From Spirochaetaceae bacterium (lineage in GTDB: Bacteria > Spirochaetota > Spirochaetia > Treponematales > Treponemataceae), in assembly GCA_017614995.1 (NCBI GenBank), contig JAGAAX010000023.1:1-64000 (forward strand): a stretch of 64,000 bases of DNA. The letters run 5' to 3'. Numbering within the stretch: position 1 is the first letter of the stretch; each line of letters starts with the position of its first letter. Shown piece by piece: positions 1 through 64,000 of the stretch. The notes beneath the pieces are model-generated. The model was not told the DNA's origin, did not search any database, and worked only from the letters and a program-made list of their open reading frames with translations. Position numbers and translations under genes: made by a program.

Positions 1-55
1 CGTGAACCAGAAGCAGAAAGCTTCTATCGAATTGATTCCGGCTAAAACAGCCTGA
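1..55 (+). CDS. possible 3' end of an upstream gene
   Basis: The first bases are open in two plus-strand frames: one ends with TAA at 43-45, the other with TGA at 53-55 (ending ...IELIPAKTA). A coding gene running in from the left is likely, because a large palindromic element follows at once and the next gene is convergent. Too little is visible to choose the frame or name a product. Confidence 0.3.
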   Translation, partial: VNQKQKASIELIPAKTA

Positions 56-60
56 AATAA

Positions 61-186
61 GAGAGGAATGTCTAAATAGTTTATGTCATTGCCGTGCTTG
101 ACACGGCAATCTGCTGTATTATAAGGCAATAGATTTTCGGGTCACGCCCGAAAATGACATTTTTGCAACTTATTAGACATTCTCTT
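61..186. repeat. composite palindromic element with two internal hairpins
   Basis: The outer arms at 67-81 and 168-182 (AATGTCTAAATAGTT against AACTTATTAGACATT) are inverted repeats with few mismatches. Inside are two perfect 9-bp hairpins in opposite orientation: ATTGCCGTG/CACGGCAAT (88-110) and ATTTTCGGG/CCCGAAAAT (133-155). Both sit in the same context, GTCATT before the stem and AATCT after it, so the stems differ by compensating changes. It lies between convergent genes and may terminate both, or be a small palindromic mobile element. Confidence 0.8.
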
Positions 187-189
187 TTT

Positions 190-1314
190 TTATTCAGTTT
201 TTCCGGCGTTATGAAGCACTTCGAGCGTTCTTGCCGAAGTTTTATCCCAAGAAAAGCGTTTTACCCATTCTGTGGTTTCAGCCACAATCTTTGCAGACAA
301 ATCTTTATCAGTGATAATTTTCTCAATGTCTGTGGCAATTTCATCAATATTGTCAGAATCAAAATAAAGAGGTGCAGGACCTGCAACTTCTGACAAACCG
401 CCGGCATTTGAGCAAAGCACAGGGATGCCGCATGCCATTGCTTCAAGCACTGTAAGAGAAGCACTTTCACATACAGAAGGAATTATGCACGCCTCTGCAC
501 AAGAGAACAGTTCCGGCAGATTTTTATGCGGAAAATACCCCGTAAGAATTATATCTGACACATAAGGCGAATCAAGCACAGCTTTGTGCACAATAGAAGC
601 ATTCTGCCCTTCTGAACCGGCAAGAACAAGCTTGTGCGGCAAGCCGGTGCGCTTCTTAAAAAGATTAAACGCCTTTATAAGTTCAACGTGCTTTTTTTCT
701 GGGTGCTGAATCCTTGACGGATAAATCAAATACGGGCGCTTAATCGAAAAAGGCTGAATGAGCACAGCCTCGTTGTTTTCGATTTTACGCGGAAAGAAAA
801 GCGAATGGTCTACGCCGTTATGGATAATTTCAATTGAATCAGACGGAACGCCGAAAGCGACCAGCTCTTTTTTGACAAACAGGCTCGGCACAATTATCTT
901 TGCAGCGCGGAACAGAACTTTTTTTAGCTTATACTTAAAGAAAAAGTTTCTGTTCTTTTTAAGCACTTCACTTAAAAGCTCGTTTATAACAAGGACAGAC
1001 GGTGTTGAATAGCTTACAGGCAGATTCTGCAAACTTGCCGGATAAAGCACAACATCGTATTTCTGCTTTTTTAGAAACCACTTTAAAAACAGCGTATGCC
1101 AAAGCTGAACTGCAAACAATGAATCAGGAATATTCAAGCCAAGAAAAGAAAATGAACTTTTTGAAAAATCGTAGACAAAACGGTCTGTTTCCACACCGAA
1201 AAGCTCAACTTTGTCATTTTCAGTTTCAGGGAGACTTTTTATAAGCGAATATAAATAAGAGCCGGCACCAGACTGACGGTGCTCGCAGCCGAAAGTATCA
1301 ATTCCAATACGCAT
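190..1314 (-). CDS. GT-B fold glycosyltransferase, family 4 type
   Basis: This 374-residue protein starts MRIGIDTFG and has the two-Rossmann layout of family 4 glycosyltransferases. The N-terminal half has the GSYLYSLIKSL region. The C-terminal half has the nucleotide-sugar site: YPSRIQHPEKKH, LVLAGSEG, then SVCESASLTVLEAMACGIPVL with the conserved E-x7-E, and GG after it. It probably moves a sugar from a nucleotide donor onto a cell-surface glycan or glycolipid in the cytoplasm; donor and acceptor cannot be told. It is a single gene, divergent from the helicase, and begins 8 nt after a strong TATAAT box with no Shine-Dalgarno sequence. Confidence 0.85.
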   Translation of the reverse strand: MRIGIDTFGCEHRQSGAGSYLYSLIKSLPETENDKVELFGVETDRFVYDFSKSSFSFLGLNIPDSLFAVQLWHTLFLKWFLKKQKYDVVLYPASLQNLPVSYSTPSVLVINELLSEVLKKNRNFFFKYKLKKVLFRAAKIIVPSLFVKKELVAFGVPSDSIEIIHNGVDHSLFFPRKIENNEAVLIQPFSIKRPYLIYPSRIQHPEKKHVELIKAFNLFKKRTGLPHKLVLAGSEGQNASIVHKAVLDSPYVSDIILTGYFPHKNLPELFSCAEACIIPSVCESASLTVLEAMACGIPVLCSNAGGLSEVAGPAPLYFDSDNIDEIATDIEKIITDKDLSAKIVAETTEWVKRFSWDKTSARTLEVLHNAGKTE

Positions 1315-1322
1315 TTGTCTGT

Positions 1323-1331
1323 ATTATAGCA
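1323..1331 (-). promoter_or_regulatory. extended -10 promoter for the glycosyltransferase gene
   Basis: On the minus strand TGCTATAAT (extended -10) ends 8 nt before the ATG at 1314. No Shine-Dalgarno sequence lies between, so the transcript would start at or next to the start codon. No convincing -35 box is seen. Confidence 0.6.
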
Positions 1332-1362
1332 TAATTTCAGCTTTTATGCTACAGTGATAGCG

Positions 1363-2559
1363 ATGAGTACATTTATTGATTTGACGGTACGCAAAAGTCT
1401 TGCCGACACCCTTGCTAAAAAAGAAATTACAAACGCAACAGCCGTTCAGGCTCAAGTTATACCCGCTATATTTGAAGAAAAAAATCTGATTTTCAGCTCA
1501 GAAACCGGCACAGGAAAAACCTACGCATTTCTGCTTCCGCTTATGACGCGCCTCTTGAACGAAAGAGAAAAGCAGATTGCAGAAAAGATTCAGCCGACAC
1601 CGCAGCCGCGCATAATTATAGTTGCACCAACCCACGAGCTTGCATCGCAGATAAAGCAGGAAGCCGATTTTCTTGCAAAAGCAGAAGACGGCGCAGACGA
1701 AAGGCTTAAGCTTAAAACAATGCTCTGCATAGGCGGAGCTTCAATTACAAGACAGATTGACGCCTTAAAGACAAAACCGCAGATTATAGCAGGCGGTCCT
1801 GCAAGACTGCTTGAGCTTATTCACTTAAAAAAGCTTAAGACGCAGCAGGTTTTTGCGGTTGTCTTAGACGAGGTGGACAGACTGCTCTCGACAGAACTCC
1901 GCGACATAACAACTGAACTTATAAAAGCAATAGATTCTCAATATCAGCTTATTGCCTGCTCTGCCACAATAAAGCAGAACCACATCAAGATTTTAGAGGA
2001 CGCTTCGGGCAAAACTCTTGAAAACATAGCGATGCCCAAAGAAAATGTGCTTGAGCGCAATATCACGCATTATGCGCTTCATGCTGAAAGACGCAACAAA
2101 ATCGACACATTACGGAGCCTTATTGCAGCAGAAAAGCCGAAGCGCGTCTTAGTCTTTTCCGCCGAAACAGGTCAGATTGCAAACATTGTAGAAAAACTCA
2201 AATATAAAAAGATTGACTGCATGGGACTGCACGCCAAAACCGACAAGATTGAGCGCAAAAAAGCCATTGATGACTTCCGTTCGGGCAAGTGCAGAATCTT
2301 GGTAACCAGCGACCTTGCCGCGCGCGGTCTTGACATCGGAGACATAACCCACATCATTCAGATGGACGTGCCCTCAAACGAGGACTTTTTTGTGCACCGC
2401 GCAGGACGCACCGCCAGAGCCGGCAAAACCGGCATAAACATCGTTATCGGCGATGAATATGAGCTGCGTCAGCTTGCAAAGCTTGAAAAAAAGCTCGGCA
2501 TTGTGATTTATCCGAAAGTGCTTTACGGCGGCAAGCTTATAGCACCGCCACAAGACTAG
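1363..2559 (+). CDS. DEAD-box family ATP-dependent RNA helicase
   Basis: A two-RecA-domain helicase of about 398 residues. In order: Q-motif glutamine (AVQAQVIPA), motif I SSETGTGKT, motif Ia PTHELA, motif II as DEVD rather than DEAD, motif III SAT, then LVTSDLAARGLDI and motif VI HRAGRTARAG. It should unwind short RNA duplexes using ATP, in ribosome assembly or mRNA turnover. There is no basic C-terminal extension, so it is a minimal core. I prefer ATG 1363 over GTG 1354, which adds three residues; neither has a clear ribosome-binding site. Its stop overlaps that of the convergent gene by 4 bases. Confidence 0.9.
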   Translation: MSTFIDLTVRKSLADTLAKKEITNATAVQAQVIPAIFEEKNLIFSSETGTGKTYAFLLPLMTRLLNEREKQIAEKIQPTPQPRIIIVAPTHELASQIKQEADFLAKAEDGADERLKLKTMLCIGGASITRQIDALKTKPQIIAGGPARLLELIHLKKLKTQQVFAVVLDEVDRLLSTELRDITTELIKAIDSQYQLIACSATIKQNHIKILEDASGKTLENIAMPKENVLERNITHYALHAERRNKIDTLRSLIAAEKPKRVLVFSAETGQIANIVEKLKYKKIDCMGLHAKTDKIERKKAIDDFRSGKCRILVTSDLAARGLDIGDITHIIQMDVPSNEDFFVHRAGRTARAGKTGINIVIGDEYELRQLAKLEKKLGIVIYPKVLYGGKLIAPPQD

Positions 2560-4043
2560 AAGTTTATTGTGCCGTAGGTCAGCGAAACTTTCCATGCGAA
2601 GGCAGGGCTGCCGTCATAACCGCTCTGTCTTGTAAATTCGCTGCCCCTCATGCCGAAAGTTACGACAGGACCGGTGCTCAACTTAAAGTCTTTCTTAAAA
2701 GCGTAAGACACTGTGCCCTGCACCATGCCCGACCAGTCAGTAAGGCTTACAAGCGAATAAATACTGCCGGAACAGTCTCTTACAAACATATCTTCTTTTG
2801 AAAGCGAAATTGCGGCAAAATGCCTTCCTGCATAAGTGTAAGAATTCTGAAGCTTCAGAAAATCAATCTCTGACAGAGGTCTTGTCTTTTTTGCGCCGAA
2901 GCCGTTGAAAAAATACTGCCCCATCAAAGTCACTTTCGGCTCTTTCCATGTATAAGAAAAACCTGTTGTAGCCTGCACCACAGGCTTCATGTCGCCGTAT
3001 TTTGGCGAGCCGGTTCCGTTTTTAGAGAGCGGCTGCCACTGCTCTTCTGTGCCGTAGCCGAACACAAGCTCTGAAAAAGTTGCTATTTTGCCGATGCCGC
3101 CGGTAAGCGTTGCAACGGCTCGTGGAGTTCTTCCGTATTTGTACCAGCCGCCAAGCCCTACTTCAAAATTCTTAATCAAAAACTCGTATTTTGCGGCAAA
3201 AGCTGTATATTTAAAGTCTTTTTTCAGGTCAAATCCGTCATCGTTTTTGCTGTTTTCCTTAGCCTCGCCTGTCTTTATGTCAGGCAGCACATAAAACCAG
3301 AGACAGTTCTGCGTACCCGGAAACACAACCTGCGTGCGTAGCGAAATTGCACCCTCACGCTGTTCTGTCGGGTTTTCTGGGTCTACAGCCGAAAGATTGA
3401 TTACATCAGCAGGGCTGAAAAAGTACCCGACGCCCCAGGTTACCGTATGTTTTCCCAAACGGAAGAATACCCTGTCTTTGAGGCTGTAATCCATGAAATA
3501 CTCAAACCAAGTTATCGTGTCTTTCCACGCCGGAAAAACGTTGTCCTTTTCGTCAGAAAAAGGATAAAGCACAGGCTGCGGAATCTTGAATTTAGCCTTT
3601 GCATAAAAGCGGAGATTATCCTTTGGGCGCACGTCAAAATAAAAGTCAGACAGCAGTTTTGGCGTAACAGCAAAATCTCTAAAGCCGTTCTTTGTAAATT
3701 CGGGGTTTCTGTTTCCGTCTTTTAGCGGATCATACCAGAGAAACATGCCGTCAAGAGTGAACGAAAGCGAGCAGCCGAAGCGGAAAATCTTTTCAGCATA
3801 AATATTGCTTATATCAAAAGTAAGCGGCGTCTCGCTTTCTATTGCCTCGCCCTCTTCTATCATAGAATCTGAAAACATGTCATCACCACCGAACATGTCA
3901 TCATCTGAGAACAGGGCGTCATCGCCTGAAAAGCCGTCATCGTCCATAAAGAAAGCATCATCGCTGTCCGCCGCAAACAATGCAACGGCAGCGGTAAAAA
4001 GCAGCAAAAATGAGAATAATCTTTTATTCCTAAATAAATTCAT
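2556..4043 (-). CDS. outer-membrane beta-barrel protein of the Lol-like ABC operon
   Basis: A 495-residue protein with a clear signal peptide (KRLFSFLLLFTAAVALFAA). It is followed by a strongly acidic linker in which F and M alternate with DD pairs, roughly residues 25-65. The rest alternates polar and aromatic residues with many W/Y/F-ended strands and ends in GTINF, as expected for a barrel that ends with an aromatic residue. I do not recognise a named family. It is the last gene of an operon of ATPase, two permeases and a LolA-like carrier, with 3 nt between it and the carrier. It may be the outer-membrane acceptor or exit port for whatever that system moves. Confidence 0.65.
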   Translation of the reverse strand: MNLFRNKRLFSFLLLFTAAVALFAADSDDAFFMDDDGFSGDDALFSDDDMFGGDDMFSDSMIEEGEAIESETPLTFDISNIYAEKIFRFGCSLSFTLDGMFLWYDPLKDGNRNPEFTKNGFRDFAVTPKLLSDFYFDVRPKDNLRFYAKAKFKIPQPVLYPFSDEKDNVFPAWKDTITWFEYFMDYSLKDRVFFRLGKHTVTWGVGYFFSPADVINLSAVDPENPTEQREGAISLRTQVVFPGTQNCLWFYVLPDIKTGEAKENSKNDDGFDLKKDFKYTAFAAKYEFLIKNFEVGLGGWYKYGRTPRAVATLTGGIGKIATFSELVFGYGTEEQWQPLSKNGTGSPKYGDMKPVVQATTGFSYTWKEPKVTLMGQYFFNGFGAKKTRPLSEIDFLKLQNSYTYAGRHFAAISLSKEDMFVRDCSGSIYSLVSLTDWSGMVQGTVSYAFKKDFKLSTGPVVTFGMRGSEFTRQSGYDGSPAFAWKVSLTYGTINF

Positions 4044-4046
4044 TTA

Positions 4047-4808
4047 TTAATTCAATTGTTCCAAATAAGCTTTTGTAAAAACTTTGTCAGGAATAGGCGC
4101 AAAAGTCAAATCGCTTATAATCTGCTGCGTCTGTTCACCTTTATTAAGTTCATCTCTGATAAGCACCTGTGTCGAAACATAACCGGCAGGCACTTTTGTG
4201 TATTTAGGCAGCAGAATTGTACGCATAAGTCTGCCAGAACCCGAAAAGTCTTCCTGCTTTAAGAGCAGCGGAATATCTTTGCGGATATAATACTTTGACT
4301 TTACATAAGACGGAGTATTTGTAGTAGCTTCAAGTGTAATTATCGAAATTTCGTATTTGCCCAAAGTTCCGTCTGTAAATTCAGTAACCTTGTAGTTTTC
4401 ACGCCAGTGGTCGTCTGCGCGGTTTACGTCGTCAATCTTAACGTCTGAATCGCCGAGCGCTTCTTTTATTGAAGTATGCGTAAATTTGCGGCTAATCGGG
4501 TCATAAGCCCAGATGTTGTCGCCCTCGCGGAGATAGCCTTTGCCTTTATCAGATTCTGGGAAAAGCTGCACGATTGTCATCAAATCTTTGTCTGTGCGCT
4601 CCAAAATCTTATACTGAAGATTCTCTTTCGGCTTGCCTGGTTTTTCAATAACAAGAGAAATTGTAGCCGAATAATCGCCATGATAAGCAAGAATATCATC
4701 GCTTGCTTCCATTATAGAAAAAGCCTTATCAGAATCTTCTTTTGAAACTTGCGCAAAAAGCCCTAAAACCAAAAACAAACCTAAACAAAAACAAACAAAT
4801 CTTTTCAT
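4047..4808 (-). CDS. LolA-like outer-membrane lipoprotein-sorting protein
   Basis: A 253-residue protein with a signal peptide (KRFVCFCLGLFLVLGLFAQ) and a LolA/LolB-type open beta-barrel pattern: YSATISLVIEKPGKPKENLQYKI, then GYLREGDNIWAYDPISRKF, then a late strand series around KYYIRKDIPLLLKQEDF. This is the LolA-like family often annotated as outer membrane lipoprotein-sorting protein. It would carry acylated or hydrophobic cargo across the periplasm. A good Shine-Dalgarno (AGGAGG) precedes the ATG. It sits directly after the two permeases, so the ABC transporter is its likely loader. Confidence 0.8.
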   Translation of the reverse strand: MKRFVCFCLGLFLVLGLFAQVSKEDSDKAFSIMEASDDILAYHGDYSATISLVIEKPGKPKENLQYKILERTDKDLMTIVQLFPESDKGKGYLREGDNIWAYDPISRKFTHTSIKEALGDSDVKIDDVNRADDHWRENYKVTEFTDGTLGKYEISIITLEATTNTPSYVKSKYYIRKDIPLLLKQEDFSGSGRLMRTILLPKYTKVPAGYVSTQVLIRDELNKGEQTQQIISDLTFAPIPDKVFTKAYLEQLN

Positions 4809-4833
4809 TGCAGCCTCCTGTATTAGACTAAAA

Positions 4834-6210
4834 TTACTTTATAGCCCTCAACGCTTCCGCAGGGTTCAGTCTTGCCGCCTTTTTAGCACTTCCACTTACA
4901 GCGACAATCGTAAATAAAACAAGGAGAACGTATTGGGTTACAACAGTTCCTGCTGATAATGTGAACGAAAAATGTCCGTTATTCAAAAAGAACGACAGGC
5001 TGTCTATAGAAACCGGAATCAAATGAATAACCGACATTACAATAAGCGAAAGAACAAAGCCTGAAACCGCGCCGATAAGGCACAGAATAACAGCTTCTGC
5101 CGTAAATACGCTTCTTGTGCGTTTTCTGTCCATGCCAAGAGAACGCATTGTGCCTATTTCGCGGATTCTCTCGTAAAGCACCATTCTGTAAGTATTTGAA
5201 ACGCCTACCATTACGATAAACAGAATAACAAGCAGAATAACCGTTGTTACGGTATGCACTATAGAAAGCACAGTCTTAATCGCAGGCACTTCGTCGTACA
5301 ATGTTTCTACCGCATATTTTGTGCCTTCCCAAGTCTGCTTTTTTGGGTCAATCTGCTTTTCAATACCCTTGCCGACATTTGTCGGATTTGTCTTCATTGC
5401 TTCAAGGCGGCTTGTTACCTGCACACCGTCTGCGCGGATAAGAGCCTCAATTTTGTTGGCGACTTTTGCCTGATCTTTTTTGTTGCGGAGATTAACCGTA
5501 AACGTAGAAAAACCCGCCTCAGGAATTCCGCTCAACTTATTCAGATTGGCTATGTCAGTATAAACCTGCATTGAGCTTAAAAAGCTGTTCGATTTGATGA
5601 TTGCCGCAACAGTAAAGTCGTCAACGGTGTTCTGCCCGTAAATTGTGTTGCACGTAAATGTCAGAGTATCGCCGACAGCAAGATTCATGGAATCAGCAGT
5701 TTTTTCGCTTATAATAAGCGCGTTAGGCATAGAAAAGTTTTCAGGTCCTCCGGCTGTAAAATAAAGCGAATTGACAAAAGACTTTTCGGTAAAATCTCTT
5801 CCGTACATTGTAGAGAGTGCCTTTTTGCCTTCAAAAATAAGCTGACCGCCGCGGAACGAATAGCATGAAATAGACTCATAGTCTTTTATGTTTTTCTCAA
5901 CAAGATTCTTTATATAGCCTGTATCGCGCACAACAGCTTCCGCAGTAGGTTTCTTGCTCTCGCTGTCAGACTGAACAATTTCAAGACCCTGAATAAGCAC
6001 AGTTCCGCCGAGAAGCTGTGTAATCTGATTTTCAAGGTTGCTTACCATGCCGGTAACAAGGCCGTCTACAGTTGTAACAACCAAAAAACCGAATGCAATC
6101 GCAATCGCAAGAATTGCGTTTCTGCGTTTTTGGCGTGTAAGGTTCTTTAAAGCCAGGCTGACAGTCAGTTTCAATGTGCTGTCAGCGACATTTGTATGTT
6201 TTCTGCTCAT
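4834..6210 (-). CDS. FtsX/MacB/LolC-type ABC transporter permease
   Basis: A 458-residue permease with the layout of this family: one N-terminal membrane segment (NAILAIAIAFGFLVVTTV), a large periplasmic domain of about 250 residues, then three C-terminal membrane segments. The segment before the cytoplasmic loop carries the typical IREIGTMRSLGMDRKRTRSVF motif, and the end reads LNPAEALRAIK. It probably pairs with the next permease (5' neighbour, 7-nt gap) and the LolD-like ATPase, extracting lipoproteins or lipids from the inner membrane rather than importing a solute. Confidence 0.85.
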   Translation of the reverse strand: MSRKHTNVADSTLKLTVSLALKNLTRQKRRNAILAIAIAFGFLVVTTVDGLVTGMVSNLENQITQLLGGTVLIQGLEIVQSDSESKKPTAEAVVRDTGYIKNLVEKNIKDYESISCYSFRGGQLIFEGKKALSTMYGRDFTEKSFVNSLYFTAGGPENFSMPNALIISEKTADSMNLAVGDTLTFTCNTIYGQNTVDDFTVAAIIKSNSFLSSMQVYTDIANLNKLSGIPEAGFSTFTVNLRNKKDQAKVANKIEALIRADGVQVTSRLEAMKTNPTNVGKGIEKQIDPKKQTWEGTKYAVETLYDEVPAIKTVLSIVHTVTTVILLVILFIVMVGVSNTYRMVLYERIREIGTMRSLGMDRKRTRSVFTAEAVILCLIGAVSGFVLSLIVMSVIHLIPVSIDSLSFFLNNGHFSFTLSAGTVVTQYVLLVLFTIVAVSGSAKKAARLNPAEALRAIK

Positions 6211-6217
6211 ATTCTAT

Positions 6218-7747
6218 CTATTCCCTGCTTAATGCTTTAAGAGGTGTAATTCTCAAAGCAGAACTTACCGGATAGAGATTGCTCAAAATACTTCCGGCAA
6301 ATGCAATAACTAAAGTCAGCACAATTATTTTCACAGTCGGACTGAAATGCAAAAGCCCGCCGCCGAGAATCATCTTTGCAATGCTGTTTGTTATCGTTAT
6401 GTTGCATGAATTGAACACAGCCATTACGATGAAGGCGACAATAATTCCGATAATCGATGAAATAATTGTGAGAAAGCCGCTCTCTGTAAAGAAAAGCATA
6501 CGCACAAAGCTTTTTTTAGCTCCTATCGCGCGCATTGTGCCGATTTCGCTTGTACGCTCAATAATGCTTACAGTCATTGTGTTCATTACAATTATAAAGA
6601 CAACCACCGCAAGAATTATAATCAGCAGATTGAATATAATGCCTATGCCTTCAACAGACTGCGAGTAAGAATAAGCCGCGCGCTTCCAGTTCATTGCCTC
6701 AACATTCAAGCCCTCTTCTTTAAAGATGCCGTTCAGCTCCGCAATGATTTTTTCTGTCTGCGAAGCGTGCTTAACCTTTGTAAGGATAAAATGCCACGCG
6801 CCGTCGTCTGTCTTGTTAAGCTCGTCTCTAAGAGAGGTGTCGCCCAAAAGAGAGCTGAAATCAATTTCAGTATCTGCAAGGAACGTACCGCTTTCTACAT
6901 CATCAAAGCTTTCATCATCGCCAAAAAGCTCGTCCTCGCTCAAGCTTGAAAGAGACAAGTCAATGTCGTCAGGCAGTTCCTGGGTGAAAGAAGAGCCGTA
7001 TGTAAGGTCGGCGAATGTTCTTGCAAAAGACGGATGGCTGTAGACAGCCTGAAACATTGCAGAATATTCGTTAGACGGCTTAAAAAAGCCCGAAACAACA
7101 GCCTCGCGGACAATGCCGTTTGTGTTTGCACCGAGGACAAGTACCTTGTCACCGACATTAAGCGGCAGATCATAAAGCGACTCAAAAGCTTTTTTTAGGC
7201 GTGTGTCTACGATAATTTCGTTTGAATCTTTTGCAGGATAATCTCCCTCAACAAAATGAAGCCCCTGAAAAGTGTCCTGATAAGTCTTGTCCTCGCCTGC
7301 AAAAAGTATGGCAATAGGCATATCGTCAAAGCCTATGTCGTCTTTTTCAGTCCATGCGGACAAATCAACTTCGTCGCCGCTCTTTGCAAGCATAACCGAT
7401 GCAGAGATAAGCTTTGTCTTTTTTTCAAAATAATCAAAGCCGTTCAAGATTTCTTCAACCTTTTCAAGCTCTGCAATTGCAGGAAGCTGCGGAATTTCAC
7501 CAGAAAAATTAGTTGTATTTACACCGAAAAGGTCGTTTATCTCGCCTTTAGCCGAAATTGTTCCTATTACGATGTCGCCTGTATAATTTGCGCGGAAATC
7601 CTTTTCAAGTCCACGGTTTACAGACTCAAGAAAAGAGTTTCCAAGAATTACGATTGCAACTCCAAAAATAAAGAAACACGCAATAATGATTGTCTTTACC
7701 TTGTGCTCTTTAAGATTACGGACTGCCAGTCTAAAAATCTGTTTCAT
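6218..7747 (-). CDS. FtsX/MacB/LolE-type ABC transporter permease
   Basis: A 509-residue permease of the same four-segment family as its downstream neighbour, with TSEIGTMRAIGAKKSFVRML before the second cytoplasmic loop and a RITPLKALSRE end. The periplasmic domain contains an acidic insert at roughly residues 240-300, with repeated LS-S-DELFGDDESFDD-type blocks, similar in style to the acidic linker of the outer-membrane protein in the same operon. Its ATG overlaps the stop of the ATPase gene (TAATG), implying translational coupling. Probably a heterodimer partner of the other permease. Confidence 0.85.
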   Translation of the reverse strand: MKQIFRLAVRNLKEHKVKTIIIACFFIFGVAIVILGNSFLESVNRGLEKDFRANYTGDIVIGTISAKGEINDLFGVNTTNFSGEIPQLPAIAELEKVEEILNGFDYFEKKTKLISASVMLAKSGDEVDLSAWTEKDDIGFDDMPIAILFAGEDKTYQDTFQGLHFVEGDYPAKDSNEIIVDTRLKKAFESLYDLPLNVGDKVLVLGANTNGIVREAVVSGFFKPSNEYSAMFQAVYSHPSFARTFADLTYGSSFTQELPDDIDLSLSSLSEDELFGDDESFDDVESGTFLADTEIDFSSLLGDTSLRDELNKTDDGAWHFILTKVKHASQTEKIIAELNGIFKEEGLNVEAMNWKRAAYSYSQSVEGIGIIFNLLIIILAVVVFIIVMNTMTVSIIERTSEIGTMRAIGAKKSFVRMLFFTESGFLTIISSIIGIIVAFIVMAVFNSCNITITNSIAKMILGGGLLHFSPTVKIIVLTLVIAFAGSILSNLYPVSSALRITPLKALSRE

Positions 7748-8595
7748 TAAAGGCTCTCCGTTTTGTAAACACTAGATCCAGATTTATATTCGTTGTTGCT
7801 TATTTTTCCGTCAAAAATATGAACGACATGGTCGCACATTTCCACGATTCTTGAGTCGTGTGTCGAAAAAATAAACGTAGTCTGCAAGTCTTTGTCGTTG
7901 TTTAGGTCTTTCATAAGCGAAAGAATCTGTGCGCTGTTTGTCGAGTCAAGGTTTGCGGTAGGCTCGTCTGCAAGAATTACCGGCGCTTTTGTAACAAGCG
8001 CACGCGCAATTGCGACGCGCTGACGCTGACCGCCTGAAAGCTCCGACGGCTTGTGTGTCTTCCAGTCGCAAAGCCCTACTTTTTCCATTAAAAACTGAAT
8101 CCATTCCTCTTTTTCTTTTTTTGAGAACGAATCAATCGGACAGTCGAGCTTGCTGTTCTTTGACTTTAAAAGCAGCGGAAACTCAATGTTTTCGTAGACG
8201 TTCAAAACCGGAATAAGGTTGAATGTCTGAAAGATAAAGCCGATGTGCGAGCGGCGCAAGCCCGTAATTCTTTTGTCGATTGACGACGGAATTGTGGTCT
8301 TTATCTTTTTGTTGCGCTTTTCGTTATAATTGTTGAGGCGGTTTGACTCAAGCTGTGTAGAGCTTAGGTCAAAGCCTTCGTAAATATCTATGCCGTCTAT
8401 AATTATCTTTCCGCTTGTAGGCAGGTCAATCAAGCCGACCATATTAAGCAGCGTAGATTTGCCCGAACCGGAAGGTCCTGAAATTGCCGCGAATTCGCCT
8501 TTCTGAATCTCAAAAGACACATCCTTAATAGCCTCAACTTTCTGCTTGCCGAGCGGATAAGTCTTGTATATGTTTTTAAGTTCTATTATTGCCAT
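7747..8595 (-). CDS. LolD/MacB-type ABC transporter ATP-binding protein
   Basis: A 282-residue ATPase with Walker A GPSGSGKST, signature LSGGQRQRVAIARAL, Walker B VILADEPTANLDS and H-loop FSTHDSR. Members of this family are usually about 225-235 residues. The extra length is mainly an insert of about 40 residues (basic, NEKRNKKIKTTIP) between Walker A and the Q-loop (GFIFQTFNLIP). It is the first gene of the operon, powers the two downstream permeases from the cytoplasm, and has a good Shine-Dalgarno (AGGGGA) and a recognisable promoter upstream. Confidence 0.92.
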   Translation of the reverse strand: MAIIELKNIYKTYPLGKQKVEAIKDVSFEIQKGEFAAISGPSGSGKSTLLNMVGLIDLPTSGKIIIDGIDIYEGFDLSSTQLESNRLNNYNEKRNKKIKTTIPSSIDKRITGLRRSHIGFIFQTFNLIPVLNVYENIEFPLLLKSKNSKLDCPIDSFSKKEKEEWIQFLMEKVGLCDWKTHKPSELSGGQRQRVAIARALVTKAPVILADEPTANLDSTNSAQILSLMKDLNNDKDLQTTFIFSTHDSRIVEMCDHVVHIFDGKISNNEYKSGSSVYKTESL

Positions 8596-8627
8596 TTAAT
8601 TTCCCCTAATATTATTTCATAAAACAT

Positions 8628-8656
8628 ACTATATTGATTATAATATTATTAGTCAA
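8628..8656 (-). promoter_or_regulatory. promoter of the Lol-like ABC operon
   Basis: Read on the minus strand: TTGACT (8656-8651), a 17-nt spacer, then TATAGT (8633-8628), about 32 nt upstream of the start codon at 8595. The Shine-Dalgarno AGGGGA follows. A TATAAT lies within the spacer but is too close to the -35 box. Confidence 0.6.
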
Positions 8657-8720
8657 TAGGAATCAAAGGGGAATTAAGAGTAGTTTCATCAATTATTGGA
8701 AAACAAAGTGCTTTTGAAGT

Positions 8721-9458
8721 TTAATTCAGCGCAGACGGAAGCAGCATTGAGCCGGGGATTGTTTCCGGCAGAGACTGCTTTAAATCTGTCGGGCTTTCCG
8801 GCTTTTCAGTTTTTGTGCCGTCTTTAAGGCTGTTAAGCCAGTCAGACTGTGCAGAAGTGTCGCGCTTTTGAATTTCAATGTCGATGTACTTAAAGCCCAT
8901 TGCCGAGAAAATGCGCGTCAAAAGCTGCTTGTTATATTCGTCAGCTTCGTTAAGGAAGCCCGACCTTATAAGCTCAAGCTCCTGCTTTTTGCGCGCAACG
9001 TCAATTTCAGAAAAAACTTCCTGTGTGGTAATAAGCGAGAACACGTTATTGCTCTCGTCAAAAATCTGCTGGTTCGTAATGTCATTTGACAGAACAACGC
9101 TCGGCGGAATAGAAAGCTTGATTGCCGTTCTATCTTCTGAAATGTCAAAAGTTGCGGCGGTTATGTCCTCGATTCCGGCGCGGATTGTACCCGAATATTT
9201 GATAAGCGAATAGCTTTTTGACATGCCGAGCGCGCCGGTCTTTTTTACGGTGATTATGTCTGTGTACACAGATTTTATGCTAACCATCTCGGCGCACTGC
9301 TTGATTTCCTGCGCGGCAAGCACCGTAAGAGATTCATATTTTTGTTTTGAAAGCTTGTCCTTTAAAAGATAAAAACCGTAGGTCAAAGCACAGGCAAGCG
9401 CAAGAATTAAAATCAGCGAAATAAATGTCCATATAATCTTTCTTTTAATTGAACCCAT
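8721..9458 (-). CDS. DUF4230-type membrane-anchored protein
   Basis: A 245-residue protein with one N-terminal membrane segment (IIWTFISLILILALACALTYG). An extracytoplasmic domain follows with the features I associate with DUF4230: LAAQEIKQCAEMVSIKSVYT, then KYSGTIRAGIED and IKLSIPPSVVLSNDI, and a late ELIRSGFLNEADEYNKQLLTRIFSAMGFK stretch. The function of the family is unknown. It has its own Shine-Dalgarno (GGAG). It is upstream of the ABC operon on the same strand, but the promoter at 8628-8656 separates them. Confidence 0.65.
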   Translation of the reverse strand: MGSIKRKIIWTFISLILILALACALTYGFYLLKDKLSKQKYESLTVLAAQEIKQCAEMVSIKSVYTDIITVKKTGALGMSKSYSLIKYSGTIRAGIEDITAATFDISEDRTAIKLSIPPSVVLSNDITNQQIFDESNNVFSLITTQEVFSEIDVARKKQELELIRSGFLNEADEYNKQLLTRIFSAMGFKYIDIEIQKRDTSAQSDWLNSLKDGTKTEKPESPTDLKQSLPETIPGSMLLPSALN

Positions 9459-9496
9459 AAAATGCTCCAGTCAATTAAATATACTACTATTATTCT

Positions 9497-10999
9497 TCAA
9501 AATTCTTTTTCTAGCAACGAAATTTCTTCGATTAATGCTGAAGGAGTAAACGCATAGCTTGAGATTTTCTGCGCGGCTTTTTTTGAAGCAAAAGCATGTG
9601 CAAGCGACGCCTGAATTGCAGCGTCTTTTGCGCTCAAGCCCTGCGCAAGCAGCGCCGCCAAAAGCCCAGAAAGCACGTCGCCTGAACCGCCCTTTGCAAG
9701 AACCGGGCTGCCATGCGGATTAAAAAAAGCCTCAAACCCTGCATCAGAAAAAACTGAAATTATTGGCGTCGCGCCTTTAAGCACAAGCACAATGTCTTTA
9801 TAGGCTGTGCAGAACATTTTTGCAAAGCCCAGCCTGTCCTTCTGAATGTCGGCAGCAGACACGTCTGCAAGACCGCAAGTTTTAAGCAAAAATGCAAATT
9901 CTTTAGGGTGCGGCGTCAGAATGGTCTTTGCATCAGAGCCAGAACTGCCGGCGCGCGCCGCAAGAATAGACTTAAGAACGCCGCAATAAAACATGTCAGC
10001 ATCTAAGACAACGGGCAGATTTCTGTTATTTATAAGCTCAAGATAAGGCGCATAATCTTCTGCCTGCAAGCCAAGCCCCATGCCTATAGCAAGAGCGCTT
10101 GCGCCGTCAGGCACTTTATCTGCAAGCATAAGCTCATACGGTACAACAAAATGCGGCGCGCCAGCCCTGCTTACAAGGCTTACAAGCCCTGCCCCAAAAT
10201 GCAGGGCAGAATCAGCCGCCATTATAGCCGCGCCCGGCTTTGTGCCAGAAACAACCGCAACATGCCCGAAAGTGCCCTTGTGCACATTCTTCTTTGCGCG
10301 GGAAGGCAGCCTTAAATCAGATTCTTCTAAAAGCATGGCGTCGGGCTTAAACCCAGATTCAAAGACGGCACCGTTTATGCCGAGAGAAGCTGTATAAATC
10401 TTGCCGGTATAATCTTTTGCGCCGTCAAGATAAAGCTGAATTTTACCCGCCCCCATCGTTACAGTTTCATCTGCGGCAAACGCTGTGTAGCCGCCTTTAA
10501 TTGCACAGTCTAAGGCGCTCGGCACATCGCAGGCAATTTTGTAGCCGTCAAGCTTGTTCAGGGCAATAATAAGCTCTTCAATTTTTGTGTCTAAAACGCC
10601 ATGAAAGCCAGACCCGAAAAGACAGTCTACAATAAGAGGCGCGTCAAAAAGCTTGTCTATAAATTCTACGCCGGTCTTTTTAGCCCTTTCAGTCTGCTTT
10701 ATGCAGCCGCTGCTTTTTGGCGGCAAAACCTGAAGAACGCATGGCTCAACCTTGACAGAACCGAAAACTTTGTCCTTAAGCCGCCTTGCAAGCACAAGAC
10801 CGTCAGCACCGTTGTCGCCAGAACCGCAGACTATAAGCACACGAGCCTCTTTGCAACAGTTTTTTCCGGCTTCAAAAAAGCGCGCGGTACGTTCCTCTAA
10901 AGCAGCCGCGGCATTTTCCATAAGAATGTCTTCTGTAAGGCAGAGTTCAGTCTTTGCGCGCGTGTCTAAAGGTCTTGTATCTAAAAACAAAGATTTCAT
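9497..10999 (-). CDS. nnr: bifunctional NAD(P)HX epimerase / ADP-dependent NAD(P)HX dehydratase
   Basis: A 500-residue fusion of the two NAD(P)H-hydrate repair enzymes. The N-terminal half is the YjeF_N epimerase (MENAAAALEE, CGSGDNGADGLVLARRL, DCLFGSG). The C-terminal half is the ribokinase-like dehydratase (HKGTFGHVAVVSGTKPGAA, TPHPKEFAFLL, KGGSGDVLSGLLAALLAQG). It returns damaged hydrated NADH and NADPH to use. I chose ATG 10999; a TTG five codons upstream (11014) would overlap the stop of the preceding cation-transporter gene by 4 nt, so the pair is probably co-transcribed. Confidence 0.93.
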   Translation of the reverse strand: MKSLFLDTRPLDTRAKTELCLTEDILMENAAAALEERTARFFEAGKNCCKEARVLIVCGSGDNGADGLVLARRLKDKVFGSVKVEPCVLQVLPPKSSGCIKQTERAKKTGVEFIDKLFDAPLIVDCLFGSGFHGVLDTKIEELIIALNKLDGYKIACDVPSALDCAIKGGYTAFAADETVTMGAGKIQLYLDGAKDYTGKIYTASLGINGAVFESGFKPDAMLLEESDLRLPSRAKKNVHKGTFGHVAVVSGTKPGAAIMAADSALHFGAGLVSLVSRAGAPHFVVPYELMLADKVPDGASALAIGMGLGLQAEDYAPYLELINNRNLPVVLDADMFYCGVLKSILAARAGSSGSDAKTILTPHPKEFAFLLKTCGLADVSAADIQKDRLGFAKMFCTAYKDIVLVLKGATPIISVFSDAGFEAFFNPHGSPVLAKGGSGDVLSGLLAALLAQGLSAKDAAIQASLAHAFASKKAAQKISSYAFTPSALIEEISLLEKEF

Positions 11000-11010
11000 A
11001 GGCGGCTTTC

Positions 11011-12177
11011 TCAAATATATGGATTGTCTACAGTTACAACGCAGTAGACATCGGGGTATTTTGCGTGAATTTCCTCGTGGAGTGCCTTTTTAAGCTGTTC
11101 TGGCGAGAGTTTGCAGTTATGCGGACGCACAGCGTCAAAAATCAGATTTGTATGCGAAACACCCGGAACAATGCGCACGTCGTGCACCGAAATTCCAGAA
11201 TCGATTTTTTGGGCTGCATTTTTTGCCTCTTCTTTTAAGACTGCAAGCCGTTCATTTTCGGTGTCAATCGGGTCAAGGTGAATAATCGCCTCGCAGTTGA
11301 ATTTCTGTGCAAGGGCAATTTCTGCATCGTCAATAGATTCATGAAGCAGAAAAATGTCCTGATTGCCAGGCACTTCTGCATGAAGCGAAACCATAAGCCG
11401 CCCCGGACCGTAGTCGTGCACAAGCATGTCGTGAATAGCAATAATATATTTGTGCTTAAGCACCTCTTCTTCTATAGCATGCACAAGTTCTTTAGAAGGC
11501 GGCAGCCCAAGAAGCGGGTCAATCGTTTCTTTTGCAGAATCAATGCCTGTGTATAAAATGAATAAAGCCACAAGCAGGCCGGTAACTGCATCAAGCGGAA
11601 AATCAACATAAGGCGCAACTATAACAGAAACAAGGGCAACTGTAGTTGAAATCATATCACAGAGGCTGTCTTTCGCGGTAGCTTCCATTGCGGCAGAAGA
11701 AATCTTTTTTGCAACAGCATGATTGTAGACAAACATATAAAGCTTTACGCAGACAGCACATACCATTATAAAAAGCGCAAGCGGACTGTGAAGAATCTCT
11801 GACGGATTTTTGATTGAATCTACTGAAGTTGAAATAAGCTCAAAGCCCATAAGGATAATCAAGAAAGAGACAATCAGCCCCGTAATGTATTCTATGCGTC
11901 CATGCCCGAACGGATGCTCTGAATCCGGCTTTTTAGACGAAAGCTTGAAGCCGAGCAGCGAAATAAGCGAAGAAGCCGCATCAGACAGGTTGTTATAAGC
12001 ATCAGTTGTAACAGCCAGAGATTTTGAGATAATTCCGGCAAGAAGCTTAAAAACAAAAAGCACTATGTTCAAAAAAATTCCGACTATGCTGCAAAGCATT
12101 CCGTAAGCTGTGCGCACATCGGGATTGTCATAAGAAGTTCTATCTTTAATAAAAATCCTTGAAAGCAGTCCAATCAT
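11011..12177 (-). CDS. cation diffusion facilitator transporter
   Basis: A 388-residue CDF exporter with six predicted membrane segments. Segment II carries the metal site as ALVTTDAYNNLSDAASS-like sequence (here AVTTDAYNNLSDAASS), followed by HPFGHGRIEY, and segment V has DSLCDMISTTVALV. The cytoplasmic C-terminal domain (HDMLVHDYGPGRLMVSLHAEV) is of the metal-binding dimerisation type, with a further extension. The site is D-x3-D/D-x3-D-like with N replacing H in segment II, so manganese or iron is as likely as zinc. It is the first gene of a pair with the NAD(P)HX repair gene and has an AAGAGG ribosome-binding site. Confidence 0.88.
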   Translation of the reverse strand: MIGLLSRIFIKDRTSYDNPDVRTAYGMLCSIVGIFLNIVLFVFKLLAGIISKSLAVTTDAYNNLSDAASSLISLLGFKLSSKKPDSEHPFGHGRIEYITGLIVSFLIILMGFELISTSVDSIKNPSEILHSPLALFIMVCAVCVKLYMFVYNHAVAKKISSAAMEATAKDSLCDMISTTVALVSVIVAPYVDFPLDAVTGLLVALFILYTGIDSAKETIDPLLGLPPSKELVHAIEEEVLKHKYIIAIHDMLVHDYGPGRLMVSLHAEVPGNQDIFLLHESIDDAEIALAQKFNCEAIIHLDPIDTENERLAVLKEEAKNAAQKIDSGISVHDVRIVPGVSHTNLIFDAVRPHNCKLSPEQLKKALHEEIHAKYPDVYCVVTVDNPYI

Positions 12178-12237
12178 AAAAACCTCTTAAGCCATAATAG
12201 CACCAACGCAATTTTGCAACAAGCGGAAACAGCACTA

Positions 12238-13200
12238 TTATTCCATAACCTGCCACCAGCCGTTCTTGTCTGCACCGATACGCGTCAAAAGACCGTTTTC
12301 CTGAAGTTTTTTCATATTGCTAATGATGTTTTTTCTTGCAATGCCAACTTTTTCGGCAAGCTCATTCTGTGTAATGTTCGGGTTTTCCTTGATTGCATCC
12401 AGAATTTTCTGTTGATTTACAGTCACCTTTTGAGTAACCTTTACAGTAACCTTTCGGGCTTTAAGGGCATCTAAAATTGCTTCCAGCATAAAATCCACGA
12501 AAATTCCAGAATCAGTTTTTTCCGTTGAATCTTCAATTGCTTTATAATATGCAGCCTGATTTTTCCAAATCATATTTTCAATAGGAAGATGCGCAAAAAC
12601 AGGATTCCATTCAGCCAAAAGCCTGGACTGCCAGAACCGCCCCATACGACCATTCCCGTCTGCAAAAGGATGAATGAATTCAAATTCATAATGAAATACA
12701 GACGACTTTATGAGAATATGATCTTCAGATTTTCCCAGCCATTCAAACAAATCATCTATCAAAACAGGAACTCTTTCGGCAGGAGGTGCAATATGAGAAA
12801 TTCCTTCATTTCCAAGAACACCGACAGGTTCATGTCTGAAATACCCCGGATTGTCTACAAGTCCAAGTGCCATCATGCCATGAGCTTTCAACAAATCCTT
12901 ATAATCATACGGATTAAAACTCATAAATGAATCATAGGCTTTTATTGCATTCCGAACTTCCTGAACTTCTTTTACAGGAGCTATTACATGTTTTCCTTCA
13001 AGCAATGCCGTAACCTGCTCTTCGTTCAGCGTATTTCCTTCAATTGCAAGCGTACCGTGAATTGTTTTCATGCGGTTAACTTTCCGAAGTCTGATTTCAT
13101 CTGCCTGTTCCATACGAATGGCATAACGCTCCAATTGGGCAGATATTTCAGAGATGAGGTTGATAGTTTTTGCACTGACAGTAAACGGCGGTGTATACAT
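12238..13200 (-). CDS. Fic-domain AMP transferase with C-terminal winged helix
   Basis: A 320-residue Fic protein with the full catalytic motif HPFADGNGRMGR (about residues 176-187). The N-terminal inhibitory motif (TLAIEGN, S/T-x3-E-G/N) puts it in the class with an N-terminal inhibitory helix. It would move AMP from ATP onto a target protein. A short K-V-T repeat linker leads to a C-terminal winged helix (ITQNELAEKVGIARKNIISNM ... RIGADKNGWWQV) that closely resembles the one ending the AlbA_2 protein at 13.8 kb. It has its own promoter and starts 8 nt after TATAAT. Confidence 0.92.
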   Translation of the reverse strand: MYTPPFTVSAKTINLISEISAQLERYAIRMEQADEIRLRKVNRMKTIHGTLAIEGNTLNEEQVTALLEGKHVIAPVKEVQEVRNAIKAYDSFMSFNPYDYKDLLKAHGMMALGLVDNPGYFRHEPVGVLGNEGISHIAPPAERVPVLIDDLFEWLGKSEDHILIKSSVFHYEFEFIHPFADGNGRMGRFWQSRLLAEWNPVFAHLPIENMIWKNQAAYYKAIEDSTEKTDSGIFVDFMLEAILDALKARKVTVKVTQKVTVNQQKILDAIKENPNITQNELAEKVGIARKNIISNMKKLQENGLLTRIGADKNGWWQVME

Positions 13201-13208
13201 ACACGTTC

Positions 13209-13237
13209 ATTATATCAGAAAACCTGCGTTTTGTTTA
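13209..13237 (-). promoter_or_regulatory. promoter of the Fic gene, leaderless type
   Basis: On the minus strand TAAACA (13237-13232), a 17-nt spacer that ends in TGA (extended -10), then TATAAT (13214-13209). Eight bases later comes the ATG at 13200, with no Shine-Dalgarno between. This separates fic from the defence operon that ends at 13261. Confidence 0.6.
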
Positions 13238-13260
13238 GAAAAATGCTGTCAGTGTGAAAG

Positions 13261-13743
13261 TTAAAATTCCATAAAAGGCTTGTCGAATTCTTCTTCAAGC
13301 CAGAGCGTTATGCTTTCTGCAACATCTTCGATTTTTTGAGAACGGTTCTTTCCTCTGATTGAACATTCCCAGACAACGCCCACACGCCAGCCCTGCGCAA
13401 TAAGCTCGTCTATCTCTTTTTTGTCGCGTTCCTTGTTCCGCATGAATTTACTGCGCCAGAATTCCTGATTTGTCTTAGGAAAGTGGAATTTGCTGCATAT
13501 TTTTGAATCTTCGCCTGCCACACCGCTCCAGCCATGCGCGTGCCAGAAACAGCCGTTTACAAAAATAGCAGCATAATAATGCGGCAGCACAATATCAGGA
13601 CAGCCAGCCAAACGCCTGTCATTTTTGCGGAAGCGGAAACCGATTCTATGCAGTGCCGAGCGGATTTCTTTTTCCGGCGAAGTCTCTGTACTTCGGATAT
13701 GGGACATATTTTTGTGACGTTGTGCAAAGGTTAGTTTGTCCAT
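13261..13743 (-). CDS. vsr: Vsr very short patch repair endonuclease
   Basis: A 160-residue protein with the Vsr hallmarks: RHKNMSHIRSTETSPE near the start, FRFRKNDRRLAGCPDIVLPHY with the catalytic Asp, VNGCFWHAHGW, and FWRSKFMRNKERD. It nicks DNA at T:G mismatches formed when 5-methylcytosine deaminates, protecting the sites of a cytosine-5 methyltransferase. It is the last gene of the run that begins with a cytosine-5 methyltransferase at 22.8 kb (16 nt after the AlbA_2 gene), which supports that methyltransferase being its partner. Confidence 0.93.
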   Translation of the reverse strand: MDKLTFAQRHKNMSHIRSTETSPEKEIRSALHRIGFRFRKNDRRLAGCPDIVLPHYYAAIFVNGCFWHAHGWSGVAGEDSKICSKFHFPKTNQEFWRSKFMRNKERDKKEIDELIAQGWRVGVVWECSIRGKNRSQKIEDVAESITLWLEEEFDKPFMEF

Positions 13744-13759
13744 GGTACAGAATTACTCA

Positions 13760-15115
13760 TTATTTTATTTTCCAATAACCGCTGTTTGTTCTACCGATAC
13801 GCTTTACATAACCATTTTCTTTCAGGAAGTCTACATTTTTTTCGATTGCAGTTACGCTGTAGCCAAGTTTTTGTGCAATTGAAGTCATTGAAATGCGGGA
13901 ATCTTCTTCCATAAGTTCAAGAATTCGACGACGTACTTCCGAAAGATTTTTGCGCTGTGATTTCGGAGCAAATTCATTACCCAACTTATTACCCAACTTA
14001 TTACCCAACTTATTACCCAACTTCTGCTCGTCGGCAAAGTCAAATGTTGTTTTCATAAAGTTGCTTGTAAAGGTAAAAATATCGCTCTTGTAATAACTCA
14101 TTATTCTTGTCATGCCTGAACCAAGCTGTTCGACAAGTTCAAGATCGTGAAAAACACGCATTAACTCACGGTTTCGCGGCATAGAACAGCAATTGAAAAA
14201 ATCATCTTTTGAAAGCCCCTCAACAAGTCCGCCGTAAGTTGTAATTACAATTTTATCAGAAAAGATTTCAAAAAGAGGCGGTACTTCCCTTGTATAGTCA
14301 TTATGAACAACCGCATTAATCACAGCCTCACGAAGAGCAATAGGCTCGACAAGATGAGATTCCTTCCGCTCCATCGGAGTAATCTTTGTGCGCGTAACAT
14401 TCGCTACCTGAAGCCGTGTAAGAACAGATTTTACAGCCTTTACAAGACAGCAGTTTCCGAATTCCTCGGACTCAATCAAATCATATTTATCACTTCCAGA
14501 ATAGCGGGCAAGCTTTATCGACATTCCGTTTTCGTCTGCCAAAAGATACGCCGTATAATTGAAACGGCCATCAGGAGTCAAAAGCTCAAGAGACTTTGCA
14601 AACTGACTGTTCAACGGTTTTCCAAGTTCCTCGTAATAAATCTTAAGCTGAGCAAAAGTCAAATCCTGACGTGGAGAAGGAATCTTACCAAGTGAAAGCT
14701 TTGCCCGTGAAGAAAACTGCTCCATAATCATTTTATCAGTCATAGCACGCTTTGAAGAGCCGACACGCAAAAAACAACCGTCACTTGTCATTCCGAATTT
14801 CTTCAGATAATAAGGCTTTTCAGAACCGCTTGAAACTATCAGATGAACCACATCTTTATCATCACGCCTTTCAGCAACAATATCAAAAAGCCCAAGCGTT
14901 GCAGGCTGAATATTGTTTAAGATTTTATCTGCAACCTGACGCTGAACAAGATCAGAATTCTTTACACCAACAACATTCCCGTCATCCGCAATCCCGATAT
15001 ATAAATGTCCACCAGTCTTGGAATTTAAAAACGCAACAACCTCACTCTCAAATGATTCAGAGATTTCCTGCTTGTACTCAATTGTCTGTGATTCGGTATG
15101 AAATTCAGTTTGCAT
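13760..15115 (-). CDS. AlbA_2 / HATPase_c_4 regulator with winged helix
   Basis: A 451-residue protein in the COG2865-like group. The N-terminal AlbA_2 (Schlafen-type) domain reads EYKQEISES ... VVAFLNSKTGGHLYIGIADDG. A degenerate GHKL module (LREAVINAVVHNDYT, GGLVEGLSKDDFF, LELVEQLGSGMTRI) follows. A 4-residue repeat linker then leads to a winged helix ending GRTNSGYWKIK. Such proteins bind nucleic acid and often act as regulators in defence loci. It starts 12 nt after mcrC, so it is in the same operon and may control it. Confidence 0.85.
   Translation of the reverse strand: MQTEFHTESQTIEYKQEISESFESEVVAFLNSKTGGHLYIGIADDGNVVGVKNSDLVQRQVADKILNNIQPATLGLFDIVAERRDDKDVVHLIVSSGSEKPYYLKKFGMTSDGCFLRVGSSKRAMTDKMIMEQFSSRAKLSLGKIPSPRQDLTFAQLKIYYEELGKPLNSQFAKSLELLTPDGRFNYTAYLLADENGMSIKLARYSGSDKYDLIESEEFGNCCLVKAVKSVLTRLQVANVTRTKITPMERKESHLVEPIALREAVINAVVHNDYTREVPPLFEIFSDKIVITTYGGLVEGLSKDDFFNCCSMPRNRELMRVFHDLELVEQLGSGMTRIMSYYKSDIFTFTSNFMKTTFDFADEQKLGNKLGNKLGNKLGNEFAPKSQRKNLSEVRRRILELMEEDSRISMTSIAQKLGYSVTAIEKNVDFLKENGYVKRIGRTNSGYWKIK
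13976..14023 (-). repeat. four 12-bp in-frame tandem repeats
   Basis: Four perfect copies of a 12-bp unit (ATTACCCAACTT on the plus strand) code for repeated NKLG in the linker of the AlbA_2 protein. Any change in copy number stays in frame, so the repeat can change the linker length without inactivating the protein. Confidence 0.95.
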
Positions 15116-15127
15116 GACTTTTATCTC

Positions 15128-17023
15128 CTAATACTTCACAAATAACGGTTTATAGCTTTCTTCGCTTCTGCCACTATCCCGTTTCAGCTTTGCAATATCA
15201 ATGTGTTTATGCTGTCTTATTTCAGTTCCGAGAGAAAAAAGTTTATAAAAATCTCCGATACCATTACTACCAGCCGGATAATTCAATTCACGCATTTTCT
15301 GTGCATCTGCAACAAGAATCTCGGACTGATTAACCGTATATACGAAAAGTTCACCCTCTGGTTTTTCCTTTGATTTTCCTGTGTATATAACAATCCTTGA
15401 CGGAATTATCTGCAAATCCATTCCACGTAAGGCACCCCGACGGTCTCCAAGTCTGACATTATACAGTTTATTTCTCTGAACCCATTCAAGATGCTCTTTT
15501 GAACGGCAGTATCCAATCAGCATATATCTATTGTTAGAATCGATTTTATAATCATCTATCAAAATATCATTTACGTCATCAAATACTTGCATTTCTTTTA
15601 TTTGCACAGAAAAAGGTGTTTTTTTCTGATTCGCCGCAAGACTCATTATCTCACCTATCTGCCGCTTATATCCGTCCCCATGAGTTCCCTCATCTGCAAG
15701 ATTGAACGGATAGACAACAAGTTTCAGCCCATATTTAGCTTTTACTTCCTCATATACAAAAGGCTTAAGCTCTGCCTTAAATTTTTCTGTATAGGGATAA
15801 ACCAGTACAAGTTTTGGAATTATATCAAGAAAATAGCTGTCACCAAGATGATATTTCTGACCATAGGCATAAAGCTGATACATATCCTTTATGTCAATAA
15901 GATAGTTTTTATCGGGCATGGAAGAATCAAGATTTTTCCATTTAGTATCAATAATGATTGTATCATAGGCAGAAAAATTGCCTGCATCCTTTGACTCAAC
16001 AACAATATCCGGGCGCAAGCGGAATTTTCCATGTTCAGTATCGCCATATTTGTCTACAAGAAAATATTTTGAATGCTGGCTTGAAACTGCATAATCTTTT
16101 GCATATTTTTTGAATAAATGAGCTATAAAACTTTCAAAAAGCTTTTCTGCACTAAAAAGCAAAGACTGGTTTACATGGTTTCCGCTGAAAGTTGTGAAAC
16201 CTTTGTTAAGCAGAAACTGACTGCTCCACTGTAAAAGATTTTCATAAGTTGAAAAAAGTCTGTTAGACCGCAATGAAAAATTTAAATCAGCTTCAATATT
16301 TGAACTTGGCGGAATATCAGAAAAAAATGAAAGTAAAGAATAGCAACGATTTATATTGTTAGTAAGTTGTGAAATTTTCGAAAGCTTATATAAAGTCGAA
16401 ACAATAATTCTGTTTTGCGGAATATTCTCTATATATTTCAAATAACGGACTGCAAATTTAGTCTTATCTGCACAGTTTTTTGAAATCTGTTTTTGTATTA
16501 AAAGTTTTCCCTTTAAGAATTTCTGATTTTCTTCAATCTGCGTATAATTCTTCTTTATCCCATCCATCAAAAGCCGTTCAACTTCTGAAAGATAACGGCT
16601 GATATAAACTTCAAGAATAGGAAAATTCTCGCGTGTATCTAAGTTTGCATCTTGAAAAGATTTTGCCTGCGACTGTTGGAAACTTGCAAGCATTTTCAGG
16701 AAAACACGGCGACAAAGTTTTTTGTCATCTTCTTCCATGTTTCCGGTTTTATATATTTTCGGTAAGATTTCTATAACCTGACCGTCTTTAGTCTGGATTG
16801 TACCGACATACCGACCTGTTTTTATATACGGTCTTCCGCCCTTTACATGAACGGACATTACATCATCTGCATCCTGACCGCCTTTGTTTTCAAGAATGAA
16901 ATTCCACAGATTTTCAAAGGTTTTATGTTCAAGCTGAACTTCTTCACCAAGAAAAACACGGTTCTTTGACTTATCGCTGAGAATTCCAAATTCATGAATA
17001 ACTGCAGGCTTTGTTTTTGCCAT
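15128..17023 (-). CDS. mcrC: McrC-family restriction endonuclease subunit, extended
   Basis: A 631-residue McrC homologue. The N-terminal beta domain (HEFGILSDKSKN ... GRYVGTIQTKDGQVIEILPKIY) leads to a helical region. The nuclease core has the PD-(D/E)xK residues as RPDIVVESKD, then IIIDTKWK. E. coli McrC is about 350 residues; here a further domain of about 180 residues follows (YNVRLGDRRGALRGMDLQIIPSR, then ELNYPAGSNGIGDFYKLFSL), of a kind I associate with LlaJI-like subunits. With the upstream McrB it should form a nucleotide-driven restriction complex. It is 17 nt after mcrB. Confidence 0.85.
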   Translation of the reverse strand: MAKTKPAVIHEFGILSDKSKNRVFLGEEVQLEHKTFENLWNFILENKGGQDADDVMSVHVKGGRPYIKTGRYVGTIQTKDGQVIEILPKIYKTGNMEEDDKKLCRRVFLKMLASFQQSQAKSFQDANLDTRENFPILEVYISRYLSEVERLLMDGIKKNYTQIEENQKFLKGKLLIQKQISKNCADKTKFAVRYLKYIENIPQNRIIVSTLYKLSKISQLTNNINRCYSLLSFFSDIPPSSNIEADLNFSLRSNRLFSTYENLLQWSSQFLLNKGFTTFSGNHVNQSLLFSAEKLFESFIAHLFKKYAKDYAVSSQHSKYFLVDKYGDTEHGKFRLRPDIVVESKDAGNFSAYDTIIIDTKWKNLDSSMPDKNYLIDIKDMYQLYAYGQKYHLGDSYFLDIIPKLVLVYPYTEKFKAELKPFVYEEVKAKYGLKLVVYPFNLADEGTHGDGYKRQIGEIMSLAANQKKTPFSVQIKEMQVFDDVNDILIDDYKIDSNNRYMLIGYCRSKEHLEWVQRNKLYNVRLGDRRGALRGMDLQIIPSRIVIYTGKSKEKPEGELFVYTVNQSEILVADAQKMRELNYPAGSNGIGDFYKLFSLGTEIRQHKHIDIAKLKRDSGRSEESYKPLFVKY

Positions 17024-17040
17024 AAAATCAATTTCACTTT

Positions 17041-18336
17041 TTATTCACTGATATGTGAAATAAAGGTTTTTGCTGAATCAACATCAGAAACTTCTGAAAG
17101 TTTAGGATTGAGCTGATAAAACTCTTTTTCATCATCAAAATCGCTCTCTATATTTCTTGATGCAACTTCTGCTTCTTCATCTTTTACATAAAAGTTATTG
17201 TCTGAATTATCTTTTTCATTCAAAACCTGTCTGATTTTCTGTGCATCATTGTAAAAGTATTCTTCCAAGAGTGGAATGACACAATTTTTTAGAGCATTGA
17301 AAATATTGAGGTCTGATTCTACATCAATAAAATATGAATGTCCGATTTGGTGGTCTTTATCTAGCAGACAGCGGATACGGGCATTTATTGCTTTGAGAAT
17401 GTTTTTCGCAGTTTCATTTTTAATACTACTATAATCAGGCAAAAGCTCCTCAAAACGGAAGCGCCTGCGCAAAGCAGAATCAAGCAACTGGATTGAACGG
17501 TCGGTAGTATTCATAGTGCCGACAATCATAAGATTTGCAGGAACAGCAAATGCTTCTTTTGAATACGGGAGCTGAACAATCATTTCGTTTTTTGCACCAA
17601 TTCGTTTGCTTGGCTCTATCAAAGAAATCAAATCACCAAATACAGCAGACACATTTGCACGGTTTATTTCATCAATGCAAAGAAGAACAACTTTTTTAGC
17701 ATTAATTGCTTCGGACATTTTCTGTTTTTTATCATCGACAGAGGCTTTTACACATTCTGCAAGCGAAACAAATCCAGCAATAACGGCAGTTCTTTCACAA
17801 GCCTGATAGAAAACACCTTTTTCTATTGTGTATTTTACATCTGAAGATTGATTGCTTACACCCTGCTCAGTTGCAAGCACAGGTTTTAAACCTTCAACAA
17901 ATTCCTCATAACTAAACGACTGATGAAATGTTGTTACGAAACAATCATCTTTAGAAAACCTGTCAATGTATTCATGTTGCATTTGGTAAGTTTTGCCTGT
18001 GCCGGGTGGACCGTAAAGGATCAGAGGTGAAATATCAGTAGAAAGAATATCAAGTTTAACATTCTTCTGTTGTTCTTGCTCATCAAGTGTTTTGTATTCA
18101 AATAATGAATTATTTTCTCTGCTTAACAAAGTAAATAATGCTCGTATATTATCGGCATCAAAAGAAATTGATTGTGAAACCTTATCAGGATTAGCTCTAT
18201 TAGCACTTCCATATGTATCAATTTGGAAAAGGAATTTATCGCCATTATTATTTATTGAATATGTTGCCTTCACAGGTTCTTGTTCACGAATATCCTTTTC
18301 TCTTTTTTCCATTTCATTTACATTTATGAAAGCCAT
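17041..18336 (-). CDS. mcrB: McrB-family AAA+ GTPase/ATPase
   Basis: About 431 residues. Walker A GPPGTGKT (residues 109-116), Walker B LLCIDEINRA, and the McrB signature MNTTDRS followed by ALRRRFRF. The N-terminus has a small FQIDTYGS-R--P-K-SQ module seen in other restriction proteins, in place of the E. coli 5-methylcytosine reader, so its recognised mark may differ. I chose ATG 18336, six bases after GGTGAGG; the GTG at 18351 lies in that ribosome-binding site. It begins 22 nt after the CHAT-like gene and feeds straight into mcrC. Confidence 0.88.
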   Translation of the reverse strand: MAFINVNEMEKREKDIREQEPVKATYSINNNGDKFLFQIDTYGSANRANPDKVSQSISFDADNIRALFTLLSRENNSLFEYKTLDEQEQQKNVKLDILSTDISPLILYGPPGTGKTYQMQHEYIDRFSKDDCFVTTFHQSFSYEEFVEGLKPVLATEQGVSNQSSDVKYTIEKGVFYQACERTAVIAGFVSLAECVKASVDDKKQKMSEAINAKKVVLLCIDEINRANVSAVFGDLISLIEPSKRIGAKNEMIVQLPYSKEAFAVPANLMIVGTMNTTDRSIQLLDSALRRRFRFEELLPDYSSIKNETAKNILKAINARIRCLLDKDHQIGHSYFIDVESDLNIFNALKNCVIPLLEEYFYNDAQKIRQVLNEKDNSDNNFYVKDEEAEVASRNIESDFDDEKEFYQLNPKLSEVSDVDSAKTFISHISE

Positions 18337-18358
18337 ATCTAACCTCACCAAATGATAA

Positions 18359-18967
18359 CTATATTAAAATCGAAGAATCTCCATAACAAACTAAACTATC
18401 TCTATTTTCCAAAAGCAGAGAAGCATGCAACATATCTGAATTATATAATACATCAATTTCGTCTGTGTATTTTTCTTTAGCTAGATTTAACGAATCCTGC
18501 ACGGATTTCTTCCCAGACAAACAACTTAAAAAAACTTCTAAAGGTAAATAGAAATAATCTTGAAATTTAGGAAGAGTTTGAATGATAATTTCTTTATTAT
18601 GCCCCACAAAGCACTTCGCTCCATGTTCACATATATTTTTACCAAACTGACATGCAGATAAACAGGAAAAATTGTAAACAATATTTGCATCTTTCCAACA
18701 ATTATCATCTGTATCGCAACCGACGTAATGTTGTGCATCTACAATTAAACCGTCTTCTTCTCCATGTGTAAAAGCAAAAAAATTAAATGGTGAAAAATCT
18801 GAATTACTTATAGTCATATTAAAAACTATGTTATTTTTTAGCTTTTGAGATGTTAAAACCTTTATATTAGATTCTTCATTGAATAAAGAAACTGCATAAT
18901 CTGCACATTTATTAAAAAAAGAACCTAATTTGTTATCTTCTTCATCTTTTGTTATCAGTAAATTCAT
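18359..18967 (-). CDS. minimal caspase/CHAT-like cysteine peptidase
   Basis: A 202-residue protein with little outside one domain. The sequence has the clan CD pattern in order: a hydrophobic strand with His-Gly (FFAFTHGEEDG, H68), then FSCLSAC with the likely catalytic Cys106, then GAKCFVGH, a FLSCLSGKKSVQDSLNLAK helix, and a C-terminal YGDSSILI that matches the GDPSL end of CHAT and gingipain-like domains. I infer a protease, probably silent until activated. It begins 4 nt after the receiver gene and is followed by mcrB, so it is probably the protein-cutting effector of this operon. The first 50 residues are unassigned. Confidence 0.65.
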   Translation of the reverse strand: MNLLITKDEEDNKLGSFFNKCADYAVSLFNEESNIKVLTSQKLKNNIVFNMTISNSDFSPFNFFAFTHGEEDGLIVDAQHYVGCDTDDNCWKDANIVYNFSCLSACQFGKNICEHGAKCFVGHNKEIIIQTLPKFQDYFYLPLEVFLSCLSGKKSVQDSLNLAKEKYTDEIDVLYNSDMLHASLLLENRDSLVCYGDSSILI

Positions 18968-18971
18968 TGTA

Positions 18972-19571
18972 TTACAAACTCTCTTTATTTCTGCTAATCA
19001 AATCCACTGTCAAACGAAGTATCCGATTTATGAATTGTTTTCCTACAAAAGAACTCTGTTTTAATTCTTCTGAAATCTGATTCAAAGAATAGTGTTTACC
19101 ATCGACAGTAAAAATATACGAATCTTTCTTTTCCTCTTCTGGGTGAGCATCCAACCATTCTGTCAAAGCAGCAGCTACATTATTTTGTACCATTTCTGCA
19201 CAACGTTTTACTTTTTCTACAAACTCTTCATTTGAAGTTGTCTTTGTAATATAAGCATTTGTATCAAGATTGATAAAATCAGGAATTAACTGAGACGGTT
19301 CATCCGCACCGGTAAAAATAATAACAGGTATTAAAAGCGATATTTCTCGTATTTTCCTTAAAATATCAATTCCCTGCATCTGACCGCTTCCAAATGATAA
19401 ATCCAACACAATGATTGACTGAAATAAAATTGCAGGATCTTGATCTAGAGCATCAAAAAAATCTTTTCCTGTCTTATAAAATACGGGTTCAATGTCGGGA
19501 AGTTTAATTGTTGTCATTACAATAGCAGGATCATCAGCCTGAAAATTATCATCAATAATTAAAAGCTTCAT
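18972..19571 (-). CDS. receiver-domain protein with unknown output region
   Basis: A 199-residue protein. Residues 1-125 form a phosphoreceiver: acidic pair in LLIIDDN, phospho-acceptor Asp57 (IIVLDLSFG), Thr87 (IIFTGAD) and Lys110 (YITKT). The remaining 70 residues (ALTEWLDAHPEEEKKDSY, then TVDGKHYSLNQISEELKQ) are mainly helical and are not a standard DNA-binding output that I recognise. Its ATG overlaps the stop of the kinase gene (ATGA), and the peptidase gene follows after 4 nt. The likely role is to pass the kinase signal to the peptidase or to McrBC, rather than to a promoter. Confidence 0.8.
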   Translation of the reverse strand: MKLLIIDDNFQADDPAIVMTTIKLPDIEPVFYKTGKDFFDALDQDPAILFQSIIVLDLSFGSGQMQGIDILRKIREISLLIPVIIFTGADEPSQLIPDFINLDTNAYITKTTSNEEFVEKVKRCAEMVQNNVAAALTEWLDAHPEEEKKDSYIFTVDGKHYSLNQISEELKQSSFVGKQFINRILRLTVDLISRNKESL

Positions 19572-21760
19572 TTTTTACCTCTTGAATATGGGATTGACAG
19601 CAAGAAAGTTACACCTTCAGGAGCAAATTCACTATCAATTAGTTCTATTTTTCCTTGAACTGCCTCTAAACGAGTTTTTACTATATATAAACCAAGCCCT
19701 GCACCACCTTTCGCGGCTGTTGTTGTAAAGAAAATATCAAATATTCTCTCTTTATCAGCCTCTGAAATTAATGGTCCATTGTTTGAATAAAAAATTTTAA
19801 GTTCGTTCTTATCATTCTGAACACGAATTTTAATTTTTCTATTATCCGGCTTTCCTGCGAAAGCTTTCATAGTATTAGATATCAGATTATCAAATATATC
19901 ATTCAGTGCTTTTCTATTGTATTTTATGGATACAGTATCATCTACAAAACATGAAAGCTCGATTTGTTCTTTTTCAAATTCATCTTTATAAATTACTTCA
20001 AATAAATATAAAAAAAAGTCTTTAAGATTTATTGGCTCGAAATCATTACCGTCCTTTGAATACCTTAATAAAAAATCGACAGATTTATCAAGATTCTCCA
20101 TTTCCGTAAAAATTCTTGTGGCATATGATTTACAATTATTTCTGTAATCAACATTATCTATCATATCTCGGATAAATTCTGCACTACGTTTAATTCTTCC
20201 TAATAATGTCCTCACAATATGAGATAACATTCCTGCATAGGTCTGCAAAGAAACAAGGCTAAACATTAATTCTTCTTGACGTTCTTTTTCCTTTTTTGTT
20301 TCGATTAAACTTCTATGTGTTTTTGTTAAAGCTCCTTGCAATTTACTTAATTCTGATGAAAGTACATTTAAGTTCTGTTTTACATTTTCATCATCTGTGT
20401 TTGTATTAGCAATAATTGCCCTTAAATTAGCAATAGAATCTTTAGAATCCTTAAAACTCTTTTCTTCTTGTTTTTTGTTTTTATCCTTTAAGTTTTTTCT
20501 CTGTTTCTCTAAAACAGAAATTACTTCTATAATAAACTTCTGTAATTCGAGCCAAGCTTCATTTTCTACAAATCCCTGTCTATTTGTTGCTTCAATTATA
20601 TCTGGATTATCAGCTTCTGTAATATCTATCCAACCTAACAAGTCACGAGAACTTATTTTATCAAAGAATCCAGACCAGCGACGCTTATCAATTCCAAATA
20701 AATCTTTCTGATAATCTATCTCTTCCTGAGAATCAACAAAAGGAGTTGTTAGAATTCCATCACGATATATTTTAATTCCAGTTAACTGCTCTTCTGGATA
20801 TATCTTATGAAATTTTTGCTTTGCATTAATATCATAATAATAAAGATGAAGATTGATTAAACCAAAAATCCTTTTATTCTTTTTTGAAATGGATAAATTA
20901 CCCTCTTTGTCAATAGTTAGAACATCCTGCAACTGTTTTTTAGAATCGAACCCCAATTTTATAGCAGTTGTAGCAATTTCCTCAAGTGCAAAACTTTCAA
21001 CAACTTTGTTTTTATAGTTATTTGTTTCTGGAGCAATAATTTTTAAATTAAACGGGTATTTCAGTTTTTTTTCTGGAACTATTAAAGTTGATAATACTTT
21101 GTATAATCGAGAAATATCTTCTTCTGTCCATGGATCGCGAATTTTTGAGATAATAAGCTCGGTACCTTTATCAAAAACAGGTTGTTCATACCAATAAATG
21201 TTTTCGACATCGGTAAAAAATTTTTTGGATTCTAAATCTTCTTCATTTTCTGTCTTGACAGAAGGATTATGTTCTGCCGTTTTTTCAGTGCCGCTCTGAA
21301 ACAAAGTTATTTGTTCTAATTCTAATTTTTCATATTTTGACCAATCATTTTCAAGGCAGAAAAGCTCGCTATCTTTGCTTTGCTTTGTTTTGAGAATAAG
21401 ACTATTACCTAATTTATCGACAGCAAATCTACCAATTCCCTTTTTTCCGACCAATCTTCTGTTATACGGATCATCAGAAATAAAAACAGTTCTTTTATTA
21501 TCGGTTCCAATAACCATCCATTTGTTTTTTACATCAGAAAAAGACATGCCTTTTCCATCATCTCTAATAATAATTTTACTTTCTGCGCTACCTACATTTT
21601 GTATATTTTGAAATTCAATTTCAACATTTTCAGCATTTGCATCATATGAATTTTTTACTAGTTCAAAAACAGCCGTTATTTTATCTGTAATTAATTCACG
21701 ACCAATGAGACGAAAGGCACTTACATCAAAATTAAATTTTAAACTCTCATTATTATTCAT
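19568..21760 (-). CDS. dual GHKL protein: N-terminal Hsp90/MORC-type ATPase, C-terminal histidine kinase
   Basis: 730 residues with two ATP-binding folds. The first is Hsp90/MutL/MORC-like: VFELVKNSYDA (33-41), RDDGKGM (67-72), GKKGIGRFAVDKLG (105-118). A middle region and a coiled coil (about 410-500) follow. The C-terminus is a histidine kinase: H-box SLQTYAGMLSHIVRT with His514, N-box DIFDNLISNTMKAF, and GGAGLGLYIVKTRLEAVQG. There is no membrane segment, so it senses something in the cytoplasm. It overlaps the methyltransferase gene by 8 nt and the receiver gene by 4 nt. GHKL ATPases of the first type are known in restriction-modification operons, which fits a DNA-sensing role. Confidence 0.85.
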   Translation of the reverse strand: MNNNESLKFNFDVSAFRLIGRELITDKITAVFELVKNSYDANAENVEIEFQNIQNVGSAESKIIIRDDGKGMSFSDVKNKWMVIGTDNKRTVFISDDPYNRRLVGKKGIGRFAVDKLGNSLILKTKQSKDSELFCLENDWSKYEKLELEQITLFQSGTEKTAEHNPSVKTENEEDLESKKFFTDVENIYWYEQPVFDKGTELIISKIRDPWTEEDISRLYKVLSTLIVPEKKLKYPFNLKIIAPETNNYKNKVVESFALEEIATTAIKLGFDSKKQLQDVLTIDKEGNLSISKKNKRIFGLINLHLYYYDINAKQKFHKIYPEEQLTGIKIYRDGILTTPFVDSQEEIDYQKDLFGIDKRRWSGFFDKISSRDLLGWIDITEADNPDIIEATNRQGFVENEAWLELQKFIIEVISVLEKQRKNLKDKNKKQEEKSFKDSKDSIANLRAIIANTNTDDENVKQNLNVLSSELSKLQGALTKTHRSLIETKKEKERQEELMFSLVSLQTYAGMLSHIVRTLLGRIKRSAEFIRDMIDNVDYRNNCKSYATRIFTEMENLDKSVDFLLRYSKDGNDFEPINLKDFFLYLFEVIYKDEFEKEQIELSCFVDDTVSIKYNRKALNDIFDNLISNTMKAFAGKPDNRKIKIRVQNDKNELKIFYSNNGPLISEADKERIFDIFFTTTAAKGGAGLGLYIVKTRLEAVQGKIELIDSEFAPEGVTFLLSIPYSRGKK

Positions 21761-22817
21761 ATTCTAATATCCGGGAAAAAATTACTTTTGAAAGGAGCGG
21801 AGGAACTGCATTTCCGATTTGCTGCTGAATTTCACTAATTGAACCTTCAAATATGTAATCATCTGGAAAGCTCTGTAATCGCGCAGCTTCTCGTACTGAT
21901 AACCCGCGATCCTGAGTCGGATGTATCAACATATTCTTACGATAATTAGAAATAACAACAGAAGGTTCGTTATTATTTAAACGCTTATAAATTCCACTAT
22001 GACAACGAGCCATATCTTTATAATTTGTCATTAATTCTTTCGGAATAGATTTCCAATTCTCTCCTTGCCCTATATACGCATATCTTTTTATAACAAGTTC
22101 GCTGTTTTTTGATACATAATTCTGTCTTGCCATATTAGATTTTCCACGCATTAATTTCATATAATTAGAAAGTTTACAATCTATATAATTACATTCTTCT
22201 TTCATATCACCATTTTGTAATTCTGGTAAATCAGAAATTGCATCCCCAACAGAAACAAACGATGGATTCCCTTGAGGAAATTCAAAATCTATATTATGCC
22301 TATTAGCTACAAGAATAAATCTTTTTCTTTTTTGAGGAACTCCAAAATCAACTGAATTTAATATTGTTTTTTTAGAACGATAACCACATGAATTTAAATC
22401 ATCAACAATTTTTCTAACTATCTTACCATTATCAAAATTGTAAATTCCTTGAACATTCTCTATTACTACCCAAACAGGTTTTAACTCATGCACCAAACGA
22501 AGGAATTCTAAATATAACCTATTTTTGGGATTAGAATTATTTCTTGTTTTTTGATTTGAAGTAGAAAAACCTTGGCAAGGAGGTCCACCAAAAAGAATAA
22601 ATAAATTATCTAAATTCGGGAAACTGTTTTTATCTAATCTTGCGATATCTTCATTTAATACAAGTGAACTAGAATGATTTTTTTTATAAGTTAATGAAGC
22701 GGATTTATCAAGTTCAACAGCATATTGTACATCTATGCCAGCCCATTCTGCACCAAGGCTAAGACCTCCTGCACCAGAGAACAAATCAACTCCCGAAAAG
22801 TTCTTGCCATTAGACAT
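21753..22817 (-). CDS. DNA cytosine-5 methyltransferase
   Basis: About 354 residues with all main C5 methyltransferase motifs: I DLFSGAGGLSLG, IV GGPPCQGFS with catalytic Cys81, VI VIENVQG, VIII QKRKRFILVANR, then RGLSVREAARLQSFPDDY and X QIGNAVPP. The target-recognition region between VIII and IX is short. I chose ATG 22817, which sits 7 nt after TATAAT; the upstream ATG at 22853 would lie in the promoter. It heads the eight-gene operon, and should mark host sites so that McrBC or a related nuclease can tell self from foreign DNA. Confidence 0.93.
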   Translation of the reverse strand: MSNGKNFSGVDLFSGAGGLSLGAEWAGIDVQYAVELDKSASLTYKKNHSSSLVLNEDIARLDKNSFPNLDNLFILFGGPPCQGFSTSNQKTRNNSNPKNRLYLEFLRLVHELKPVWVVIENVQGIYNFDNGKIVRKIVDDLNSCGYRSKKTILNSVDFGVPQKRKRFILVANRHNIDFEFPQGNPSFVSVGDAISDLPELQNGDMKEECNYIDCKLSNYMKLMRGKSNMARQNYVSKNSELVIKRYAYIGQGENWKSIPKELMTNYKDMARCHSGIYKRLNNNEPSVVISNYRKNMLIHPTQDRGLSVREAARLQSFPDDYIFEGSISEIQQQIGNAVPPLLSKVIFSRILEYE

Positions 22818-22824
22818 AGTTTTT

Positions 22825-22853
22825 ATTATATCTTTTTTCCTTTTTATACACAA
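22825..22853 (-). promoter_or_regulatory. promoter of the eight-gene defence operon
   Basis: On the minus strand TTGTGT (22853-22848), a 17-nt spacer, TATAAT (22830-22825), then 7 nt to the ATG at 22817 with no Shine-Dalgarno. This is the only clear promoter I see before the run of closely spaced genes that ends at 13261. Confidence 0.6.
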
Positions 22854-23028
22854 GTTTTTTATTTAAATTTGTATTTTATAATTCTTCAAAAATATATCTA
22901 TAAATTGATTTAACTATCACTACAAAACAGCAAAACAATATAGAAACATTTGATAAAACTTTTTATTTAAATCTTTACTATCACATCTGAATGCACTCTT
23001 AGCACCAATAATGTCTTTTCAAAAAACA
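22854..23028. other. AT-rich spacer between the ATPase/HNH pair and the defence operon
   Basis: About 175 bases, very AT-rich. No open frame, hairpin or repeat that I can support, apart from the adjoining operon promoter at its left edge. Confidence 0.5.
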
Positions 23029-24003
23029 TTAATCTAATAAATCTTTTTTTAATTTTAGTAAATTACAATGTCTATTTTCATCAAAATTCCTTCGAAAAAT
23101 AATTTCTTCCAAGTGTTCTGAAGAAATTATACCTTTAAATTGTTTCGTCATTTCTTGAATTTTGGAAGATGGATAATTTCTTTTTAAATCCATTATTGAT
23201 AAAGCTTCTGCTAAAATTGAAGTTGAATTATATCGCTGATTTAATCTAAAAGCTTTAATCTCATGTTCATAAATTTCATTAGCACTAAAATTTATCTGAT
23301 ATGAATCAATATTTTTTAAATATCCAATTTTTGTTGAGAAACCAACTTTTGGTAATACATAAATTTTTGCATTTTTGTTAAACTCATATTGATCACAAGT
23401 TGGAGAAATTTGTAATAATATTTTCATTTGTTCATTTTGAGATTGTTTATTTATACCATAAAACCTTAAAAAATTATTTCGATTTTTTATTCTACTATTA
23501 CAAGCTGAACAGGCTGGCACAAGATTTCTAAGAGATAATGCTAAAATAGGACATTGATCTTTTGGGAAAAAGTGATCTAAATCAAGAGTAATTCTATTTG
23601 CTCCATTCTTTTTTTTATAATTAGTAACTGGTTCGATTTCACAATAACAACAAGAATATAAATCTAAGCTAGATGTATTTTCAAAAAAGAATTTAATTAT
23701 ATTAGAATAATATTGTGAATAATCAAAAATTAATAATTTTGAATTGCTGCCATCAATCCGTTTAATTAAACCTTTTTCAACATCTTTATTTCTTTTAATA
23801 AGATTTATCCATTCAAAATACCATTTCATTAATTTACTAAAATCTGCTGTTATTATTTTTTTTACATCAGAAGGAAAAATATATAATTCTGTATAAATAT
23901 CACGAATAATATCCCATTTATCTTGAATATCATTTAGATCTTTAGAGGAAAAATATTTTAAATATTCTAAACTTACATTTTCTGTATAATTAATTCTTCT
24001 CAT
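23029..24003 (-). CDS. HNH endonuclease, PtuB-like partner of the ATPase
   Basis: A 324-residue protein with a zinc-ribbon HNH nuclease at residues 118-176: a CCYCE cysteine pair, the metal-binding Asp-His in LDLDHFFPK (D143, H144), NLVPACSACNS with N160 and the second cysteine pair, then KNRNN. The first 110 residues are helical. It overlaps the end of the ATPase gene by 14 nt, so the two are translated together. This order of ATPase followed by HNH is that of the Septu anti-phage system, where the nuclease cuts DNA or RNA once the ATPase is triggered. Strongly AT-rich, so probably acquired by transfer. Confidence 0.8.
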   Translation of the reverse strand: MRRINYTENVSLEYLKYFSSKDLNDIQDKWDIIRDIYTELYIFPSDVKKIITADFSKLMKWYFEWINLIKRNKDVEKGLIKRIDGSNSKLLIFDYSQYYSNIIKFFFENTSSLDLYSCCYCEIEPVTNYKKKNGANRITLDLDHFFPKDQCPILALSLRNLVPACSACNSRIKNRNNFLRFYGINKQSQNEQMKILLQISPTCDQYEFNKNAKIYVLPKVGFSTKIGYLKNIDSYQINFSANEIYEHEIKAFRLNQRYNSTSILAEALSIMDLKRNYPSSKIQEMTKQFKGIISSEHLEEIIFRRNFDENRHCNLLKLKKDLLD

Positions 24004-26038
24004 CTATTTCCGCTTTTTGTTTTTTTAAATCATTAATAATATTTTCATAATAGTTAATTTTTCTATCAATAAATTTTATGTTGCGTTTAGAATCTATCAT
24101 TTCTTGTAATGCATTTTTTAAATAAACATCACCAATTTTATTAATAAAATTATTATAGAATTCATAATCATTTGCCAGCGGCTCATTATTTTGATATTTA
24201 CTAATTATGTTTTCTATAAAAATTCTTGAAGTTTCACCTATAGTTGATGTCATAAAAAATTGATTTTCGAGCAAATCATAAATATTTGCACCTAATGTTT
24301 CATTTAATTTTTCAGATACAGAACCATGTTCAAGTGCTAAAATATTAGCACGAGGTATATCACTTAGGATAAAAGGAGAATGAGTTACAAGTGTTATATT
24401 GATTCCACTTATATCTAAATTACCACGATTAAATATTTTTATAATGTCATTGATAAATCGCCTTTGATATTCTGGATGATAATACAGTTCTGTTTCATCA
24501 AATACAACATTAAAGTATTTATAAGGAATTTTTCCACTTTGATTTCCATATCTATTACTTTGTGCATTTTTAATATGATAAATAATATAACTCAATGAAT
24601 TATATAATTGTTGTTCTCCAGAACTCATATCGGATAATTCCATGATTGTTTTTTCATTTTCATCTTTAGGATTGTTTCCATTATCAGGTTTAATCTTTAA
24701 AGTATTATCAATAATTTCTTTTTTATATTCATAATAAAAATGCCATTCGAAAAAATCAGGCAATAACAAAATAAACATTTCATCATATAAGTGTGCATCT
24801 TTTACTAATGGATCCTTATAAAAATCAGTTATTTTTAATTCATTTTGAATATCAGGTTTATATAAGTTAATACAAGTATGTTCGAGAAATTTTTTACACA
24901 TTAAAATTTTTAAATTAATATAATTTATATTGCTTTCATCCCAGAGCTCTGTTTCAATTGTATTTTTTATTAATTCGTGTAATTTAGGTAAATTTATTTG
25001 ATTCGTCGTTAAATCAGTTATCTCATTAAATCTTAATGTATTTGATACTGATTCATAATTAAGAAAGACTTTTAGCGTTTTATATATTAAATATTCTTTG
25101 CAATATTCCTTTAAAGAGAAATCTTTATAATTGGAATCAAAAAAAGCAGTCCAATAAACACGCAAGTAAGAACAAATATAATTAAATCGTATAGGATATT
25201 GTTTTTGATCTTGTAAATACAATGTTGTATACTTGCTATGGCAGAGGTCATCTATTTTTTCTGCAATAATTTCTTTATAATATTTTAAATCTTTTAATTT
25301 ATATAAAAATTTATATGGAATGAAATTTTCTATAAAATCGTTTCCGTCTTTAAATAATAATATTGATAATGTTTGTACTCTTTTCTCAGCTAGTTTTTTT
25401 TCACGTTCCATTTCAATATCACCATTAATTCGATACGGAACTAAAACTATAGGTGTAAAATAACCGTCATTTTTATGATAAAGTTTCTCTTTCCATTTTG
25501 GATAATCTGTATAAATACTGTAATTACAAGTTATTGTATAAAAAGAATAATTTGATAAATTTTCAAGAGTTTTTATTTTGTCAAATAAATCACAGTTTTC
25601 TTCATTAGAGAATTCTACATCATTATTGTTAATTCTTATACAATGAATTATGTTTTTAATCTCATAAAACAATTCTGCTTTTAAGTTTTTTATTGGAATA
25701 ATTTTATAACATTTATTATTATCAGGAAATTTTTCTTTTATTTTAATTGCAAAATTATTAATGATTCTATTCTGGATATCTAATAATGTTGATTTTCCAG
25801 AACCATTTTTTCCAACTATGGCATTTATTGAGAATTCTTGTTTATTATTTTTATAATCATAGAATTGTTTTAGGTTTTTATTCTGTTTTTCATATTCTTT
25901 TTTTATTTTTGCAGGTTTTCCAGCTTTATATATTTCATGAAGATTCTGTTTTTCATAAAAGCCATACCATGTTTTGTTTGTTAAATTTTTTCTTACATTA
26001 TCTTCTGCTTCTTCAAGATATATTCCAAGTATTTGCAT
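23990..26038 (-). CDS. ABC/SMC-type AAA ATPase, PtuA-like
   Basis: A 682-residue ATPase of the AAA_15/AAA_21 (OLD-like, SMC-like) type. Walker A VGKNGSGKST (76-84); after a long helical middle region, the signature LSDMSSGEQQ, Walker B YFNVVFDETELYYHPEYQ, and the switch LVTHSPFILSDIP. The last part is a coiled coil. With the HNH gene it forms a Septu-like pair, but it is longer than the PtuA proteins I know, so it could be a distinct subtype. Its ATG lies inside the truncated HEPN frame, 137 nt downstream of the MNT stop, and no separate promoter is clear. Confidence 0.8.
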   Translation of the reverse strand: MQILGIYLEEAEDNVRKNLTNKTWYGFYEKQNLHEIYKAGKPAKIKKEYEKQNKNLKQFYDYKNNKQEFSINAIVGKNGSGKSTLLDIQNRIINNFAIKIKEKFPDNNKCYKIIPIKNLKAELFYEIKNIIHCIRINNNDVEFSNEENCDLFDKIKTLENLSNYSFYTITCNYSIYTDYPKWKEKLYHKNDGYFTPIVLVPYRINGDIEMEREKKLAEKRVQTLSILLFKDGNDFIENFIPYKFLYKLKDLKYYKEIIAEKIDDLCHSKYTTLYLQDQKQYPIRFNYICSYLRVYWTAFFDSNYKDFSLKEYCKEYLIYKTLKVFLNYESVSNTLRFNEITDLTTNQINLPKLHELIKNTIETELWDESNINYINLKILMCKKFLEHTCINLYKPDIQNELKITDFYKDPLVKDAHLYDEMFILLLPDFFEWHFYYEYKKEIIDNTLKIKPDNGNNPKDENEKTIMELSDMSSGEQQLYNSLSYIIYHIKNAQSNRYGNQSGKIPYKYFNVVFDETELYYHPEYQRRFINDIIKIFNRGNLDISGINITLVTHSPFILSDIPRANILALEHGSVSEKLNETLGANIYDLLENQFFMTSTIGETSRIFIENIISKYQNNEPLANDYEFYNNFINKIGDVYLKNALQEMIDSKRNIKFIDRKINYYENIINDLKKQKAEIDEKN

Positions 26039-26174
26039 TTTTTTCCTCAGACTGCTGGCAATGGTAACAGATTATTTCATACGGTTTCGGATACATGGTA
26101 TTAAAAAGGTGATTTGCTGTGTCTAAATCCATATTTGCAAATCGCAGCCATTCTTTTACATCGTCCTCATGCAT
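26013..26174 (-). pseudogene. HEPN toxin cut off at its middle (hepT remnant)
   Basis: From ATG 26174 the frame reads HEDDVKEWLRFANMDLDTA and then ICYHCQQSEEK, which is the N-terminal half of a MNT-paired HEPN protein (the family usually continues QQ-AEKALKALL for 60-70 more residues). Here homology ends at EEK and the next bases are the start of the ATPase gene, followed by a stop. The R-x4-6-H ribonuclease motif of the missing half is absent, so the toxin should be dead. The start overlaps the MNT stop by 8 nt, the usual arrangement of this toxin-antitoxin pair. Confidence 0.75.
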
Positions 26175-26478
26175 ACAAAACAACTCCTTCCTCAAGAACA
26201 GTACGTTCCAATGTTGTCATTTTGCTGCGTTCTTCAAATTTAGAAGCTGTATTTACAACGATATCTACAGGTTTACGATCGATATCAAGAAGACTGATAT
26301 ATGCTTCTTGAGTAGCATGGAGGATATTTTGAGTTGAATCAGGCATAATCAAATAAAAATCGTAGTCACTGTTTTCGTTGTAAGTATCTCTTGCATAAGA
26401 ACCGAATAATATAATCTTTTCGGGATGAAGAGCTTCAACAAATCTGTCTTTTATGGCTAAGATTTCATTGTTTATCAT
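26167..26478 (-). CDS. MNT nucleotidyltransferase (antitoxin of a MNT-HEPN pair), orphaned
   Basis: A 103-residue minimal nucleotidyltransferase: LFGSYARDTYNENSDYDFYLI holds the GS and the DxD metal residues. Members of this family AMPylate a tyrosine in the HEPN toxin to silence it. Here the toxin is truncated, so the enzyme has no full partner in the window. It has a strong GGAGG ribosome-binding site and its own promoter, and is the first gene in front of the Septu-like pair. Confidence 0.85.
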   Translation of the reverse strand: MINNEILAIKDRFVEALHPEKIILFGSYARDTYNENSDYDFYLIMPDSTQNILHATQEAYISLLDIDRKPVDIVVNTASKFEERSKMTTLERTVLEEGVVLYA

Positions 26479-26501
26479 AACTTATACCTCCATTAACTTT
26501 T

Positions 26502-26510
26502 ATTATAGCA
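26502..26510 (-). promoter_or_regulatory. extended -10 promoter before the MNT gene
   Basis: On the minus strand TGCTATAAT, 23 nt upstream of the ATG at 26478, with GGAGG in between. It probably drives the MNT gene, the HEPN remnant and the ATPase/HNH pair, since no separate promoter is clear for the pair. Confidence 0.5.
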
Positions 26511-26530
26511 TAGTTTTGAAAAAAAATTCA

Positions 26531-26638
26531 TCAGGTCTGGGGAATGTATATTTGAGAATATAAGGCTCTTAAAATATCCAGCTTGTTGATGTTGCTTAAA
26601 ACAATCAGAGGCGTTGAATTGACAATTACTCTAGGCAT
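26531..26638 (-). pseudogene. DUF3368 PIN-domain toxin, cut to 35 codons
   Basis: The ATG at 26638 overlaps the stop of the UPF0175 gene. The frame reads PRVIVNSTPLIVLSNIN and continues LDILRALYSQIYIPQT, then stop. This is the typical start of the DUF3368 (PIN) partner of UPF0175, with the first catalytic Asp replaced by the NSTPL motif of this family. The remaining 110 or so residues are absent; the MNT promoter begins 21 bases further on. Confidence 0.75.
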
Positions 26639-26885
26639 TGTTCATCTCTTCTAGAAATTCTTTATTGTCTTCAAATTGAAAAATAGATATACGATTCTCG
26701 CTAAGGTATTTTATGAAGTCTTCTTCCGAAAGATCTGCTATCTGTGCGCAATAACCCAGAGATACATGAAAATGAAGATAATAATGCATGGCAATTATTT
26801 TCTTTGCCAACTGTTCTGACTGACTTTCAGTCATGTGAGTATCATACAAAACAGCATCTGGGATTTTTACAGCAAACTGACACAT
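26631..26885 (-). CDS. UPF0175 family antitoxin
   Basis: An 84-residue protein starting at ATG 26885, seven bases after GGAGG. An in-frame upstream ATG at 26924 lies next to the promoter and has no ribosome-binding site. The C-terminal part, VSLGYCAQIADLSEEDFI then ISIF, matches the UPF0175 pattern (ISLGKAAELAGMS-EEF). These are DNA-binding antitoxins paired with DUF3368 toxins, and the truncated DUF3368 frame directly follows with overlap. Confidence 0.8.
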   Translation of the reverse strand: MCQFAVKIPDAVLYDTHMTESQSEQLAKKIIAMHYYLHFHVSLGYCAQIADLSEEDFIKYLSENRISIFQFEDNKEFLEEMNNA

Positions 26886-26924
26886 GCTATTACCTCCAAA
26901 AATCTCAATATCCGCGATTAACAA

Positions 26925-26933
26925 ATTATATCA
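26925..26933 (-). promoter_or_regulatory. extended -10 promoter for the UPF0175 gene
   Basis: On the minus strand TGATATAAT, 39 nt before the preferred ATG at 26885. Confidence 0.45.
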
Positions 26934-27014
26934 GATAATTTGTATTTTGCCAGAATAATATCTCTTAGTCTTTATTTTTTAATACAGACTTTGGCGGATT
27001 TCTACATTTTTTTA

Positions 27015-28364
27015 TCATCTACTTTCAATCAAACTTACATACTCACCAATCTTGCCTGCCAGAAACAGCGGCAGGTTTATGATCGTATAAGGATTTTTGC
27101 CGATTGGAGTGACGGCTTTTTCCACAGAATATTCGCCGGAATACAGGCGGACAGCAAGTTTTGTGCCTGTCTGGTCTATGTATGAATGGAGCGAGCGCAG
27201 AGTGCCTGTTTTACCGGACTTTACCTCAACAGGGATGATTTTTGAATCCTTTATTATAAGAAAATCCAGCTCTGCATTAGAACGAACTTCTTCCCTTACC
27301 CAAAAGAGAGGTGGCTTCATTTCATAAAAAGTTGAGGCAAGAAGTTCCTGACCGGTAATCTGTTCAGCAATCATTCCGTTGTACATAGAGTCAATTGATT
27401 CTTCGGTAAGATATGTTCCCTGAATCCCTGTGGAAAAATTTACAAGACCTGTGTCCAAAAACTGAAGACGAGGTTTTCGCTTTGTGTCTGTTTGTAATGG
27501 AAGCTGCAAATCGGTCGTCGGATAACGAAGATAAATCAGCATTGCCCTCTGTAATTTGCGCAGAGCCTCTCCAGCATCACGTGAGCGGTAACTTGTATTT
27601 GCAAAACGCTCAAATGTAATTCTTTTTCCTGTTTCTTTTGGGGCTGCCTCAATAAACTGAGTTAATATCTGTTCTTCGGTTTTATTGGACGCATACTTGG
27701 CAACGTCATCAATATAAGAAGTAAAAAGATTCCTGTAAACTGAGGAAACTTTTGTAATGTCCCCGGTATTGATGAACTTTGCGACTGCCTCAGGCATTCC
27801 ACCGACAAGAGTATATGTTTTGTAAAGTCTTGATAATGACGGAACAGCCCAACGCTGAATTGGAACTTCTTCCAAAAGTGAAAGAGCCTGCGTTTCTCCT
27901 GCAGCCAGAAGAAATTCCATGAATGTCATCGGATAAAGGTAAAGATATTCCACACGTCCAACTGGAAAACTTATTTTATGTTTCTCCATTATGATTTCCA
28001 AAAGAGAGCCTGCGCTGATTACATATAGTTCGGGCATTTCTTCGTAAAAGTACCTGAGCAAAGCGATTGCCTGCGGTGAATTTTGGATTTCATCTAAAAA
28101 AAGAAGTGTTTTGCCCTTTGGTTCGATTTTTTTCTCAAGACAGATTTTTTGAAATGTGATTTTTGGATTCAATTCGTCCGTAAAGAATGTTCTGTTATCG
28201 CTTTTCTCAAGGTTAAGCTGAATGAAAGTGTCAAAAGTCTTTCCAAAATCCTTGATGACAGTGGTTTTTCCTACTTGGCGGGCACCACGAATGACAAGAG
28301 GCTTGTGCTCACCGCTGTTTTTCCATTCTTCAAGTCCCTTGTAAATATTCCTTTGAAAAGCCAT
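27015..28364 (-). CDS. AAA_14 ATPase with DUF4143 domain
   Basis: A 449-residue protein. The N-terminus is the AAA_14 ATPase: Walker A RGARQVGKTT, Walker B LLFLDEIQNSPQAI, sensor SAGSLLEI. The C-terminus is DUF4143, with a PD-(D/E)xK-like ending (VRSNAELDFLIIKDSK, then IPVEVKSGKTG). The family is common in anaerobes and often found beside toxin-antitoxin genes; its function is not established. It has an AGAGGAG ribosome-binding site. Four 33-bp direct repeats lie immediately upstream. Confidence 0.85.
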   Translation of the reverse strand: MAFQRNIYKGLEEWKNSGEHKPLVIRGARQVGKTTVIKDFGKTFDTFIQLNLEKSDNRTFFTDELNPKITFQKICLEKKIEPKGKTLLFLDEIQNSPQAIALLRYFYEEMPELYVISAGSLLEIIMEKHKISFPVGRVEYLYLYPMTFMEFLLAAGETQALSLLEEVPIQRWAVPSLSRLYKTYTLVGGMPEAVAKFINTGDITKVSSVYRNLFTSYIDDVAKYASNKTEEQILTQFIEAAPKETGKRITFERFANTSYRSRDAGEALRKLQRAMLIYLRYPTTDLQLPLQTDTKRKPRLQFLDTGLVNFSTGIQGTYLTEESIDSMYNGMIAEQITGQELLASTFYEMKPPLFWVREEVRSNAELDFLIIKDSKIIPVEVKSGKTGTLRSLHSYIDQTGTKLAVRLYSGEYSVEKAVTPIGKNPYTIINLPLFLAGKIGEYVSLIESR

Positions 28365-28377
28365 ATTCTCCTCTTTT

Positions 28378-28496
28378 GTAACAAAATCAAGGCAATTTTA
28401 CTCTAATTTTGTAATAAAATCAAGGCAATTTCTGCGATTTTTGGTAATAAAGTCAAGGCAATTTTTGCTAGATTTGTAACAGAATCAGGGCAATTT
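28378..28496. repeat. four direct repeats with 33-bp period
   Basis: A 21-bp unit (GTAATAAAATCAAGGCAATTT, minor variation) starts at 28378, 28411, 28444 and 28476. The spacing of 33, 33 and 32 is about three helical turns. The first copy touches the ribosome-binding site of the AAA_14 gene. The spacers are only 11-12 nt, so this is not a CRISPR. It may be a set of operators or recombination-generated repeats. Confidence 0.85.
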
Positions 28497-28557
28497 AGAC
28501 AGCACCCCCATGTTGTTGCTTTTCGGTTTTTGCGGTAGTATCTAAATGGAGTTAGTT

Positions 28558-30297
28558 ATGATGAACAAAATGGAAATTGCACTTTCGCTTGATGAATTGA
28601 AGAAACGTACTTCGAAAAAATATCTTACAACTAAGGTGCTTCTCAAAAAAGACGCGCCGGAATATTCAGTATTAAAAGACGGTGACAAGGCAGCCTTAAA
28701 GCATCTTGTAAAGGCGGCGGCTGTCCTTGAAGAAGCTTTTTTAAAAATGGACGACCCGCGGAATCTTGCTTTCCGCGATTTTTTGAACAGCCGGATTAAA
28801 AACGGCACGCCTGAAGAAAAGACAAAGGCAAGGCTTGCGCTAAAGCTTTTTAAGGCGCAGAAAGGCATAAACGCTGTAGACCGCGAGGCTAACAAATTCT
28901 CGCTGCTTAAAAATGCGTCTGAACTGTCGGGCAAGGGGCTTTATCCGCAGGACTTAAGCAAAGAAGAATTTCATAAAATACTTGCAGAAATGCTTGGGCA
29001 TGGCAAAGCTGATGAGGTTGCAAAAATCTTGAACCAGCGTTCTGTTGTTATACGGAACGGCACAGAGCTTAAGGCTCTTGATTACACAGAAGCTTTTGCA
29101 AAAGAGTTTGCGGCCGCAGCGGTTCAGCTTAAAAAAGCAGCCGAAACTTCTACAAACAAAGACTTTTCTGAATTTCTCCTGCTTCAGGCTGACGCGCTGA
29201 CAATAAACGACCCGATGAAAGACGCATATACCGACAAAAAATGGGCAAGCCTTCAGGACACACCGCTTGAATTTACTATTACACGCGAAAGCTACGCTGA
29301 CGAAATGACCGAGACGGTCTACGAAAACAAAGAGCTTTCACAAGCCCTAAAAGACCATAATATTACGCCAATCAGCAAGGACATGCTCGGCATACGCGTC
29401 GGCATTGTCAACAGACAGGGCACAGAACAGCTTCTGAAGATTCAGAAATATCTGCCGGAGCTTGCAAAGCTCATGCCGTTCTGCGGCAAATACGAACAGA
29501 CAATTTCAGCTTCAAAAGATGCGCCAAAGCAGACTATGGTAGACGTGGATTTAGTTACAGTAAAAGGAGATACAGGCGCTTACAGGGCTGGCATTACCCT
29601 TGCCGAGAATCTGCCGAATGACGACAAGCTTTCGCTTACTATTGGCGGAGGACGGCGCAACGTATACCACAGGCAGATTAGGGCTGTTTCTGACTTAAAA
29701 GAGCAGCAGAAAATGCTTGATGCCGTTCTTGCCAAAGACCTGCACCAGTTTTATCTCAACGAGGCTGACCACTGGTTTACAATCGGACATGAAAACGGCC
29801 ATTCTCTCGGTCCGAACAAAAACACCGACATTTTGGGCAAATACAAAAGCATTATCGAAGAGAACAAGGCTGACATGGTTTCGCTTGCTATGCTCGACAA
29901 GCTTGTTAGCCTCGGCATGTACAGTACGCTTCAAAAAAAACAGATAATCACTACTTTTATGGTGAGAAACATTCTCAAGGCTAAGCCGAATTTCAGTCAG
30001 GCGCACAGAGTACGCACCGTTATGCAGATGTATCACTTTATAAAAGAAGGCGCTGTGTCTGTAAGAGATTTTGTGCTTCACATTGACTATGACAAGGTGA
30101 TTCCGGCTGCAAGAAAAATGCTTGAAATGATTGTCGATATTCAGATTTCTAACAGCTTTGAAAAAGGCGAAAAATATGTGCTTGAATATTTTCACTGGAC
30201 AGATGTGCTTGAAGCCCTTGCCGCTAAAATGCGCAAAGTCAATAAGTCGCTTAATGGCACTGTAAAAGAGCCTCTCGCCAACAGCCTGCTGCGGTAG
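28558..30297 (+). CDS. M49-like (dipeptidyl peptidase III-like) zinc metallopeptidase
   Basis: About 579 residues. The zinc site is HENGH at residues 411-415, followed by EENKAD (434-439) as the third ligand motif. This fits the gluzincin pattern of the M49/DPP III superfamily, although classical DPP III has the longer HELLGH. No signal peptide, so cytoplasmic peptide trimming is likely. I chose ATG 28558, six bases after GGAG; an ATG at 28546 lies over that site. It is a single gene upstream of serS. Confidence 0.7.
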   Translation: MMNKMEIALSLDELKKRTSKKYLTTKVLLKKDAPEYSVLKDGDKAALKHLVKAAAVLEEAFLKMDDPRNLAFRDFLNSRIKNGTPEEKTKARLALKLFKAQKGINAVDREANKFSLLKNASELSGKGLYPQDLSKEEFHKILAEMLGHGKADEVAKILNQRSVVIRNGTELKALDYTEAFAKEFAAAAVQLKKAAETSTNKDFSEFLLLQADALTINDPMKDAYTDKKWASLQDTPLEFTITRESYADEMTETVYENKELSQALKDHNITPISKDMLGIRVGIVNRQGTEQLLKIQKYLPELAKLMPFCGKYEQTISASKDAPKQTMVDVDLVTVKGDTGAYRAGITLAENLPNDDKLSLTIGGGRRNVYHRQIRAVSDLKEQQKMLDAVLAKDLHQFYLNEADHWFTIGHENGHSLGPNKNTDILGKYKSIIEENKADMVSLAMLDKLVSLGMYSTLQKKQIITTFMVRNILKAKPNFSQAHRVRTVMQMYHFIKEGAVSVRDFVLHIDYDKVIPAARKMLEMIVDIQISNSFEKGEKYVLEYFHWTDVLEALAAKMRKVNKSLNGTVKEPLANSLLR

Positions 30298-30347
30298 TTT
30301 CAGCTCGGCGGTGTCTGCGGGTACTTCCATAAAAGAAATCAAAAAGC

Positions 30348-30353
30348 TATAAT
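30348..30353 (+). promoter_or_regulatory. -10 box of serS, leaderless type
   Basis: TATAAT lies 8 nt before the serS ATG at 30362, with no Shine-Dalgarno in the gap. The -35 region is poor. The implied transcript begins at or next to the start codon. Confidence 0.5.
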
Positions 30354-30361
30354 AGCTTATT

Positions 30362-31639
30362 ATGTTAGACTATAGATTTATCAAGGACAACCTTGAAGCA
30401 GTAAAAGCAAATATTGCCGCCAGAAACATGAAGGCAAACGCAGACTTGGTCGTTGAGTTATTCGACAAACGTACATCATTGGTAACTGCCCTGCAAAAAT
30501 TGCAGGCAAAACGCAATGAAATTGCAGCCGCAATGAAAGGAAAACTTGATGCGGCTGTCCGTACCAAGTTAATCGAAGAAGGAAAATCAATAAAAACTGA
30601 AATCGCCGATATGGAAAAGCAGGTTTCAGAAACAGAAGCAGCTCTTGATGAAGCCGGACGTCAGATTCCGAACATGATTCACCCTGACGCGCCTATCGGC
30701 AAGCTTGATACAGAAAACCTGGAAGTAAAAAAGGTCGGTACACCGCGCAAATTCGACTTTGAGCCGAAAGACCATGTTCAGCTCGGTGAGTCGCTTGACA
30801 TCATCGACTTTGACCGCGGAACTAAGGTTTCCGGCCCTAAGTTCTACTATTTGAAGAACGAAGCCGTTTTCCTTGAACAGGCTTTGATTATGTATGCCTT
30901 GAACACTCTGCGTAAGCACGGCTTTGAGATGTTCATAACACCTGATGTTGCTAAAGAAGAAGTTCTTAAGGGCATCGGCTTTAATCCGCGCGGAAACGAA
31001 AGCAACGTATATTCAATTGAAGACGAAGGAACTTGTCTTGTAGCCACTGCTGAAATTACGCTCGGCGGCTATCATCAGGACGAGATTCTTGACAAGGCTT
31101 CTTTGCCACGCTTCTACGGCGGTCTTTCTCACTGTTTCCGCAGAGAAGCAGGTGCAGCAGGTCAGTTCTCTAAGGGCTTGTACCGCGTTCACCAGTTCGA
31201 CAAAGTTGAGATGTTCGCCTACTCTACACCGGAACAGTCAGACGAGATTCACGAAAAGCTCCGCTTGATTGAAGAGGAAATCTTTACAGGGCTTGGACTT
31301 CCGTTCCATGTAGTTGATACATGTTCTGGCGACCTTGGCGCACCAGCCTACCGCAAGTGGGACTTGGAAGCATGGATGCCTGGACGCAACGGCGGTGAAT
31401 ACGGCGAAGTTACATCAACTTCTAACTGTACAGACTATCAGGCACGCCGCCTCAACATCAAATATAAGGACGACGACGGCAAGAACAAGTACGTTCATAC
31501 TTTGAACGGCACAGCCATTGCTGTTGGTCGTGCAATGCTTGCTATTCTTGAAAATTACCAGAACGCAGACGGCTCAGTTACAATTCCAGAAGTGCTTGTA
31601 CCTTACTGCGGCTTTGATAAGATTCTTCCTAAAAAATAA
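30362..31639 (+). CDS. serS: seryl-tRNA synthetase
   Basis: 425 residues, the normal size. The N-terminal coiled-coil arm that contacts the tRNA is present (MLDYRFIKDNLEAVKANIAA through about residue 100). The class II core follows: motif 2 in LSHCFRREAGAAG with RVHQFDKVEMF, and motif 3 in LNGTAIAVGRAMLAILENYQ. It charges tRNA-Ser (and tRNA-Sec if present) with serine. Likely co-transcribed with the AI-2E family gene 12 nt downstream. Confidence 0.98.
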   Translation: MLDYRFIKDNLEAVKANIAARNMKANADLVVELFDKRTSLVTALQKLQAKRNEIAAAMKGKLDAAVRTKLIEEGKSIKTEIADMEKQVSETEAALDEAGRQIPNMIHPDAPIGKLDTENLEVKKVGTPRKFDFEPKDHVQLGESLDIIDFDRGTKVSGPKFYYLKNEAVFLEQALIMYALNTLRKHGFEMFITPDVAKEEVLKGIGFNPRGNESNVYSIEDEGTCLVATAEITLGGYHQDEILDKASLPRFYGGLSHCFRREAGAAGQFSKGLYRVHQFDKVEMFAYSTPEQSDEIHEKLRLIEEEIFTGLGLPFHVVDTCSGDLGAPAYRKWDLEAWMPGRNGGEYGEVTSTSNCTDYQARRLNIKYKDDDGKNKYVHTLNGTAIAVGRAMLAILENYQNADGSVTIPEVLVPYCGFDKILPKK

Positions 31640-31651
31640 AACAGGAATTAT

Positions 31652-32815
31652 ATGCCGAAAGTACCGAAGCGGTTTGCCGCAGCAAATTTTATTTTGATGC
31701 TCTTTCTTTCAATTGTTGTAGCTCTTGCAATAATGAAGATTGCCGCCAAGGTACTTATTCCTGTTGTACTTGCGATTCTTCTTTCGCTTGTTCTAGTTCC
31801 TATTGCGTCCGTTCTTAACAGAAAGCTTAAAATACCGAACGTTCTTTGTATAATTCTTGTTCTTGCTGCGCTCATTCTCATCGTTTTTTTTGTAGGAACA
31901 ATCTTGCTTTCAAGTATGCGCACAATAGTTGAGCAGTACCCAAAATACGAGCAGCGCTTTCTTTCGATTTATGAGCATATTGCCGCGATAATGGAGCTGC
32001 CCTTTGACGAGGGCTTAAGCCTGTTTACAAATCTTTGGATGCAGGAAGGTGTCAGAACCTTTATCCAAGACCTTGCGATTATGCTTTCTACAAAGCTTTT
32101 CTCTCTTATAAAAGATTTTTCAATGGTTGTTTTGTTCTGCTTCTTTTTTATGTCAGAATTCAGATATTTCAACACTAAAATGGAATTTGCCTTTGCCGAT
32201 GTAATGCCGAACAAAATACGTTCTATGATTACAAACATCACAAATCAGGTAATTAAATATATTTCTGTTAAGTTTTTCACTTCTCTTCTTACCGGAATAA
32301 TTGTCTATATTGGCTGTCTCTGCACAAGACTGAATTTCCCGATTTTGTGGGGATTTATCGCCTTTGTAATGAACTTTATTCCGACAATCGGCTCGATTTT
32401 CTCGTGTCTTATTACGATACTTTTTGCGCTATTGCAGTTCTGGCCTTCTCCGCTGCCTGTAATTCTCATTTCGATTATACTGATTGGTGTAAACACTGTT
32501 CTCGGAAACATCGTAGAGCCAAAGATTCAGGGCGAAAACCTCGGTTTAAGTCCGTTTATCATAATTGTTGCCTTGTCTATCTGGGGCTGGATCTGGGGCT
32601 TTGCCGGCATGGTTATTGCCGTTCCTCTCATGGTAGTTATCAAAATTATCTGCGAGAACGTCGAATTCTTAAAGCCTGTTTCAATTCTTTTGGGAACTGC
32701 GCCTGCTGCTGTGCCTGACGGCATGACCATAAGCGAGGCAGAAGCTGAAGCTGCCGAAGCCGCTGTTGAGACCGCCGCTGAAACTACACCCGAAACTGAA
32801 AGCACAGCCGACTAG
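31652..32815 (+). CDS. AI-2E family (TerC-unrelated, UPF0118) membrane permease
   Basis: A 387-residue membrane protein with seven to eight hydrophobic segments, a soluble central part, and the family end region VEPKIQGENLGLSPFIIIVALSIWGWIWGFAGMVIAVPL. Members transport small metabolites or act as Na+/H+ antiporters; the AI-2 role is proven only for a few. The last 40 residues are a low-complexity A/E/T tail. The gene ends with a 4-nt tail-to-tail overlap with the convergent HD-GYP gene. Confidence 0.9.
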   Translation: MPKVPKRFAAANFILMLFLSIVVALAIMKIAAKVLIPVVLAILLSLVLVPIASVLNRKLKIPNVLCIILVLAALILIVFFVGTILLSSMRTIVEQYPKYEQRFLSIYEHIAAIMELPFDEGLSLFTNLWMQEGVRTFIQDLAIMLSTKLFSLIKDFSMVVLFCFFFMSEFRYFNTKMEFAFADVMPNKIRSMITNITNQVIKYISVKFFTSLLTGIIVYIGCLCTRLNFPILWGFIAFVMNFIPTIGSIFSCLITILFALLQFWPSPLPVILISIILIGVNTVLGNIVEPKIQGENLGLSPFIIIVALSIWGWIWGFAGMVIAVPLMVVIKIICENVEFLKPVSILLGTAPAAVPDGMTISEAEAEAAEAAVETAAETTPETESTAD

Positions 32816-34308
32816 GCATTATAAGAATTGTACAGTTCTTCAAGCTTTGGTCTGCACTGAATGAATACGCTGCCCAAAGCCGGGTCAAAATGCGTGCCTA
32901 GCGAATCCTTGATAATGTCAAAAGCCTTGTCATAAGAAAAGCTGTCTTTGTAGCAGCGTCTGCTTACAAGCGCGTCAAACACGTCGGCAAGCGCCATTAT
33001 GCGCGCCTCAAGCGGAATCGCGTTTCCGCTCAATTTGTCGGGGTAGCCGCTACCGTCAAACTTTTCGTGGTGAAAGTGCGCAATATTTATGGCAATTGAC
33101 TTGAGCTCGGCGTCTTCAACTTCTTTAAGCACGTTCTTTACAATGCGCGCGCCCTCTTCCGAATGTTTCTTCATTTTCTCGTATTCTTCGTCCGTAAATT
33201 TGCCGGGCTTGCGCAGGATAGCGTCGTCAACGGCAATTTTGCCGAGGTCGTGCATAGGAGCTGCTTTTATAACAGCCTCGCAGAACGAATCTGTCAAAAA
33301 CGAAAATTCAGGCGATTTTTTCAATTCGTGTGTAAAAATCTTTACGCAGTCGCTTGTGCGCATAATGTGACCGCCTGTACTGTTGTCGCGGCTTTCAACC
33401 ATAACAGCCATTCCTGTTACAATTGAGTTTTGAATCGAAAGAATTTTGCGCGTCTTTGCGTCAAGAGCCGCGGTCATTTCGTTGAACGAATCGGCAAGAT
33501 TTCCGAAGGAATCAGTTGAAACTATTTTTACGCGCGTGCTGTAGTCGCCTTCCTTGATTTTCTCCGTTCCGTCATAAAGCTTTTTGAGCGGCGCATTGAA
33601 ATAGTCTAGAAAAATCACGCAGAGAATTATGCCGAAAACAATAAGCACAATCTGTGTAACAAGCGTTGCGGTGTCAGGCTTTGTTCCGCTGCCCAGCTTT
33701 TCCGCATAAAATGCCGAAAGAATGTAAAGCATCGGGAAAATGCCTGCGGAAATATAAAAGATAGAAAACAGAAATTTCAACGAAGGATTTGAAATATTCT
33801 TGTATCTGCTTAAGTGTCCGTCCGGGAAAAACATCGGAAGAAAGAGCTTGCGGTGCAGCGTTTCAAGCGAAAAATATGAGATTGTAAAGCTCAAAAGTCC
33901 CATTAGCAGTGCGCTCAAACCCGAAGTTATCAGAATCGGCGTGATTGAAATGCCGTTGTTATATTTTACAAGAAAGAGTATAACTGCTTCTAATATAAAG
34001 AAAAACACCCATCCGCTTGTTCCAAGAAAAGAGAAAGCCGCAGGCATGTTTATAAAACGGCTGTAGAACTTATCACCTGATGAGCGAAGAGTATAGATTA
34101 AACATAAAACCGTCGGAATGGCAAATGTGATTATCATTATAAACGGAATGTATGCCTGATATCTTTCAAGCAGGCGCGCATAGTCCTGCATACTGAGGCT
34201 TTGCAGTGAAGACGGAATCGGCAGTACAACGCCTATAACATTTGAAAAGGCGACAATTATACCGTAGAGCAAGACAATGCGCATACGCTTTTTTAAGGTT
34301 AATTCCAT
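32812..34308 (-). CDS. membrane HD-GYP domain protein
   Basis: About 498 residues. Six or more membrane segments occupy residues 1-235, a HAMP-like linker follows (NAPLKKLYDGTEKIKEGDYSTRV), then an HD-GYP domain: HDLGKIAVDD, then HHEKFDGSGYPDKLSGNAIP, and DVFDALVSRRCYKD. It should hydrolyse cyclic di-GMP in response to a membrane signal. I chose ATG 34308 because a full promoter ends 6 nt upstream of it. Confidence 0.9.
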   Translation of the reverse strand: MELTLKKRMRIVLLYGIIVAFSNVIGVVLPIPSSLQSLSMQDYARLLERYQAYIPFIMIITFAIPTVLCLIYTLRSSGDKFYSRFINMPAAFSFLGTSGWVFFFILEAVILFLVKYNNGISITPILITSGLSALLMGLLSFTISYFSLETLHRKLFLPMFFPDGHLSRYKNISNPSLKFLFSIFYISAGIFPMLYILSAFYAEKLGSGTKPDTATLVTQIVLIVFGIILCVIFLDYFNAPLKKLYDGTEKIKEGDYSTRVKIVSTDSFGNLADSFNEMTAALDAKTRKILSIQNSIVTGMAVMVESRDNSTGGHIMRTSDCVKIFTHELKKSPEFSFLTDSFCEAVIKAAPMHDLGKIAVDDAILRKPGKFTDEEYEKMKKHSEEGARIVKNVLKEVEDAELKSIAINIAHFHHEKFDGSGYPDKLSGNAIPLEARIMALADVFDALVSRRCYKDSFSYDKAFDIIKDSLGTHFDPALGSVFIQCRPKLEELYNSYNA

Positions 34309-34314
34309 AACAGT

Positions 34315-34343
34315 ATTATAAGGCAAATTTGCGCGCCGTTCAA
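34315..34343 (-). promoter_or_regulatory. promoter of the HD-GYP gene, leaderless type
   Basis: On the minus strand TTGAAC (34343-34338), a 17-nt spacer, TATAAT (34320-34315), then 6 nt to ATG 34308 with no Shine-Dalgarno. The -35 box overlaps the stop of the upstream HAD gene. Confidence 0.6.
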
Positions 34344-34966
34344 TTGCAGAAAAGGCTGACTAAATCAAAAGGTTCGGCGATTGTGTAGTCCGGCGACTCT
34401 ATCTTGCCGAAACCGTATAAAGCAAATGCAATGGGCACACCGGCTTTGGCACATGCATCAGCATCGCCCTGGGTGTCACCCACATAAACAGGAGACTTTA
34501 GATTGTTGCGCTTTGCAATAAGCTTTATGTTCTCGTCTTTGAGCAGACCGGTGTCGCCGTTGCAGGTAAAATCCTTAAAGTACGGTGCAAAGCCGGTTTT
34601 GCGCAGCAGAAGCTCAATGTAGCCGCTCTGGCAGTTGCTCACAATAAACAGCGGATATTTTGCCGAGAGCTTTTCGAGCGTTTCTGCCATTTTTGGGTAA
34701 AGCTTGCCAGATTCTCTTTCAACATAAGATTCTTCGTAATTGTAGCAGAGCGGCTTAAATTTGGCGCGCACTTCTTCAGGCTCGCGCGGCAGAATCCGCT
34801 CAATAATTGTGTCCATCGGAAGCCCGAAAAGCGACTTAAGCGTATCAGCCGTAACATGGGCATAGCTCAAGCCGCACCCGTCAAGTGCTGCGTTCCAAGC
34901 TTTTTCTACGACGGGCGTTGTATCCCAAATCGTTCCGTCTACATCAAATATTAGAGAATCTGCCAT
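34340..34966 (-). CDS. HAD-family phosphatase, phosphoglycolate phosphatase-like
   Basis: A 208-residue HAD hydrolase. Motif I FDVDGTIWD (nucleophile Asp), motif II IVSNCQ, motif III lysine, motif IV YVGDTQGDADACAKAGVP. The helical cap between I and II is the C1 type of the Gph/PgmB group. The substrate could be phosphoglycolate or a sugar phosphate. The gene starts 6 nt after the decarboxylase stop, so they are probably co-transcribed. Confidence 0.88.
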   Translation of the reverse strand: MADSLIFDVDGTIWDTTPVVEKAWNAALDGCGLSYAHVTADTLKSLFGLPMDTIIERILPREPEEVRAKFKPLCYNYEESYVERESGKLYPKMAETLEKLSAKYPLFIVSNCQSGYIELLLRKTGFAPYFKDFTCNGDTGLLKDENIKLIAKRNNLKSPVYVGDTQGDADACAKAGVPIAFALYGFGKIESPDYTIAEPFDLVSLFCN

Positions 34967-34972
34967 AAAGCC

Positions 34973-36166
34973 TTAGATTTCGTCCTCTTCAAGACCGTCT
35001 TCGCCCATGTAGTAGGTCTTGAGCGGCGGAAAACCGTTGAAAGCAACGCTTGCGTATGTTGATGTATATGCACCAGTAGAAAGCCAGTAAATCTTGTCGC
35101 CCGGCTTCAAATCTATAGGCAGCTTATATTTTTCAGTCTCGTAGATTATATCCATGCTGTCGCAGGTCGGGCCGGCAATAATGGTCAAGCCCTCTTTTCC
35201 GCCGTCTTTTTCGGTAATTACTGGATATTTGATAGATTCATCAATAGTTTCAATAAGTCCGTTGAACTTGCCGGCGTCAATGTAGACCCAGCGTTCAAGT
35301 GCGGTGTTGTTTTTGCGCGAAATAAGCACAATTTCTGACGTCAAAATGCCTGAATCGCCGACAAGAGAACGTCCCGGCTCAAGAATAATCATCGGAACGT
35401 CGTCGCCAAAGTCGTCCTGAAGGTATCTTGTAATTTCAGAAGCATATTCTTTCAGCTCGTTTGTCGGCTGAATATAATGTGCAGGGAAACCGCCGCCCAT
35501 GTTAATCATAGAAAGGCGGATGCCCTCCTCGTCTTCAAGCGACTCAAAAAGGTACTTTGTCTTTGCAATAGCGTCATTCCACTGACCGATGTCGCGCTGC
35601 TGGCTTCCTACATGGAAGCTGATGCCGTAAGGTGTAAGACCAAGATCGCGGGCAAGAACCAGAAGGTCATAAGCCATATCAGGGTGACAGCCGAATTTTC
35701 TAGAAAGCGGCCAGTCTGCTGTAGGTGAATTTTCAACAAGAATGCGGACAAAAACACGCGAACCAGGCGCATTTTTTGCGATAGTCTTCAAATCTTCTTT
35801 TGAGTCTGTCGCAAACATTCTTACGCCTTTCTCGTAAAAATACTTGATGTCCTTAGCCTTTTTAATGGTGTTTCCGTAAGAGATTCTGTCCGGCGAAATA
35901 TTAAGAGAAAGCACCTTATCAAGCTCATAGCGCGAAGCTATGTCGAAATTTGAGCCGAGAGAATCAAGCAGTCTTAAAACAGGAATGCCAGGATTCGATT
36001 TTACTGCATAATAAATATGCGCATAAGGAAATGAATCTTTGAGCTGAATAAAATTCTTTTTGATTGTTCTAAGATTCACTACAATGTTCGGAGTTTCAAA
36101 TCCCTTAGAAAAATCCAGGAACCGTTTCCACTCTGTGTCAGAAACAAAATCTTTGCGGTTAAACAT
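34973..36166 (-). CDS. type III PLP-dependent ornithine/lysine decarboxylase
   Basis: A 397-residue alanine-racemase-fold decarboxylase. The PLP lysine is in IYYAVKSNP, then SNFDIASRYEL, SFHVGSQQ, MINMGGGFPAHY, LEPGRSLVGDSG, and the active-site GPTCDSMDIIYE of the ornithine/lysine branch rather than diaminopimelate decarboxylase. It would make putrescine or cadaverine. A GGAAGG ribosome-binding site precedes the start. Whether ornithine or lysine is preferred cannot be read from sequence alone. Confidence 0.9.
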   Translation of the reverse strand: MFNRKDFVSDTEWKRFLDFSKGFETPNIVVNLRTIKKNFIQLKDSFPYAHIYYAVKSNPGIPVLRLLDSLGSNFDIASRYELDKVLSLNISPDRISYGNTIKKAKDIKYFYEKGVRMFATDSKEDLKTIAKNAPGSRVFVRILVENSPTADWPLSRKFGCHPDMAYDLLVLARDLGLTPYGISFHVGSQQRDIGQWNDAIAKTKYLFESLEDEEGIRLSMINMGGGFPAHYIQPTNELKEYASEITRYLQDDFGDDVPMIILEPGRSLVGDSGILTSEIVLISRKNNTALERWVYIDAGKFNGLIETIDESIKYPVITEKDGGKEGLTIIAGPTCDSMDIIYETEKYKLPIDLKPGDKIYWLSTGAYTSTYASVAFNGFPPLKTYYMGEDGLEEDEI

Positions 36167-36279
36167 ACAAATGCACCTTCCTGTTGAAACTATACTTTGG
36201 CGATAATATCACATTGTCTTGTAATGTGATATATTTATTTCACAATTTTTTGCATTTTTTTCAATTTTTTGCATAAGAC

Positions 36280-36394
36280 GTGTTCGGAAACTTCAGTTTT
36301 CCGAACACGAACTTATGTAAATCGCAATTTTGCAAGGCTTTAGCCTGAAAAATTGCAGACCTGTTCGAAAACTAACCGAGTTTCCGAACAGGTC
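36280..36394. repeat. three adjacent inverted repeats between genes
   Basis: Three hairpins in a row: GTGTTCGGAAA/TTTTCCGAACAC (36280-36308), GCAATTTT/AAAATTGC enclosing AGGCT/AGCCT (36324-36356), and GACCTGTTCG/CGAACAGGTC (36358-36394). The last, read in reverse, is almost the same as a sequence at 60086-60115. The block begins 3 nt after the stop of the minus-strand gene at 36398 and could terminate it. It leaves about 110 AT-rich bases before the decarboxylase gene, which hold its promoter region. Confidence 0.75.
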
Positions 36395-36397
36395 CAT

Positions 36398-37549
36398 CTA
36401 TTGAAGCATCGCGCCGTAATGCTTTTCGTACAAGAAGCGCTTGTCTTCAGGCTTGAGCGACTCAAAGCGGCAGATAACTGAAACGCGCGAGCCTTCAACA
36501 AGCACAGCCATTACAATACACTTTGCCGTAATTACGCGTATGCCTGCCCTGAATTCAAAAATGTATTCCTGCCGCTCCGTAAGCGAAATTGTGGTCAGGT
36601 CGCAGCCAAGGCAGAGGTACATATCTGAAATATAGAGAATGTCCATCGGAAGCACACGCCCCAAAACAGAACCGGCTTTTTTGTCCGGGTATTGCGAAAG
36701 ATATGCGGAAGCCGCAAGATAGACAAGCTGAAATTCGCACTTGGCGGCGTAATCTTCGATTCTGCACTGCCCGAAATAAGAACGCTCGATTGAGACAACA
36801 CTTGCCCTCGGTGCTTTGCTTATGGGCACATAAACGCAGTCTGCAAGAATATGCAGATTGTCGCGCACACGGGCAAGAGCATCAGAAAAAGGCGCGCGGT
36901 TGTCCAAATCTCTTGCTAGAAAACACGCACCATAAGGAAAAGGCGACGCAGACGGAAGCCGCTTGCCCGGAAAGAAGAGCATTTTTCCAGTCTGATGAAG
37001 CAGAGCCGCCAAATCTAAGGGCACGTCAGCCTCGCGCAAAAACGAATAACGCGAAAGCAGCGAAAAGAACAGAATCTCATCGTCAAATGAAACATTCTGC
37101 CAGATAAACGGCGAGAAAAGCGGAAAAAGCTTGTTTGAAACGCAGGAAACAAAGCTGTCGGGCTTTTTTGTTCCCTTTTTGTCAATATTATAAAAGAGCC
37201 TTCCATGATAGGCATTAATGTCAAAAACTTCTTCGTCTATTGTCTTGGCAATTTCTTTAGCTATGCCGATTGCGGCAGAATCGCCTTTTGTCTGCAAAAC
37301 TGAATCAAAGTGAAGACCGCGCTTATTAAAATAAAACGAAACAGTAACTTCGCTTTTTATTGTATGCATCCACAAAGGCACAAGGCTTTTTGGAAAAATG
37401 ATAACAGTCTCGCGCATAATATAAGAGCCAGTTTCAAGCCTGAAAGTATCTTCATATTGCGGCGCACCGGAAATTGTTAAAGCAGGCAATTCAGTCTTAA
37501 GATATTGGATTACAACATCACGCTGAATACCCGTCAGAACTTCATTCAT
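36398..37549 (-). CDS. conserved hypothetical protein, possible PilZ-like C-terminus
   Basis: A 383-residue protein with no signal peptide or membrane segment. The C-terminal 110 residues (LPMDILYISDMYLCLGC ... RVSVICRFESLKPEDKRFLYE) have the strand order and closing F-x-L-x3-D pattern of some PilZ-type domains, but the RxxxR and D/NxSxxG c-di-GMP motifs are not clear. I do not recognise the N-terminal part. The ATG overlaps the stop of the upstream lipoprotein gene by 8 nt, so the pair is translationally coupled. Confidence 0.5.
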   Translation of the reverse strand: MNEVLTGIQRDVVIQYLKTELPALTISGAPQYEDTFRLETGSYIMRETVIIFPKSLVPLWMHTIKSEVTVSFYFNKRGLHFDSVLQTKGDSAAIGIAKEIAKTIDEEVFDINAYHGRLFYNIDKKGTKKPDSFVSCVSNKLFPLFSPFIWQNVSFDDEILFFSLLSRYSFLREADVPLDLAALLHQTGKMLFFPGKRLPSASPFPYGACFLARDLDNRAPFSDALARVRDNLHILADCVYVPISKAPRASVVSIERSYFGQCRIEDYAAKCEFQLVYLAASAYLSQYPDKKAGSVLGRVLPMDILYISDMYLCLGCDLTTISLTERQEYIFEFRAGIRVITAKCIVMAVLVEGSRVSVICRFESLKPEDKRFLYEKHYGAMLQ

Positions 37550-38162
37550 TTACTTGTTCTCCAAAAATTACCTGTTCAATATACCACACTTCTTTGTCTT
37601 TTAAAACATAAATCAATAAATCTATATGTTTATTATCACCAGTCAGCCTTGCAGGAATTTCAATACAATTATCAAGAAAAGAAGGCTTGCCGTAAATTAT
37701 GTCACCGACTTCCGGCAGATTGTCAAAATAAGGCTGCATTACATAAGGCAGAAACGGATAAGACGGGTCTAAATATTTAGCCTCAACTACCCGTTTCTCT
37801 TTTCTGGCAAACGCCGCCTTGTTGAAAAACTCATCCAGCATGTTCAAAAGCTGATACTCAAGCCGCGATATATCAAGAGAGCCGAAGTCTTTATATTCGG
37901 GGTAAACATTTCCTGAAGGAAGAACGGCAAGACAGCCTGCCGGAAGCGGCGCACTTATTTCAGAAAGCTTAAGGACATAATCTTTCGGCGATTCTATTTC
38001 TTTTTCCCACTTTTTATCTTTAACTCTTTCGTCAACTGTTTCTTTTACAGTAGATTCTGTGGCTTTAAAGACTTCTGTTTCTTTGCTGCAAGAGAAAAAA
38101 CACCAAATAAACAGGCATACAAACAAGATAAATACACTTTTACGTGAAGTTAAACAAAGCAT
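37542..38162 (-). CDS. putative lipoprotein, function unknown
   Basis: A 206-residue protein. The N-terminus SVFILFVCLFIWCFFSCSKE is a signal segment ending at a cysteine; the FFSC sequence is a relaxed lipobox of the spirochaete kind. The mature part has a lysine/glutamate-rich stretch and then a globular domain (PAGCLAVLPSGNVYPEYKDF; EIPARLTGDNKHIDLLIYVL) that I cannot assign. It overlaps the next gene by 8 nt. TATAAT lies 15 nt before the ATG. Confidence 0.6.
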   Translation of the reverse strand: MLCLTSRKSVFILFVCLFIWCFFSCSKETEVFKATESTVKETVDERVKDKKWEKEIESPKDYVLKLSEISAPLPAGCLAVLPSGNVYPEYKDFGSLDISRLEYQLLNMLDEFFNKAAFARKEKRVVEAKYLDPSYPFLPYVMQPYFDNLPEVGDIIYGKPSFLDNCIEIPARLTGDNKHIDLLIYVLKDKEVWYIEQVIFGEQVNE

Positions 38163-38200
38163 GTTTTATTTTAGCATATTATACGGAAATAAGTCAGCTC

Positions 38201-38229
38201 TTGACAGAGCAATTATTCTGCTCTTAGAG
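38201..38229 (+). promoter_or_regulatory. promoter of the HD hydrolase gene
   Basis: TTGACA (38201-38206), 17-nt spacer, TTAGAG (38224-38229), then 12 nt to the ATG at 38242. No Shine-Dalgarno is seen, so the leader would be only about 5 nt. Confidence 0.5.
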
Positions 38230-38241
38230 TAAAAAACGTAT

Positions 38242-39561
38242 ATGATTTTATTTTCTGAAGCATTTAAATTGACAGAAGCGGTCAGAGACCCGGTCTGGCA
38301 CCACATTTATCTGACTGAAGCACTTATGAACGCGGCAGCCTCACCTGCTTTCAGACGGCTGTGGAAGATTCAGCAGCTTGGGCCGACTTCGCTTGTTTAC
38401 CCGGGCGCGACACACACGCGCGCAGCCCATTCATTCGGTGTTTATCACGTTGCGCTAAGGCTTTTAAGCACTTTATGCGAAAAAGACGCAGACCAGTGGG
38501 TTACACGACAGGGCTGCGCCTCGTTTCTTGCCGCGGCATTGTTCCACGACATCGGGCACTTTCCGTACACACACTCGCTTAAAGAGCTGCCGCTAAAAGA
38601 CCATGAAGACCTTTCCAGCTCGCTTATTCTGTCAGAGCCGCTTAAAACATTAATAGCAAAAACCGGCGCAGACCCCGAGCAGACCGCGGCAATCGTGAGC
38701 CACCAAAACACAGCAGACGATGAGACGCGCTTTTTTAGAATTCTGCTTTCGGGCGTGCTTGACCCCGACAAGCTTGACTACCTTAACAGGGACGCTTATT
38801 ACTGCGGCGTGCCTTACGGCATTCAGGATACAGATTTTATACTTTCTAGGCTCAAGCCTGACAAGCAGAAAGGCATTTACCTTGATTCGGCAAGCCTTAT
38901 GTCAATTGAACATGTACTTTTCTCAAAATATATGATGTACAGGGCTGTTTACTGGCATAAATACGTGCGCATAGCAACCGCAATGATGAAAAAGACTATT
39001 TTTGCCGCACTCAAAAAAAATGTAATCTGTCCTGAAGAACTTTATTCGCTAGACGATTCTTCGATTTTTACACTGATTGGCTCAAAAAACTTTGAGGAAA
39101 AATTCTGCGCGGAACAGCTTGAAAAGCACAGCCTTTTCCAGATTATTGCAGAAATTCCGTTTGACGAGAACAACAGCAGGCATACTGAACTTGAAAACCT
39201 TGAAAAACGAACCGCCGCAGAAATAAAGCTTGCAGAAGCAGCCGGAACAAAGCTGTGCAACCTTTTAATCGACATTCCGGAGAGGATTTCGTTTGAAAGC
39301 AATTTGTGGATAAGCGGCGAGAACTGCCCGTTTTCTTCAAGCTCTACTGTTTTTACGCCTGACACTGTAAAGGCTTTTACGCAGAACCTGCGGATAATCA
39401 GACTGGGCTTATGCAGAGAAGAAGCCTCTGAGCAGCGCATCAAAAAGCTTAAATCAGAATTTGAGGCACTGCTCGGTTCGAGTGCGCATAAGACTTTTCC
39501 AAGCAATAGTCAATCTAGCGCACCGCAGCAAGTTTCCGCTTCGCGAAAACTTGAAAGATAA
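38242..39561 (+). CDS. HD-domain phosphohydrolase (dGTPase-like, COG1078)
   Basis: A 439-residue protein of the SAMHD1/YwfO group: PAFRRLWKIQQLGPTSLVYPGATHTRAAHSFGVYHVA with the first histidine ligand, then the HD pair in ALFHDIGHFPYTHSLK, and LDPDKLDYLNRDAYYCGV. It probably removes triphosphate from deoxynucleotides or acts on another phosphoester. A few residues at the C-terminus are low complexity. Single gene, convergent with the TPR gene at 39.8 kb. Confidence 0.88.
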   Translation: MILFSEAFKLTEAVRDPVWHHIYLTEALMNAAASPAFRRLWKIQQLGPTSLVYPGATHTRAAHSFGVYHVALRLLSTLCEKDADQWVTRQGCASFLAAALFHDIGHFPYTHSLKELPLKDHEDLSSSLILSEPLKTLIAKTGADPEQTAAIVSHQNTADDETRFFRILLSGVLDPDKLDYLNRDAYYCGVPYGIQDTDFILSRLKPDKQKGIYLDSASLMSIEHVLFSKYMMYRAVYWHKYVRIATAMMKKTIFAALKKNVICPEELYSLDDSSIFTLIGSKNFEEKFCAEQLEKHSLFQIIAEIPFDENNSRHTELENLEKRTAAEIKLAEAAGTKLCNLLIDIPERISFESNLWISGENCPFSSSSTVFTPDTVKAFTQNLRIIRLGLCREEASEQRIKKLKSEFEALLGSSAHKTFPSNSQSSAPQQVSASRKLER

Positions 39562-39629
39562 TGTACAACTGCTCACTTTTGTGGCTGGTGCACACAAAGA
39601 CTGATGAACAAATGCGCAAGGGTGCGGAG

Positions 39630-39734
39630 CAGGGTTCAAAAATGCTCTGTTTGTTGCCGTCGCGAAAGCGATGTATTTATAGTTTCTTTGCAACAAACAG
39701 CGCATAGCGCATTATTGCGCGGTTTTGAACCCTG
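39630..39734. repeat. nested inverted repeat between convergent genes
   Basis: Outer arms CAGGGTTCAAAA (39630-39641) and TTTTGAACCCTG (39723-39734) are perfect, as are the inner arms CTGTTTGTTGC (39647-39657) and GCAACAAACAG (39690-39700). A CGCATAGCGC/GCGC stretch sits between the right arms. This could be a small palindromic mobile element, a structured RNA, or a bidirectional terminator. I see no gene in 39562-39817. Confidence 0.75.
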
Positions 39735-39777
39735 TGACGTGCCCGATAGAATATGTTCATAGGTACTCTTTTGGGAG

Positions 39778-39807
39778 GGATTGCTGAGCGCGCCCGACAA
39801 TGACACC
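39778..39807. repeat. degenerate copy of the palindromic unit seen at 85-160
   Basis: Read in reverse it gives GTCATTG, then CGGGCGCG, then GCAATCC. This keeps the frame GTCATT-stem-loop-stem-AATC of the two hairpins at 85-113 and 131-160, but the stem is imperfect. Confidence 0.45.
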
Positions 39808-39817
39808 AGCTTTTCAG

Positions 39818-40354
39818 CTATTTCTTTTCCGGCTCTTTCTTTTCAAGAAGTTTCATCATAGCTTCAATTGAGTCTTTTTGAGTTGTCTCAGGCTCTAATT
39901 TAAGATATGCGTCATAATCAGAAAAGGCGTCTTTGTATTTTTCAAGCTTTACGCGTGTGTTTGCGCGGTTGAGATAAGACGAAGAATAACTGTCATCGGC
40001 GGCAATTGAGCTTGTATAGAACTTTTCTGCCCTTGCAAAATCGTTAAGCGCAAAAGCCGAATTGCCTGCGTTAAAATACAGAAGCGCGCGGTTTGCAAAA
40101 GGCACTGTGCTGCCCTTTTCAAAAGCATTTATAGATTTTTCAAAATCGCCGGTCTGGTAATATGCAACGCCAAGATAATTATAAACCGAAGCGTCAGGAC
40201 CTTCCTGCTCAAGCACCTGAAGAAACAAAGTCTGTGCTTCTTTCGGTCTGTTATTTTTATATGCAGCAAATGCTCTGTCATACAAATCTGAGGCAAAGCA
40301 GCATGTTCCAATTAAAAACAATAAGGCTGAAATTATTATTATTTTTCGGCTCAT
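39818..40354 (-). CDS. secreted TPR-repeat protein
   Basis: A 178-residue protein beginning at ATG 40354, seven bases after AAGGAG; an in-frame ATG 30 bases upstream lacks a site. It has a signal peptide (RKIIIISALLFLIGTCCFAS) and three to four TPR units (LYDRAFAAYKNNRPKEAQ, VYNYLGVAYYQTGDFEKS, LLYFNAGNSAFALNDFARA, SYLNRANTRVKLEKYKDA). The cysteine pair near the cleavage site could be lipid-modified. It is probably a periplasmic scaffold. Confidence 0.8.
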   Translation of the reverse strand: MSRKIIIISALLFLIGTCCFASDLYDRAFAAYKNNRPKEAQTLFLQVLEQEGPDASVYNYLGVAYYQTGDFEKSINAFEKGSTVPFANRALLYFNAGNSAFALNDFARAEKFYTSSIAADDSYSSSYLNRANTRVKLEKYKDAFSDYDAYLKLEPETTQKDSIEAMMKLLEKKEPEKK

Positions 40355-40488
40355 AAAAAATCTCCTTGCAGACATATTCAACAACCAAAAGAAGTTTGAA
40401 TTGTTACACTTTTTTAAAGTTCATATTCTGAATATCGGCATTTTTTCGGGTGATTTATTGAATTTCTGTTAAGAGAGAAAAAGTTTAT

Positions 40489-40517
40489 TTGACATATCGA
40501 CATAAAACAATTAATCT
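40489..40517 (+). promoter_or_regulatory. promoter of the TPR/phosphoesterase operon
   Basis: TTGACA (40489-40494), 17-nt spacer, TAATCT (40512-40517), followed by a GGAGG ribosome-binding site before the TTG start at 40565. Confidence 0.5.
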
Positions 40518-40564
40518 TATTCTATAGGAACAAGTTTTATCCGTGTAATCATCTGGAGGTAATT

Positions 40565-41944
40565 TTGAATCCAACACTAATTCCTATTATTGCAATTTCT
40601 ATTGTAGCCGTTATCATTATTTTCTTTGTAATAAAATCTATGATTGCACCAAAACGCACTGAAGAAATCAGCCGTCTTACACAAGAAGGAAACTATATTA
40701 CTGCGATAAAACTTGGTAAGCTTCTTATCCAAAAAGACGAGCGCAACTTTCTTGCATGGTATTATCTTGGAAAAGCATATATCGCGAACAAGAACTACGA
40801 TCAGGCAATGGAAGTTTTCAACCATTTGAGCCAGCACGCCGAATTCGGCAGAGGCTTTTCTGAAATTGAATTCCGCCATGAAATTGCCAAGCTTTATGAG
40901 CTTTGCGGACAGAATGAAGAAGCTCTAAAAGAATATCTTCTGCTGACAAAGCAGGAATCCACAAACGATGACAATTTCTATCAGGCAGGACGCCTTTTTG
41001 AAAAACGTGAAAAAATGGAGCAGGCTTTTCAGTATTACAAGTCAGCTATTAAGATCAATGACAAAAACGCTGAAGCACACGCTGCCGTCGGCGTTATTCT
41101 GTATAAGACAAAACAGCAGGTTGACGCAAAGCAGGAAATTGAACGCGCCATAAAGCTTAATCCAAAGAATTTTGACTATTACTATCATCTTGGACGCATT
41201 CTCAAAGACAACAGATCTTATCCCGAAGCAGTCAATGCTTTTGAAAAGGCACTGCGCTCACCTGAATATAAGCAGAAGGCACTTCTTGAGCGCGGTTTGT
41301 GCTACATGGAAGTCAAAAGCTACGAAAAGGCTGTTGTTGAGCTTGAGCGCGCAATCAATATTTCCCAGTCAAGCGATTCGCTTGAGACGCTCTACTCGCG
41401 CTATCACCTTGCAACATGCTACGAGAATATGCGCAACTTAGATGCTGCCATAAAACAGTGGGAAATAATCGCAAAGATTAAGCGCAATTTCAAAGATGTT
41501 GCCTCAAAGCTTGCAGAATACAAAGACATTCAGACTAACGACCTGATGAAAGACTACCTCACAAGCTCAATCGGCGAATTTACCATTCTCTGCCAGAATC
41601 TTACAACTTCAGTGTTCAACATGGTCGCTACAGACATTCAGCCTGAAAGAGGCGGTGTTTCAATTACAGCCCTACCTTCAAACGACAAATCTGGCAAAGA
41701 CGACTGGATGAAGAACCGAATTCAAAAGACGCTTTTCTACTTTTTCAGAGAAAACACGCCTGTTGACGAAGACTTTTTGAGAAGAACTCTTGAAAATATG
41801 AAGAAGCACAATTTCGACAAATGTATTGTTTGTACAACAGCAGCCTACACCAGCTCTGCAATAAAGTTTGCAGACGGCAGACCTTTTGAGCTGATTGACA
41901 AACAGAAGCTCGATAATCTGCTTGCTAATGCCGGCAAAATATGA
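40565..41944 (+). CDS. membrane-anchored TPR protein
   Basis: 459 residues starting at TTG 40565, six bases after GGAGG. One N-terminal membrane segment (LIPIIAISIVAVIIIFFVIKS) is followed by about seven TPR units (ISRLTQEGNYITAIKLGK, LAWYYLGKAYIANKNYDQA, AHAAVGVILYKTKQQVDA and others) facing the cytoplasm. The C-terminal 130 residues are not TPR and contain FVRCTT-like sequence DKCIVCTTAAYTS, of a restriction-endonuclease-like style; no catalytic claim can be made. The downstream phosphoesterase overlaps the stop (ATGA). Confidence 0.8.
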   Translation: MNPTLIPIIAISIVAVIIIFFVIKSMIAPKRTEEISRLTQEGNYITAIKLGKLLIQKDERNFLAWYYLGKAYIANKNYDQAMEVFNHLSQHAEFGRGFSEIEFRHEIAKLYELCGQNEEALKEYLLLTKQESTNDDNFYQAGRLFEKREKMEQAFQYYKSAIKINDKNAEAHAAVGVILYKTKQQVDAKQEIERAIKLNPKNFDYYYHLGRILKDNRSYPEAVNAFEKALRSPEYKQKALLERGLCYMEVKSYEKAVVELERAINISQSSDSLETLYSRYHLATCYENMRNLDAAIKQWEIIAKIKRNFKDVASKLAEYKDIQTNDLMKDYLTSSIGEFTILCQNLTTSVFNMVATDIQPERGGVSITALPSNDKSGKDDWMKNRIQKTLFYFFRENTPVDEDFLRRTLENMKKHNFDKCIVCTTAAYTSSAIKFADGRPFELIDKQKLDNLLANAGKI

Positions 41945-42624
41945 AAATCCTATGTGTCTCTGATCAGATTGATCCTCTGGTATACAGTAATTCAGCAAAA
42001 GAGCATTTTAAGGATATAGACATAGTTTTGTGTGCCGGCGATCTGCCAATGGAATATATTGATTTTATTGTCTCAACATTGAACAAACCGACGTATTTCA
42101 TATTCGGCAATCACAATCTCAAAGAATTCGGATACTACCACAGAAATGCTGTACCGCAAGAAAGCGTAAATGCCTACTATGACAGAAGCCTGCTTTCTTA
42201 TGCGCATGGCGCGCATTATCTGGGCTTCAAGACCGCAAAGGCAGAGAACAATCTGCTTCTAGCCGGTGTATCAGGCTCAATACGCTATAATAAAGGCTTA
42301 AACCAATACACAGACAGAGAAATGTTTTTTAAGCTTCTATTGATGATTCCGGCACTTATTTTGAACAAGCTGAAATACGGGCGTTATCTGGACGTTTTTT
42401 TGACGCACACTCCTCCGCTCGATATTCATGACAAGAAAGACCCCTGTCACAGAGGTTTCAAATGCTACCGCTGGTTTCTTGAGAAATTCAAGCCGGCATA
42501 TATGATACATGGGCACATTCATTTGTATGACATTCAGGACACAAGAGTTTCTCAATTTTGTAATACAACGATTATAAATGCGTTCAGCCATTATATTTTA
42601 GAGATTGACACTAAGCAGTCTTAA
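41941..42624 (+). CDS. calcineurin-like metallophosphoesterase
   Basis: A 227-residue phosphoesterase: VSDQID where family members have D-x-H, CAGDLP, FGNHNLKEF, LTHTPPLDIHD, and MIHGHIHLY. The first metal motif is altered (SDQID instead of SDxH), so one metal ligand may be changed. Substrate unknown. It shares ATGA with the upstream TPR gene and is probably translated with it. Confidence 0.82.
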   Translation: MKILCVSDQIDPLVYSNSAKEHFKDIDIVLCAGDLPMEYIDFIVSTLNKPTYFIFGNHNLKEFGYYHRNAVPQESVNAYYDRSLLSYAHGAHYLGFKTAKAENNLLLAGVSGSIRYNKGLNQYTDREMFFKLLLMIPALILNKLKYGRYLDVFLTHTPPLDIHDKKDPCHRGFKCYRWFLEKFKPAYMIHGHIHLYDIQDTRVSQFCNTTIINAFSHYILEIDTKQS

Positions 42625-42673
42625 TGATATTACTTTTCTTCATTTTTAAGACGAAGCAAACAAGGAGGGGGCT

Positions 42674-43567
42674 ATGAGCTTACAGGCCCAGACAGAAGAG
42701 GATTTTTACAGAGCAAGAAATAAAGCACTTTTTAACGAGATTCAGCATTTCGTCAACCAGGAAGAAAGCCATCTTCTGTCGTTTAACGACGTAAAGCAGC
42801 TGCTTAAACCGCAGAATGAAGTTTATCTTGGAATGCAGGTTGTTCCAATCAATTTGATTGCCGGAAGCGAAGGCCGTTATTACGACTTTGACAACCACTT
42901 TTTTCCTAAGAACATTCACCTTAAGACAAGATGGGAGCGCATTGACGAAGCACATCTGACTGACGTAATTCTTCCGCCTATAAAGCTTTACGAAATCGGC
43001 GGGCTTTATTTTGTCCGCGACGGAAACCACCGCGTTTCAGTTGCGCGCTCTAAGGGCGTAGAATGCATTGACGCAGAAGTTGTAAGCCTTAAAAGTGAGA
43101 TTAAGCTTAAGCCGGGCATGACTAAGGCAAAAATTCTCAAAGAAGTCATCAACTATGAGAAGCGCGTCTTCTACATGGAAACGGCTTTTGGCGACATTAC
43201 AGACTTCTGGAAGCTTGATTTCTCAACTACAGGCCAATACGACGTAATCTACAACCACATTCTGACGCATAAATATTTCATCAATCAGGACAAAACCGAA
43301 GAAATTTCTATGCAGGACGCCATTCTTTCGTGGTACGAGAATGTGTACAGCCCTGTCGTTGCCGTCATAAAAAAGCGCAAAATCATGCGCAAATTCCGGG
43401 GCAGAACGACAAGCGACATGTATGTATGGCTTATAAAATACTGGGACGAGCTAAAGACAAAATTCGGCAGCAACATTGAGCTTGACGACATCGCCGACGG
43501 CTTTAAAAGACAGTTCGGAATAGGCTTTTTCCGTAATTTTTTCAAAAATAAAAAATCAAAATCTTGA
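42674..43567 (+). CDS. ParB/Srx-fold domain protein, spirochaete type
   Basis: A 297-residue protein with a strong GGAGGGGG ribosome-binding site. The N-terminal half has a ParB-like core, LPPIKLYEIGGLYFVRDGNHRVSVARSKG, where GNHR corresponds to the GERR/GNHR nucleotide-binding box of ParB and sulfiredoxin-like proteins. The C-terminal half (MQDAILSWYENVYSPVVAVIKK; MYVWLIKYWDELKTKFG) resembles the DUF4032-like helical region. No parA is nearby, so chromosome partition is not implied. Function unknown. Confidence 0.65.
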   Translation: MSLQAQTEEDFYRARNKALFNEIQHFVNQEESHLLSFNDVKQLLKPQNEVYLGMQVVPINLIAGSEGRYYDFDNHFFPKNIHLKTRWERIDEAHLTDVILPPIKLYEIGGLYFVRDGNHRVSVARSKGVECIDAEVVSLKSEIKLKPGMTKAKILKEVINYEKRVFYMETAFGDITDFWKLDFSTTGQYDVIYNHILTHKYFINQDKTEEISMQDAILSWYENVYSPVVAVIKKRKIMRKFRGRTTSDMYVWLIKYWDELKTKFGSNIELDDIADGFKRQFGIGFFRNFFKNKKSKS

Positions 43568-43570
43568 CGA

Positions 43571-43598
43571 CTTACACTATCAGTGGTAAGATTTTTTT
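43571..43598 (+). terminator. rho-independent terminator
   Basis: CTTACACT-ATC-AGTGGTAAG hairpin with one bulge followed by seven T, directly after the stop at 43567. Confidence 0.65.
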
Positions 43599-43654
43599 AG
43601 TGATTAAAAAACAGCAGAATAAGATAAAAGTTATTGCTGCAAAGAGAGATAAAT

Positions 43655-45301
43655 TTGTTCACACCAAACGTTATTCCTTCTACAGTCGCATTAATTATCG
43701 GAATTGCGGGATTATTAATCTTTTCCCTGATAACAATTATAACGAAAAAGAAAGCTAACGAAGACATCAAATTTGAAATTGCAGCTTGCGTTGCTGTTCT
43801 TTTAGGAACAGTTCTGCTTTTTGTTACCCAAAACTTTTTGTTTCTGGGCATTTCGCTTTTTATTTATTCTGTGCTCGCTTTTTTGGCAAGGAAAAAGCCG
43901 GAAGCCGCTGCTGAAACTGTTGCTGAAGAGCCTTTAGAAGAAGTACAGGAAGAAGAGCCTGTTTATGACCCTGAAGAAGATGCTGAAAAGCAGATGCAGA
44001 ATGAAGTGCTTAAAGCCGGTAGAGACTTTATGGTTAAGGCTTCTGAGTCTTTCTCTGACAACGACGGTCTTTTGAACCTTCTTGATACAATCAATAAATC
44101 TGTTATAGACATTACAAAATCAGACGGCGGTGCAATCCTGCTGATTGACGAATTTGATGATATTATCACCGTAAAGACGTTCACAGGCACGTTTCCACCG
44201 CCATATCAGCTTCCTCAGGATTTGCCGCACAAAATTGCTCGTGTTGAGACAAGCTTTAGATTTGCACAGTTTCCGCTCGGCGAAACAATCTTTGGTATTG
44301 CAGCAACAACAGGCAAAGCTGAACTTATTACAGATCCGCTTAATGACAGCCGCATTTTCCAGAACGAGCCGGAAGATTTCTTAAAGCTCGGAAGCTATAT
44401 TGTCATTCCGATGATTGTCAAAGGAACAGTTATCGGTGTTCTTGCACTCGCAAGAAAATTTGAATCGCCAAAGTTCAACGAGACAGATTTTTCTAACGCA
44501 CAGATTCTTACAGACTTTGCGTCATGTGCAATCCAGAATGTTTTCTCTTATCAGGAAATTGCAGAACATTCTGAGCTTACAAAAGAATCTGAAATTGCAT
44601 GTCAGCTTCAGAAAAATATGCACGCCAAGACTTCATTTACTATTCCGGGTGCATCTTTCGGCTGTTTCTTTACAGGCACAGAAGGTGTCTGCGGCGACTA
44701 TTTCGACGTTATTCCATGCCGCAAAGACCGCATAGCCTTTGTTCTTGCAGACGTTGCCGGCAAGGGTATGAACTCGCTTATTGTCATGGTCATGATTCGC
44801 GCGATTATGCAGCTTGTTGTAAACACACAGAAAACGGCTGCAACAATCCTTACATGGACAAACCGCGGCATCACCGGCAAAATCAATATTGACCATTTTG
44901 CAAGTCTTGTTCTTGCAAACTACGATTCAGAAAACAAAAAAGTGCAGATTGCAACGGCAGGTAATGCGCCCGGCTTGATTTATCATGAATCAACTAAAGA
45001 AATTGAAGCACTTCAGATTACAAGTGACCCTATTGGTGTTGATAAAGCAACAGTTTATACAGACATAGAATTCCCGGTTGAACCTGGAGATATTATCGTT
45101 CTTTATACGGACGGTCTTGTAGAAGCTGTTGACGCTAACAGCAGGCAATATGGAGTTGATAATATCAAGCGCCTTATAAAAGAAAATGCAAGCTTAAAGG
45201 CAACTGATATATCTACTAAAATTAAAAAGAACTTGAAGGAATTCTGCGGTTCTGCAAAACAGCATGATGATCAGACTTTGTTAGTCATTAAAATACAGTA
45301 A
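43655..45301 (+). CDS. membrane GAF-SpoIIE/PP2C family serine phosphatase
   Basis: About 548 residues from TTG 43655, six bases after GAGAG; a TTG seven codons upstream is possible. Two membrane segments (VALIIGIAGLLIFSLITII; VAVLLGTVLLFVTQNFLFLGISLF) are followed by an acidic linker and a GAF domain (about 120-290). The PP2C phosphatase has GVCGDYFDVIP, VLADVAGKGMNS and VLYTDGLVEA. It should dephosphorylate the STAS protein encoded just downstream, in a partner-switching pathway. Confidence 0.9.
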   Translation: MFTPNVIPSTVALIIGIAGLLIFSLITIITKKKANEDIKFEIAACVAVLLGTVLLFVTQNFLFLGISLFIYSVLAFLARKKPEAAAETVAEEPLEEVQEEEPVYDPEEDAEKQMQNEVLKAGRDFMVKASESFSDNDGLLNLLDTINKSVIDITKSDGGAILLIDEFDDIITVKTFTGTFPPPYQLPQDLPHKIARVETSFRFAQFPLGETIFGIAATTGKAELITDPLNDSRIFQNEPEDFLKLGSYIVIPMIVKGTVIGVLALARKFESPKFNETDFSNAQILTDFASCAIQNVFSYQEIAEHSELTKESEIACQLQKNMHAKTSFTIPGASFGCFFTGTEGVCGDYFDVIPCRKDRIAFVLADVAGKGMNSLIVMVMIRAIMQLVVNTQKTAATILTWTNRGITGKINIDHFASLVLANYDSENKKVQIATAGNAPGLIYHESTKEIEALQITSDPIGVDKATVYTDIEFPVEPGDIIVLYTDGLVEAVDANSRQYGVDNIKRLIKENASLKATDISTKIKKNLKEFCGSAKQHDDQTLLVIKIQ

Positions 45302-45401
45302 TTTATCATCAGATAATTGTGTACTTTTTTGCTTTACATCTAACAAATTGTGATTTATCATATATATTAGAATAATTATGGATTTAATTAGGAGCAAATA
45401 A

Positions 45402-45743
45402 ATGGAACTGAAAATCAGGAAAAACGGCGAAGTTTACATCATCGATGTAAACGGCGAAATGGATTTGTACAATTCGTATAAACTGAAAGAACTGGTTATG
45501 AAGATGCTTGAGAAAAACGTACAGTTTTTCATAATCAATCTTGAACAGGTTGATTATATCGACTCGTCTGGAATCGGTGCATTGATCTATATCTGTTCAA
45601 CAGTTAAAAAAATGAATTTAAAACTCTCAATTGCAAATATTCATGGTTCTGTTAAGAAGGTTATCGAATTAACAAAACTTATGGGATATTTTCCAATTGC
45701 AAACAGTGTTGAAGAAGCACTGCTTCAGGTAAACGAAGACTAA
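45402..45743 (+). CDS. STAS-domain anti-anti-sigma factor
   Basis: A 113-residue SpoIIAA/RsbV-like protein. LEQVDYIDSSGIGALIYI holds the serine that the partner kinase phosphorylates. A GGAGC ribosome-binding site precedes it. It lies between the SpoIIE-type phosphatase and an RsbW-like kinase gene, so the three form a full partner-switch module. No sigma factor gene is in the window. Confidence 0.93.
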   Translation: MELKIRKNGEVYIIDVNGEMDLYNSYKLKELVMKMLEKNVQFFIINLEQVDYIDSSGIGALIYICSTVKKMNLKLSIANIHGSVKKVIELTKLMGYFPIANSVEEALLQVNED

Positions 45744-45773
45744 TAATAACTATATAAGATAAAAGAGGAAAAC

Positions 45774-46322
45774 ATGACAAATAAAGAACTTATATCCGAT
45801 GGAAGTAATCCCCTCTTTGACAAATCTAATATGTTATATAAAGAATTTCCGTCTGACTTTAGACAAATTCGTTATTTCACATTATTGATTGTTCAGTCTG
45901 CACCTCTAGAGATTAAAGAGATTAATCTTCTTGAGCAGCAGATTAGTGAAGTAATCAAGAATGGTGTAAAGCACGGAAATAACTGTGACATAAATAAAAA
46001 AGTTAAAGTATGGTATTCTTTTAGCCCTACCCACGCACACTTGATTGTAGAAGACGAGGGCGAAGGCTTTAAAGATCTTGAACGTTGGAATGAATTTAAC
46101 CGCAAGAGACTTGAATGTCTGCACACACAGAATTTTGAAGAATTGTCTTCTTATGTTTCTTTCAAAACCAAAAAGAGTGATGAGCATGATGGCGGTAACG
46201 CCCTGTTTGCAGCACTTGAATACTGGAACGGCGGTTTTATCTACAATGACAAGAGAAACGGCGTAGCAATGCTGAAAAAGTTCCAACAGAAGCGTCATGG
46301 CGTAGCTATTGACGGCGAATAA
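45774..46322 (+). CDS. RsbW/SpoIIAB-like anti-sigma serine kinase (HATPase)
   Basis: A 182-residue GHKL protein: N-box LEQQISEVIKNGVKHGN, G1 LIVEDEGEGFKDL, then DGGNALFAALEYWNGGFIYN for the G2 region and a short C-terminus. It would bind or phosphorylate the STAS protein. The AGAGGAAA ribosome-binding site lies 30 nt after the STAS stop, and a strong terminator follows. Confidence 0.88.
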   Translation: MTNKELISDGSNPLFDKSNMLYKEFPSDFRQIRYFTLLIVQSAPLEIKEINLLEQQISEVIKNGVKHGNNCDINKKVKVWYSFSPTHAHLIVEDEGEGFKDLERWNEFNRKRLECLHTQNFEELSSYVSFKTKKSDEHDGGNALFAALEYWNGGFIYNDKRNGVAMLKKFQQKRHGVAIDGE

Positions 46323-46343
46323 GCACAGGCTTCTATTAATCCA

Positions 46344-46387
46344 AAAAGGGCTGCCCGACTTAAAAAATCAGGCAGCCCTTTTTTATT
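46344..46387 (+). terminator. strong rho-independent terminator, bidirectional
   Basis: AAAAAGGGCTGCC and GGCAGCCCTTTTTT form a perfect 13-bp stem with a 14-nt loop. The A-tract on the left and T-tract on the right let it serve both the RsbW-like gene and the convergent cyclase gene. Confidence 0.9.
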
Positions 46388-46412
46388 ATGCAATTCAAAA
46401 TGTCAAGTCTTT

Positions 46413-49400
46413 TTATTTGAACAAAACCTGTTCAGAAATTGAACCTTTTGCAATTAATTCTTTTGCCTTTTCCATTATGATTTCTTTTGCAAGAATTTGA
46501 TTATTGCAGGCAAATGCATAAGTTTTTAACAGCTCAAGCGCATATTCTGATTTTTCCAAAACCTCAATTGCTTTATTACATTCGGCTTTTGCTTCTTCTG
46601 CTCTGCCGTCAGCCAAAGCAACTGCACTTAATGCGCGGCTGTACAAAGCTTTTACAAGCTCTGAACCGTCAGCTTCTTTTTTGAGAATCTTTACACCTTT
46701 GTCTATGAGCTTCTTCAGTTTGCCTGCTTCAGCTTTGTCAACATTTCCATGTTTTAGAACACTAAGCAATGCAACAATACCCTCTTCTACAGGCGCAACA
46801 AAAAGGTTCATCTTTATCTGGGCTTTGCCATATTCATCAAAGATTTTCTTTGCATAAATCATGGCATCGTCATAATTACCAGTCATTCTGGCTATATATG
46901 CCAAGCTTGAATATGAAATCGCAAGATAAGCATGGTCTTGAACGCATTCACTGAACAAGATGCCGTCTGCAATTTGAGCACATGCTATTTCAGCAGAAAT
47001 CTTACCTTGCAGATACTTCATAAACGGAATCAAGCCTAAGGCCCAGCCGATTGTCATTGCTGAATGATAACGCTGTGACAAAGTTTTCAGAGACTTTGTA
47101 ATTTCGTAAGACTTTTCCAAATCACAAGTCATAAATGTAACAAGCCCTAAAATCGCGGTAACATTCATCAGTTCCCACGGCTCGCGGCTTGATTCATAAT
47201 ATGACTTTGAATGATAAGCCAGAGCGCGTGCCTGATTAAGCTTATCTGTATTAAGACAATTCAATGCAATGCAAAAATTTGAGAATGCACTGCTTCTTAC
47301 AGACAACTGTCTGTCTGATAAATCATCAGACTCGTAAATCTTTATAGCGGAGGCTTTTTTCTCTTTTATTGAGCATATCGCGGCAAAATTGGCAATTGCC
47401 GTAATAGCAGCGTCACAATCAGCAAGTCTTAAAGCCTGAACATAATCAGCCAATGCAGACCAGTACAATTTTTCGCTTGCGGTTAAGAAATAAGCCTTTG
47501 TCAATGTTGTTAAGATTTTAACCCTTGCTTCTGTCTTCTTAAACTTCTTAGACTCAGTGTTTATAGCCCTTCTCTTACAGAAAACCAGCATAAGTTTTGA
47601 CTTCAAGCCCGACATTAACAGTCCTAACGGCTTTTCAGGCATTCTACAGCCAAGATAAGAAAGCGCAGTTTCGTAATCTTCAATAGCTGTAGAGAACTTG
47701 CCCTGCTCCATGCAGCACTTGCCAAGACCATGCCAGGCATTTGCCAGCATAAGAGGAGATTTTTCCAAAGACAAAACCATATTGAAGGTTTTTACTGCTA
47801 AATCGTACTCAGAGTTTTTGCGGTAAGCATTTGCAAGCTTTAAGTAAATGCGGTTTATATTAATGTCAGTGTCTTTTACTTCACCTGTTTTATAAGCGTC
47901 AAGACAGACATTATAATGAGCAATTGAATCTGTTATAGCAGAGCGCTGATAAGCTTTTTCTGCGGCTTCAAAAGCATAAACGAACACTTTTGAATAATCT
48001 TTAGCTTCCTGCGAATGGTATACAAGCCTTTCTACAACAGCCGAAATATTATGCTCATAATGTTTTTCAAGATAATCCAATACAGCTGAGTTCAATTCTT
48101 TTTTGGTTGCTTCAAGAATTGTATCATAAACTGTATTTCTTACGGTACTGTTCTTGAATGTACAGATTGGATTTTCTTCTGTTCCGCGGCTTATAATTTT
48201 GTTTGTTTCAAAATCAGCAAGAGCCTTGTCCAGTGTTTCATCATCAATTCCGTCTGGAATTATTTCACGCAAAATAGACGGAAGGAAACCTGTACCGAGA
48301 ACAGAAGCTGTTTTACAGATAACCTGTTCCTCAAAAGAAAGCGCGTTCAAACGTGACAAAATAATTGTCTGAATTGAAGACGGAATCTCGATAGTTTCAA
48401 CAGATTTTGCAAGCTTATTTCTGCCGTTCTCAGAAACAATCAGCGTATGATTTTCTTTTAAGTTTCTGACAACATGCTCGATAAAGCATGGATTTCCGGC
48501 GGCTGCGGAAACAATTCTGTTGACAAAATCTTCTTCAGGATTTTCGATATTCAGAAGCGCAAGCAGCAAATTAGTTACAGCTTCTCTGTTGAGCGGCGCA
48601 AGGTCAAGCACATCAATGCCGTTTTCTTTATAGAATGCAGTTAGCTGCGGTTCTGGTCTTGCCAAAGAAACTAAAAGCAGCGGCAAGTCTTTGGCTTCTC
48701 TCAAAAGATATTCAAAGAAACCAAGCGAAACAGCATCACTCCACTGCAAATCTTCAAGAACAAGCACAGCAGGCGCACCGGCAGTAAATACCGAAAGCAG
48801 TTTATGCATAAGCTTAAAGAAATGCTGCAATTTTAAGCTCGGCACCATATTGATTTCGTCTTTCTTCGGCGAGCTGAATCCCATCATTTCAAGCACATAC
48901 GGCAGCCATTCAAGCTCTTCTGGGAAAGAAGTCTCAAACAAAGACTGAAGGTGGTTATATGCTTCTTCGTCTGACAAAAGTTCTGTCAAAGAGATAAGCT
49001 GACCAATCAGATTGCGCCACAAAAAGAACGGTGTGGCTTTTTCATACTGATAACAATAGCTGTAAATTACAGGCAGATACGGCTGCTGTTTTTCAAGATA
49101 AGCTGTACAAGTTTCAACTAAAAATGATTTGCCTATACCGCCGTCACCGACAAGTGCAATAGCACTCAAAGAACCTTTTGAACTTTTTTCATAGGCTTCA
49201 AGAATTATGCTCTTTTCTTTGTCTCGGCCAAAAAGCTCATTCTGCTCTCTTTCTTTAGGAAGAAGCTGTCTTTTTGAGTCGAATTTGTATACAGTCTGCG
49301 GTGTCGAAAAGCCTTTAAGCGGAATCGGCGCAAGTTTTTCAAAAATGCACTTTTCTTCGGCTTTCTGCGCAGTTCTGCTGTCTGCAATAAATGTAAAAGG

Positions 49401-50678
49401 CTCTCTGTCAGCAGCCTTCATCATAAGGCGTGCCGCAAGATTTATGATATTGCCGACAACAGTAAAGTCTTTGCGCATAGACGCGCCGAACTCACCTGCA
49501 TAGACAATACCAGAAGCAACACCGGCATTAACAGAAGTTATAAAATCAAGGTGACGTGAATCCTGCAAAACCTCATCGGCAAAAAGACATGCGGCAGATT
49601 CCCTGTCCTCTACAGTTGCAGAAGAAGTTGCGCCGAACAGAATCGGGAATACAAGCCCCTTGTCAGATATATCAGGCTGATTGCAGAATACGCCGTATTT
49701 CATTGCCTTGTCTTGAAGCATTTCATAAACAGCATTGAAATTGCGGTGGCATGTCTCGATTGGAACGCCTTCATTCTGCGAGAAGTTGCCGGCGAATCTA
49801 ACCATAACACATGTTGCATCGCGGTAATCGCCTGCAAAGCCGTCATACTTGTTCTTAATCTGCTCGCGAATCATCGGATTCATAAAAGCATAAAGACGCT
49901 TATAATACTGCGGCTGCTCAAAAAATTCGTATAAATCCACGTAATCCGGGCGCGGCACGTTTGCCACAAAATCATCATCAACCGAAGTCATAAGATAAAA
50001 ACCTGGATTCTGAGGAGCAAACATGTGAGCCATGCCTGCCTGTTCTGCAAGCTTATAAGCTTCTTCTGTAATCAAAAACTGCTGACCGTCGCAATTCTTT
50101 TCGGCGGCAACAGCATCGCGGACAGCTGCGCCTGTAAAGATTGGTGTCACAAAGCGTGTCAAATCACCCAAGAAAAGCTGTGTATAAGGTCCGACACCAA
50201 GTCCGATTTTCGGGTTTAATGCAAAGCCGTTTGAGCTTTCAAGGACTTCGTTATAGTTGATGCTTAATTCCCATGTTCTGTACATGGCGGCAAAACTGCG
50301 CTTGAAGTTTTCCGCAAGAGTTTCGCCTTCAAGCAGGTCAAAACCAATTAAAAGAGAATCGCCTGCAAACTGATAAACAGAGCCGGAAAATTCGCGCAAA
50401 GATTCTATTATAACTGAATAATAAGAAGAGAAAATGTCCGAAAGCTCACCTACATCGCGCTTGTTGTTTACATATTCCGAAACAATGTGTGTAAAACCAA
50501 CAATATCAAGGTAGGCACAAGTGCCTGTCAAAGGCGTTATTTTTTGGTCAAATATACAGCATTCGCTTTGACCGATAAATTTTGCGATTCTGAACGGCAC
50601 ATATCTTGCCATTAAAGGAATTTCGTCTTTATCAATCTTCTCTGCTGTTTCAAAGCATTTGTTGCAATTTCCGTTCAT
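46413..50678 (-). CDS. adenylate/guanylate cyclase-type protein with AAA/NACHT-like ATPase and TPR domains
   Basis: About 1421 residues. Two class III cyclase-like domains come first (ACAYLDIVGFTHIVSEY; second with VMVRFAGNFSQNEGVP, GVASGIVYAGEFGA). An AAA_16-type NTPase (LVGDGGIGKSFLVE; LVLEDLQWSD) and a long TPR region follow. The first cyclase domain keeps one metal Asp (LDIVGF), but the second looks degenerate, so catalysis by a mixed dimer or a purely regulatory role are both possible. I chose ATG 50678, 7 nt after TATAAT. Confidence 0.85.
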   Translation of the reverse strand: MNGNCNKCFETAEKIDKDEIPLMARYVPFRIAKFIGQSECCIFDQKITPLTGTCAYLDIVGFTHIVSEYVNNKRDVGELSDIFSSYYSVIIESLREFSGSVYQFAGDSLLIGFDLLEGETLAENFKRSFAAMYRTWELSINYNEVLESSNGFALNPKIGLGVGPYTQLFLGDLTRFVTPIFTGAAVRDAVAAEKNCDGQQFLITEEAYKLAEQAGMAHMFAPQNPGFYLMTSVDDDFVANVPRPDYVDLYEFFEQPQYYKRLYAFMNPMIREQIKNKYDGFAGDYRDATCVMVRFAGNFSQNEGVPIETCHRNFNAVYEMLQDKAMKYGVFCNQPDISDKGLVFPILFGATSSATVEDRESAACLFADEVLQDSRHLDFITSVNAGVASGIVYAGEFGASMRKDFTVVGNIINLAARLMMKAADREPFTFIADSRTAQKAEEKCIFEKLAPIPLKGFSTPQTVYKFDSKRQLLPKEREQNELFGRDKEKSIILEAYEKSSKGSLSAIALVGDGGIGKSFLVETCTAYLEKQQPYLPVIYSYCYQYEKATPFFLWRNLIGQLISLTELLSDEEAYNHLQSLFETSFPEELEWLPYVLEMMGFSSPKKDEINMVPSLKLQHFFKLMHKLLSVFTAGAPAVLVLEDLQWSDAVSLGFFEYLLREAKDLPLLLVSLARPEPQLTAFYKENGIDVLDLAPLNREAVTNLLLALLNIENPEEDFVNRIVSAAAGNPCFIEHVVRNLKENHTLIVSENGRNKLAKSVETIEIPSSIQTIILSRLNALSFEEQVICKTASVLGTGFLPSILREIIPDGIDDETLDKALADFETNKIISRGTEENPICTFKNSTVRNTVYDTILEATKKELNSAVLDYLEKHYEHNISAVVERLVYHSQEAKDYSKVFVYAFEAAEKAYQRSAITDSIAHYNVCLDAYKTGEVKDTDININRIYLKLANAYRKNSEYDLAVKTFNMVLSLEKSPLMLANAWHGLGKCCMEQGKFSTAIEDYETALSYLGCRMPEKPLGLLMSGLKSKLMLVFCKRRAINTESKKFKKTEARVKILTTLTKAYFLTASEKLYWSALADYVQALRLADCDAAITAIANFAAICSIKEKKASAIKIYESDDLSDRQLSVRSSAFSNFCIALNCLNTDKLNQARALAYHSKSYYESSREPWELMNVTAILGLVTFMTCDLEKSYEITKSLKTLSQRYHSAMTIGWALGLIPFMKYLQGKISAEIACAQIADGILFSECVQDHAYLAISYSSLAYIARMTGNYDDAMIYAKKIFDEYGKAQIKMNLFVAPVEEGIVALLSVLKHGNVDKAEAGKLKKLIDKGVKILKKEADGSELVKALYSRALSAVALADGRAEEAKAECNKAIEVLEKSEYALELLKTYAFACNNQILAKEIIMEKAKELIAKGSISEQVLFK

Positions 50679-50685
50679 TCTAGAT

Positions 50686-50714
50686 ATTATACAAGACTTT
50701 TGATAATTCAACAA
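50686..50714 (-). promoter_or_regulatory. promoter of the cyclase-ATPase-TPR gene, leaderless type
   Basis: On the minus strand TTGTTG (50714-50709), 17-nt spacer, TATAAT (50691-50686), then 7 nt to ATG 50678 without a Shine-Dalgarno. Confidence 0.7.
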
Positions 50715-50736
50715 GTGATAAAGAGTTACATCATGT

Positions 50737-50774
50737 AAAAAAAATGCAGTCTGAATATTTGAATTCAGACTGCA
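50737..50774 (-). terminator. rho-independent terminator of the TPR/NHL gene
   Basis: TGCAGTCTGAA and TTCAGACTGCA form a perfect 11-bp stem with an 8-nt loop. On the minus strand it is followed by eight T. Confidence 0.85.
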
Positions 50775-50806
50775 CTTATTTTAGGCTGAAAGCTCTGCTA
50801 TCTCAA

Positions 50807-52840
50807 CTATTGCAGAGGAGCAAAATAGCCGGTTTCTGTTCTGCCGGAGCGGTTAAGCAGATAAGCTTCAACTTCAACAGGAATAAAATCTCGGCCAAAA
50901 TTTGTAGGTAGAGAAGACTTGTACTGAATCTGATAATAGCCTACTGGAACATCGAGCATATCATCAATAATCATGCTGATTCCGTCCGGTCTAAAGATGT
51001 AGTAGTCTTTGCCTGAAGTCTGATTTGCCAAGAACGTCAGCTCCGGAGCAAGCTGGTTTCTGCTCAAATTGATTGAGAAGAACGAAACGCCGTTGTTATT
51101 CAGGTAAGATGACAAATCTGTTAAACCATAAGAATTAAACGCATTAGGCTCAACTGAACCGGCAGAAATGTAAATAATTCCTCGCTTTTTCTCGCCAGGT
51201 ACAAGCTTGTTTACAGCAAGACGGATTGCCAAATCTATAGCAGGCTGATCTACATTTGAAGCCTTAAGCTGACTCGGTACAAAATTCAAGAACTGCTGCG
51301 GAGCGCCGCTCTGTTCAAGAACAGGAATATCTGAAACTGAAATCAAATACAAAGTACCTTTGCCGTTCATTGACTTTGCAATATCTCTTACGGCGCTCTG
51401 CAAAGCTTCTTTGTATTCGGCTGTCTGCATAGATTTATCAACAAGCACAGCTACATCACAAGTATCATTTAAAGAAGCAATACCTGTCAAAGTCTGACCA
51501 GAAACATGGCGTTTTTTCTCCGTTACAAGGAAATTAGGATCATCAAGACCTACGACAGGCTGATGCTGTCTGTTTTCTACGCGTATATCCATTGTAACAG
51601 TCGGGAATTTAGACGAATCAACGTGGATAACCTGAACGGCAAGGCCGCCGACAAGCTCAGGCATCTTTGACATTACAAAGACTTCGTTTGACTTAAAGTC
51701 TGTTACAAGAAGATTACCGTTCATGTCAGGCACAGCACATGTAATTCTTGAAGGAGCGTTTCCTGTTGAAGCTGCTTCAAAAACAGCACCGTTTGAAATA
51801 TCAACAGCAAAAACGCGGTTTGTATCTGCAACAAGAATGTAGTTTTCCCATTTCTTCAATGCTTCCGGGCGGATAAATGTGCCTTTCGGAACTAATATAT
51901 CAAGGTAGTTTCCGGCTGTATCAAACATATAGATTGTGCCGGGAGTTGAATCTGCAACATAAACGACATCGTTAATTACAGTAATGCCGCTCGGTGCAGA
52001 AAGACCTTCAAAATCGCCGACAGGACGGCCAAAAGTAAAAAGCCCCTGACCTTCTGAATTGAACACATCAATACGGGCATTGCCAAAGTCTGAAACATAG
52101 ATGTTCTCTGACGAATCAAGCGCCATATACTGCGGGCCGAGCATTTCGCCAACTTTTCTGCCTTTTGAGCCGAATGTCTTTTGGAATTTTCCGTCTTTTG
52201 TCAGCACTGCGATTCTGTCGCCGGCATATTCGCTTACAAGCAGTGTGCCGTCATTTTTTCTTACGATATCCATCGGGCGGTCAAAACCGTTTGCCGGTCC
52301 GCGTATGCGTTCAATCATAAGACCATTTGCGTCAAAATGAAGCAGTTCGTTTGAGCCGTAAGCTATAACCCAGCATTCGCCGTTCTTTTCAGGCAAAACT
52401 GAAATAGGCTGGCTGTAATAGAATTTGTCACCGTCTTTGCCAGGGAAAGCACCGGCTTCAACAAAATGAACATTATCTTCAAACTGAACAGAACCTACGC
52501 GGCGCTCTTTTACTATATCAATCTGATTCTGAAGCAGAAGCTCATTGCCTTTGTAATTGTTCTTTAAGGCATCTTCCCAATATTGAATTGCAGCGCCTTC
52601 AATGCCCGACTGATAATAAGCATAACCGAGCCATTCAAGAATCATTGAATCGTTAGGCAGATAAGACAGTGCTTTTTCAAAAAGCAGAATTGCATCATTA
52701 TAAGCGCCGCGGTAATAAGACTGAACACCACGACGGAATTCGTCCGCCGCATAACCGCGGTCAGCAGGTGTAGGTTCTGCAAAACCAAAAGAAGCACACA
52801 ACAATAATATACATAAAGAAGTTAAAATTACTTTTTTCAC
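50807..52840 (-). CDS. secreted TPR / NHL-repeat / von Willebrand A-like protein
   Basis: About 677 residues starting at GTG 52840, six bases after GGAGG. Signal peptide KKVILTSLCILLLCASFGFA. Two TPR units (EFRRGVQSYYRGAYNDAI, MILEWLGYAYYQSGIEGA), then an NHL-type propeller with repeated phrases (FDRPMDIVRKNDGTLLVSEY, NIYVSDFGNARIDVF, GVTVI-NDVVYVADS), then a VWA-like domain (CDVAVLVDKSMQ, MNGKGTLYLISVSD). It is probably an envelope scaffold. It is 13 nt after the preceding TPR gene, in one operon. Confidence 0.75.
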   Translation of the reverse strand: MKKVILTSLCILLLCASFGFAEPTPADRGYAADEFRRGVQSYYRGAYNDAILLFEKALSYLPNDSMILEWLGYAYYQSGIEGAAIQYWEDALKNNYKGNELLLQNQIDIVKERRVGSVQFEDNVHFVEAGAFPGKDGDKFYYSQPISVLPEKNGECWVIAYGSNELLHFDANGLMIERIRGPANGFDRPMDIVRKNDGTLLVSEYAGDRIAVLTKDGKFQKTFGSKGRKVGEMLGPQYMALDSSENIYVSDFGNARIDVFNSEGQGLFTFGRPVGDFEGLSAPSGITVINDVVYVADSTPGTIYMFDTAGNYLDILVPKGTFIRPEALKKWENYILVADTNRVFAVDISNGAVFEAASTGNAPSRITCAVPDMNGNLLVTDFKSNEVFVMSKMPELVGGLAVQVIHVDSSKFPTVTMDIRVENRQHQPVVGLDDPNFLVTEKKRHVSGQTLTGIASLNDTCDVAVLVDKSMQTAEYKEALQSAVRDIAKSMNGKGTLYLISVSDIPVLEQSGAPQQFLNFVPSQLKASNVDQPAIDLAIRLAVNKLVPGEKKRGIIYISAGSVEPNAFNSYGLTDLSSYLNNNGVSFFSINLSRNQLAPELTFLANQTSGKDYYIFRPDGISMIIDDMLDVPVGYYQIQYKSSLPTNFGRDFIPVEVEAYLLNRSGRTETGYFAPLQ

Positions 52841-52853
52841 CACAGTCCTCCGC

Positions 52854-53558
52854 TTAGCGCCCTTTAATTGCATGGTTATTATCTGCCATCTGCTCATAAA
52901 TAACGCGGTAATGGCTCAAAATTTCATCATGTCTAGGATTTCGGGCTTTTGCCTTTTTAATATAAGATTTTGCTTCTTTTAATAAGCCGAGCTTGTAATA
53001 AACCCAGGCAATAGAATCAAGATATGCAGCCGAATCAGGAACAATTTCAAGTGCTTTTCGGCACAAAGAAAGAGCACGTGTCAAGTCTTTGCTGTCACAG
53101 GCAAGAACATAGCCGTAGCCGTTCAAAGCAGTAGCATTGTCAGGTTCTATTTCAAGAGCTTTGGCATACCAGTCAACAGCTTCATTTGTTCTTTTCTGTG
53201 CCCATGCAGCATAGCCTAAAGCCGTAAGCACAGGCACAGTCTGGCAGCCGTTCTGCAGCAGCTTTCTAAGCTCATAATCTGCAAGAGTAAAACGCCCGGT
53301 CTGAACATAAAGCACAGCAAGAATAAGACGGCACTGATTGCATCTTGTTTCATCTTTGCAGACTGTTACAACCTGTTCAAGAAACTGCATTGCTTCATCT
53401 GGTTTTGAAATGCGCACATAGCACAAACCGATGTAATAGAGAACGTCAAGACTTACTTCCTGACCATCAGATAAAAGGATACTTTCCAAGCGGCGCAATG
53501 ATTCTTCATACTTGCGTAACCCGTAAAGCTTAACTGCTTCAGAAAAAATATCGGCCAT
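52854..53558 (-). CDS. TPR-repeat protein
   Basis: About 234 residues, from the second of two adjacent ATG codons, which has better spacing to GGAGG. It is made almost entirely of TPR units (AVKLYGLRKYEESL, VLYYIGLCYVRISKPDEA, LTALGYAAWAQKRTNEAV, ATALNGYGYVLACDSKDLTRA). It has no signal peptide and is therefore cytoplasmic. A two-cysteine stretch (CKDETRCNQC) is unusual for TPR. It precedes the secreted TPR/NHL gene by 13 nt. Confidence 0.85.
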   Translation of the reverse strand: MADIFSEAVKLYGLRKYEESLRRLESILLSDGQEVSLDVLYYIGLCYVRISKPDEAMQFLEQVVTVCKDETRCNQCRLILAVLYVQTGRFTLADYELRKLLQNGCQTVPVLTALGYAAWAQKRTNEAVDWYAKALEIEPDNATALNGYGYVLACDSKDLTRALSLCRKALEIVPDSAAYLDSIAWVYYKLGLLKEAKSYIKKAKARNPRHDEILSHYRVIYEQMADNNHAIKGR

Positions 53559-53600
53559 CATTTCCTCCCAAATCAGATTGCCTTATATACCAAACCATTT

Positions 53601-54392
53601 TTAATCGGTCATAAAAAACTTTATATTAGCAAAATCTGCATTATCTGCATCGCAAGGCTGTGCAATCACCCGCGATATGGCTATAAAGCCTTTTTCAACC
53701 AGCAGGCTGTCACATTCAGACTCATTTCTGGTAATTGCCTTTCCGCCCACAAAAAAGCTGTAAGTCTTTCCATTAGATGCCTGATATAGCTCAAGTTTAT
53801 CATAATATTCCCTTCGACTTAAAGGGGTCAACTTGGCACCTGTAAAAGCCTTGCATGACGGCGCATTAATGTTTACGAATACATCTTCAGAATACAAGCT
53901 GATTAATGAAGAAATATTCCGGCGGATAAACTGCGCCAAAGGCAGATAATTCCATTCACCATTTATAGTTTCGGCATATTTAGGCACAAGCTCAAGACTT
54001 GCTGCAATTCCTGGCACACCATATTGTAAAACTGCATGGCGCGCGGCTGCGGCAGTGCCCGAATATACAATATCTGTGCCGAGATTTGCACCCTTGTTTA
54101 TGCCGGAAATAACTGCATCAGGCAGATGCTCTTTAAACAAGCAGGAAATTCCTGTAGTTACACAATCTGCAGGCAAACCTGAACAAGTATATGCCTGTAT
54201 GCCGGCTTTATTAAATGCGTTTTCACGCTTTACAATTTCCAAAGGCTTGTTCATCGTTATTCCGTGAGAAACAGCCGATCTATTTTTATCCGGAGCTACT
54301 ATAAATACCTCATGCTCCTCTGCAAGTTCTTCAGCAAGAATACGCAAGCCTTCACAATCAAGACCGTCGTCATTTGTCAATAAAAGTCTCAT
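53601..54392 (-). CDS. surE: SurE 5'/3'-nucleotidase
   Basis: 263 residues, slightly above the usual 250. Metal site LLTNDDGLDCEGL (Asp-Asp), then VAPDKNRSAVSHGIT, SGLPADCV, SGINKGANLGTDIVYSGTAAAA and FVNINAP. It hydrolyses nucleoside monophosphates and perhaps short polyphosphate. The ATG at 54392 follows GGGTGA, which is also the stop of the upstream gene, so the two are coupled. Confidence 0.96.
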   Translation of the reverse strand: MRLLLTNDDGLDCEGLRILAEELAEEHEVFIVAPDKNRSAVSHGITMNKPLEIVKRENAFNKAGIQAYTCSGLPADCVTTGISCLFKEHLPDAVISGINKGANLGTDIVYSGTAAAARHAVLQYGVPGIAASLELVPKYAETINGEWNYLPLAQFIRRNISSLISLYSEDVFVNINAPSCKAFTGAKLTPLSRREYYDKLELYQASNGKTYSFFVGGKAITRNESECDSLLVEKGFIAISRVIAQPCDADNADFANIKFFMTD

Positions 54393-54394
54393 AA

Positions 54395-55564
54395 TCACCC
54401 GTTTAAGCCGGAAATAACGCCGTCCGCAGTATGCACATTATAACAGATAGCATGAAAACCAAAAATACGCTCATACTCGGCAAGCCGCTTTTCGTAGGCG
54501 TCCAAATCTTTAGTCTGCAAAACAGTATAAGTAGAGCTGCCGAAGCCTTTTCCCGTTATTCTAGAACATGCAGACAACGGCTTACCTGAAAGCATGTCGC
54601 CTTCAAAAACGCGCTTAACAAGCCAGTCAATTTCAGGGCACGAAATCTGAAACAAATCGCGCAGCAGCTCGTGCGAATGTACAACATCGCGCGCAAACTG
54701 CGCAAAATTGCTGTTTTTCAAGGCAGAGAGCGCATCCTGCAGCAAAGTCTGTTCTTTCATTATGCAGATAAGTCTTCTGCGGTAGTCTTCGTTTACAACA
54801 GAAAGAACTTCGTTTATTTCAGTGTCAGAATCTTCGTAGACAATCTCGCCGTTGCGGCTTATCTTCAAATCGCCAAGCAGACAGGCATATTCTGCTGTCC
54901 AAAGCGTTTCCTCGTTCCAGACATGTACTCTCGGAACTCTTGCATCTGTTAAAACAAAAGAAGTATCAGGAAAATCAAACGGAATAATCTCATACGAAGA
55001 GTTATTATAATTTGTCAGAACACATGTATTCTTTTTGGCATAAAGAGGTGTATATATGTCTGCAAGACAGCTAGTTGTGTTCATAAAGAATCTGTTTGCA
55101 GTGTCTATGTATTCAACAATATCCCCAGTCTCTGCTTTCGGCGCAATAAGCTGTTTTAAGGCACAGGCAGAAGCAACTTTTATGGCGCTGTTTACACCAA
55201 AGCCCGCAGAAGGCAGCACATCAGAATAGATTGTGACATTCAAGCCCTGCGATTCATAGCCGGCTGCAAGAAAAGACGAGAGCACGCCCTTAAAAGCGTT
55301 TGCCCAGCGGTCTTCTTTTCTGAAGCGCATAGCTGGCAGGCTTGAGCGTTTACGTTCGTTAAGCTGATGGAAATAAAAGCGCAGGTTGTTGTCCTGACGC
55401 AAAGAAACCAGCACATACACAGGCAGGTCTACAGCCAGAGACAACGTCTTGTCTTTAAAATACCAGGAATGCTCACCTAAAAGATGAATACGTCCTGGCG
55501 CAGACACAACTACGTCGGGTTGAGAACCATATTCAGTTTGATGAGCCTGAACAGCCTTTTCCAT
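54395..55564 (-). CDS. galactokinase-like GHMP kinase, divergent
   Basis: A 389-residue GHMP kinase. The galactokinase signature is recognisable but altered: PGRIHLLGEHSWYF (usual GR-NLIGEHTDY), ATP loop LPSAGFGVNSAIKVASA (usual PLGAGLSSSAA), and a CLADIYTPLYAKK equivalent of the catalytic-Asp region. The last motif, ITGKGFGSSTYTVL, corresponds to GGGFGG with substitutions. It may phosphorylate galactose or a different sugar. The start follows GAGGTGA and is divergent from lnt. Confidence 0.8.
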   Translation of the reverse strand: MEKAVQAHQTEYGSQPDVVVSAPGRIHLLGEHSWYFKDKTLSLAVDLPVYVLVSLRQDNNLRFYFHQLNERKRSSLPAMRFRKEDRWANAFKGVLSSFLAAGYESQGLNVTIYSDVLPSAGFGVNSAIKVASACALKQLIAPKAETGDIVEYIDTANRFFMNTTSCLADIYTPLYAKKNTCVLTNYNNSSYEIIPFDFPDTSFVLTDARVPRVHVWNEETLWTAEYACLLGDLKISRNGEIVYEDSDTEINEVLSVVNEDYRRRLICIMKEQTLLQDALSALKNSNFAQFARDVVHSHELLRDLFQISCPEIDWLVKRVFEGDMLSGKPLSACSRITGKGFGSSTYTVLQTKDLDAYEKRLAEYERIFGFHAICYNVHTADGVISGLNG

Positions 55565-55631
55565 TTTTTTACATCACCTCTGAACAGATGTGTTGATTTA
55601 CAGCAACAATATCATATAAAATGATAATATA

Positions 55632-57269
55632 ATGAATGGAATTTTACAAGTTTTTTATATTATTTTTTCAGCTCTGCTTCTTTCAGCAGGCATACCCAAT
55701 GAAATTCTGTATCTAGGCTCACCGTTTTTAGGACTTTTTGCACTTGTGCCGTTCTATCTTGCACTGAGAAGTGCCAGAACATTCAGACGCGCTGGGCTTC
55801 TTACAGGACTGCATTTTGGTCTTATGCAGCTTCTGTCAAGTTTCTGGCTCGGCAACTTCAAAGACTTTGCTATATTTACAGTAGGCGGCCCGACAATTGC
55901 ATACGCTATTGAAGGCTTAATCTTCGGAAGATTTTTTCATGCTGCACTTGCCTTTCTTGACTATACTCCAGAAGAAGCAAAACTTCAGGACGCATCTTTT
56001 AGAGGCGCAGGCAAAACACTGAAGCGCGTTTTCTTCTTTGCCGCAATCTATTCAATATGGGAATGGACAAAATCAGTCGGCTTTCTTGCATATCCATGGG
56101 GAACGCTGATAATGACTTCTTTTCAGTCAAAGCTGCTTATTCAGATTGTAGACATAACAGGAACATGGGCAATAAGCTTTCTCTGGTCTTTGTTTGCGGC
56201 AACATTAGCAGAAGGCATTGCGCTCTATTCAATTTACCAGCCAAGACTGAATTATCTTGTCAAGCGGATGTATTTCTGCATTGTTATGATAACATTCAGT
56301 CTTTTTATGCTTGATTTTATTTACGGCGCAGTGCAGTACACAAAACCGAGAATAATTGCAAAAACAGCAGACATTGCGGTAATTCAGCACAACACAGATA
56401 CATGGTCTGAAGACGGAGATTCAGAGAGCGTGCTTGCAGCCGAAAGAATGACAGCAAAGGCAATGCTTGAACCTGTAAAACCTGATCTTGTGTGCTGGTC
56501 AGAGTCAATTCTGAATTATGCCTTTCCTGATTCATACTTTTATTATGAAACATCTCCTGCAAAGAAGCCTTTCATTCATTTTATAAAAGAGACAGGAGTT
56601 CCTTATGCCACAGGAGCGCCGCTCTATTTTATTGAGAACGGACAGCAGAAATTTTACAACGGCGTTGTAGTCTTTGACAAAAATGCTGTCATAACCGGCA
56701 TGTCTGGCAAAATTCATCTTGTTCCGTTTGCGGAATATGTTCCGCTTATGGATAAAGCATGGTTCAGAAAGATAATGGACGCGCTTGTAGGTTTTTCAAC
56801 CGGCTGGTCGCAGTGGAAACAGTACGCCGTTTATTCTGTGCCGCTCAAAACCGGTGACAGTCTGAATTTCAGCGTGCCAATCTGCTTTGAGGACGCTTTT
56901 CCGGACATTTGCAGAAACTTCTATAAACTTGGTGCAGAAGCGCTTTTAAGCATTTCAAACGACTCATGGTCAAACCTTAAGTCAGCAGAATACCAGCATT
57001 TTGTAATTGCGGCTTTCAGGGCAATTGAACTGCGTACAACGCTTGTACGCACAACCAATTCTGGCTATTCGGGCGCAGTAGATGCAAGAGGCCGCATAAT
57101 TGCAGACCTTCCGCTTTTTGAAGAAGCCGAAATGGTCACAACGATTCCAGTCTATGAGCACAAACCGACGGCTTACGCGGTGTTCGGCGACTGGATTGTG
57201 ATATTTTTCGGTCTGATTTGCGCCTTATATTTTGCCGATTGCGCTGCTGCAACTTATAAAAAACATTGA
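55632..57269 (+). CDS. lnt: apolipoprotein N-acyltransferase
   Basis: A 545-residue membrane enzyme. Several N-terminal membrane segments (about 1-220), then a nitrilase-like domain: VCWSESILNYAFP with the catalytic Glu, GKIHLVPFAEYVP with the Lys, VPICFEDAFPD with the Cys, SNDSW and RTTNSGYSG. It adds the third acyl chain to lipoproteins. It is 63 nt from the divergent galactokinase-like gene, with TATAAA 11 nt before the ATG and no Shine-Dalgarno. Confidence 0.95.
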   Translation: MNGILQVFYIIFSALLLSAGIPNEILYLGSPFLGLFALVPFYLALRSARTFRRAGLLTGLHFGLMQLLSSFWLGNFKDFAIFTVGGPTIAYAIEGLIFGRFFHAALAFLDYTPEEAKLQDASFRGAGKTLKRVFFFAAIYSIWEWTKSVGFLAYPWGTLIMTSFQSKLLIQIVDITGTWAISFLWSLFAATLAEGIALYSIYQPRLNYLVKRMYFCIVMITFSLFMLDFIYGAVQYTKPRIIAKTADIAVIQHNTDTWSEDGDSESVLAAERMTAKAMLEPVKPDLVCWSESILNYAFPDSYFYYETSPAKKPFIHFIKETGVPYATGAPLYFIENGQQKFYNGVVVFDKNAVITGMSGKIHLVPFAEYVPLMDKAWFRKIMDALVGFSTGWSQWKQYAVYSVPLKTGDSLNFSVPICFEDAFPDICRNFYKLGAEALLSISNDSWSNLKSAEYQHFVIAAFRAIELRTTLVRTTNSGYSGAVDARGRIIADLPLFEEAEMVTTIPVYEHKPTAYAVFGDWIVIFFGLICALYFADCAAATYKKH

Positions 57270-57280
57270 GGAAACATAAA

Positions 57281-57850
57281 ATGGACGAAAACGAACTGAC
57301 AAAAAACGAGCTTAACAAAAAGCGCTCAATCTGTGTGCTTTGTACGGCGGTTCTGCTGTGCATTACGTCGCCGCTCTGCATAAAGGCTGAACCTCTGCCC
57401 TTTGTAATTCAGAACATGATTGTAATTCTTGCCGCGGCGGTTTTTGGCGGTGTGCAGACATCGGGCGCGGTGGGTTTGTTTTTGCTTGCAGGCATTTTCG
57501 GGCTTCCTGTATTTGCAGGCGGGGCTTCCGGCATAGCTCATATTTCAACTATAAGAGGAAGTTTTCTACCGGGTTATTTTGTCGCCGCTCTGGTTGTGGG
57601 CTTTATGATGAAAACACCGGCAATTGATGAAAAGACTCCGGTAAATAAAATAGCGCCTGCCTGTGCCGCCGGCTATGCAATCGTCTATGTATTTCCGGTT
57701 CTAAAAATTCTTCAAGGCGGCGTACAGATGTTTACAGAAATCTTACCACAGTTAAGACCATACTTAATAGCGGACATCATAAAGTGCGCTGTAACTATTC
57801 CGCTTGTCGCGCTGCTCCGCCCCATTGCGGCAAAACACTTTTCGCAATAG
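57281..57850 (+). CDS. bioY: BioY biotin transporter substrate-binding component
   Basis: About 189 residues from ATG 57281, which follows GAGG. It has six membrane segments with PFVIQNMIVILAAAVFGG, GAVGLFLLAGIFGLPVFAGGASG and SFLPGYFVAALVVGF, as in BioY. It takes up biotin, alone or with an ECF module; no ECF ATPase genes are in the window. It lies just downstream of lnt and probably shares its transcript. Confidence 0.88.
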   Translation: MDENELTKNELNKKRSICVLCTAVLLCITSPLCIKAEPLPFVIQNMIVILAAAVFGGVQTSGAVGLFLLAGIFGLPVFAGGASGIAHISTIRGSFLPGYFVAALVVGFMMKTPAIDEKTPVNKIAPACAAGYAIVYVFPVLKILQGGVQMFTEILPQLRPYLIADIIKCAVTIPLVALLRPIAAKHFSQ

Positions 57851-57896
57851 CTTTAACTACAACAAAAGATTGTTCGGCGAAAAGTGCCGCATAATA

Positions 57897-58424
57897 TTAT
57901 TGATCGCCTTCGATTTCCAAGAAAAGAGCTTCGTAAAGCGTAGCAATGTCGCTATTTGCTTTTGCGATGGATTTTTGCATTCGGGAAGCAATACATTTAA
58001 AGACACGATACCCCAAAAGAGGTTCTTTTTCGCTCAATGCTTCAAAGTCCTTGCCTTTTATCACAAGCGTGCTGCAGTCTGTGGTTGCCGTAATCGAAGC
58101 TGAACGGGAATCTTTTCCAATCAGAGCAGCCTCTCCAAAAAACACATTCATTGAATCATTCAGCGTAACAATTGCAATATCATCTCCGTGTGGAGTTTTT
58201 CGATGAATAAAAACTGAACCTGATGTCAAAATATAAAGCTCATCGCCAAAATCACCCTCTTTAATAATCAGCTCGCCTTTTTTGAAGTTTTTGACCGTGC
58301 AGCAATCGTAAAGCGATTTTAGAATATTTTTATCCCGCTCATTTTCTACCGAAAACGATTTGAACATTTCCAATTTCACAAGCCGATTTAACACACTTTC
58401 AAAGCTGTTTTTTTCATTAGACAT
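57897..58424 (-). CDS. cyclic nucleotide-binding domain protein
   Basis: A 175-residue protein consisting of one CNMP domain: FKKGELIIKEGDFGDELYIL, VFFGEAALIGKDSRSASITA and the C-helix. The phosphate-binding cassette (FFGEAALIGKDSRSA) keeps Glu and Arg, so cAMP or cGMP binding is plausible. It has no DNA-binding domain. It begins inside the last codons of the K+ channel gene, which implies joint translation and a regulatory link. Confidence 0.85.
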   Translation of the reverse strand: MSNEKNSFESVLNRLVKLEMFKSFSVENERDKNILKSLYDCCTVKNFKKGELIIKEGDFGDELYILTSGSVFIHRKTPHGDDIAIVTLNDSMNVFFGEAALIGKDSRSASITATTDCSTLVIKGKDFEALSEKEPLLGYRVFKCIASRMQKSIAKANSDIATLYEALFLEIEGDQ

Positions 58425-59994
58425 CATTTTCTCCCTTTATTTCACGCACGAAAATCGCTTTTGTATTTGGCTGAATTATATAATCATCACTTGGCAAAAG
58501 AAGCGGATCGTTGCTTTTTAGGGTTTTGACTTTCTGCAAGTTGCTGACGATTGTCTTTACATCGGGGTTTTTCTGTGCCTCACGGACAGCATCCTTTCTG
58601 CGCTGATAAAAGTTACCTGTGTTCAATAAAAGCCCAATGAGAACACCTCCAGTTTCTTTGAATTCGCCGTAAGTTTTCCCGATAAAATTCTGCGGAATAT
58701 CTTCAATGCTTATGCCAGGACCGTCCGCTGAAGAAAGCAGCGATTTTATCACATTGGAATATCCAAGACCGCAAGAAGCTGTCGCCAAAAGAGAACATTC
58801 GTAATCTTTTGTGAGAATTATTTCGTCACAATGAGATATTTGCAAGTTGTTCTCGAACTTGGAATCTGTTAATTCAGCAACCACATAGAGCTTTGAGTTC
58901 AGATTTTTCATTGTCATAACTGAAAGAACAGTACGGGAATCTATTTCCAGTTGCGAAGAGCTTTTTGAATAATCGGCGATAATCAATGCACGTTCGGCAT
59001 CTTTTATCAATGCCTTTTTCATCACCTCAACGTCAGAAAAATCGCCTGCAATATACTGCATTCCCTTGTATTTTGACAGCGAGCGCAATGCTTCGATTTT
59101 CTCTGCCGGTGCTTCGTTGACCAAAACGATTTTATCCGACTTTAAAGTTGGATTTGACTTCAAAACTGCATCGAGGATTTTCTCAAAATCTGGTCTCCAA
59201 CCACAAATCAAAAAATGTCCGCTCATGTTTTTCAATCTCCTTAATCCTCTTTCGTTTTTGAGCTGTAATTCCATAAATCCCGAAGAAATAATACCAGTGG
59301 GAACAGCCACAAGTCCGATTCCCAAAAGTGCAATCAAAGTGCCGATGGTTCTGCCCGCACTTGTTACAGGATAAATATCGCCATAGCCTACGGTTGTGAA
59401 AGTCGCGACCGCCCACCACAAGCTGGAAAATGCATTGTTGAAAACATCGGGCTGTGCTTTTGATTCTACATCATACATAAACACCGACGAGATAATCATC
59501 AGAACGAATATAACAAAAACCGACAGACTCAATTCTTGAGACCGGCTTTTTATCACATCAACGAGGACATAAAGTGCACTTGAATACCTGGACAGTTTGA
59601 ACAGGCGGAGTACACGCAAAAGTGAAATCGAAGAGATAACTGCGGGCGGCAAAGCTGAAAAAAGTGCAATGTAAAACGGCAGAATCGTGATTAAATCGAT
59701 TATCGCAATAAACGAACGTGCATATCTTATCCGGGCTTTTGGGGCAGATAGTGTTGGAAAAAGCTCTGGTGCTGTCCAAAGCCGCAAAATGTATTCGATG
59801 GAAAACACAATGCTTCCCATTGTTTCCAAAATTGTAAAGACTTTTTTGAAAATGACCGGAAGTGTGAATGTGCTAAAAAACACGCAGCACACTGTGGATA
59901 TGATGAAAAACAGTATCACTGAGTCGAATAATATGCTGAGAATATCTCCACTTTTGCCTTTGTCCAAAATTTCAAAAACACGCTTTCTTATCAT
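58417..59994 (-). CDS. voltage-gated-type K+ channel with RCK (TrkA-N) domain
   Basis: About 525 residues. Six membrane segments with an S4-like helix (SLLRVLRLFKLSRYSSAL) and the filter FTTVGYGDIYPVT. A cytoplasmic RCK domain (FLICGWRPDFEKILDAV; YIAGDFSDVEVMKKA) and a second C-terminal module follow. It probably passes K+ in response to voltage or a ligand. The start is ATG 59994 or GTG 60000. The downstream gene overlaps by a few codons and encodes a free CNMP domain. Confidence 0.9.
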   Translation of the reverse strand: MIRKRVFEILDKGKSGDILSILFDSVILFFIISTVCCVFFSTFTLPVIFKKVFTILETMGSIVFSIEYILRLWTAPELFPTLSAPKARIRYARSFIAIIDLITILPFYIALFSALPPAVISSISLLRVLRLFKLSRYSSALYVLVDVIKSRSQELSLSVFVIFVLMIISSVFMYDVESKAQPDVFNNAFSSLWWAVATFTTVGYGDIYPVTSAGRTIGTLIALLGIGLVAVPTGIISSGFMELQLKNERGLRRLKNMSGHFLICGWRPDFEKILDAVLKSNPTLKSDKIVLVNEAPAEKIEALRSLSKYKGMQYIAGDFSDVEVMKKALIKDAERALIIADYSKSSSQLEIDSRTVLSVMTMKNLNSKLYVVAELTDSKFENNLQISHCDEIILTKDYECSLLATASCGLGYSNVIKSLLSSADGPGISIEDIPQNFIGKTYGEFKETGGVLIGLLLNTGNFYQRRKDAVREAQKNPDVKTIVSNLQKVKTLKSNDPLLLPSDDYIIQPNTKAIFVREIKGENDV

Positions 59995-60085
59995 TTTCAC
60001 CTGTTTGTATTATTCGTACTGAATGGTAAGAATATAATAACAAGCAGGAATGGTGTAGTCAATGAAAATTCGATGATATTAGACG

Positions 60086-60115
60086 TGTTCGGAAAGTCGA
60101 TTAGTTTTCGAACAG
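60086..60115. repeat. second copy of an inverted repeat found at 36361-36391
   Basis: TGTTCGGAAA, then TAGTTTTCGAACAG, with only a few differences from the reverse complement of 36361-36391. The ends are inverted repeats. The repeat overlaps the stop of the pseudogene fragment at 60101. Confidence 0.75.
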
Positions 60116-60259
60116 ATCTGATACATTCTCTACGAAGCCCTCTGCAACGAAATCGAAATCGGTGTCTAAATGCAGAAGCTGCACAGAATTAGGCATGTCT
60201 TGAACAGCATAAAAGCAGCCGTTTATTCGTGCGGAGGGTTTAATACCCCGACCCTTGGG
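60101..60259 (-). pseudogene. C-terminal fragment, possibly of a PIN-domain toxin
   Basis: On the minus strand the frame is open from a TGA at 60262-60260 to TAA at 60103-60101 and reads like protein from about 60232 on: ARINGCFYAVQDMP, then SVQLLHLDTDFDFVAEGF. The LLH-DxDFD-A pattern resembles the last part of VapC-type PIN domains. There is no start codon with a ribosome-binding site, and the left arm of a hairpin (60236) falls in the frame. I take it as a gene remnant; no identity is certain. Confidence 0.35.
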
Positions 60260-60398
60260 TCAAAAAAGGGGTATTAAACCCGACTGCAATACCTTATGAG
60301 AACAACGAACCCTTTCTGTATTTTGTGGATAATACTATTGTGAATAGATATTGTTATTTCTATGGCTCATACCCCGATGCTTGCATGGGGGTTCGTTG
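60236..60398. repeat. structured element with three perfect stems
   Basis: GGGTTTAATACCCC (60236-60249) pairs with GGGGTATTAAACCC (60268-60281), and its loop holds GACCC-TT-GGGTC. Next, CAACGAACCC (60303-60312) pairs with GGGTTCGTTG (60389-60398). Inside that is the CCCC-ATGC-TT-GCAT-GGGG hairpin (about 60372-60390). Such GC-rich pairs with short loops resemble REP/RAYT units or ends of IS200/IS605-type elements. The remaining bases of 60399-60500 are AT-rich and I see nothing in them. Confidence 0.75.
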
Positions 60399-60502
60399 AT
60401 TTTAGTTTAACATAAAACATGTTACAATTCTATTATATATTTTGATATGACAAATAATTCTGCGTCTGAATTGTAAATTCAACAAATTTTATTTTTTTTC
60501 TA

Positions 60503-60564
60503 TTGACACCACATATAGTGCCGATATATGATTAAACAACATTAGAAAACGCTATATATAAAAC
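60503..60564 (+). promoter_or_regulatory. nrd promoter with two NrdR-box-like sites
   Basis: TTGACA (60503-60508), an 18-nt spacer and TATGAT (60527-60532) form a promoter. In the spacer ACACCACATATAGTGC (60506-60521) matches most of the NrdR consensus ACACwATATATwGTGT. A second, weaker match, ACGCTATATATAAAAC, is at 60549-60564, 43 nt away (about four turns). NrdR would repress its own operon when ATP or dATP is high. Confidence 0.65.
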
Positions 60565-60678
60565 GAATGTAGATTAGTTGTGTAAAAACTGTGGATAAGA
60601 TTTCCAGATATTTAGCATATATTATTTCTACTATTTTACAATGCTTTTCTCTTGTATGTTTATTAACAAGGATATTTC

Positions 60679-61140
60679 ATGCGGTGTCCATATTGTGGAA
60701 ATTTCGATGATAAGGTAATCGAGTCACGTACAATGGCAAACGGCGAAAGTATCCGCCGCCGCCGTGAATGTCTTTCTTGCGGTTACCGTTTTACAAGCTA
60801 TGAACTGGTAGAGGAAAAACAGTTTATGGTTATAAAGCGGGACGGAAGAAGACAGCCTTTTGACAGGACAAAACTTGCAAAAGGTATTGAGCGTGCCTTG
60901 GAGAAAAGGCCTATTCAGAATGACACAATAGAGACTGTCGTAAGTGAAATTGAAGACAAAGCCGTAATGCAGGGAAAGCATTCGAGGGAAATTACAACAG
61001 TAGCTTTAGGCGAAATTGTACTCGAAAAGCTTTTCGCATTGGATAAGGTTGCGTACGTCCGTTTTGCTTCCGTTTACCGTCACTTTGAAAGCCTTGACGA
61101 GTTTATTGCTGAAATTAAGAATCTTGGAGGGGAATCTTGA
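60679..61140 (+). CDS. nrdR: NrdR transcriptional repressor
   Basis: 153 residues, normal size. Zinc ribbon MRCPYCGNFDDKVIESR with CLSCGYRFTSYE, then the ATP-cone (MVIKRDGRRQPFDRTKLAKGIERAL). It senses ATP/dATP and binds NrdR boxes in ribonucleotide reductase promoters; two such boxes lie upstream of this gene. AAGGA precedes the ATG. The stop overlaps the start of nrdD. Confidence 0.98.
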   Translation: MRCPYCGNFDDKVIESRTMANGESIRRRRECLSCGYRFTSYELVEEKQFMVIKRDGRRQPFDRTKLAKGIERALEKRPIQNDTIETVVSEIEDKAVMQGKHSREITTVALGEIVLEKLFALDKVAYVRFASVYRHFESLDEFIAEIKNLGGES

Positions 61141-63245
61141 GCGAAACAACTACTTTCCCGGAGTGGAAAAATCTTCTGGGAGAAAAAACAAAATCAACTA
61201 CTGTAATCAAAAATGTCGTTAAACGTTCCGGAGAAATAAAGAGATATGATCCTTCTAAGATAACGGCAGCTATCAACAAAGCTATTGAAGCAGTTGAAAA
61301 AAAGCCGAACGAAGAAAAGGCAAAAACTCTTACTATCGAAGTTGAGAAAAAGCTTAAGGACATGATGTCTCTGCGCCATGAACATTCCATTCCTGCTATT
61401 GAAGAAATTCAGGACATTGTAGAGACTGTTCTTATTGAGCGCGGTGAAGTTGCCATTGCCAAAGCATATATTCTTTACCGCGCAAAGCACGAAGCTATCC
61501 GCGACACAAAGAACCTGCTTCTTGACATCAACAAGACAATGGACGGCTATCTTAACCAGTCTGACTGGCGCGTAAACGAGAATGCAAACGTCAATTTCTC
61601 TCTCGGCGGACTGATTCTGCACAACTCTGGTGCAATTACAGCAAACTACTGGCTTAAGAATATTTACTCTGCCGAAGTTGCAGAAGCACATAAAAATGCG
61701 GCATTCCACATTCACGATCTTTCTATGTTTTCAGGTTACTGCGCAGGCTGGTCTTTGCGTCAGCTTATACAGGAAGGTCTCGGCGGTGTACCAGACAAGA
61801 TTACATCTACACCGGCAACACACCTTTCTACGCTCGTAAACCAGATTGTAAACTTCCTCGGCATTATGCAGAATGAATGGGCTGGCGCTCAGGCATTCAG
61901 CTCTTTTGATACATATCTTGCTCCATTTGTACGCAAAGACCATCTCTCGGTTAAAGAAGTGCGCCAGTGCATCCAGAGCTTTATTTTCGGTGTAAACACA
62001 CCAAGCCGCTGGGGTTCACAGGCACCTTTTACAAACATTACGCTTGACTGGACTTGCCCTGAAGACCTCAAAAACAAGCCGGCAATCGTCGGCGGCAAGG
62101 AAATGGACTTTACTTACGGCGACTGTCAGCCTGAAATGGACGTTATCAACAAGGCTTTTATTCAGCTTATGATTGAAGGCGATGCATCAGGTCGCGGTTT
62201 TGCTTACCCTATTCCGACTTATAACATTACAAAAGAATTCAACTGGGACAGCGAGAACGCAAAGCTTCTGTTTGAAATGACTGCAAGATACGGCACACCG
62301 TATTTCCAGAACTTCGTTAATTCAGACTTGAACCCAAGCGACGTGCGCTCAATGTGCTGCCGCCTTCAGCTTGACAAGCGCGAGCTCCGTAAGCGCGGCG
62401 GCGGTCTGTTCGGTTCAGATGAATTTACAGGTTCGCTCGGCGTTGTAACAATCAACATGCCGCAAATCGGCTATCTTGCAAACAATGAAGAGCAGTTCTT
62501 TGCACGCCTTGACTATCTTATGGATCTGGCTAAAGAAAGTCTCTGCGCAAAGCGCAAGGTTATCCAGAAACTGCTCGACGGCGGTCTGTTCCCGTATACA
62601 AGACGCTATCTTACAAAGCTCGACAACCATTTTAACACAATCGGTTTGTGCGGCATGAACGAATGCTGTCTTAACTTTTTGGGCATTTCAATTGCAGAGC
62701 CTAAAGGCAAAGCTTTTGCCGAAAAAGTGCTCAACCACATGAGACAGCGGCTTGCAGACTATCAGGAAAAAACAGGCGAACTGTTCAACCTTGAAGCTAC
62801 ACCGGCTGAAAGTACATCATACCGCCTTGCACGCCATGACAAGAAGAATTACCCGGACATTATTGCGTCTGGAACAAGCGACCCGTTCTATACAAACTCA
62901 ACATGGCTGCCGGTTGATTTCACATCTGATGTTTTTGAAGCTCTTGACCACCAGGAATCTCTACAGACGAAATACACCGGCGGTACGGTTTTCCATACAT
63001 TTATGGGCGAAGCAATCAAAGACTGGGAATCTTGCCGCGATTTGGTTAAGTCGATAACTGCAAATTACCGCATTCCATATCTGACCATTTCGCCGACATT
63101 CTCGGTCTGCCGCATTCATGGTTATCTTGAAGGCGAGCATTTTGAGTGCCCGATCTGCAAGGCTGAAACAGAGAAGAAATTCCGCGACAGACTTGTACAG
63201 CTTGAGGCAGAGCGCGAAGAAGCACTCGCCCAGTTGAAGAAATAA
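61137..63245 (+). CDS. nrdD: anaerobic ribonucleoside triphosphate reductase, catalytic subunit lacking its glycyl-radical tail
   Basis: 702 residues from TTG 61137 with GGAGGGG upstream. An N-terminal ATP-cone (VVKRSGEIKRYDPSKITAAINKAIEAVE) leads to the class III barrel (HIHDLSMFSGYCAGWSLRQL; GLCGMNECCLNFLG). The C-terminus has the zinc site as FSVCRIHGYLEGEHFECPICKAE and then ends in a charged helix. The glycyl-radical segment (R-V-x-GY-x-R-P-V) that normally follows is absent here, and is found in the next gene. The product should be inactive without that partner. Confidence 0.95.
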   Translation: MSETTTFPEWKNLLGEKTKSTTVIKNVVKRSGEIKRYDPSKITAAINKAIEAVEKKPNEEKAKTLTIEVEKKLKDMMSLRHEHSIPAIEEIQDIVETVLIERGEVAIAKAYILYRAKHEAIRDTKNLLLDINKTMDGYLNQSDWRVNENANVNFSLGGLILHNSGAITANYWLKNIYSAEVAEAHKNAAFHIHDLSMFSGYCAGWSLRQLIQEGLGGVPDKITSTPATHLSTLVNQIVNFLGIMQNEWAGAQAFSSFDTYLAPFVRKDHLSVKEVRQCIQSFIFGVNTPSRWGSQAPFTNITLDWTCPEDLKNKPAIVGGKEMDFTYGDCQPEMDVINKAFIQLMIEGDASGRGFAYPIPTYNITKEFNWDSENAKLLFEMTARYGTPYFQNFVNSDLNPSDVRSMCCRLQLDKRELRKRGGGLFGSDEFTGSLGVVTINMPQIGYLANNEEQFFARLDYLMDLAKESLCAKRKVIQKLLDGGLFPYTRRYLTKLDNHFNTIGLCGMNECCLNFLGISIAEPKGKAFAEKVLNHMRQRLADYQEKTGELFNLEATPAESTSYRLARHDKKNYPDIIASGTSDPFYTNSTWLPVDFTSDVFEALDHQESLQTKYTGGTVFHTFMGEAIKDWESCRDLVKSITANYRIPYLTISPTFSVCRIHGYLEGEHFECPICKAETEKKFRDRLVQLEAEREEALAQLKK

Positions 63246-63287
63246 GACCAATTACCTATATATCTTTTATTAAAGGAAGGATTGAAT

Positions 63288-63812
63288 ATGACAACTAGAT
63301 CACTTGCTAAAATCGATGCTGAAATTGCTAGAACAAAAGAAGCTCTTGCAAATGTAAAAGGCACAGAAACAGAAGTATATGCACGTATCGTCGGTTACTA
63401 CCGCTCTGTACGCAACTGGAACAAGGGAAAGCGCGATGAATACGACCACCGCAAGATGTTTGTATACGACAGCAAGACACTTCCAGAAAACGGCGCAAAA
63501 GCAGAAGCATCTGCAGCAGTGTCACCAGAAGCAGAAACAGTATGCAGCGGCAATCCTGTACGCTTTGAAATGTTTGTCAGAGCAACATGCCCTAACTGCC
63601 CGCCTGTAAAAGAATATATGTCACAGGTTACTATTCCTGGTAAAACATTTGACGTAGATTCTGAAGCTGGTTTTAACAGAGCTTCTGAGCTTGGCATTAT
63701 GTCTGCACCTACAGTTGTTCTTTTCAACGAAATTGGTGCTGAAGTTGGTCGCGCTAACAGCACAGCAGATCTTGAAGCATTCTTTGAAGCAAAAGAGCCT
63801 GTTTTGTGCTAA
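63288..63812 (+). CDS. glycyl-radical domain of class III RNR fused to a glutaredoxin-like domain
   Basis: A 174-residue protein from ATG 63288, seven bases after GGAAGG. Residues 1-28 are a helix. Residues 29-59 (TEVYARIVGYYRSV, NWNKGKRDEYDHRK) are the C-terminal segment of NrdD, with Gly36 as the radical site. After an Ala-rich linker, residues 91-170 form a glutaredoxin/NrdH-like fold: FEMFVRATCPNC (C101, C104) and cis-Pro in MSAPTVVLF. It would give NrdD both its radical and its dithiol reductant. It sits between nrdD and nrdG. Confidence 0.85.
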   Translation: MTTRSLAKIDAEIARTKEALANVKGTETEVYARIVGYYRSVRNWNKGKRDEYDHRKMFVYDSKTLPENGAKAEASAAVSPEAETVCSGNPVRFEMFVRATCPNCPPVKEYMSQVTIPGKTFDVDSEAGFNRASELGIMSAPTVVLFNEIGAEVGRANSTADLEAFFEAKEPVLC

Positions 63813-64000
63813 ATAACAATGAAATAAAGGGCACCGCTCCAATCGGTGCTCTTGTAAAAACCTCTCTCGTAGATTTTCCTAAAAAAGTTTCTTCTGCACT
63901 CTTTCTTTACGGGTGTAATTTACGCTGCCCTTACTGCTATAACAAAGACCTGGTAACCGGCAGCTTTGAAGATTTTGAAGCCGTTTCATTTGATGATGTC
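63806..64000 (+). CDS. nrdG: NrdG, anaerobic RNR-activating radical SAM enzyme (partial, runs off the window)
   Basis: From GTG 63806, overlapping the previous stop by 7 nt, the frame reads KGTAPIGALVKTSLVDFP, then FLYGCNLRCPYCYNKDLV. The C-x3-C-x2-C cluster motif and the KTSLVDFP lead are those of NrdG-type activases. It would create the glycyl radical on the split domain encoded just upstream. Continues beyond 64000. Confidence 0.9.
   Translation, partial: MLNNNEIKGTAPIGALVKTSLVDFPKKVSSALFLYGCNLRCPYCYNKDLVTGSFEDFEAVSFDDV

Follow-up and report, generated by a model that had tools for sequence, protein, structure and literature searches.

A widespread spirochaete Lol-like operon with a common acidic motif in its outer-membrane barrel and one permease

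We describe a five-gene operon, widespread in Spirochaetota, that encodes an ABC ATPase, two FtsX-type permeases, a LolA-like periplasmic carrier and an outer-membrane β-barrel, and in which one acidic motif recurs in a predicted disordered tail of the barrel and a predicted disordered loop of permease 1. We propose that these genes form a dedicated export line from the inner to the outer membrane, whose carrier is recruited at the pump and at the barrel by the same motif, and we give this reading an even chance of being correct. Many spirochaetes lack LPS. Little is understood about the supply of the spirochaete outer membrane, and the operon is a clear candidate for a dedicated route. We did not find the operon or its acidic motif described in the open-licence literature.

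Results

The operon lies in a 64,000-nucleotide stretch of a Spirochaetaceae genome (the window; contig JAGAAX010000023.1). All five genes are on the minus strand, and neighbors overlap by 1 base or are separated by gaps of 3–25 bases (Table 1). An earlier note on this DNA had proposed a Lol-like operon with its own barrel; Pfam matches and AlphaFold models bear this out for all five genes. The top NCBIfam match of the ATPase is LolD (199.2 bits, below the cut-off of 307.75). A consensus scan returned 17 promoter-like matches in the region where 9.9 are expected, so that the two candidates upstream of the ATPase are weak.

Table 1. Features of the operon in window coordinates
Feature	Position	Strand	Basis
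ABC ATPase, operon gene 1	7747..8595	-	ABC_tran E 5.7e-34
Permease 1, FtsX type, predicted LolE/LolC fold, with extra periplasmic loop	6218..7747	-	FtsX E 3.4e-15
Permease 2 (FtsX, MacB_PCD)	4834..6210	-	FtsX E 6.9e-17; MacB_PCD E 9.8e-12
LolA-like periplasmic carrier (PF17131)	4047..4808	-	PF17131 E 1.2e-32
Outer-membrane β-barrel, 18 predicted strands, C-terminal phenylalanine	2556..4043	-	AlphaFold model, structure matches, homologues
Predicted disordered acidic barrel tail (residues 22–83)	3795..3980	-	pLDDT below 50
Predicted disordered periplasmic loop of permease 1 (residues 250–314)	6806..7000	-	low pLDDT and alignments
Candidate docking-type motif SEDELFG in permease 1 (residues 270–276)	6920..6940	-	motif scan and alignment
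Promoter-like TTGACT-17-TATAGT upstream of ATPase	8628..8656	-	consensus scan only
Second promoter-like candidate upstream of ATPase	8666-8637	-	consensus scan only

The predicted model of permease 1 has the LolC/LolE fold (LolE, Z 25.0, r.m.s.d. 6.2, 385 aligned; LolC, Z 24.0, r.m.s.d. 5.2, 368 aligned), and MacB is also among its structural matches (Z 19.9). The carrier, whose N terminus resembles a signal peptide, scores 113.5 bits on the PF17131 LolA_like model (gathering score 30), and its profile matches the solved LolA-superfamily protein NE2245 (3buu, E 6.2e-23); it remains below the cut-off of the LolA equivalog TIGR00547 (12.9 bits, E 0.056, versus 112 bits). Its conserved basic residues are Lys-56, Arg-71, Lys-88, Lys-184 and Lys-246. 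The same positions are basic in 3–4 of five relatives encoded in cassettes other than the spirochaete operon, so conservation defines no motif-specific carrier pocket. Only Asp-45, Gly-91, Tyr-92 and Phe-109 are near-invariant in 57 spirochaete carriers yet mostly different in those five relatives.

For the barrel, neither Pfam nor NCBIfam yields a family match at E ≤ 1, DUF1302 and the OprD/AlgE families included, and its profile returns only a chance match among solved structures. Foldseek ranks the porins MOMP, OmpC and OpdK highest for the AlphaFold model. Upon structural re-alignment OccK/OprD porins come first (OccK3, Z 18.6, r.m.s.d. 4.4, 304 aligned), and AlgE reaches up to Z 16.6. OccK and AlgE barrels have 18 strands, and the predicted fold fits the OccD/OccK (OprD) and AlgE type. 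None of the five genes encodes a LolB-type outer-membrane lipoprotein receptor; the last one encodes the integral barrel.

The earlier note had also pointed to acidic tracts right after the signal peptide of the barrel and in the periplasmic domain of one permease. Both are present, and they carry one common motif, roughly [DE][DE]x(L/M/I)F(G/S), which we scored in a strict and a relaxed form. The barrel tail holds the copies DDAFF, DDALF, DDDMF and DDMF. In permease 1 the loop has pLDDT values below 50 except at about residues 270–275, where the motif lies, and at a few residues near 304–305. The motif phenylalanine is an invariant column in both proteins (Phe-51 of the barrel in 22 aligned rows, Phe-275 of permease 1 in 29), in regions that are otherwise variable: barrel tails differ in length, and some contain tandem DDDLFGGS repeats.

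The strict motif is found in 50/53 barrel tails and 41/51 permease-1 loops, and all 51 loops contain the relaxed form. Within the family, strict matches occur in 22/22 tails (shuffled mean 6.2) and 22/22 loops (6.5); outside it they occur in 28/31 tails (3.8) and 19/29 loops (2.7), the other 10 loops meeting the relaxed motif only. Relaxed loop counts are 22/22 inside (shuffled mean 12.0) and 29/29 outside the family (9.5). None of 500 shuffles, which ignore relatedness, reached the observed tail or loop counts. Strict sites are concentrated in the tails (58 in 1320 residues) versus the barrel bodies (12 in 8980) in the family, and likewise outside it (29 in 1860 versus 27 in 11782). Both proteins carry the relaxed motif in 44 of the 45 loci that have both genes.

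Tail and loop also agree at positions that the motif definition leaves free. The aliphatic residue preceding the phenylalanine matches between tail and loop of one genome more often than under permutation: for 100 random picks over 23 genera, the mean overlap is 0.557, and p has a median of 0.008 and a range of 0 to 0.104. It is plausible from the sequences that the two tracts contact the same partner, as the earlier note had suggested, since they share a motif that is kept together across the phylum.

As a control, the motif occurs in residues 19–78 of 6/129 neighboring ORFs. Among window ORFs of at least 120 residues, 6/49 match in residues 19–78, two of them being the operon barrel and permease 1, which has a second match, EINDLFG, in this range. 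Anywhere in the protein, the strict motif is present in 3/23 permease 2 sequences in the family and 13/33 outside, in 6/23 and 4/36 carriers, and in 1/21 and 5/27 ATPases, respectively. We rejected the motif as a genome-wide tag: as a degenerate DNA pattern it has 14 genome sites versus 19 for a reversed control, and thus is not enriched.

We compared the loop region with 24 Lol permeases (20 from other spirochaete genomes, two from the window genome, and E. coli LolC and LolE). The region spans 7–12 residues in these proteins versus 56–78 in nine aligned permease-1 rows, and the strict motif is found there in 0/24; the 22 spirochaete housekeeping permeases, LolC and LolE all lack the permease-1 loop. 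So do 37 paralogous permeases, none of which has the motif in the loop columns, and 2/13 barrel tails of the paralogues contain it. The contrast with the paralogues could reflect one evolutionary event. We set aside a KETLFG sequence in the housekeeping permease HK1, which falls at the motif in one alignment and at the start of the region in a larger one.

The Hook of LolC recruits LolA in E. coli (PMC10865981). The hairpin at this site has 11–15 residues in permease 1 and 15–22 in the 24 Lol permeases. LolC 167–179 aligns with the permease-1 hairpin (21 residues in LolC), a correspondence from sequence alignment only, Hook sequences being poorly conserved. At 20 residues the LolE hairpin is long as well, although it is not LolE that recruits LolA; a Hook is therefore not defined by the length of its hairpin alone.

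A strong carrier match is present in 44 of the 149 Spirochaetota genomes drawn, and the barrel gene is directly downstream of the carrier in 38 of the 44. The earlier note had taken a barrel not beside the transporter in most relatives as the finding that would speak against it; the barrel adjoins the transporter in most of them. All five genes are present in the order ATPase, permease 1, permease 2, carrier, barrel in 34/41 loci. Counting paralogues, the operon carrier occurs in at most 67/149 genomes. One genus (g20) has the barrel separate from the rest of the operon and still keeps both motifs, and three treponemes (G003, G020 and G045) lack the operon carrier. We scanned 81 of 129 flanking ORFs. 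Among the 25 commonest of 100 families, peptidyl-tRNA hydrolase and DUF4340 rank first (five ORFs each), and ketoacyl synthase is found in 2/81. With no family in more than five, no co-travelling gene was seen among the scanned ORFs, and the operon's neighbors are uninformative as to cargo.

A separate permease-ATPase-permease trio is encoded on contig C29 of the same genome (214.8 and 194.7 bits on the LolCE model), and two PF03548 LolA genes lie outside the operon. The operon permeases score 57.9 and 49.1 bits on the LolCE model, below its cut-off of 362.45, which is strict for spirochaetes since none of 148 phylum genomes passes it. At E ≤ 1e-30, LolCE-type permeases are found in 146/148 phylum genomes.

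Discussion

Our proposal builds on direct observations: gene content, gene order, conservation, the common motif, a loop that other Lol-type permeases lack, and the separate housekeeping Lol set. The ATPase and the two FtsX-type permeases would lift a lipid-like molecule from the inner membrane, the LolA-like carrier would ferry it over the periplasm, and the 18-strand barrel would take it, either passing it outward or inserting it in the outer membrane. The acidic-aliphatic-Phe motif would recruit the carrier at both ends, with the permease-1 loop in the role of the LolC Hook and the disordered barrel tail in that of LolB. What we infer is the carrier as partner of the motif, replacement of the Hook by the loop, and a cargo that is lipid-like, not a lipoprotein. 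A more far-reaching version, in which this is a Spirochaetota-wide outer-membrane supply line separate from Lol, the motif has replaced both the LolC Hook and LolB, and a single carrier pocket reads both ends, is one we put forward tentatively, as possible.

The operon could instead be a second Lol pathway that sorts special lipoproteins, the barrel replacing LolB or flipping them to the surface, with the same docking idea. The best matches of the permease 1 model and the LolA-superfamily carrier would fit, and lipoproteins have been proposed as possible cargo of an analogous Borrelia cluster, BBJ23–29 (PMC13078400). However, housekeeping-type Lol permeases, their ATPase and two PF03548 genes are encoded elsewhere in the genome, LolCE-type permeases are near-universal in the phylum while the operon carrier is missing in three treponemes, and two of four related cassettes from other phyla lie beside biosynthesis-type genes. 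We regard this pathway as unlikely, though it is the foremost of the alternatives. A reading of the operon as the general spirochaete lipoprotein route is not supported, given the Lol genes elsewhere and the narrower spread of the carrier, and lipoprotein export by the operon is doubtful given these housekeeping genes and the cassettes among biosynthesis genes. The evidence for a lipid cargo is drawn from other phyla, from two of four cassettes.

Somewhat less likely still is a motif whose partner is not the carrier but, for example, a periplasmic scaffold, a chaperone or assembly machinery, which would hold or escort pump and barrel. Carrier conservation reveals no motif-specific pocket, and the Borrelia cluster is flanked by two TPR proteins, as its description in PMC13078400 has it; but the scanned flanking ORFs contain no co-travelling gene, and the loop sits on a Lol-type permease whose gene cluster includes an adjoining LolA-like carrier gene. 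A tripartite efflux pump of the MacAB-TolC type, with the barrel as exit duct and the acidic tail as a spacer, is improbable: the MacB_PCD match in permease 2 and the MacB similarity of permease 1 speak for it, but the unit includes a LolA-like carrier, the barrel model is OprD-like, and neither a MacA-type adaptor nor a TolC-type duct is among the five genes. Variable tail lengths and tandem repeats could indicate low-complexity sequence free of selection, with acidic tracts that are alike by chance. This we consider highly improbable, given a phenylalanine invariant in the aligned rows of both proteins and a motif missing from the loop columns of all 37 paralogous permeases; the shuffles and the control ORFs led us to reject such an artefact.

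If, as in the preferred export line, one motif works at both ends, cargo load alone could set the direction of the periplasmic shuttle. The annotation "outer membrane lipoprotein-sorting protein" then need not mean a lipoprotein carrier.

Comparison with Known Systems

PF17131-type cassettes from Paraburkholderia, Aliiroseovarius, Enterobacter and Persicobacter plasmids resemble the operon in their ATPase, FtsX-type permease(s) and LolA-like carrier. An uncharacterized protein is encoded directly downstream in the three proteobacterial cassettes, and a barrel-like ORF lies upstream of the ATPase in Persicobacter. By eye, the acid-aliphatic-Phe motif is not seen in tail or permease of the Paraburkholderia, Aliiroseovarius and Persicobacter cassettes. 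Two of the four cassettes lie beside biosynthesis-type genes, and the other two do not.

The fold of DUF1329 is LolA-like. AmeABCD from Castellaniella, an RND exporter of apolar monoterpenes whose description mentions DUF1302 and DUF1329, likewise serves hydrophobic cargo with an exporter in the inner membrane, proteins in the periplasm and one in the outer membrane; it differs in having an RND pump where the operon has an ABC transporter, and the operon barrel has no DUF1302 match at E ≤ 1.

Borrelia BBJ23–29 is proposed (PMC13078400) to transport a non-polar ligand from the inner to the outer membrane. It is described there as having an ATPase, a MacB/LolE-type permease, the LolA-like BBJ28 and a downstream gene, as in the operon, but a single permease gene, an Omp85-type barrel (BBJ25) and the TPR proteins. 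In our alignment BBJ27 lacks the motif loop, and the operon carrier and barrel profiles have no match in the cluster. The hhalign probabilities of the barrel with BBJ25, BBJ29 and four proteins from other phyla are 0.2–32 (0.2 for BBJ25, a single-sequence partner).

The E. coli LolCDE-LolA-LolB system shares with the operon an ABC ATPase, two FtsX-type permeases and a carrier of the LolA superfamily. The operon differs in scoring far below the LolCE and LolD cut-offs, in coexisting with a separate housekeeping set in the same genome, in the shorter hairpin at the Hook site and the extra motif loop of permease 1, and in having a barrel instead of the lipoprotein LolB.

Results

Organization of the operon

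The five genes of the operon overlap by 1 base or are separated by gaps of 3-25 bases. The ATPase matches ABC_tran and both permeases match FtsX (Pfam), and the carrier matches PF17131 LolA_like (E 1.2e-32); its profile also hits NE2245 (3buu), a LolA-superfamily protein of solved structure (E 6.2e-23). For the barrel, neither Pfam nor NCBIfam gives a match at E<=1. A consensus scan, which is weak evidence, places two promoter-like sites just upstream of the ATPase gene. At its other end, the operon faces a convergent DEAD-box helicase gene, next to the barrel gene's 3' end. No homologue of the upstream DUF4230 protein was detected across the 40 other loci of the first-read set.

Coordinates of the operon and of the related loci (L, fetched locus)
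Feature	Location	Strand	Basis or remark
Operon: ABC ATPase, permease 1, permease 2, LolA-like carrier, barrel	window 2556-8595	-	ORF and family matches
DUF4230 gene	window:8721-9458	-	125 bases upstream of the operon
Barrel	L059:520-2178	-	tail with eight DDDLFG units
Barrel	L060:492-2117	-	tail with six DDDLFG units
Barrel, genus g20	L071:484-1944	-	apart from the operon
Barrel, genus g20	L075:7355-8815	+	apart from the operon
Carrier and barrel with motif	L086:862-4437		1.4 kb apart
Exporter cassette, Enterobacter bugandensis plasmid	L136:1-9060		plasmid typed as mobilizable
Borrelia BBJ29	L098:8008-9009		directly follows LolA-like BBJ28

The predicted structure of the barrel (mean pLDDT 69.2) has 18 strands and a C-terminal Phe, with a disordered tail (residues 22-83) directly after a signal-type N-terminus. 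The top Foldseek rows are MOMP, OmpC/OmpF-type and OpdK porins; upon structural re-alignment the leading matches are OccK/OprD, with Z reaching 18.6, ahead of AlgE at up to 16.6. The permease-1 model (mean pLDDT 77.4) best matches LolE (Z 25.0) and LolC (Z 24.0). Its residues 250-314 form a disordered periplasmic loop, the main exception being the motif at 270-275, of which residues 271-274 are modeled as a short helix.

Barrel tail and permease-1 loop share an acidic motif

The earlier note had described similar acidic tracts in the barrel and one permease, and we indeed find the same motif in both proteins: at least two acidic residues, then Leu, Met, Ile, Val or Phe, then Phe, often trailed by Gly or Ser and more acid. 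In its strict form (Phe after one of these five residues, with at least two acids in the preceding four positions), the motif is present in 22/22 tails and 22/22 loops from loci within the family, and in 28/31 tails and 19/29 loops outside the family. A relaxed form (one acid; Phe or Tyr accepted) is found in all 22 family tails and loops, and in 29/31 tails and 29/29 loops elsewhere. The three tails lacking the strict motif correspond to a start-site error (L079), a DIY variant (L083) and a paralogous cassette (L127). None of 500 shuffles, which ignore relatedness, reached any tail or loop motif count. In a control set of 129 neighboring ORFs, 6 have a match in residues 19-78. The motif Phe is an invariant column in both alignments, the rows of which were hand-chosen by us (Phe-275 in 29 permease-1 rows, Phe-51 in 22 barrel rows). 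Gly or Ser follows it in 31/51 tails and 36/51 loops, often with an acid next, and positional counts of tail and loop agree also outside the motif definition. Comparing the residue preceding Phe in tail and loop of the same genome (23 genera), mean overlap is 0.557 and above permutations (median p 0.008, range 0 to 0.104 in 100 random picks of representatives); this agreement would be compatible with deeper shared ancestry, which it does not remove. The DDDLFG copy number, as seen in the L059 and L060 tails, changes fast. One genome (G055) carries two copies of the five-gene operon (L060, L061) with clearly different tails and loops, the motif being present in both.

The loop is specific to permease 1

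We also read 20 loci in which the carrier match is weaker (L140-L159). They define a second cassette group in the phylum, comprising a carrier, often a barrel, an ATPase and mostly shorter permeases in varied order. The 37 paralogous permeases have a median length of 421 residues versus 507 for permease 1 (two have 551 and 583). The strict motif occurs anywhere in the periplasmic part of 17/37, and in the loop columns of 0/37, the median length of which is 0 compared with 62 in the window permease. Two of 13 paralogous barrel tails have the motif. We also compared 24 Lol permeases: 20 LolCE-type proteins from 20 other spirochaete genomes, the two of the window genome, and Escherichia coli LolC and LolE. 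Their loop region spans 7-12 residues, versus 56-78 in nine aligned permease-1 rows, and contains the strict motif in none of the 24. The loop, being absent from housekeeping and paralogous permeases, thus belongs to this operon. Loop and acidic tail tend to co-occur or to be co-absent, perhaps via one ancient event.

Distribution in Spirochaetota

Barrel homologues are found in 42/100 family genomes (single-sequence search). Of 149 genomes drawn from the phylum, 40 are hit by the barrel profile and 67 by the carrier profile (E<=1e-5), the latter count taking in paralogues; a stronger carrier match, with an E-value of 3.6e-34 or below, is present in 44. The barrel lies directly downstream of this strong carrier in 36/44 genomes at first pass and in 38/44 with a second-round profile, which added G035 and G226. 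In most relatives the barrel gene is thus found next to the transporter; its absence there is what the earlier note had named as counting against its reading. In the remaining six genomes, a 1.4-kb gap separates carrier and barrel (G166), the carrier is near a contig end with a barrel match on another contig (G213, G202), or our profile search found no barrel (G141, G234, G102).

The full order ATPase-permease 1-permease 2-carrier-barrel is seen in 34 of 41 first-read loci (40 fetched plus the window, many chosen because a barrel was present); in one of the 34, two ORFs together make up permease 1. Of all 61 loci, 59 have a carrier, immediately followed by the barrel in 50. Genus g20 departs from this pattern, with the operon lacking its barrel at three loci and a barrel standing without the operon at two more; tail and loop still carry the motif in these separated genes (L071, L075, L113-L115), and a 1.1-Mb single-contig genome of this genus (G020) has neither barrel nor carrier profile matches. 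No ATPase or permease was found in the 12 kb fetched for L086.

Asp-45, Gly-91, Tyr-92 and Phe-109 are near-invariant in 57 spirochaete carriers and mostly different in five relatives (four other-phylum carriers and Borrelia BBJ28). The conserved basic residues do not distinguish the spirochaete carriers from these five.

Discussion

We found no account of the five-gene operon or the shared motif in the literature searched. The housekeeping set of the window genome is separate, with a permease-ATPase-permease trio on contig C29 and one PF03548 LolA gene each on C49 and C32, and LolCE-type permeases are present in 146/148 phylum genomes. We conclude that the operon forms a second, accessory line beside housekeeping Lol.

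In E. coli, the Hook of LolC (residues 167-179) is the essential LolA recruiter (PMC10865981). It aligns to a permease-1 hairpin at about residues 207-215, which is shorter (11-15 residues in permease-1 rows) than in LolC (21), LolE (20) and spirochaete housekeeping permeases (15-22). We therefore propose that the permease-1 loop would do the work of the Hook via a linear motif, which the barrel tail would present again at the outer membrane. The length of the hairpin is no more than a hint of Hook replacement, because the LolE hairpin is also long, yet in vitro only the LolC domain, not that of LolE, binds LolA (PMC10865981).

By analogy, the cargo of the operon may be lipid-like or hydrophobic. 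Plasmids of other phyla encode a LolA-like carrier with ATPase, FtsX-type permease(s) and an uncharacterized protein, probably a barrel. The Enterobacter cassette is of the same exporter type and lies among fatty-acid/polyketide-like genes (ketoacyl synthase, ACP malonyltransferase); P450, phosphopantetheinyl transferase and lipase genes flank that of Paraburkholderia, and no biosynthesis-type neighbors were seen in Aliiroseovarius and Persicobacter. Published reports describe strong iron/hemin regulation of Bacteroidota 'outer membrane lipoprotein-sorting protein' proteins along with MMPL exporters (PMC10434189, PMC10470040), and a raised MMPL protein with LolA-like domain in Thalassolituus on long alkanes, discussed alongside a predicted porin (PMC6304351). 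Every such example is from outside the spirochaetes, the flanking genes of spirochaete operons being uninformative, and a lipoprotein is a possible cargo. In the Borrelia cluster BBJ23-29, BBJ29, to which PMC13078400 assigns no function, occupies the position after the LolA-like gene; hhalign neither supports nor rejects its homology to the barrel, and one stretch of it (KLGRQNYYLGNG) resembles RLGKHTVTWGVG of the barrel.

Follow-up and report, generated by a model that had tools for sequence, protein, structure and literature searches.

A methylase-linked histidine kinase with two GHKL modules and a candidate phosphorelay to a predicted caspase-like effector in a Spirochaetaceae bacterium

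A DNA methylase, a histidine kinase with two different GHKL ATPase modules, a response regulator and a small protein, p202, lie side by side in the window analysed here, that is, the whole stretch of 64,000 nucleotides taken from contig JAGAAX010000023.1 (assembly GCA_017614995.1). We incline, somewhat beyond an even balance, to understand this set as a methylase-guarded, phosphorelay-gated effector system, acting in abortive infection or in restriction, and the differing killer proteins to which relatives of the kinase are predicted to pass their signal suggest an alarm against phages, not gene regulation of the usual kind. More tentatively, and with rather less than even confidence, we propose that it belongs to a class where a MORC-like DNA clamp would be the input of a kinase and where a relay would arm interchangeable effectors (predicted HNH nuclease, HEPN-like RNase, MBL-fold protein or caspase-like protease) via matched adaptors, the window holding the caspase-armed form. 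Domains, conserved residues, gene order, co-inheritance and the matching of adaptor to effector are read directly from the sequence.

The operon and the two ATPase modules of its kinase

The unit runs in the order methylase, kinase, regulator, p202, McrB, McrC, AlbA_2 protein and Vsr, with gaps of -8, -4, 4, 7, 17, 12 and 16 nt. Scans for promoters and terminators did no better than shuffled sequences, so that the limits of the operon rest on these gaps. Its features, in window coordinates, are as follows.

21753 to 22853, minus strand: C5 cytosine DNA methyltransferase, 366 aa (PF00145, 1.2e-69), overlapping the kinase start by 8 nt
19568 to 21760, minus strand: double-GHKL histidine kinase, ATG start, 730 aa
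20492 to 21733, minus strand: kinase N-module, MORC/Hsp90-like GHKL plus S5, residues 10-423 (E33, D67, G108/G110, R394)
20219 to 20221, minus strand: codon of the phospho-acceptor His514, invariant in 91/91, with Ile515 next
19586 to 19915, minus strand: C-terminal HATPase_c of the kinase, residues 616-725 (Pfam, 6.3e-21), G1 box SNNGPLI with Asp changed to Asn660
18972 to 19571, minus strand: response regulator, 199 aa, REC (PF00072, 6.5e-9) plus C-terminal adaptor, overlapping the kinase by 4 nt
18978 to 19133, minus strand: C-terminal adaptor of the regulator, residues 147-198 (leave-one-out HMM, 8.2e-10)
18359 to 18967, minus strand: p202, predicted caspase/CHAT-like effector, 202 aa (His68-Gly69, Cys102)
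17041 to 18351, minus strand: McrB-like AAA GTPase, 7 nt from p202, absent from the viral cassette L049
15128 to 17023, minus strand: McrC-like component (PF10117, 8.8e-76)
13760 to 15115, minus strand: Schlafen AlbA_2 plus HATPase_c_4 plus winged HTH protein (Pfam)
13261 to 13743, minus strand: Vsr mismatch endonuclease (PF03852, 1.7e-28)

The AlbA_2, HATPase_c_4 and winged HTH architecture has been linked to BREX loci (PMC12839542). Directly upstream of the methylase, 175 nt away, an AAA ATPase and HNH pair (23029-26038) matches the candidate defence system PDC-M62, and GC content drops to 0.23-0.31, from about 0.42, over positions ~18000-26000 (within 16000-28000); this low-GC stretch would fit a defence island gained by horizontal transfer.

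That one protein joins two different GHKL modules, the first of Hsp90/MORC type, was proposed in the preliminary description of this DNA, which named domain-level profile searches as a check. These bear the proposal out: in Pfam, residues 29-150 match HATPase_c_3 (E 2.1e-20) and residues 616-725 match HATPase_c (PF02518; E 6.3e-21), both far beyond chance. The N-module carries ELVKNSYDA, DDGKGM and GKKGIGR, with Glu33 at the place of the catalytic glutamate of Hsp90 and MORC, and residues 8-132 match the NCBIfam BbrUII/HgiDII restriction enzyme (1.5e-17); the C-module carries SHIVRT, which includes His514, together with N625/N629 and GGAGLGL, and the CA domain matched by PF02518 has its N, G1, F and G2 boxes, the G1 aspartate being Asn660 in the window copy. 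In an AlphaFold2 model built from 49 relatives (pLDDT 82.6), His514 falls within helix 458-533 of a DHp helix hairpin, and a long helical linker, residues 401-533, lies between the two modules. The top rows of a Foldseek search of this model against the PDB are histidine kinases interspersed with MORC2, SMCHD1, MORC3 and Hsp90. VIA-align superposes residues ~10-423/430 on MORC3 (Z 22.6, 298 aligned, 3.2 A), with Z ~21.6 for Hsp90 and 19.5 for TopoVI-B against the N-module, and residues ~504-727 on histidine kinases (Z ~20). On these matches, the N-module (residues 10-423) comprises GHKL plus S5, and not the GHKL fold alone. Most relatives have in S5 the motif G-h-x-h-Y-R-x-G, akin to GhXhhpXXRhl of MORC with its arginine displaced by one position; the window kinase has GIKIYRDGILTT there. 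Judged by the motif, R394 probably corresponds to the arginine of S5 with which Hsp90-type enzymes complete their split ATPase.

The kinase looks soluble, as had been proposed, the Pfam search recognising no PAS, HAMP or transmembrane family, and it has no obvious sequence-reading domain. As the N-module is the sole folded part in the input position, it is reasonable to regard it as the sensor. By analogy, DNA clamping is a plausible sensing step, made attractive by the MORC fold and the presence of modification genes; the modelled fold match to MORC, SMCHD1, Hsp90 and TopoVI-B would fit the sensing of DNA, protein or nucleotide alike.

Conservation was followed in 91 aligned sequences, part of them viral relatives; a scan of viral contigs had returned 80 relatives. 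Loss of catalytic residues across the family, which had been named beforehand as what would speak against two ATPases, is not seen: every sequence has E33, N37, D67, G69, G108, G110, R394, H514, N629 and G688, and 85 of the 91 retain D660. The viral relatives were retrieved by motif patterns of the N-module, so that its conservation among them is partly by construction, His514 and the C-module not having served as bait; conservation of the N-module agrees in the relatives retrieved with the kinase protein itself. The window kinase departs from this picture in having Ile515 after His514, Asn660 for Asp and Leu664 for Gly in the G1 box. The residue that follows the histidine is acidic in 75 of 91 kinases (74/79 outside the window's clade, 1/12 inside it), and the 'true H-box' previously claimed stands for the histidine itself, not for its acidic neighbour, lost in the window as in 11 of the 12 clade members. 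On account of these features, the activity of the window kinase may be weak. The same features speak for another reading, which we hold to be very doubtful, where the C-module would be a pseudokinase that does not phosphorylate and where the MORC-like ATPase would signal allosterically, via the coiled coil, to regulator and effector. His514, N625/N629 and the G2 glycines are, however, retained, the window regulator has its Asp57, acidic pair and Lys110 intact, and L049, the nearest relative, keeps Asp660.

Methylase linkage and a minimal cassette

A methylase lies within -1 to +3 genes at 75 of 90 kinase loci, as against 11 of 328 control genes, these counts being approximate since they come from sequence-motif calls. 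Kinase distances correlate (Mantel) with those of the C5 methylase (0.64), the N6/N4 methylase (0.87) and the regulator (0.83), the observed value being reached by 0 of 2000 permutations in each of the three comparisons, while methylase class (C5 or N6/N4) switched just 3 times on the tree. Methylase, kinase and regulator are co-inherited.

The smallest form of the cassette is found on the viral contig L049, where methylase, kinase, regulator and p202 stand in the window order, with nothing else and without McrBC. Compared with the window, its dcm scores 414 bits, its kinase 611 bits (46% identical), its regulator 68.5 and its p202 87.7. McrBC is therefore not obligatory, and its candidacy as an essential part is not supported. 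This matters for an explanation that we regard as distinctly unlikely, according to which the kinase and regulator would switch on the McrBC (LlaJI-like) nuclease encoded downstream, or act as its specificity gate, all of them making a single phosphorylation-controlled machine in which p202 would process a McrBC subunit. McrB and McrC do follow at 7- and 17-nt gaps, and L031 and L033, from the window's own phylum and clade, likewise adjoin methylases, McrB and RE_LlaJI; yet at L049, L070, L107 and L022, where kinase, regulator and caspase-like gene are all present, the neighbours listed include no McrB or McrC match, and unrelated systems do cluster in defence islands.

Further searches returned little: a scan of genome contigs with the kinase gave one weak match to the C-module, scans of viral contigs with p202 or the regulator alone gave no homologue beyond L049, and plasmid searches with p202 and with the regulator found nothing. 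In the Stenotrophomonas rhizophila plasmid CP031730.1 (L022 10093-11423), the regulator and the caspase-like gene are missing from the gene table. An HhH-GPD glycosylase or a Vsr gene, both typical companions of 5-methylcytosine systems, follows the kinase-regulator pair at L030 11521-12183, L032 506-1249 and L038 14230-14640. A double-GHKL kinase is also found on the Candidatus Chlorohelix plasmid NZ_CP128402.1 (L029 7641-10073), in a phosphorothioation-type locus, with a cysteine desulfurase, DUF4007, a BrxC-like ATPase and a PAPS reductase as neighbours, so that methylases are not the sole partners of such kinases.

The regulator, its adaptor and the effector genes

Most relatives have a receiver gene next after that of the kinase, and Asp57 is kept in 87 of 88; the window receiver has D7, D8, D57, T87 and K110. 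The kinase-receiver pairing of the preliminary description is thus upheld by a cognate receiver, with Asp57, beside the kinase, and what that description missed is the output side, namely the caspase-like gene and the adaptor of the regulator.

A protein of about 200 residues with an HG...C motif is encoded after the regulator in the window, L049, L022, L070 and L107. When an HMM was made from the last 62 residues of these five regulators, each being left out in turn, the omitted member was recovered every time, at 8.2e-10 for the window and at 3e-12, 7e-6, 7e-5 and 1.5e-5 for the others; the best of 83 other kinase-linked partners had an E of about 0.5 or worse, and the nearest non-member (E 0.08-2.6) came from L045, where it neighbours a p202 homologue without a kinase. 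The adaptor is therefore present exactly where a caspase-like gene follows, in 5/5 such regulators and in 0/83 others, the five cases amounting to two or three lineages on the tree. L070 (caspase-like) and L031 (HEPN-like) are sister kinases with unlike effectors. The simplest reading of this matching would have the regulator in contact with the effector and arming it. At L045 (7855-9112, G027), the gene before the p202 homologue encodes a protein of 204 aa whose C-terminus weakly resembles the adaptor, and the gene after it an N-type DNA methylase; no kinase gene lies among them, and the adaptor and effector may, as a pair, serve other sensors.

p202 has no Pfam match, no known-family profile passes its cut-off, and in six divergent homologues the only invariant columns besides Met1 are His68, Gly69 and Cys102. 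Compared by hhalign, the family matches CHAT at 4.7e-4, in an alignment of 137 columns that brings His-Gly and Cys into register, and C14 at 3.4e-3, the controls REC and HNH giving 0.034 and 0.77; against PDB chains, the family profile finds caspase-2 (E 0.034). An AlphaFold2 model from four sequences is poor (pLDDT 47.9), and its Foldseek and VIA lists, led by flavodoxin-like folds with two caspase-6 rows at Z 5.9-6.0, were not counted as evidence. Taken together, the short motif and weak profile matches on which the assignment rests support, and do not prove, a caspase-like peptidase. Another small HG...C protein, of 180 aa, is encoded at L174 6763-7305 (G029) with no kinase nearby, and a wider family of uncharacterised HG...C proteins may exist.

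Other branches of the kinase tree have other outputs. In one, a separate HNH nuclease gene follows (HNH, 3.8e-7); in another, the gene of an MBL-fold protein. In the window's clade, all seven long regulators have an RNxxxH C-terminal domain fused to the receiver, as against 4/60 elsewhere; members match DUF4145 (3.6e-4), HepT-like (2.9e-3) and HEPN_MAE_28990 (0.11) in Pfam, which together with the motif gives the signature of a HEPN-like RNase. A search of the phylum with the HEPN profile PF18737 was silent everywhere, controls included, and is hence uninformative.

It is against this diversity that one may weigh a more conventional explanation, in our opinion an unlikely one without being far-fetched, that the two-component system adjusts how strongly the restriction-modification genes beside it are expressed, p202 being an accessory. 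This is the hypothesis published for HEF_HK and Response_reg_2 (PMC8011034), and it would suit the close packing of methylase, McrBC and Vsr into one operon with the pair, as well as the retention of the H-box histidine and the receiver. Pfam, however, recognises no DNA-binding domain in the window regulator, the partner domains of the regulators are HEPN-like, HNH, MBL and caspase-like, the regulator C-terminus tracks the type of effector, and the minimal cassette has no McrBC.

A candidate relay and its place among known systems

The effector system that we favour would have as its core a four-gene modification-guarded alarm, made of DNA methylase, double-GHKL kinase, regulator and effector. 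We infer its phosphotransfer, sensor ligand, N-module closure, p202 activation, proteolysis and role in defence. The N-module would sense a state linked to infection, the most plausible candidates being unmodified or foreign DNA, the methylase bound to such DNA, or both; its ATP-driven dimer closure would alter the coiled coil and switch the kinase module, and phosphate would pass from His514 to the regulator's Asp57. The regulator, which would not mainly be a transcription factor, would engage the adjacent p202 through its adaptor and turn it on, and p202 would then abort infection through cleavage of a protein, which may be p202 itself, the McrBC machinery or a target in the host. In other branches, the relay would drive an HNH nuclease, a REC-fused HEPN-like RNase or an MBL-fold protein.

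Detocs, a two-component anti-phage system with a histidine kinase, receiver domains, swappable toxic effectors and a TPR-type sensor, resembles this scheme in logic only, as a kinase and receiver driving swappable effectors. It is not known to carry a methylase, whereas here a MORC-like ATPase and a methylase are present. With LlaJI/McrBC systems, the window, L031 and L033 share adjacent McrB/McrC genes, which are not in the minimal cassette L049. MORC and paraMORC ATPases have been described in restriction-modification loci (Iyer et al. 2008, PMC2292703), and the GHKL plus S5 module adjoining methylase and Vsr recalls them, BbrUII/HgiDII included; the module is here fused to a histidine kinase and not to a nuclease. 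A survey of HEPN domains (PMC3710099) reports HEPN (Ymh) fused to paraMORC in such loci, which likewise couples a GHKL sensor to a HEPN effector; in the sister lineages L031/L033/L066/L084/L100, a His-Asp relay would stand between the two.

The closest precedent is found in Bellieny-Rabelo et al. 2021 (PMC8011034), who describe kinases made of HATPase_c_3, HEF_HK and HATPase_c, adjoining genes for Response_reg_2, C5 methylases and Vsr, and propose the N-terminal GHKL in the sensor position. The dual-ATPase architecture and its link to restriction-modification are already published there. The window shares with HEF_HK/Response_reg_2 (PF19191/PF19192) a soluble HATPase_c_3, DHp and HATPase_c kinase with a receiver, a C5 methylase and Vsr alongside. 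The window kinase has, however, no PF19191 match at E<=1 (the best score in the whole genome, 11.9 bits against a cut-off of 24.1, lies elsewhere), and membership of HEF_HK was rejected on this ground; it stands on a separate tree branch, and its receiver matches PF00072, not PF19192. Homology (119.5 bits) nevertheless links the window kinase to L037, a true HEF_HK (4.2e-24) whose partner matches PF19192 (2.5e-21). Because of this homology in the absence of a PF19191 match, we place the window kinase, by sequence comparison, on a separate branch of the same family as HEF_HK, as a variant and not a member. The accessible part of that paper (PMC8011034) describes neither effector genes matched in this way nor adaptors on the regulator, and a literature search, made mostly outside subscription papers, found no description of these effector associations; the new part appears to be the output, with effector genes and matched regulator adaptors.

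HEF_HK-type systems were described in 2021 with their output not known (PMC8011034). If the relay arms effectors directly, these kinases would gain a concrete function. If true, this would also show an Hsp90/MORC clamp working as the sensor of a kinase, and would unite restriction-modification, two-component signalling and caspase-like or HEPN suicide effectors, themes that are usually separate.
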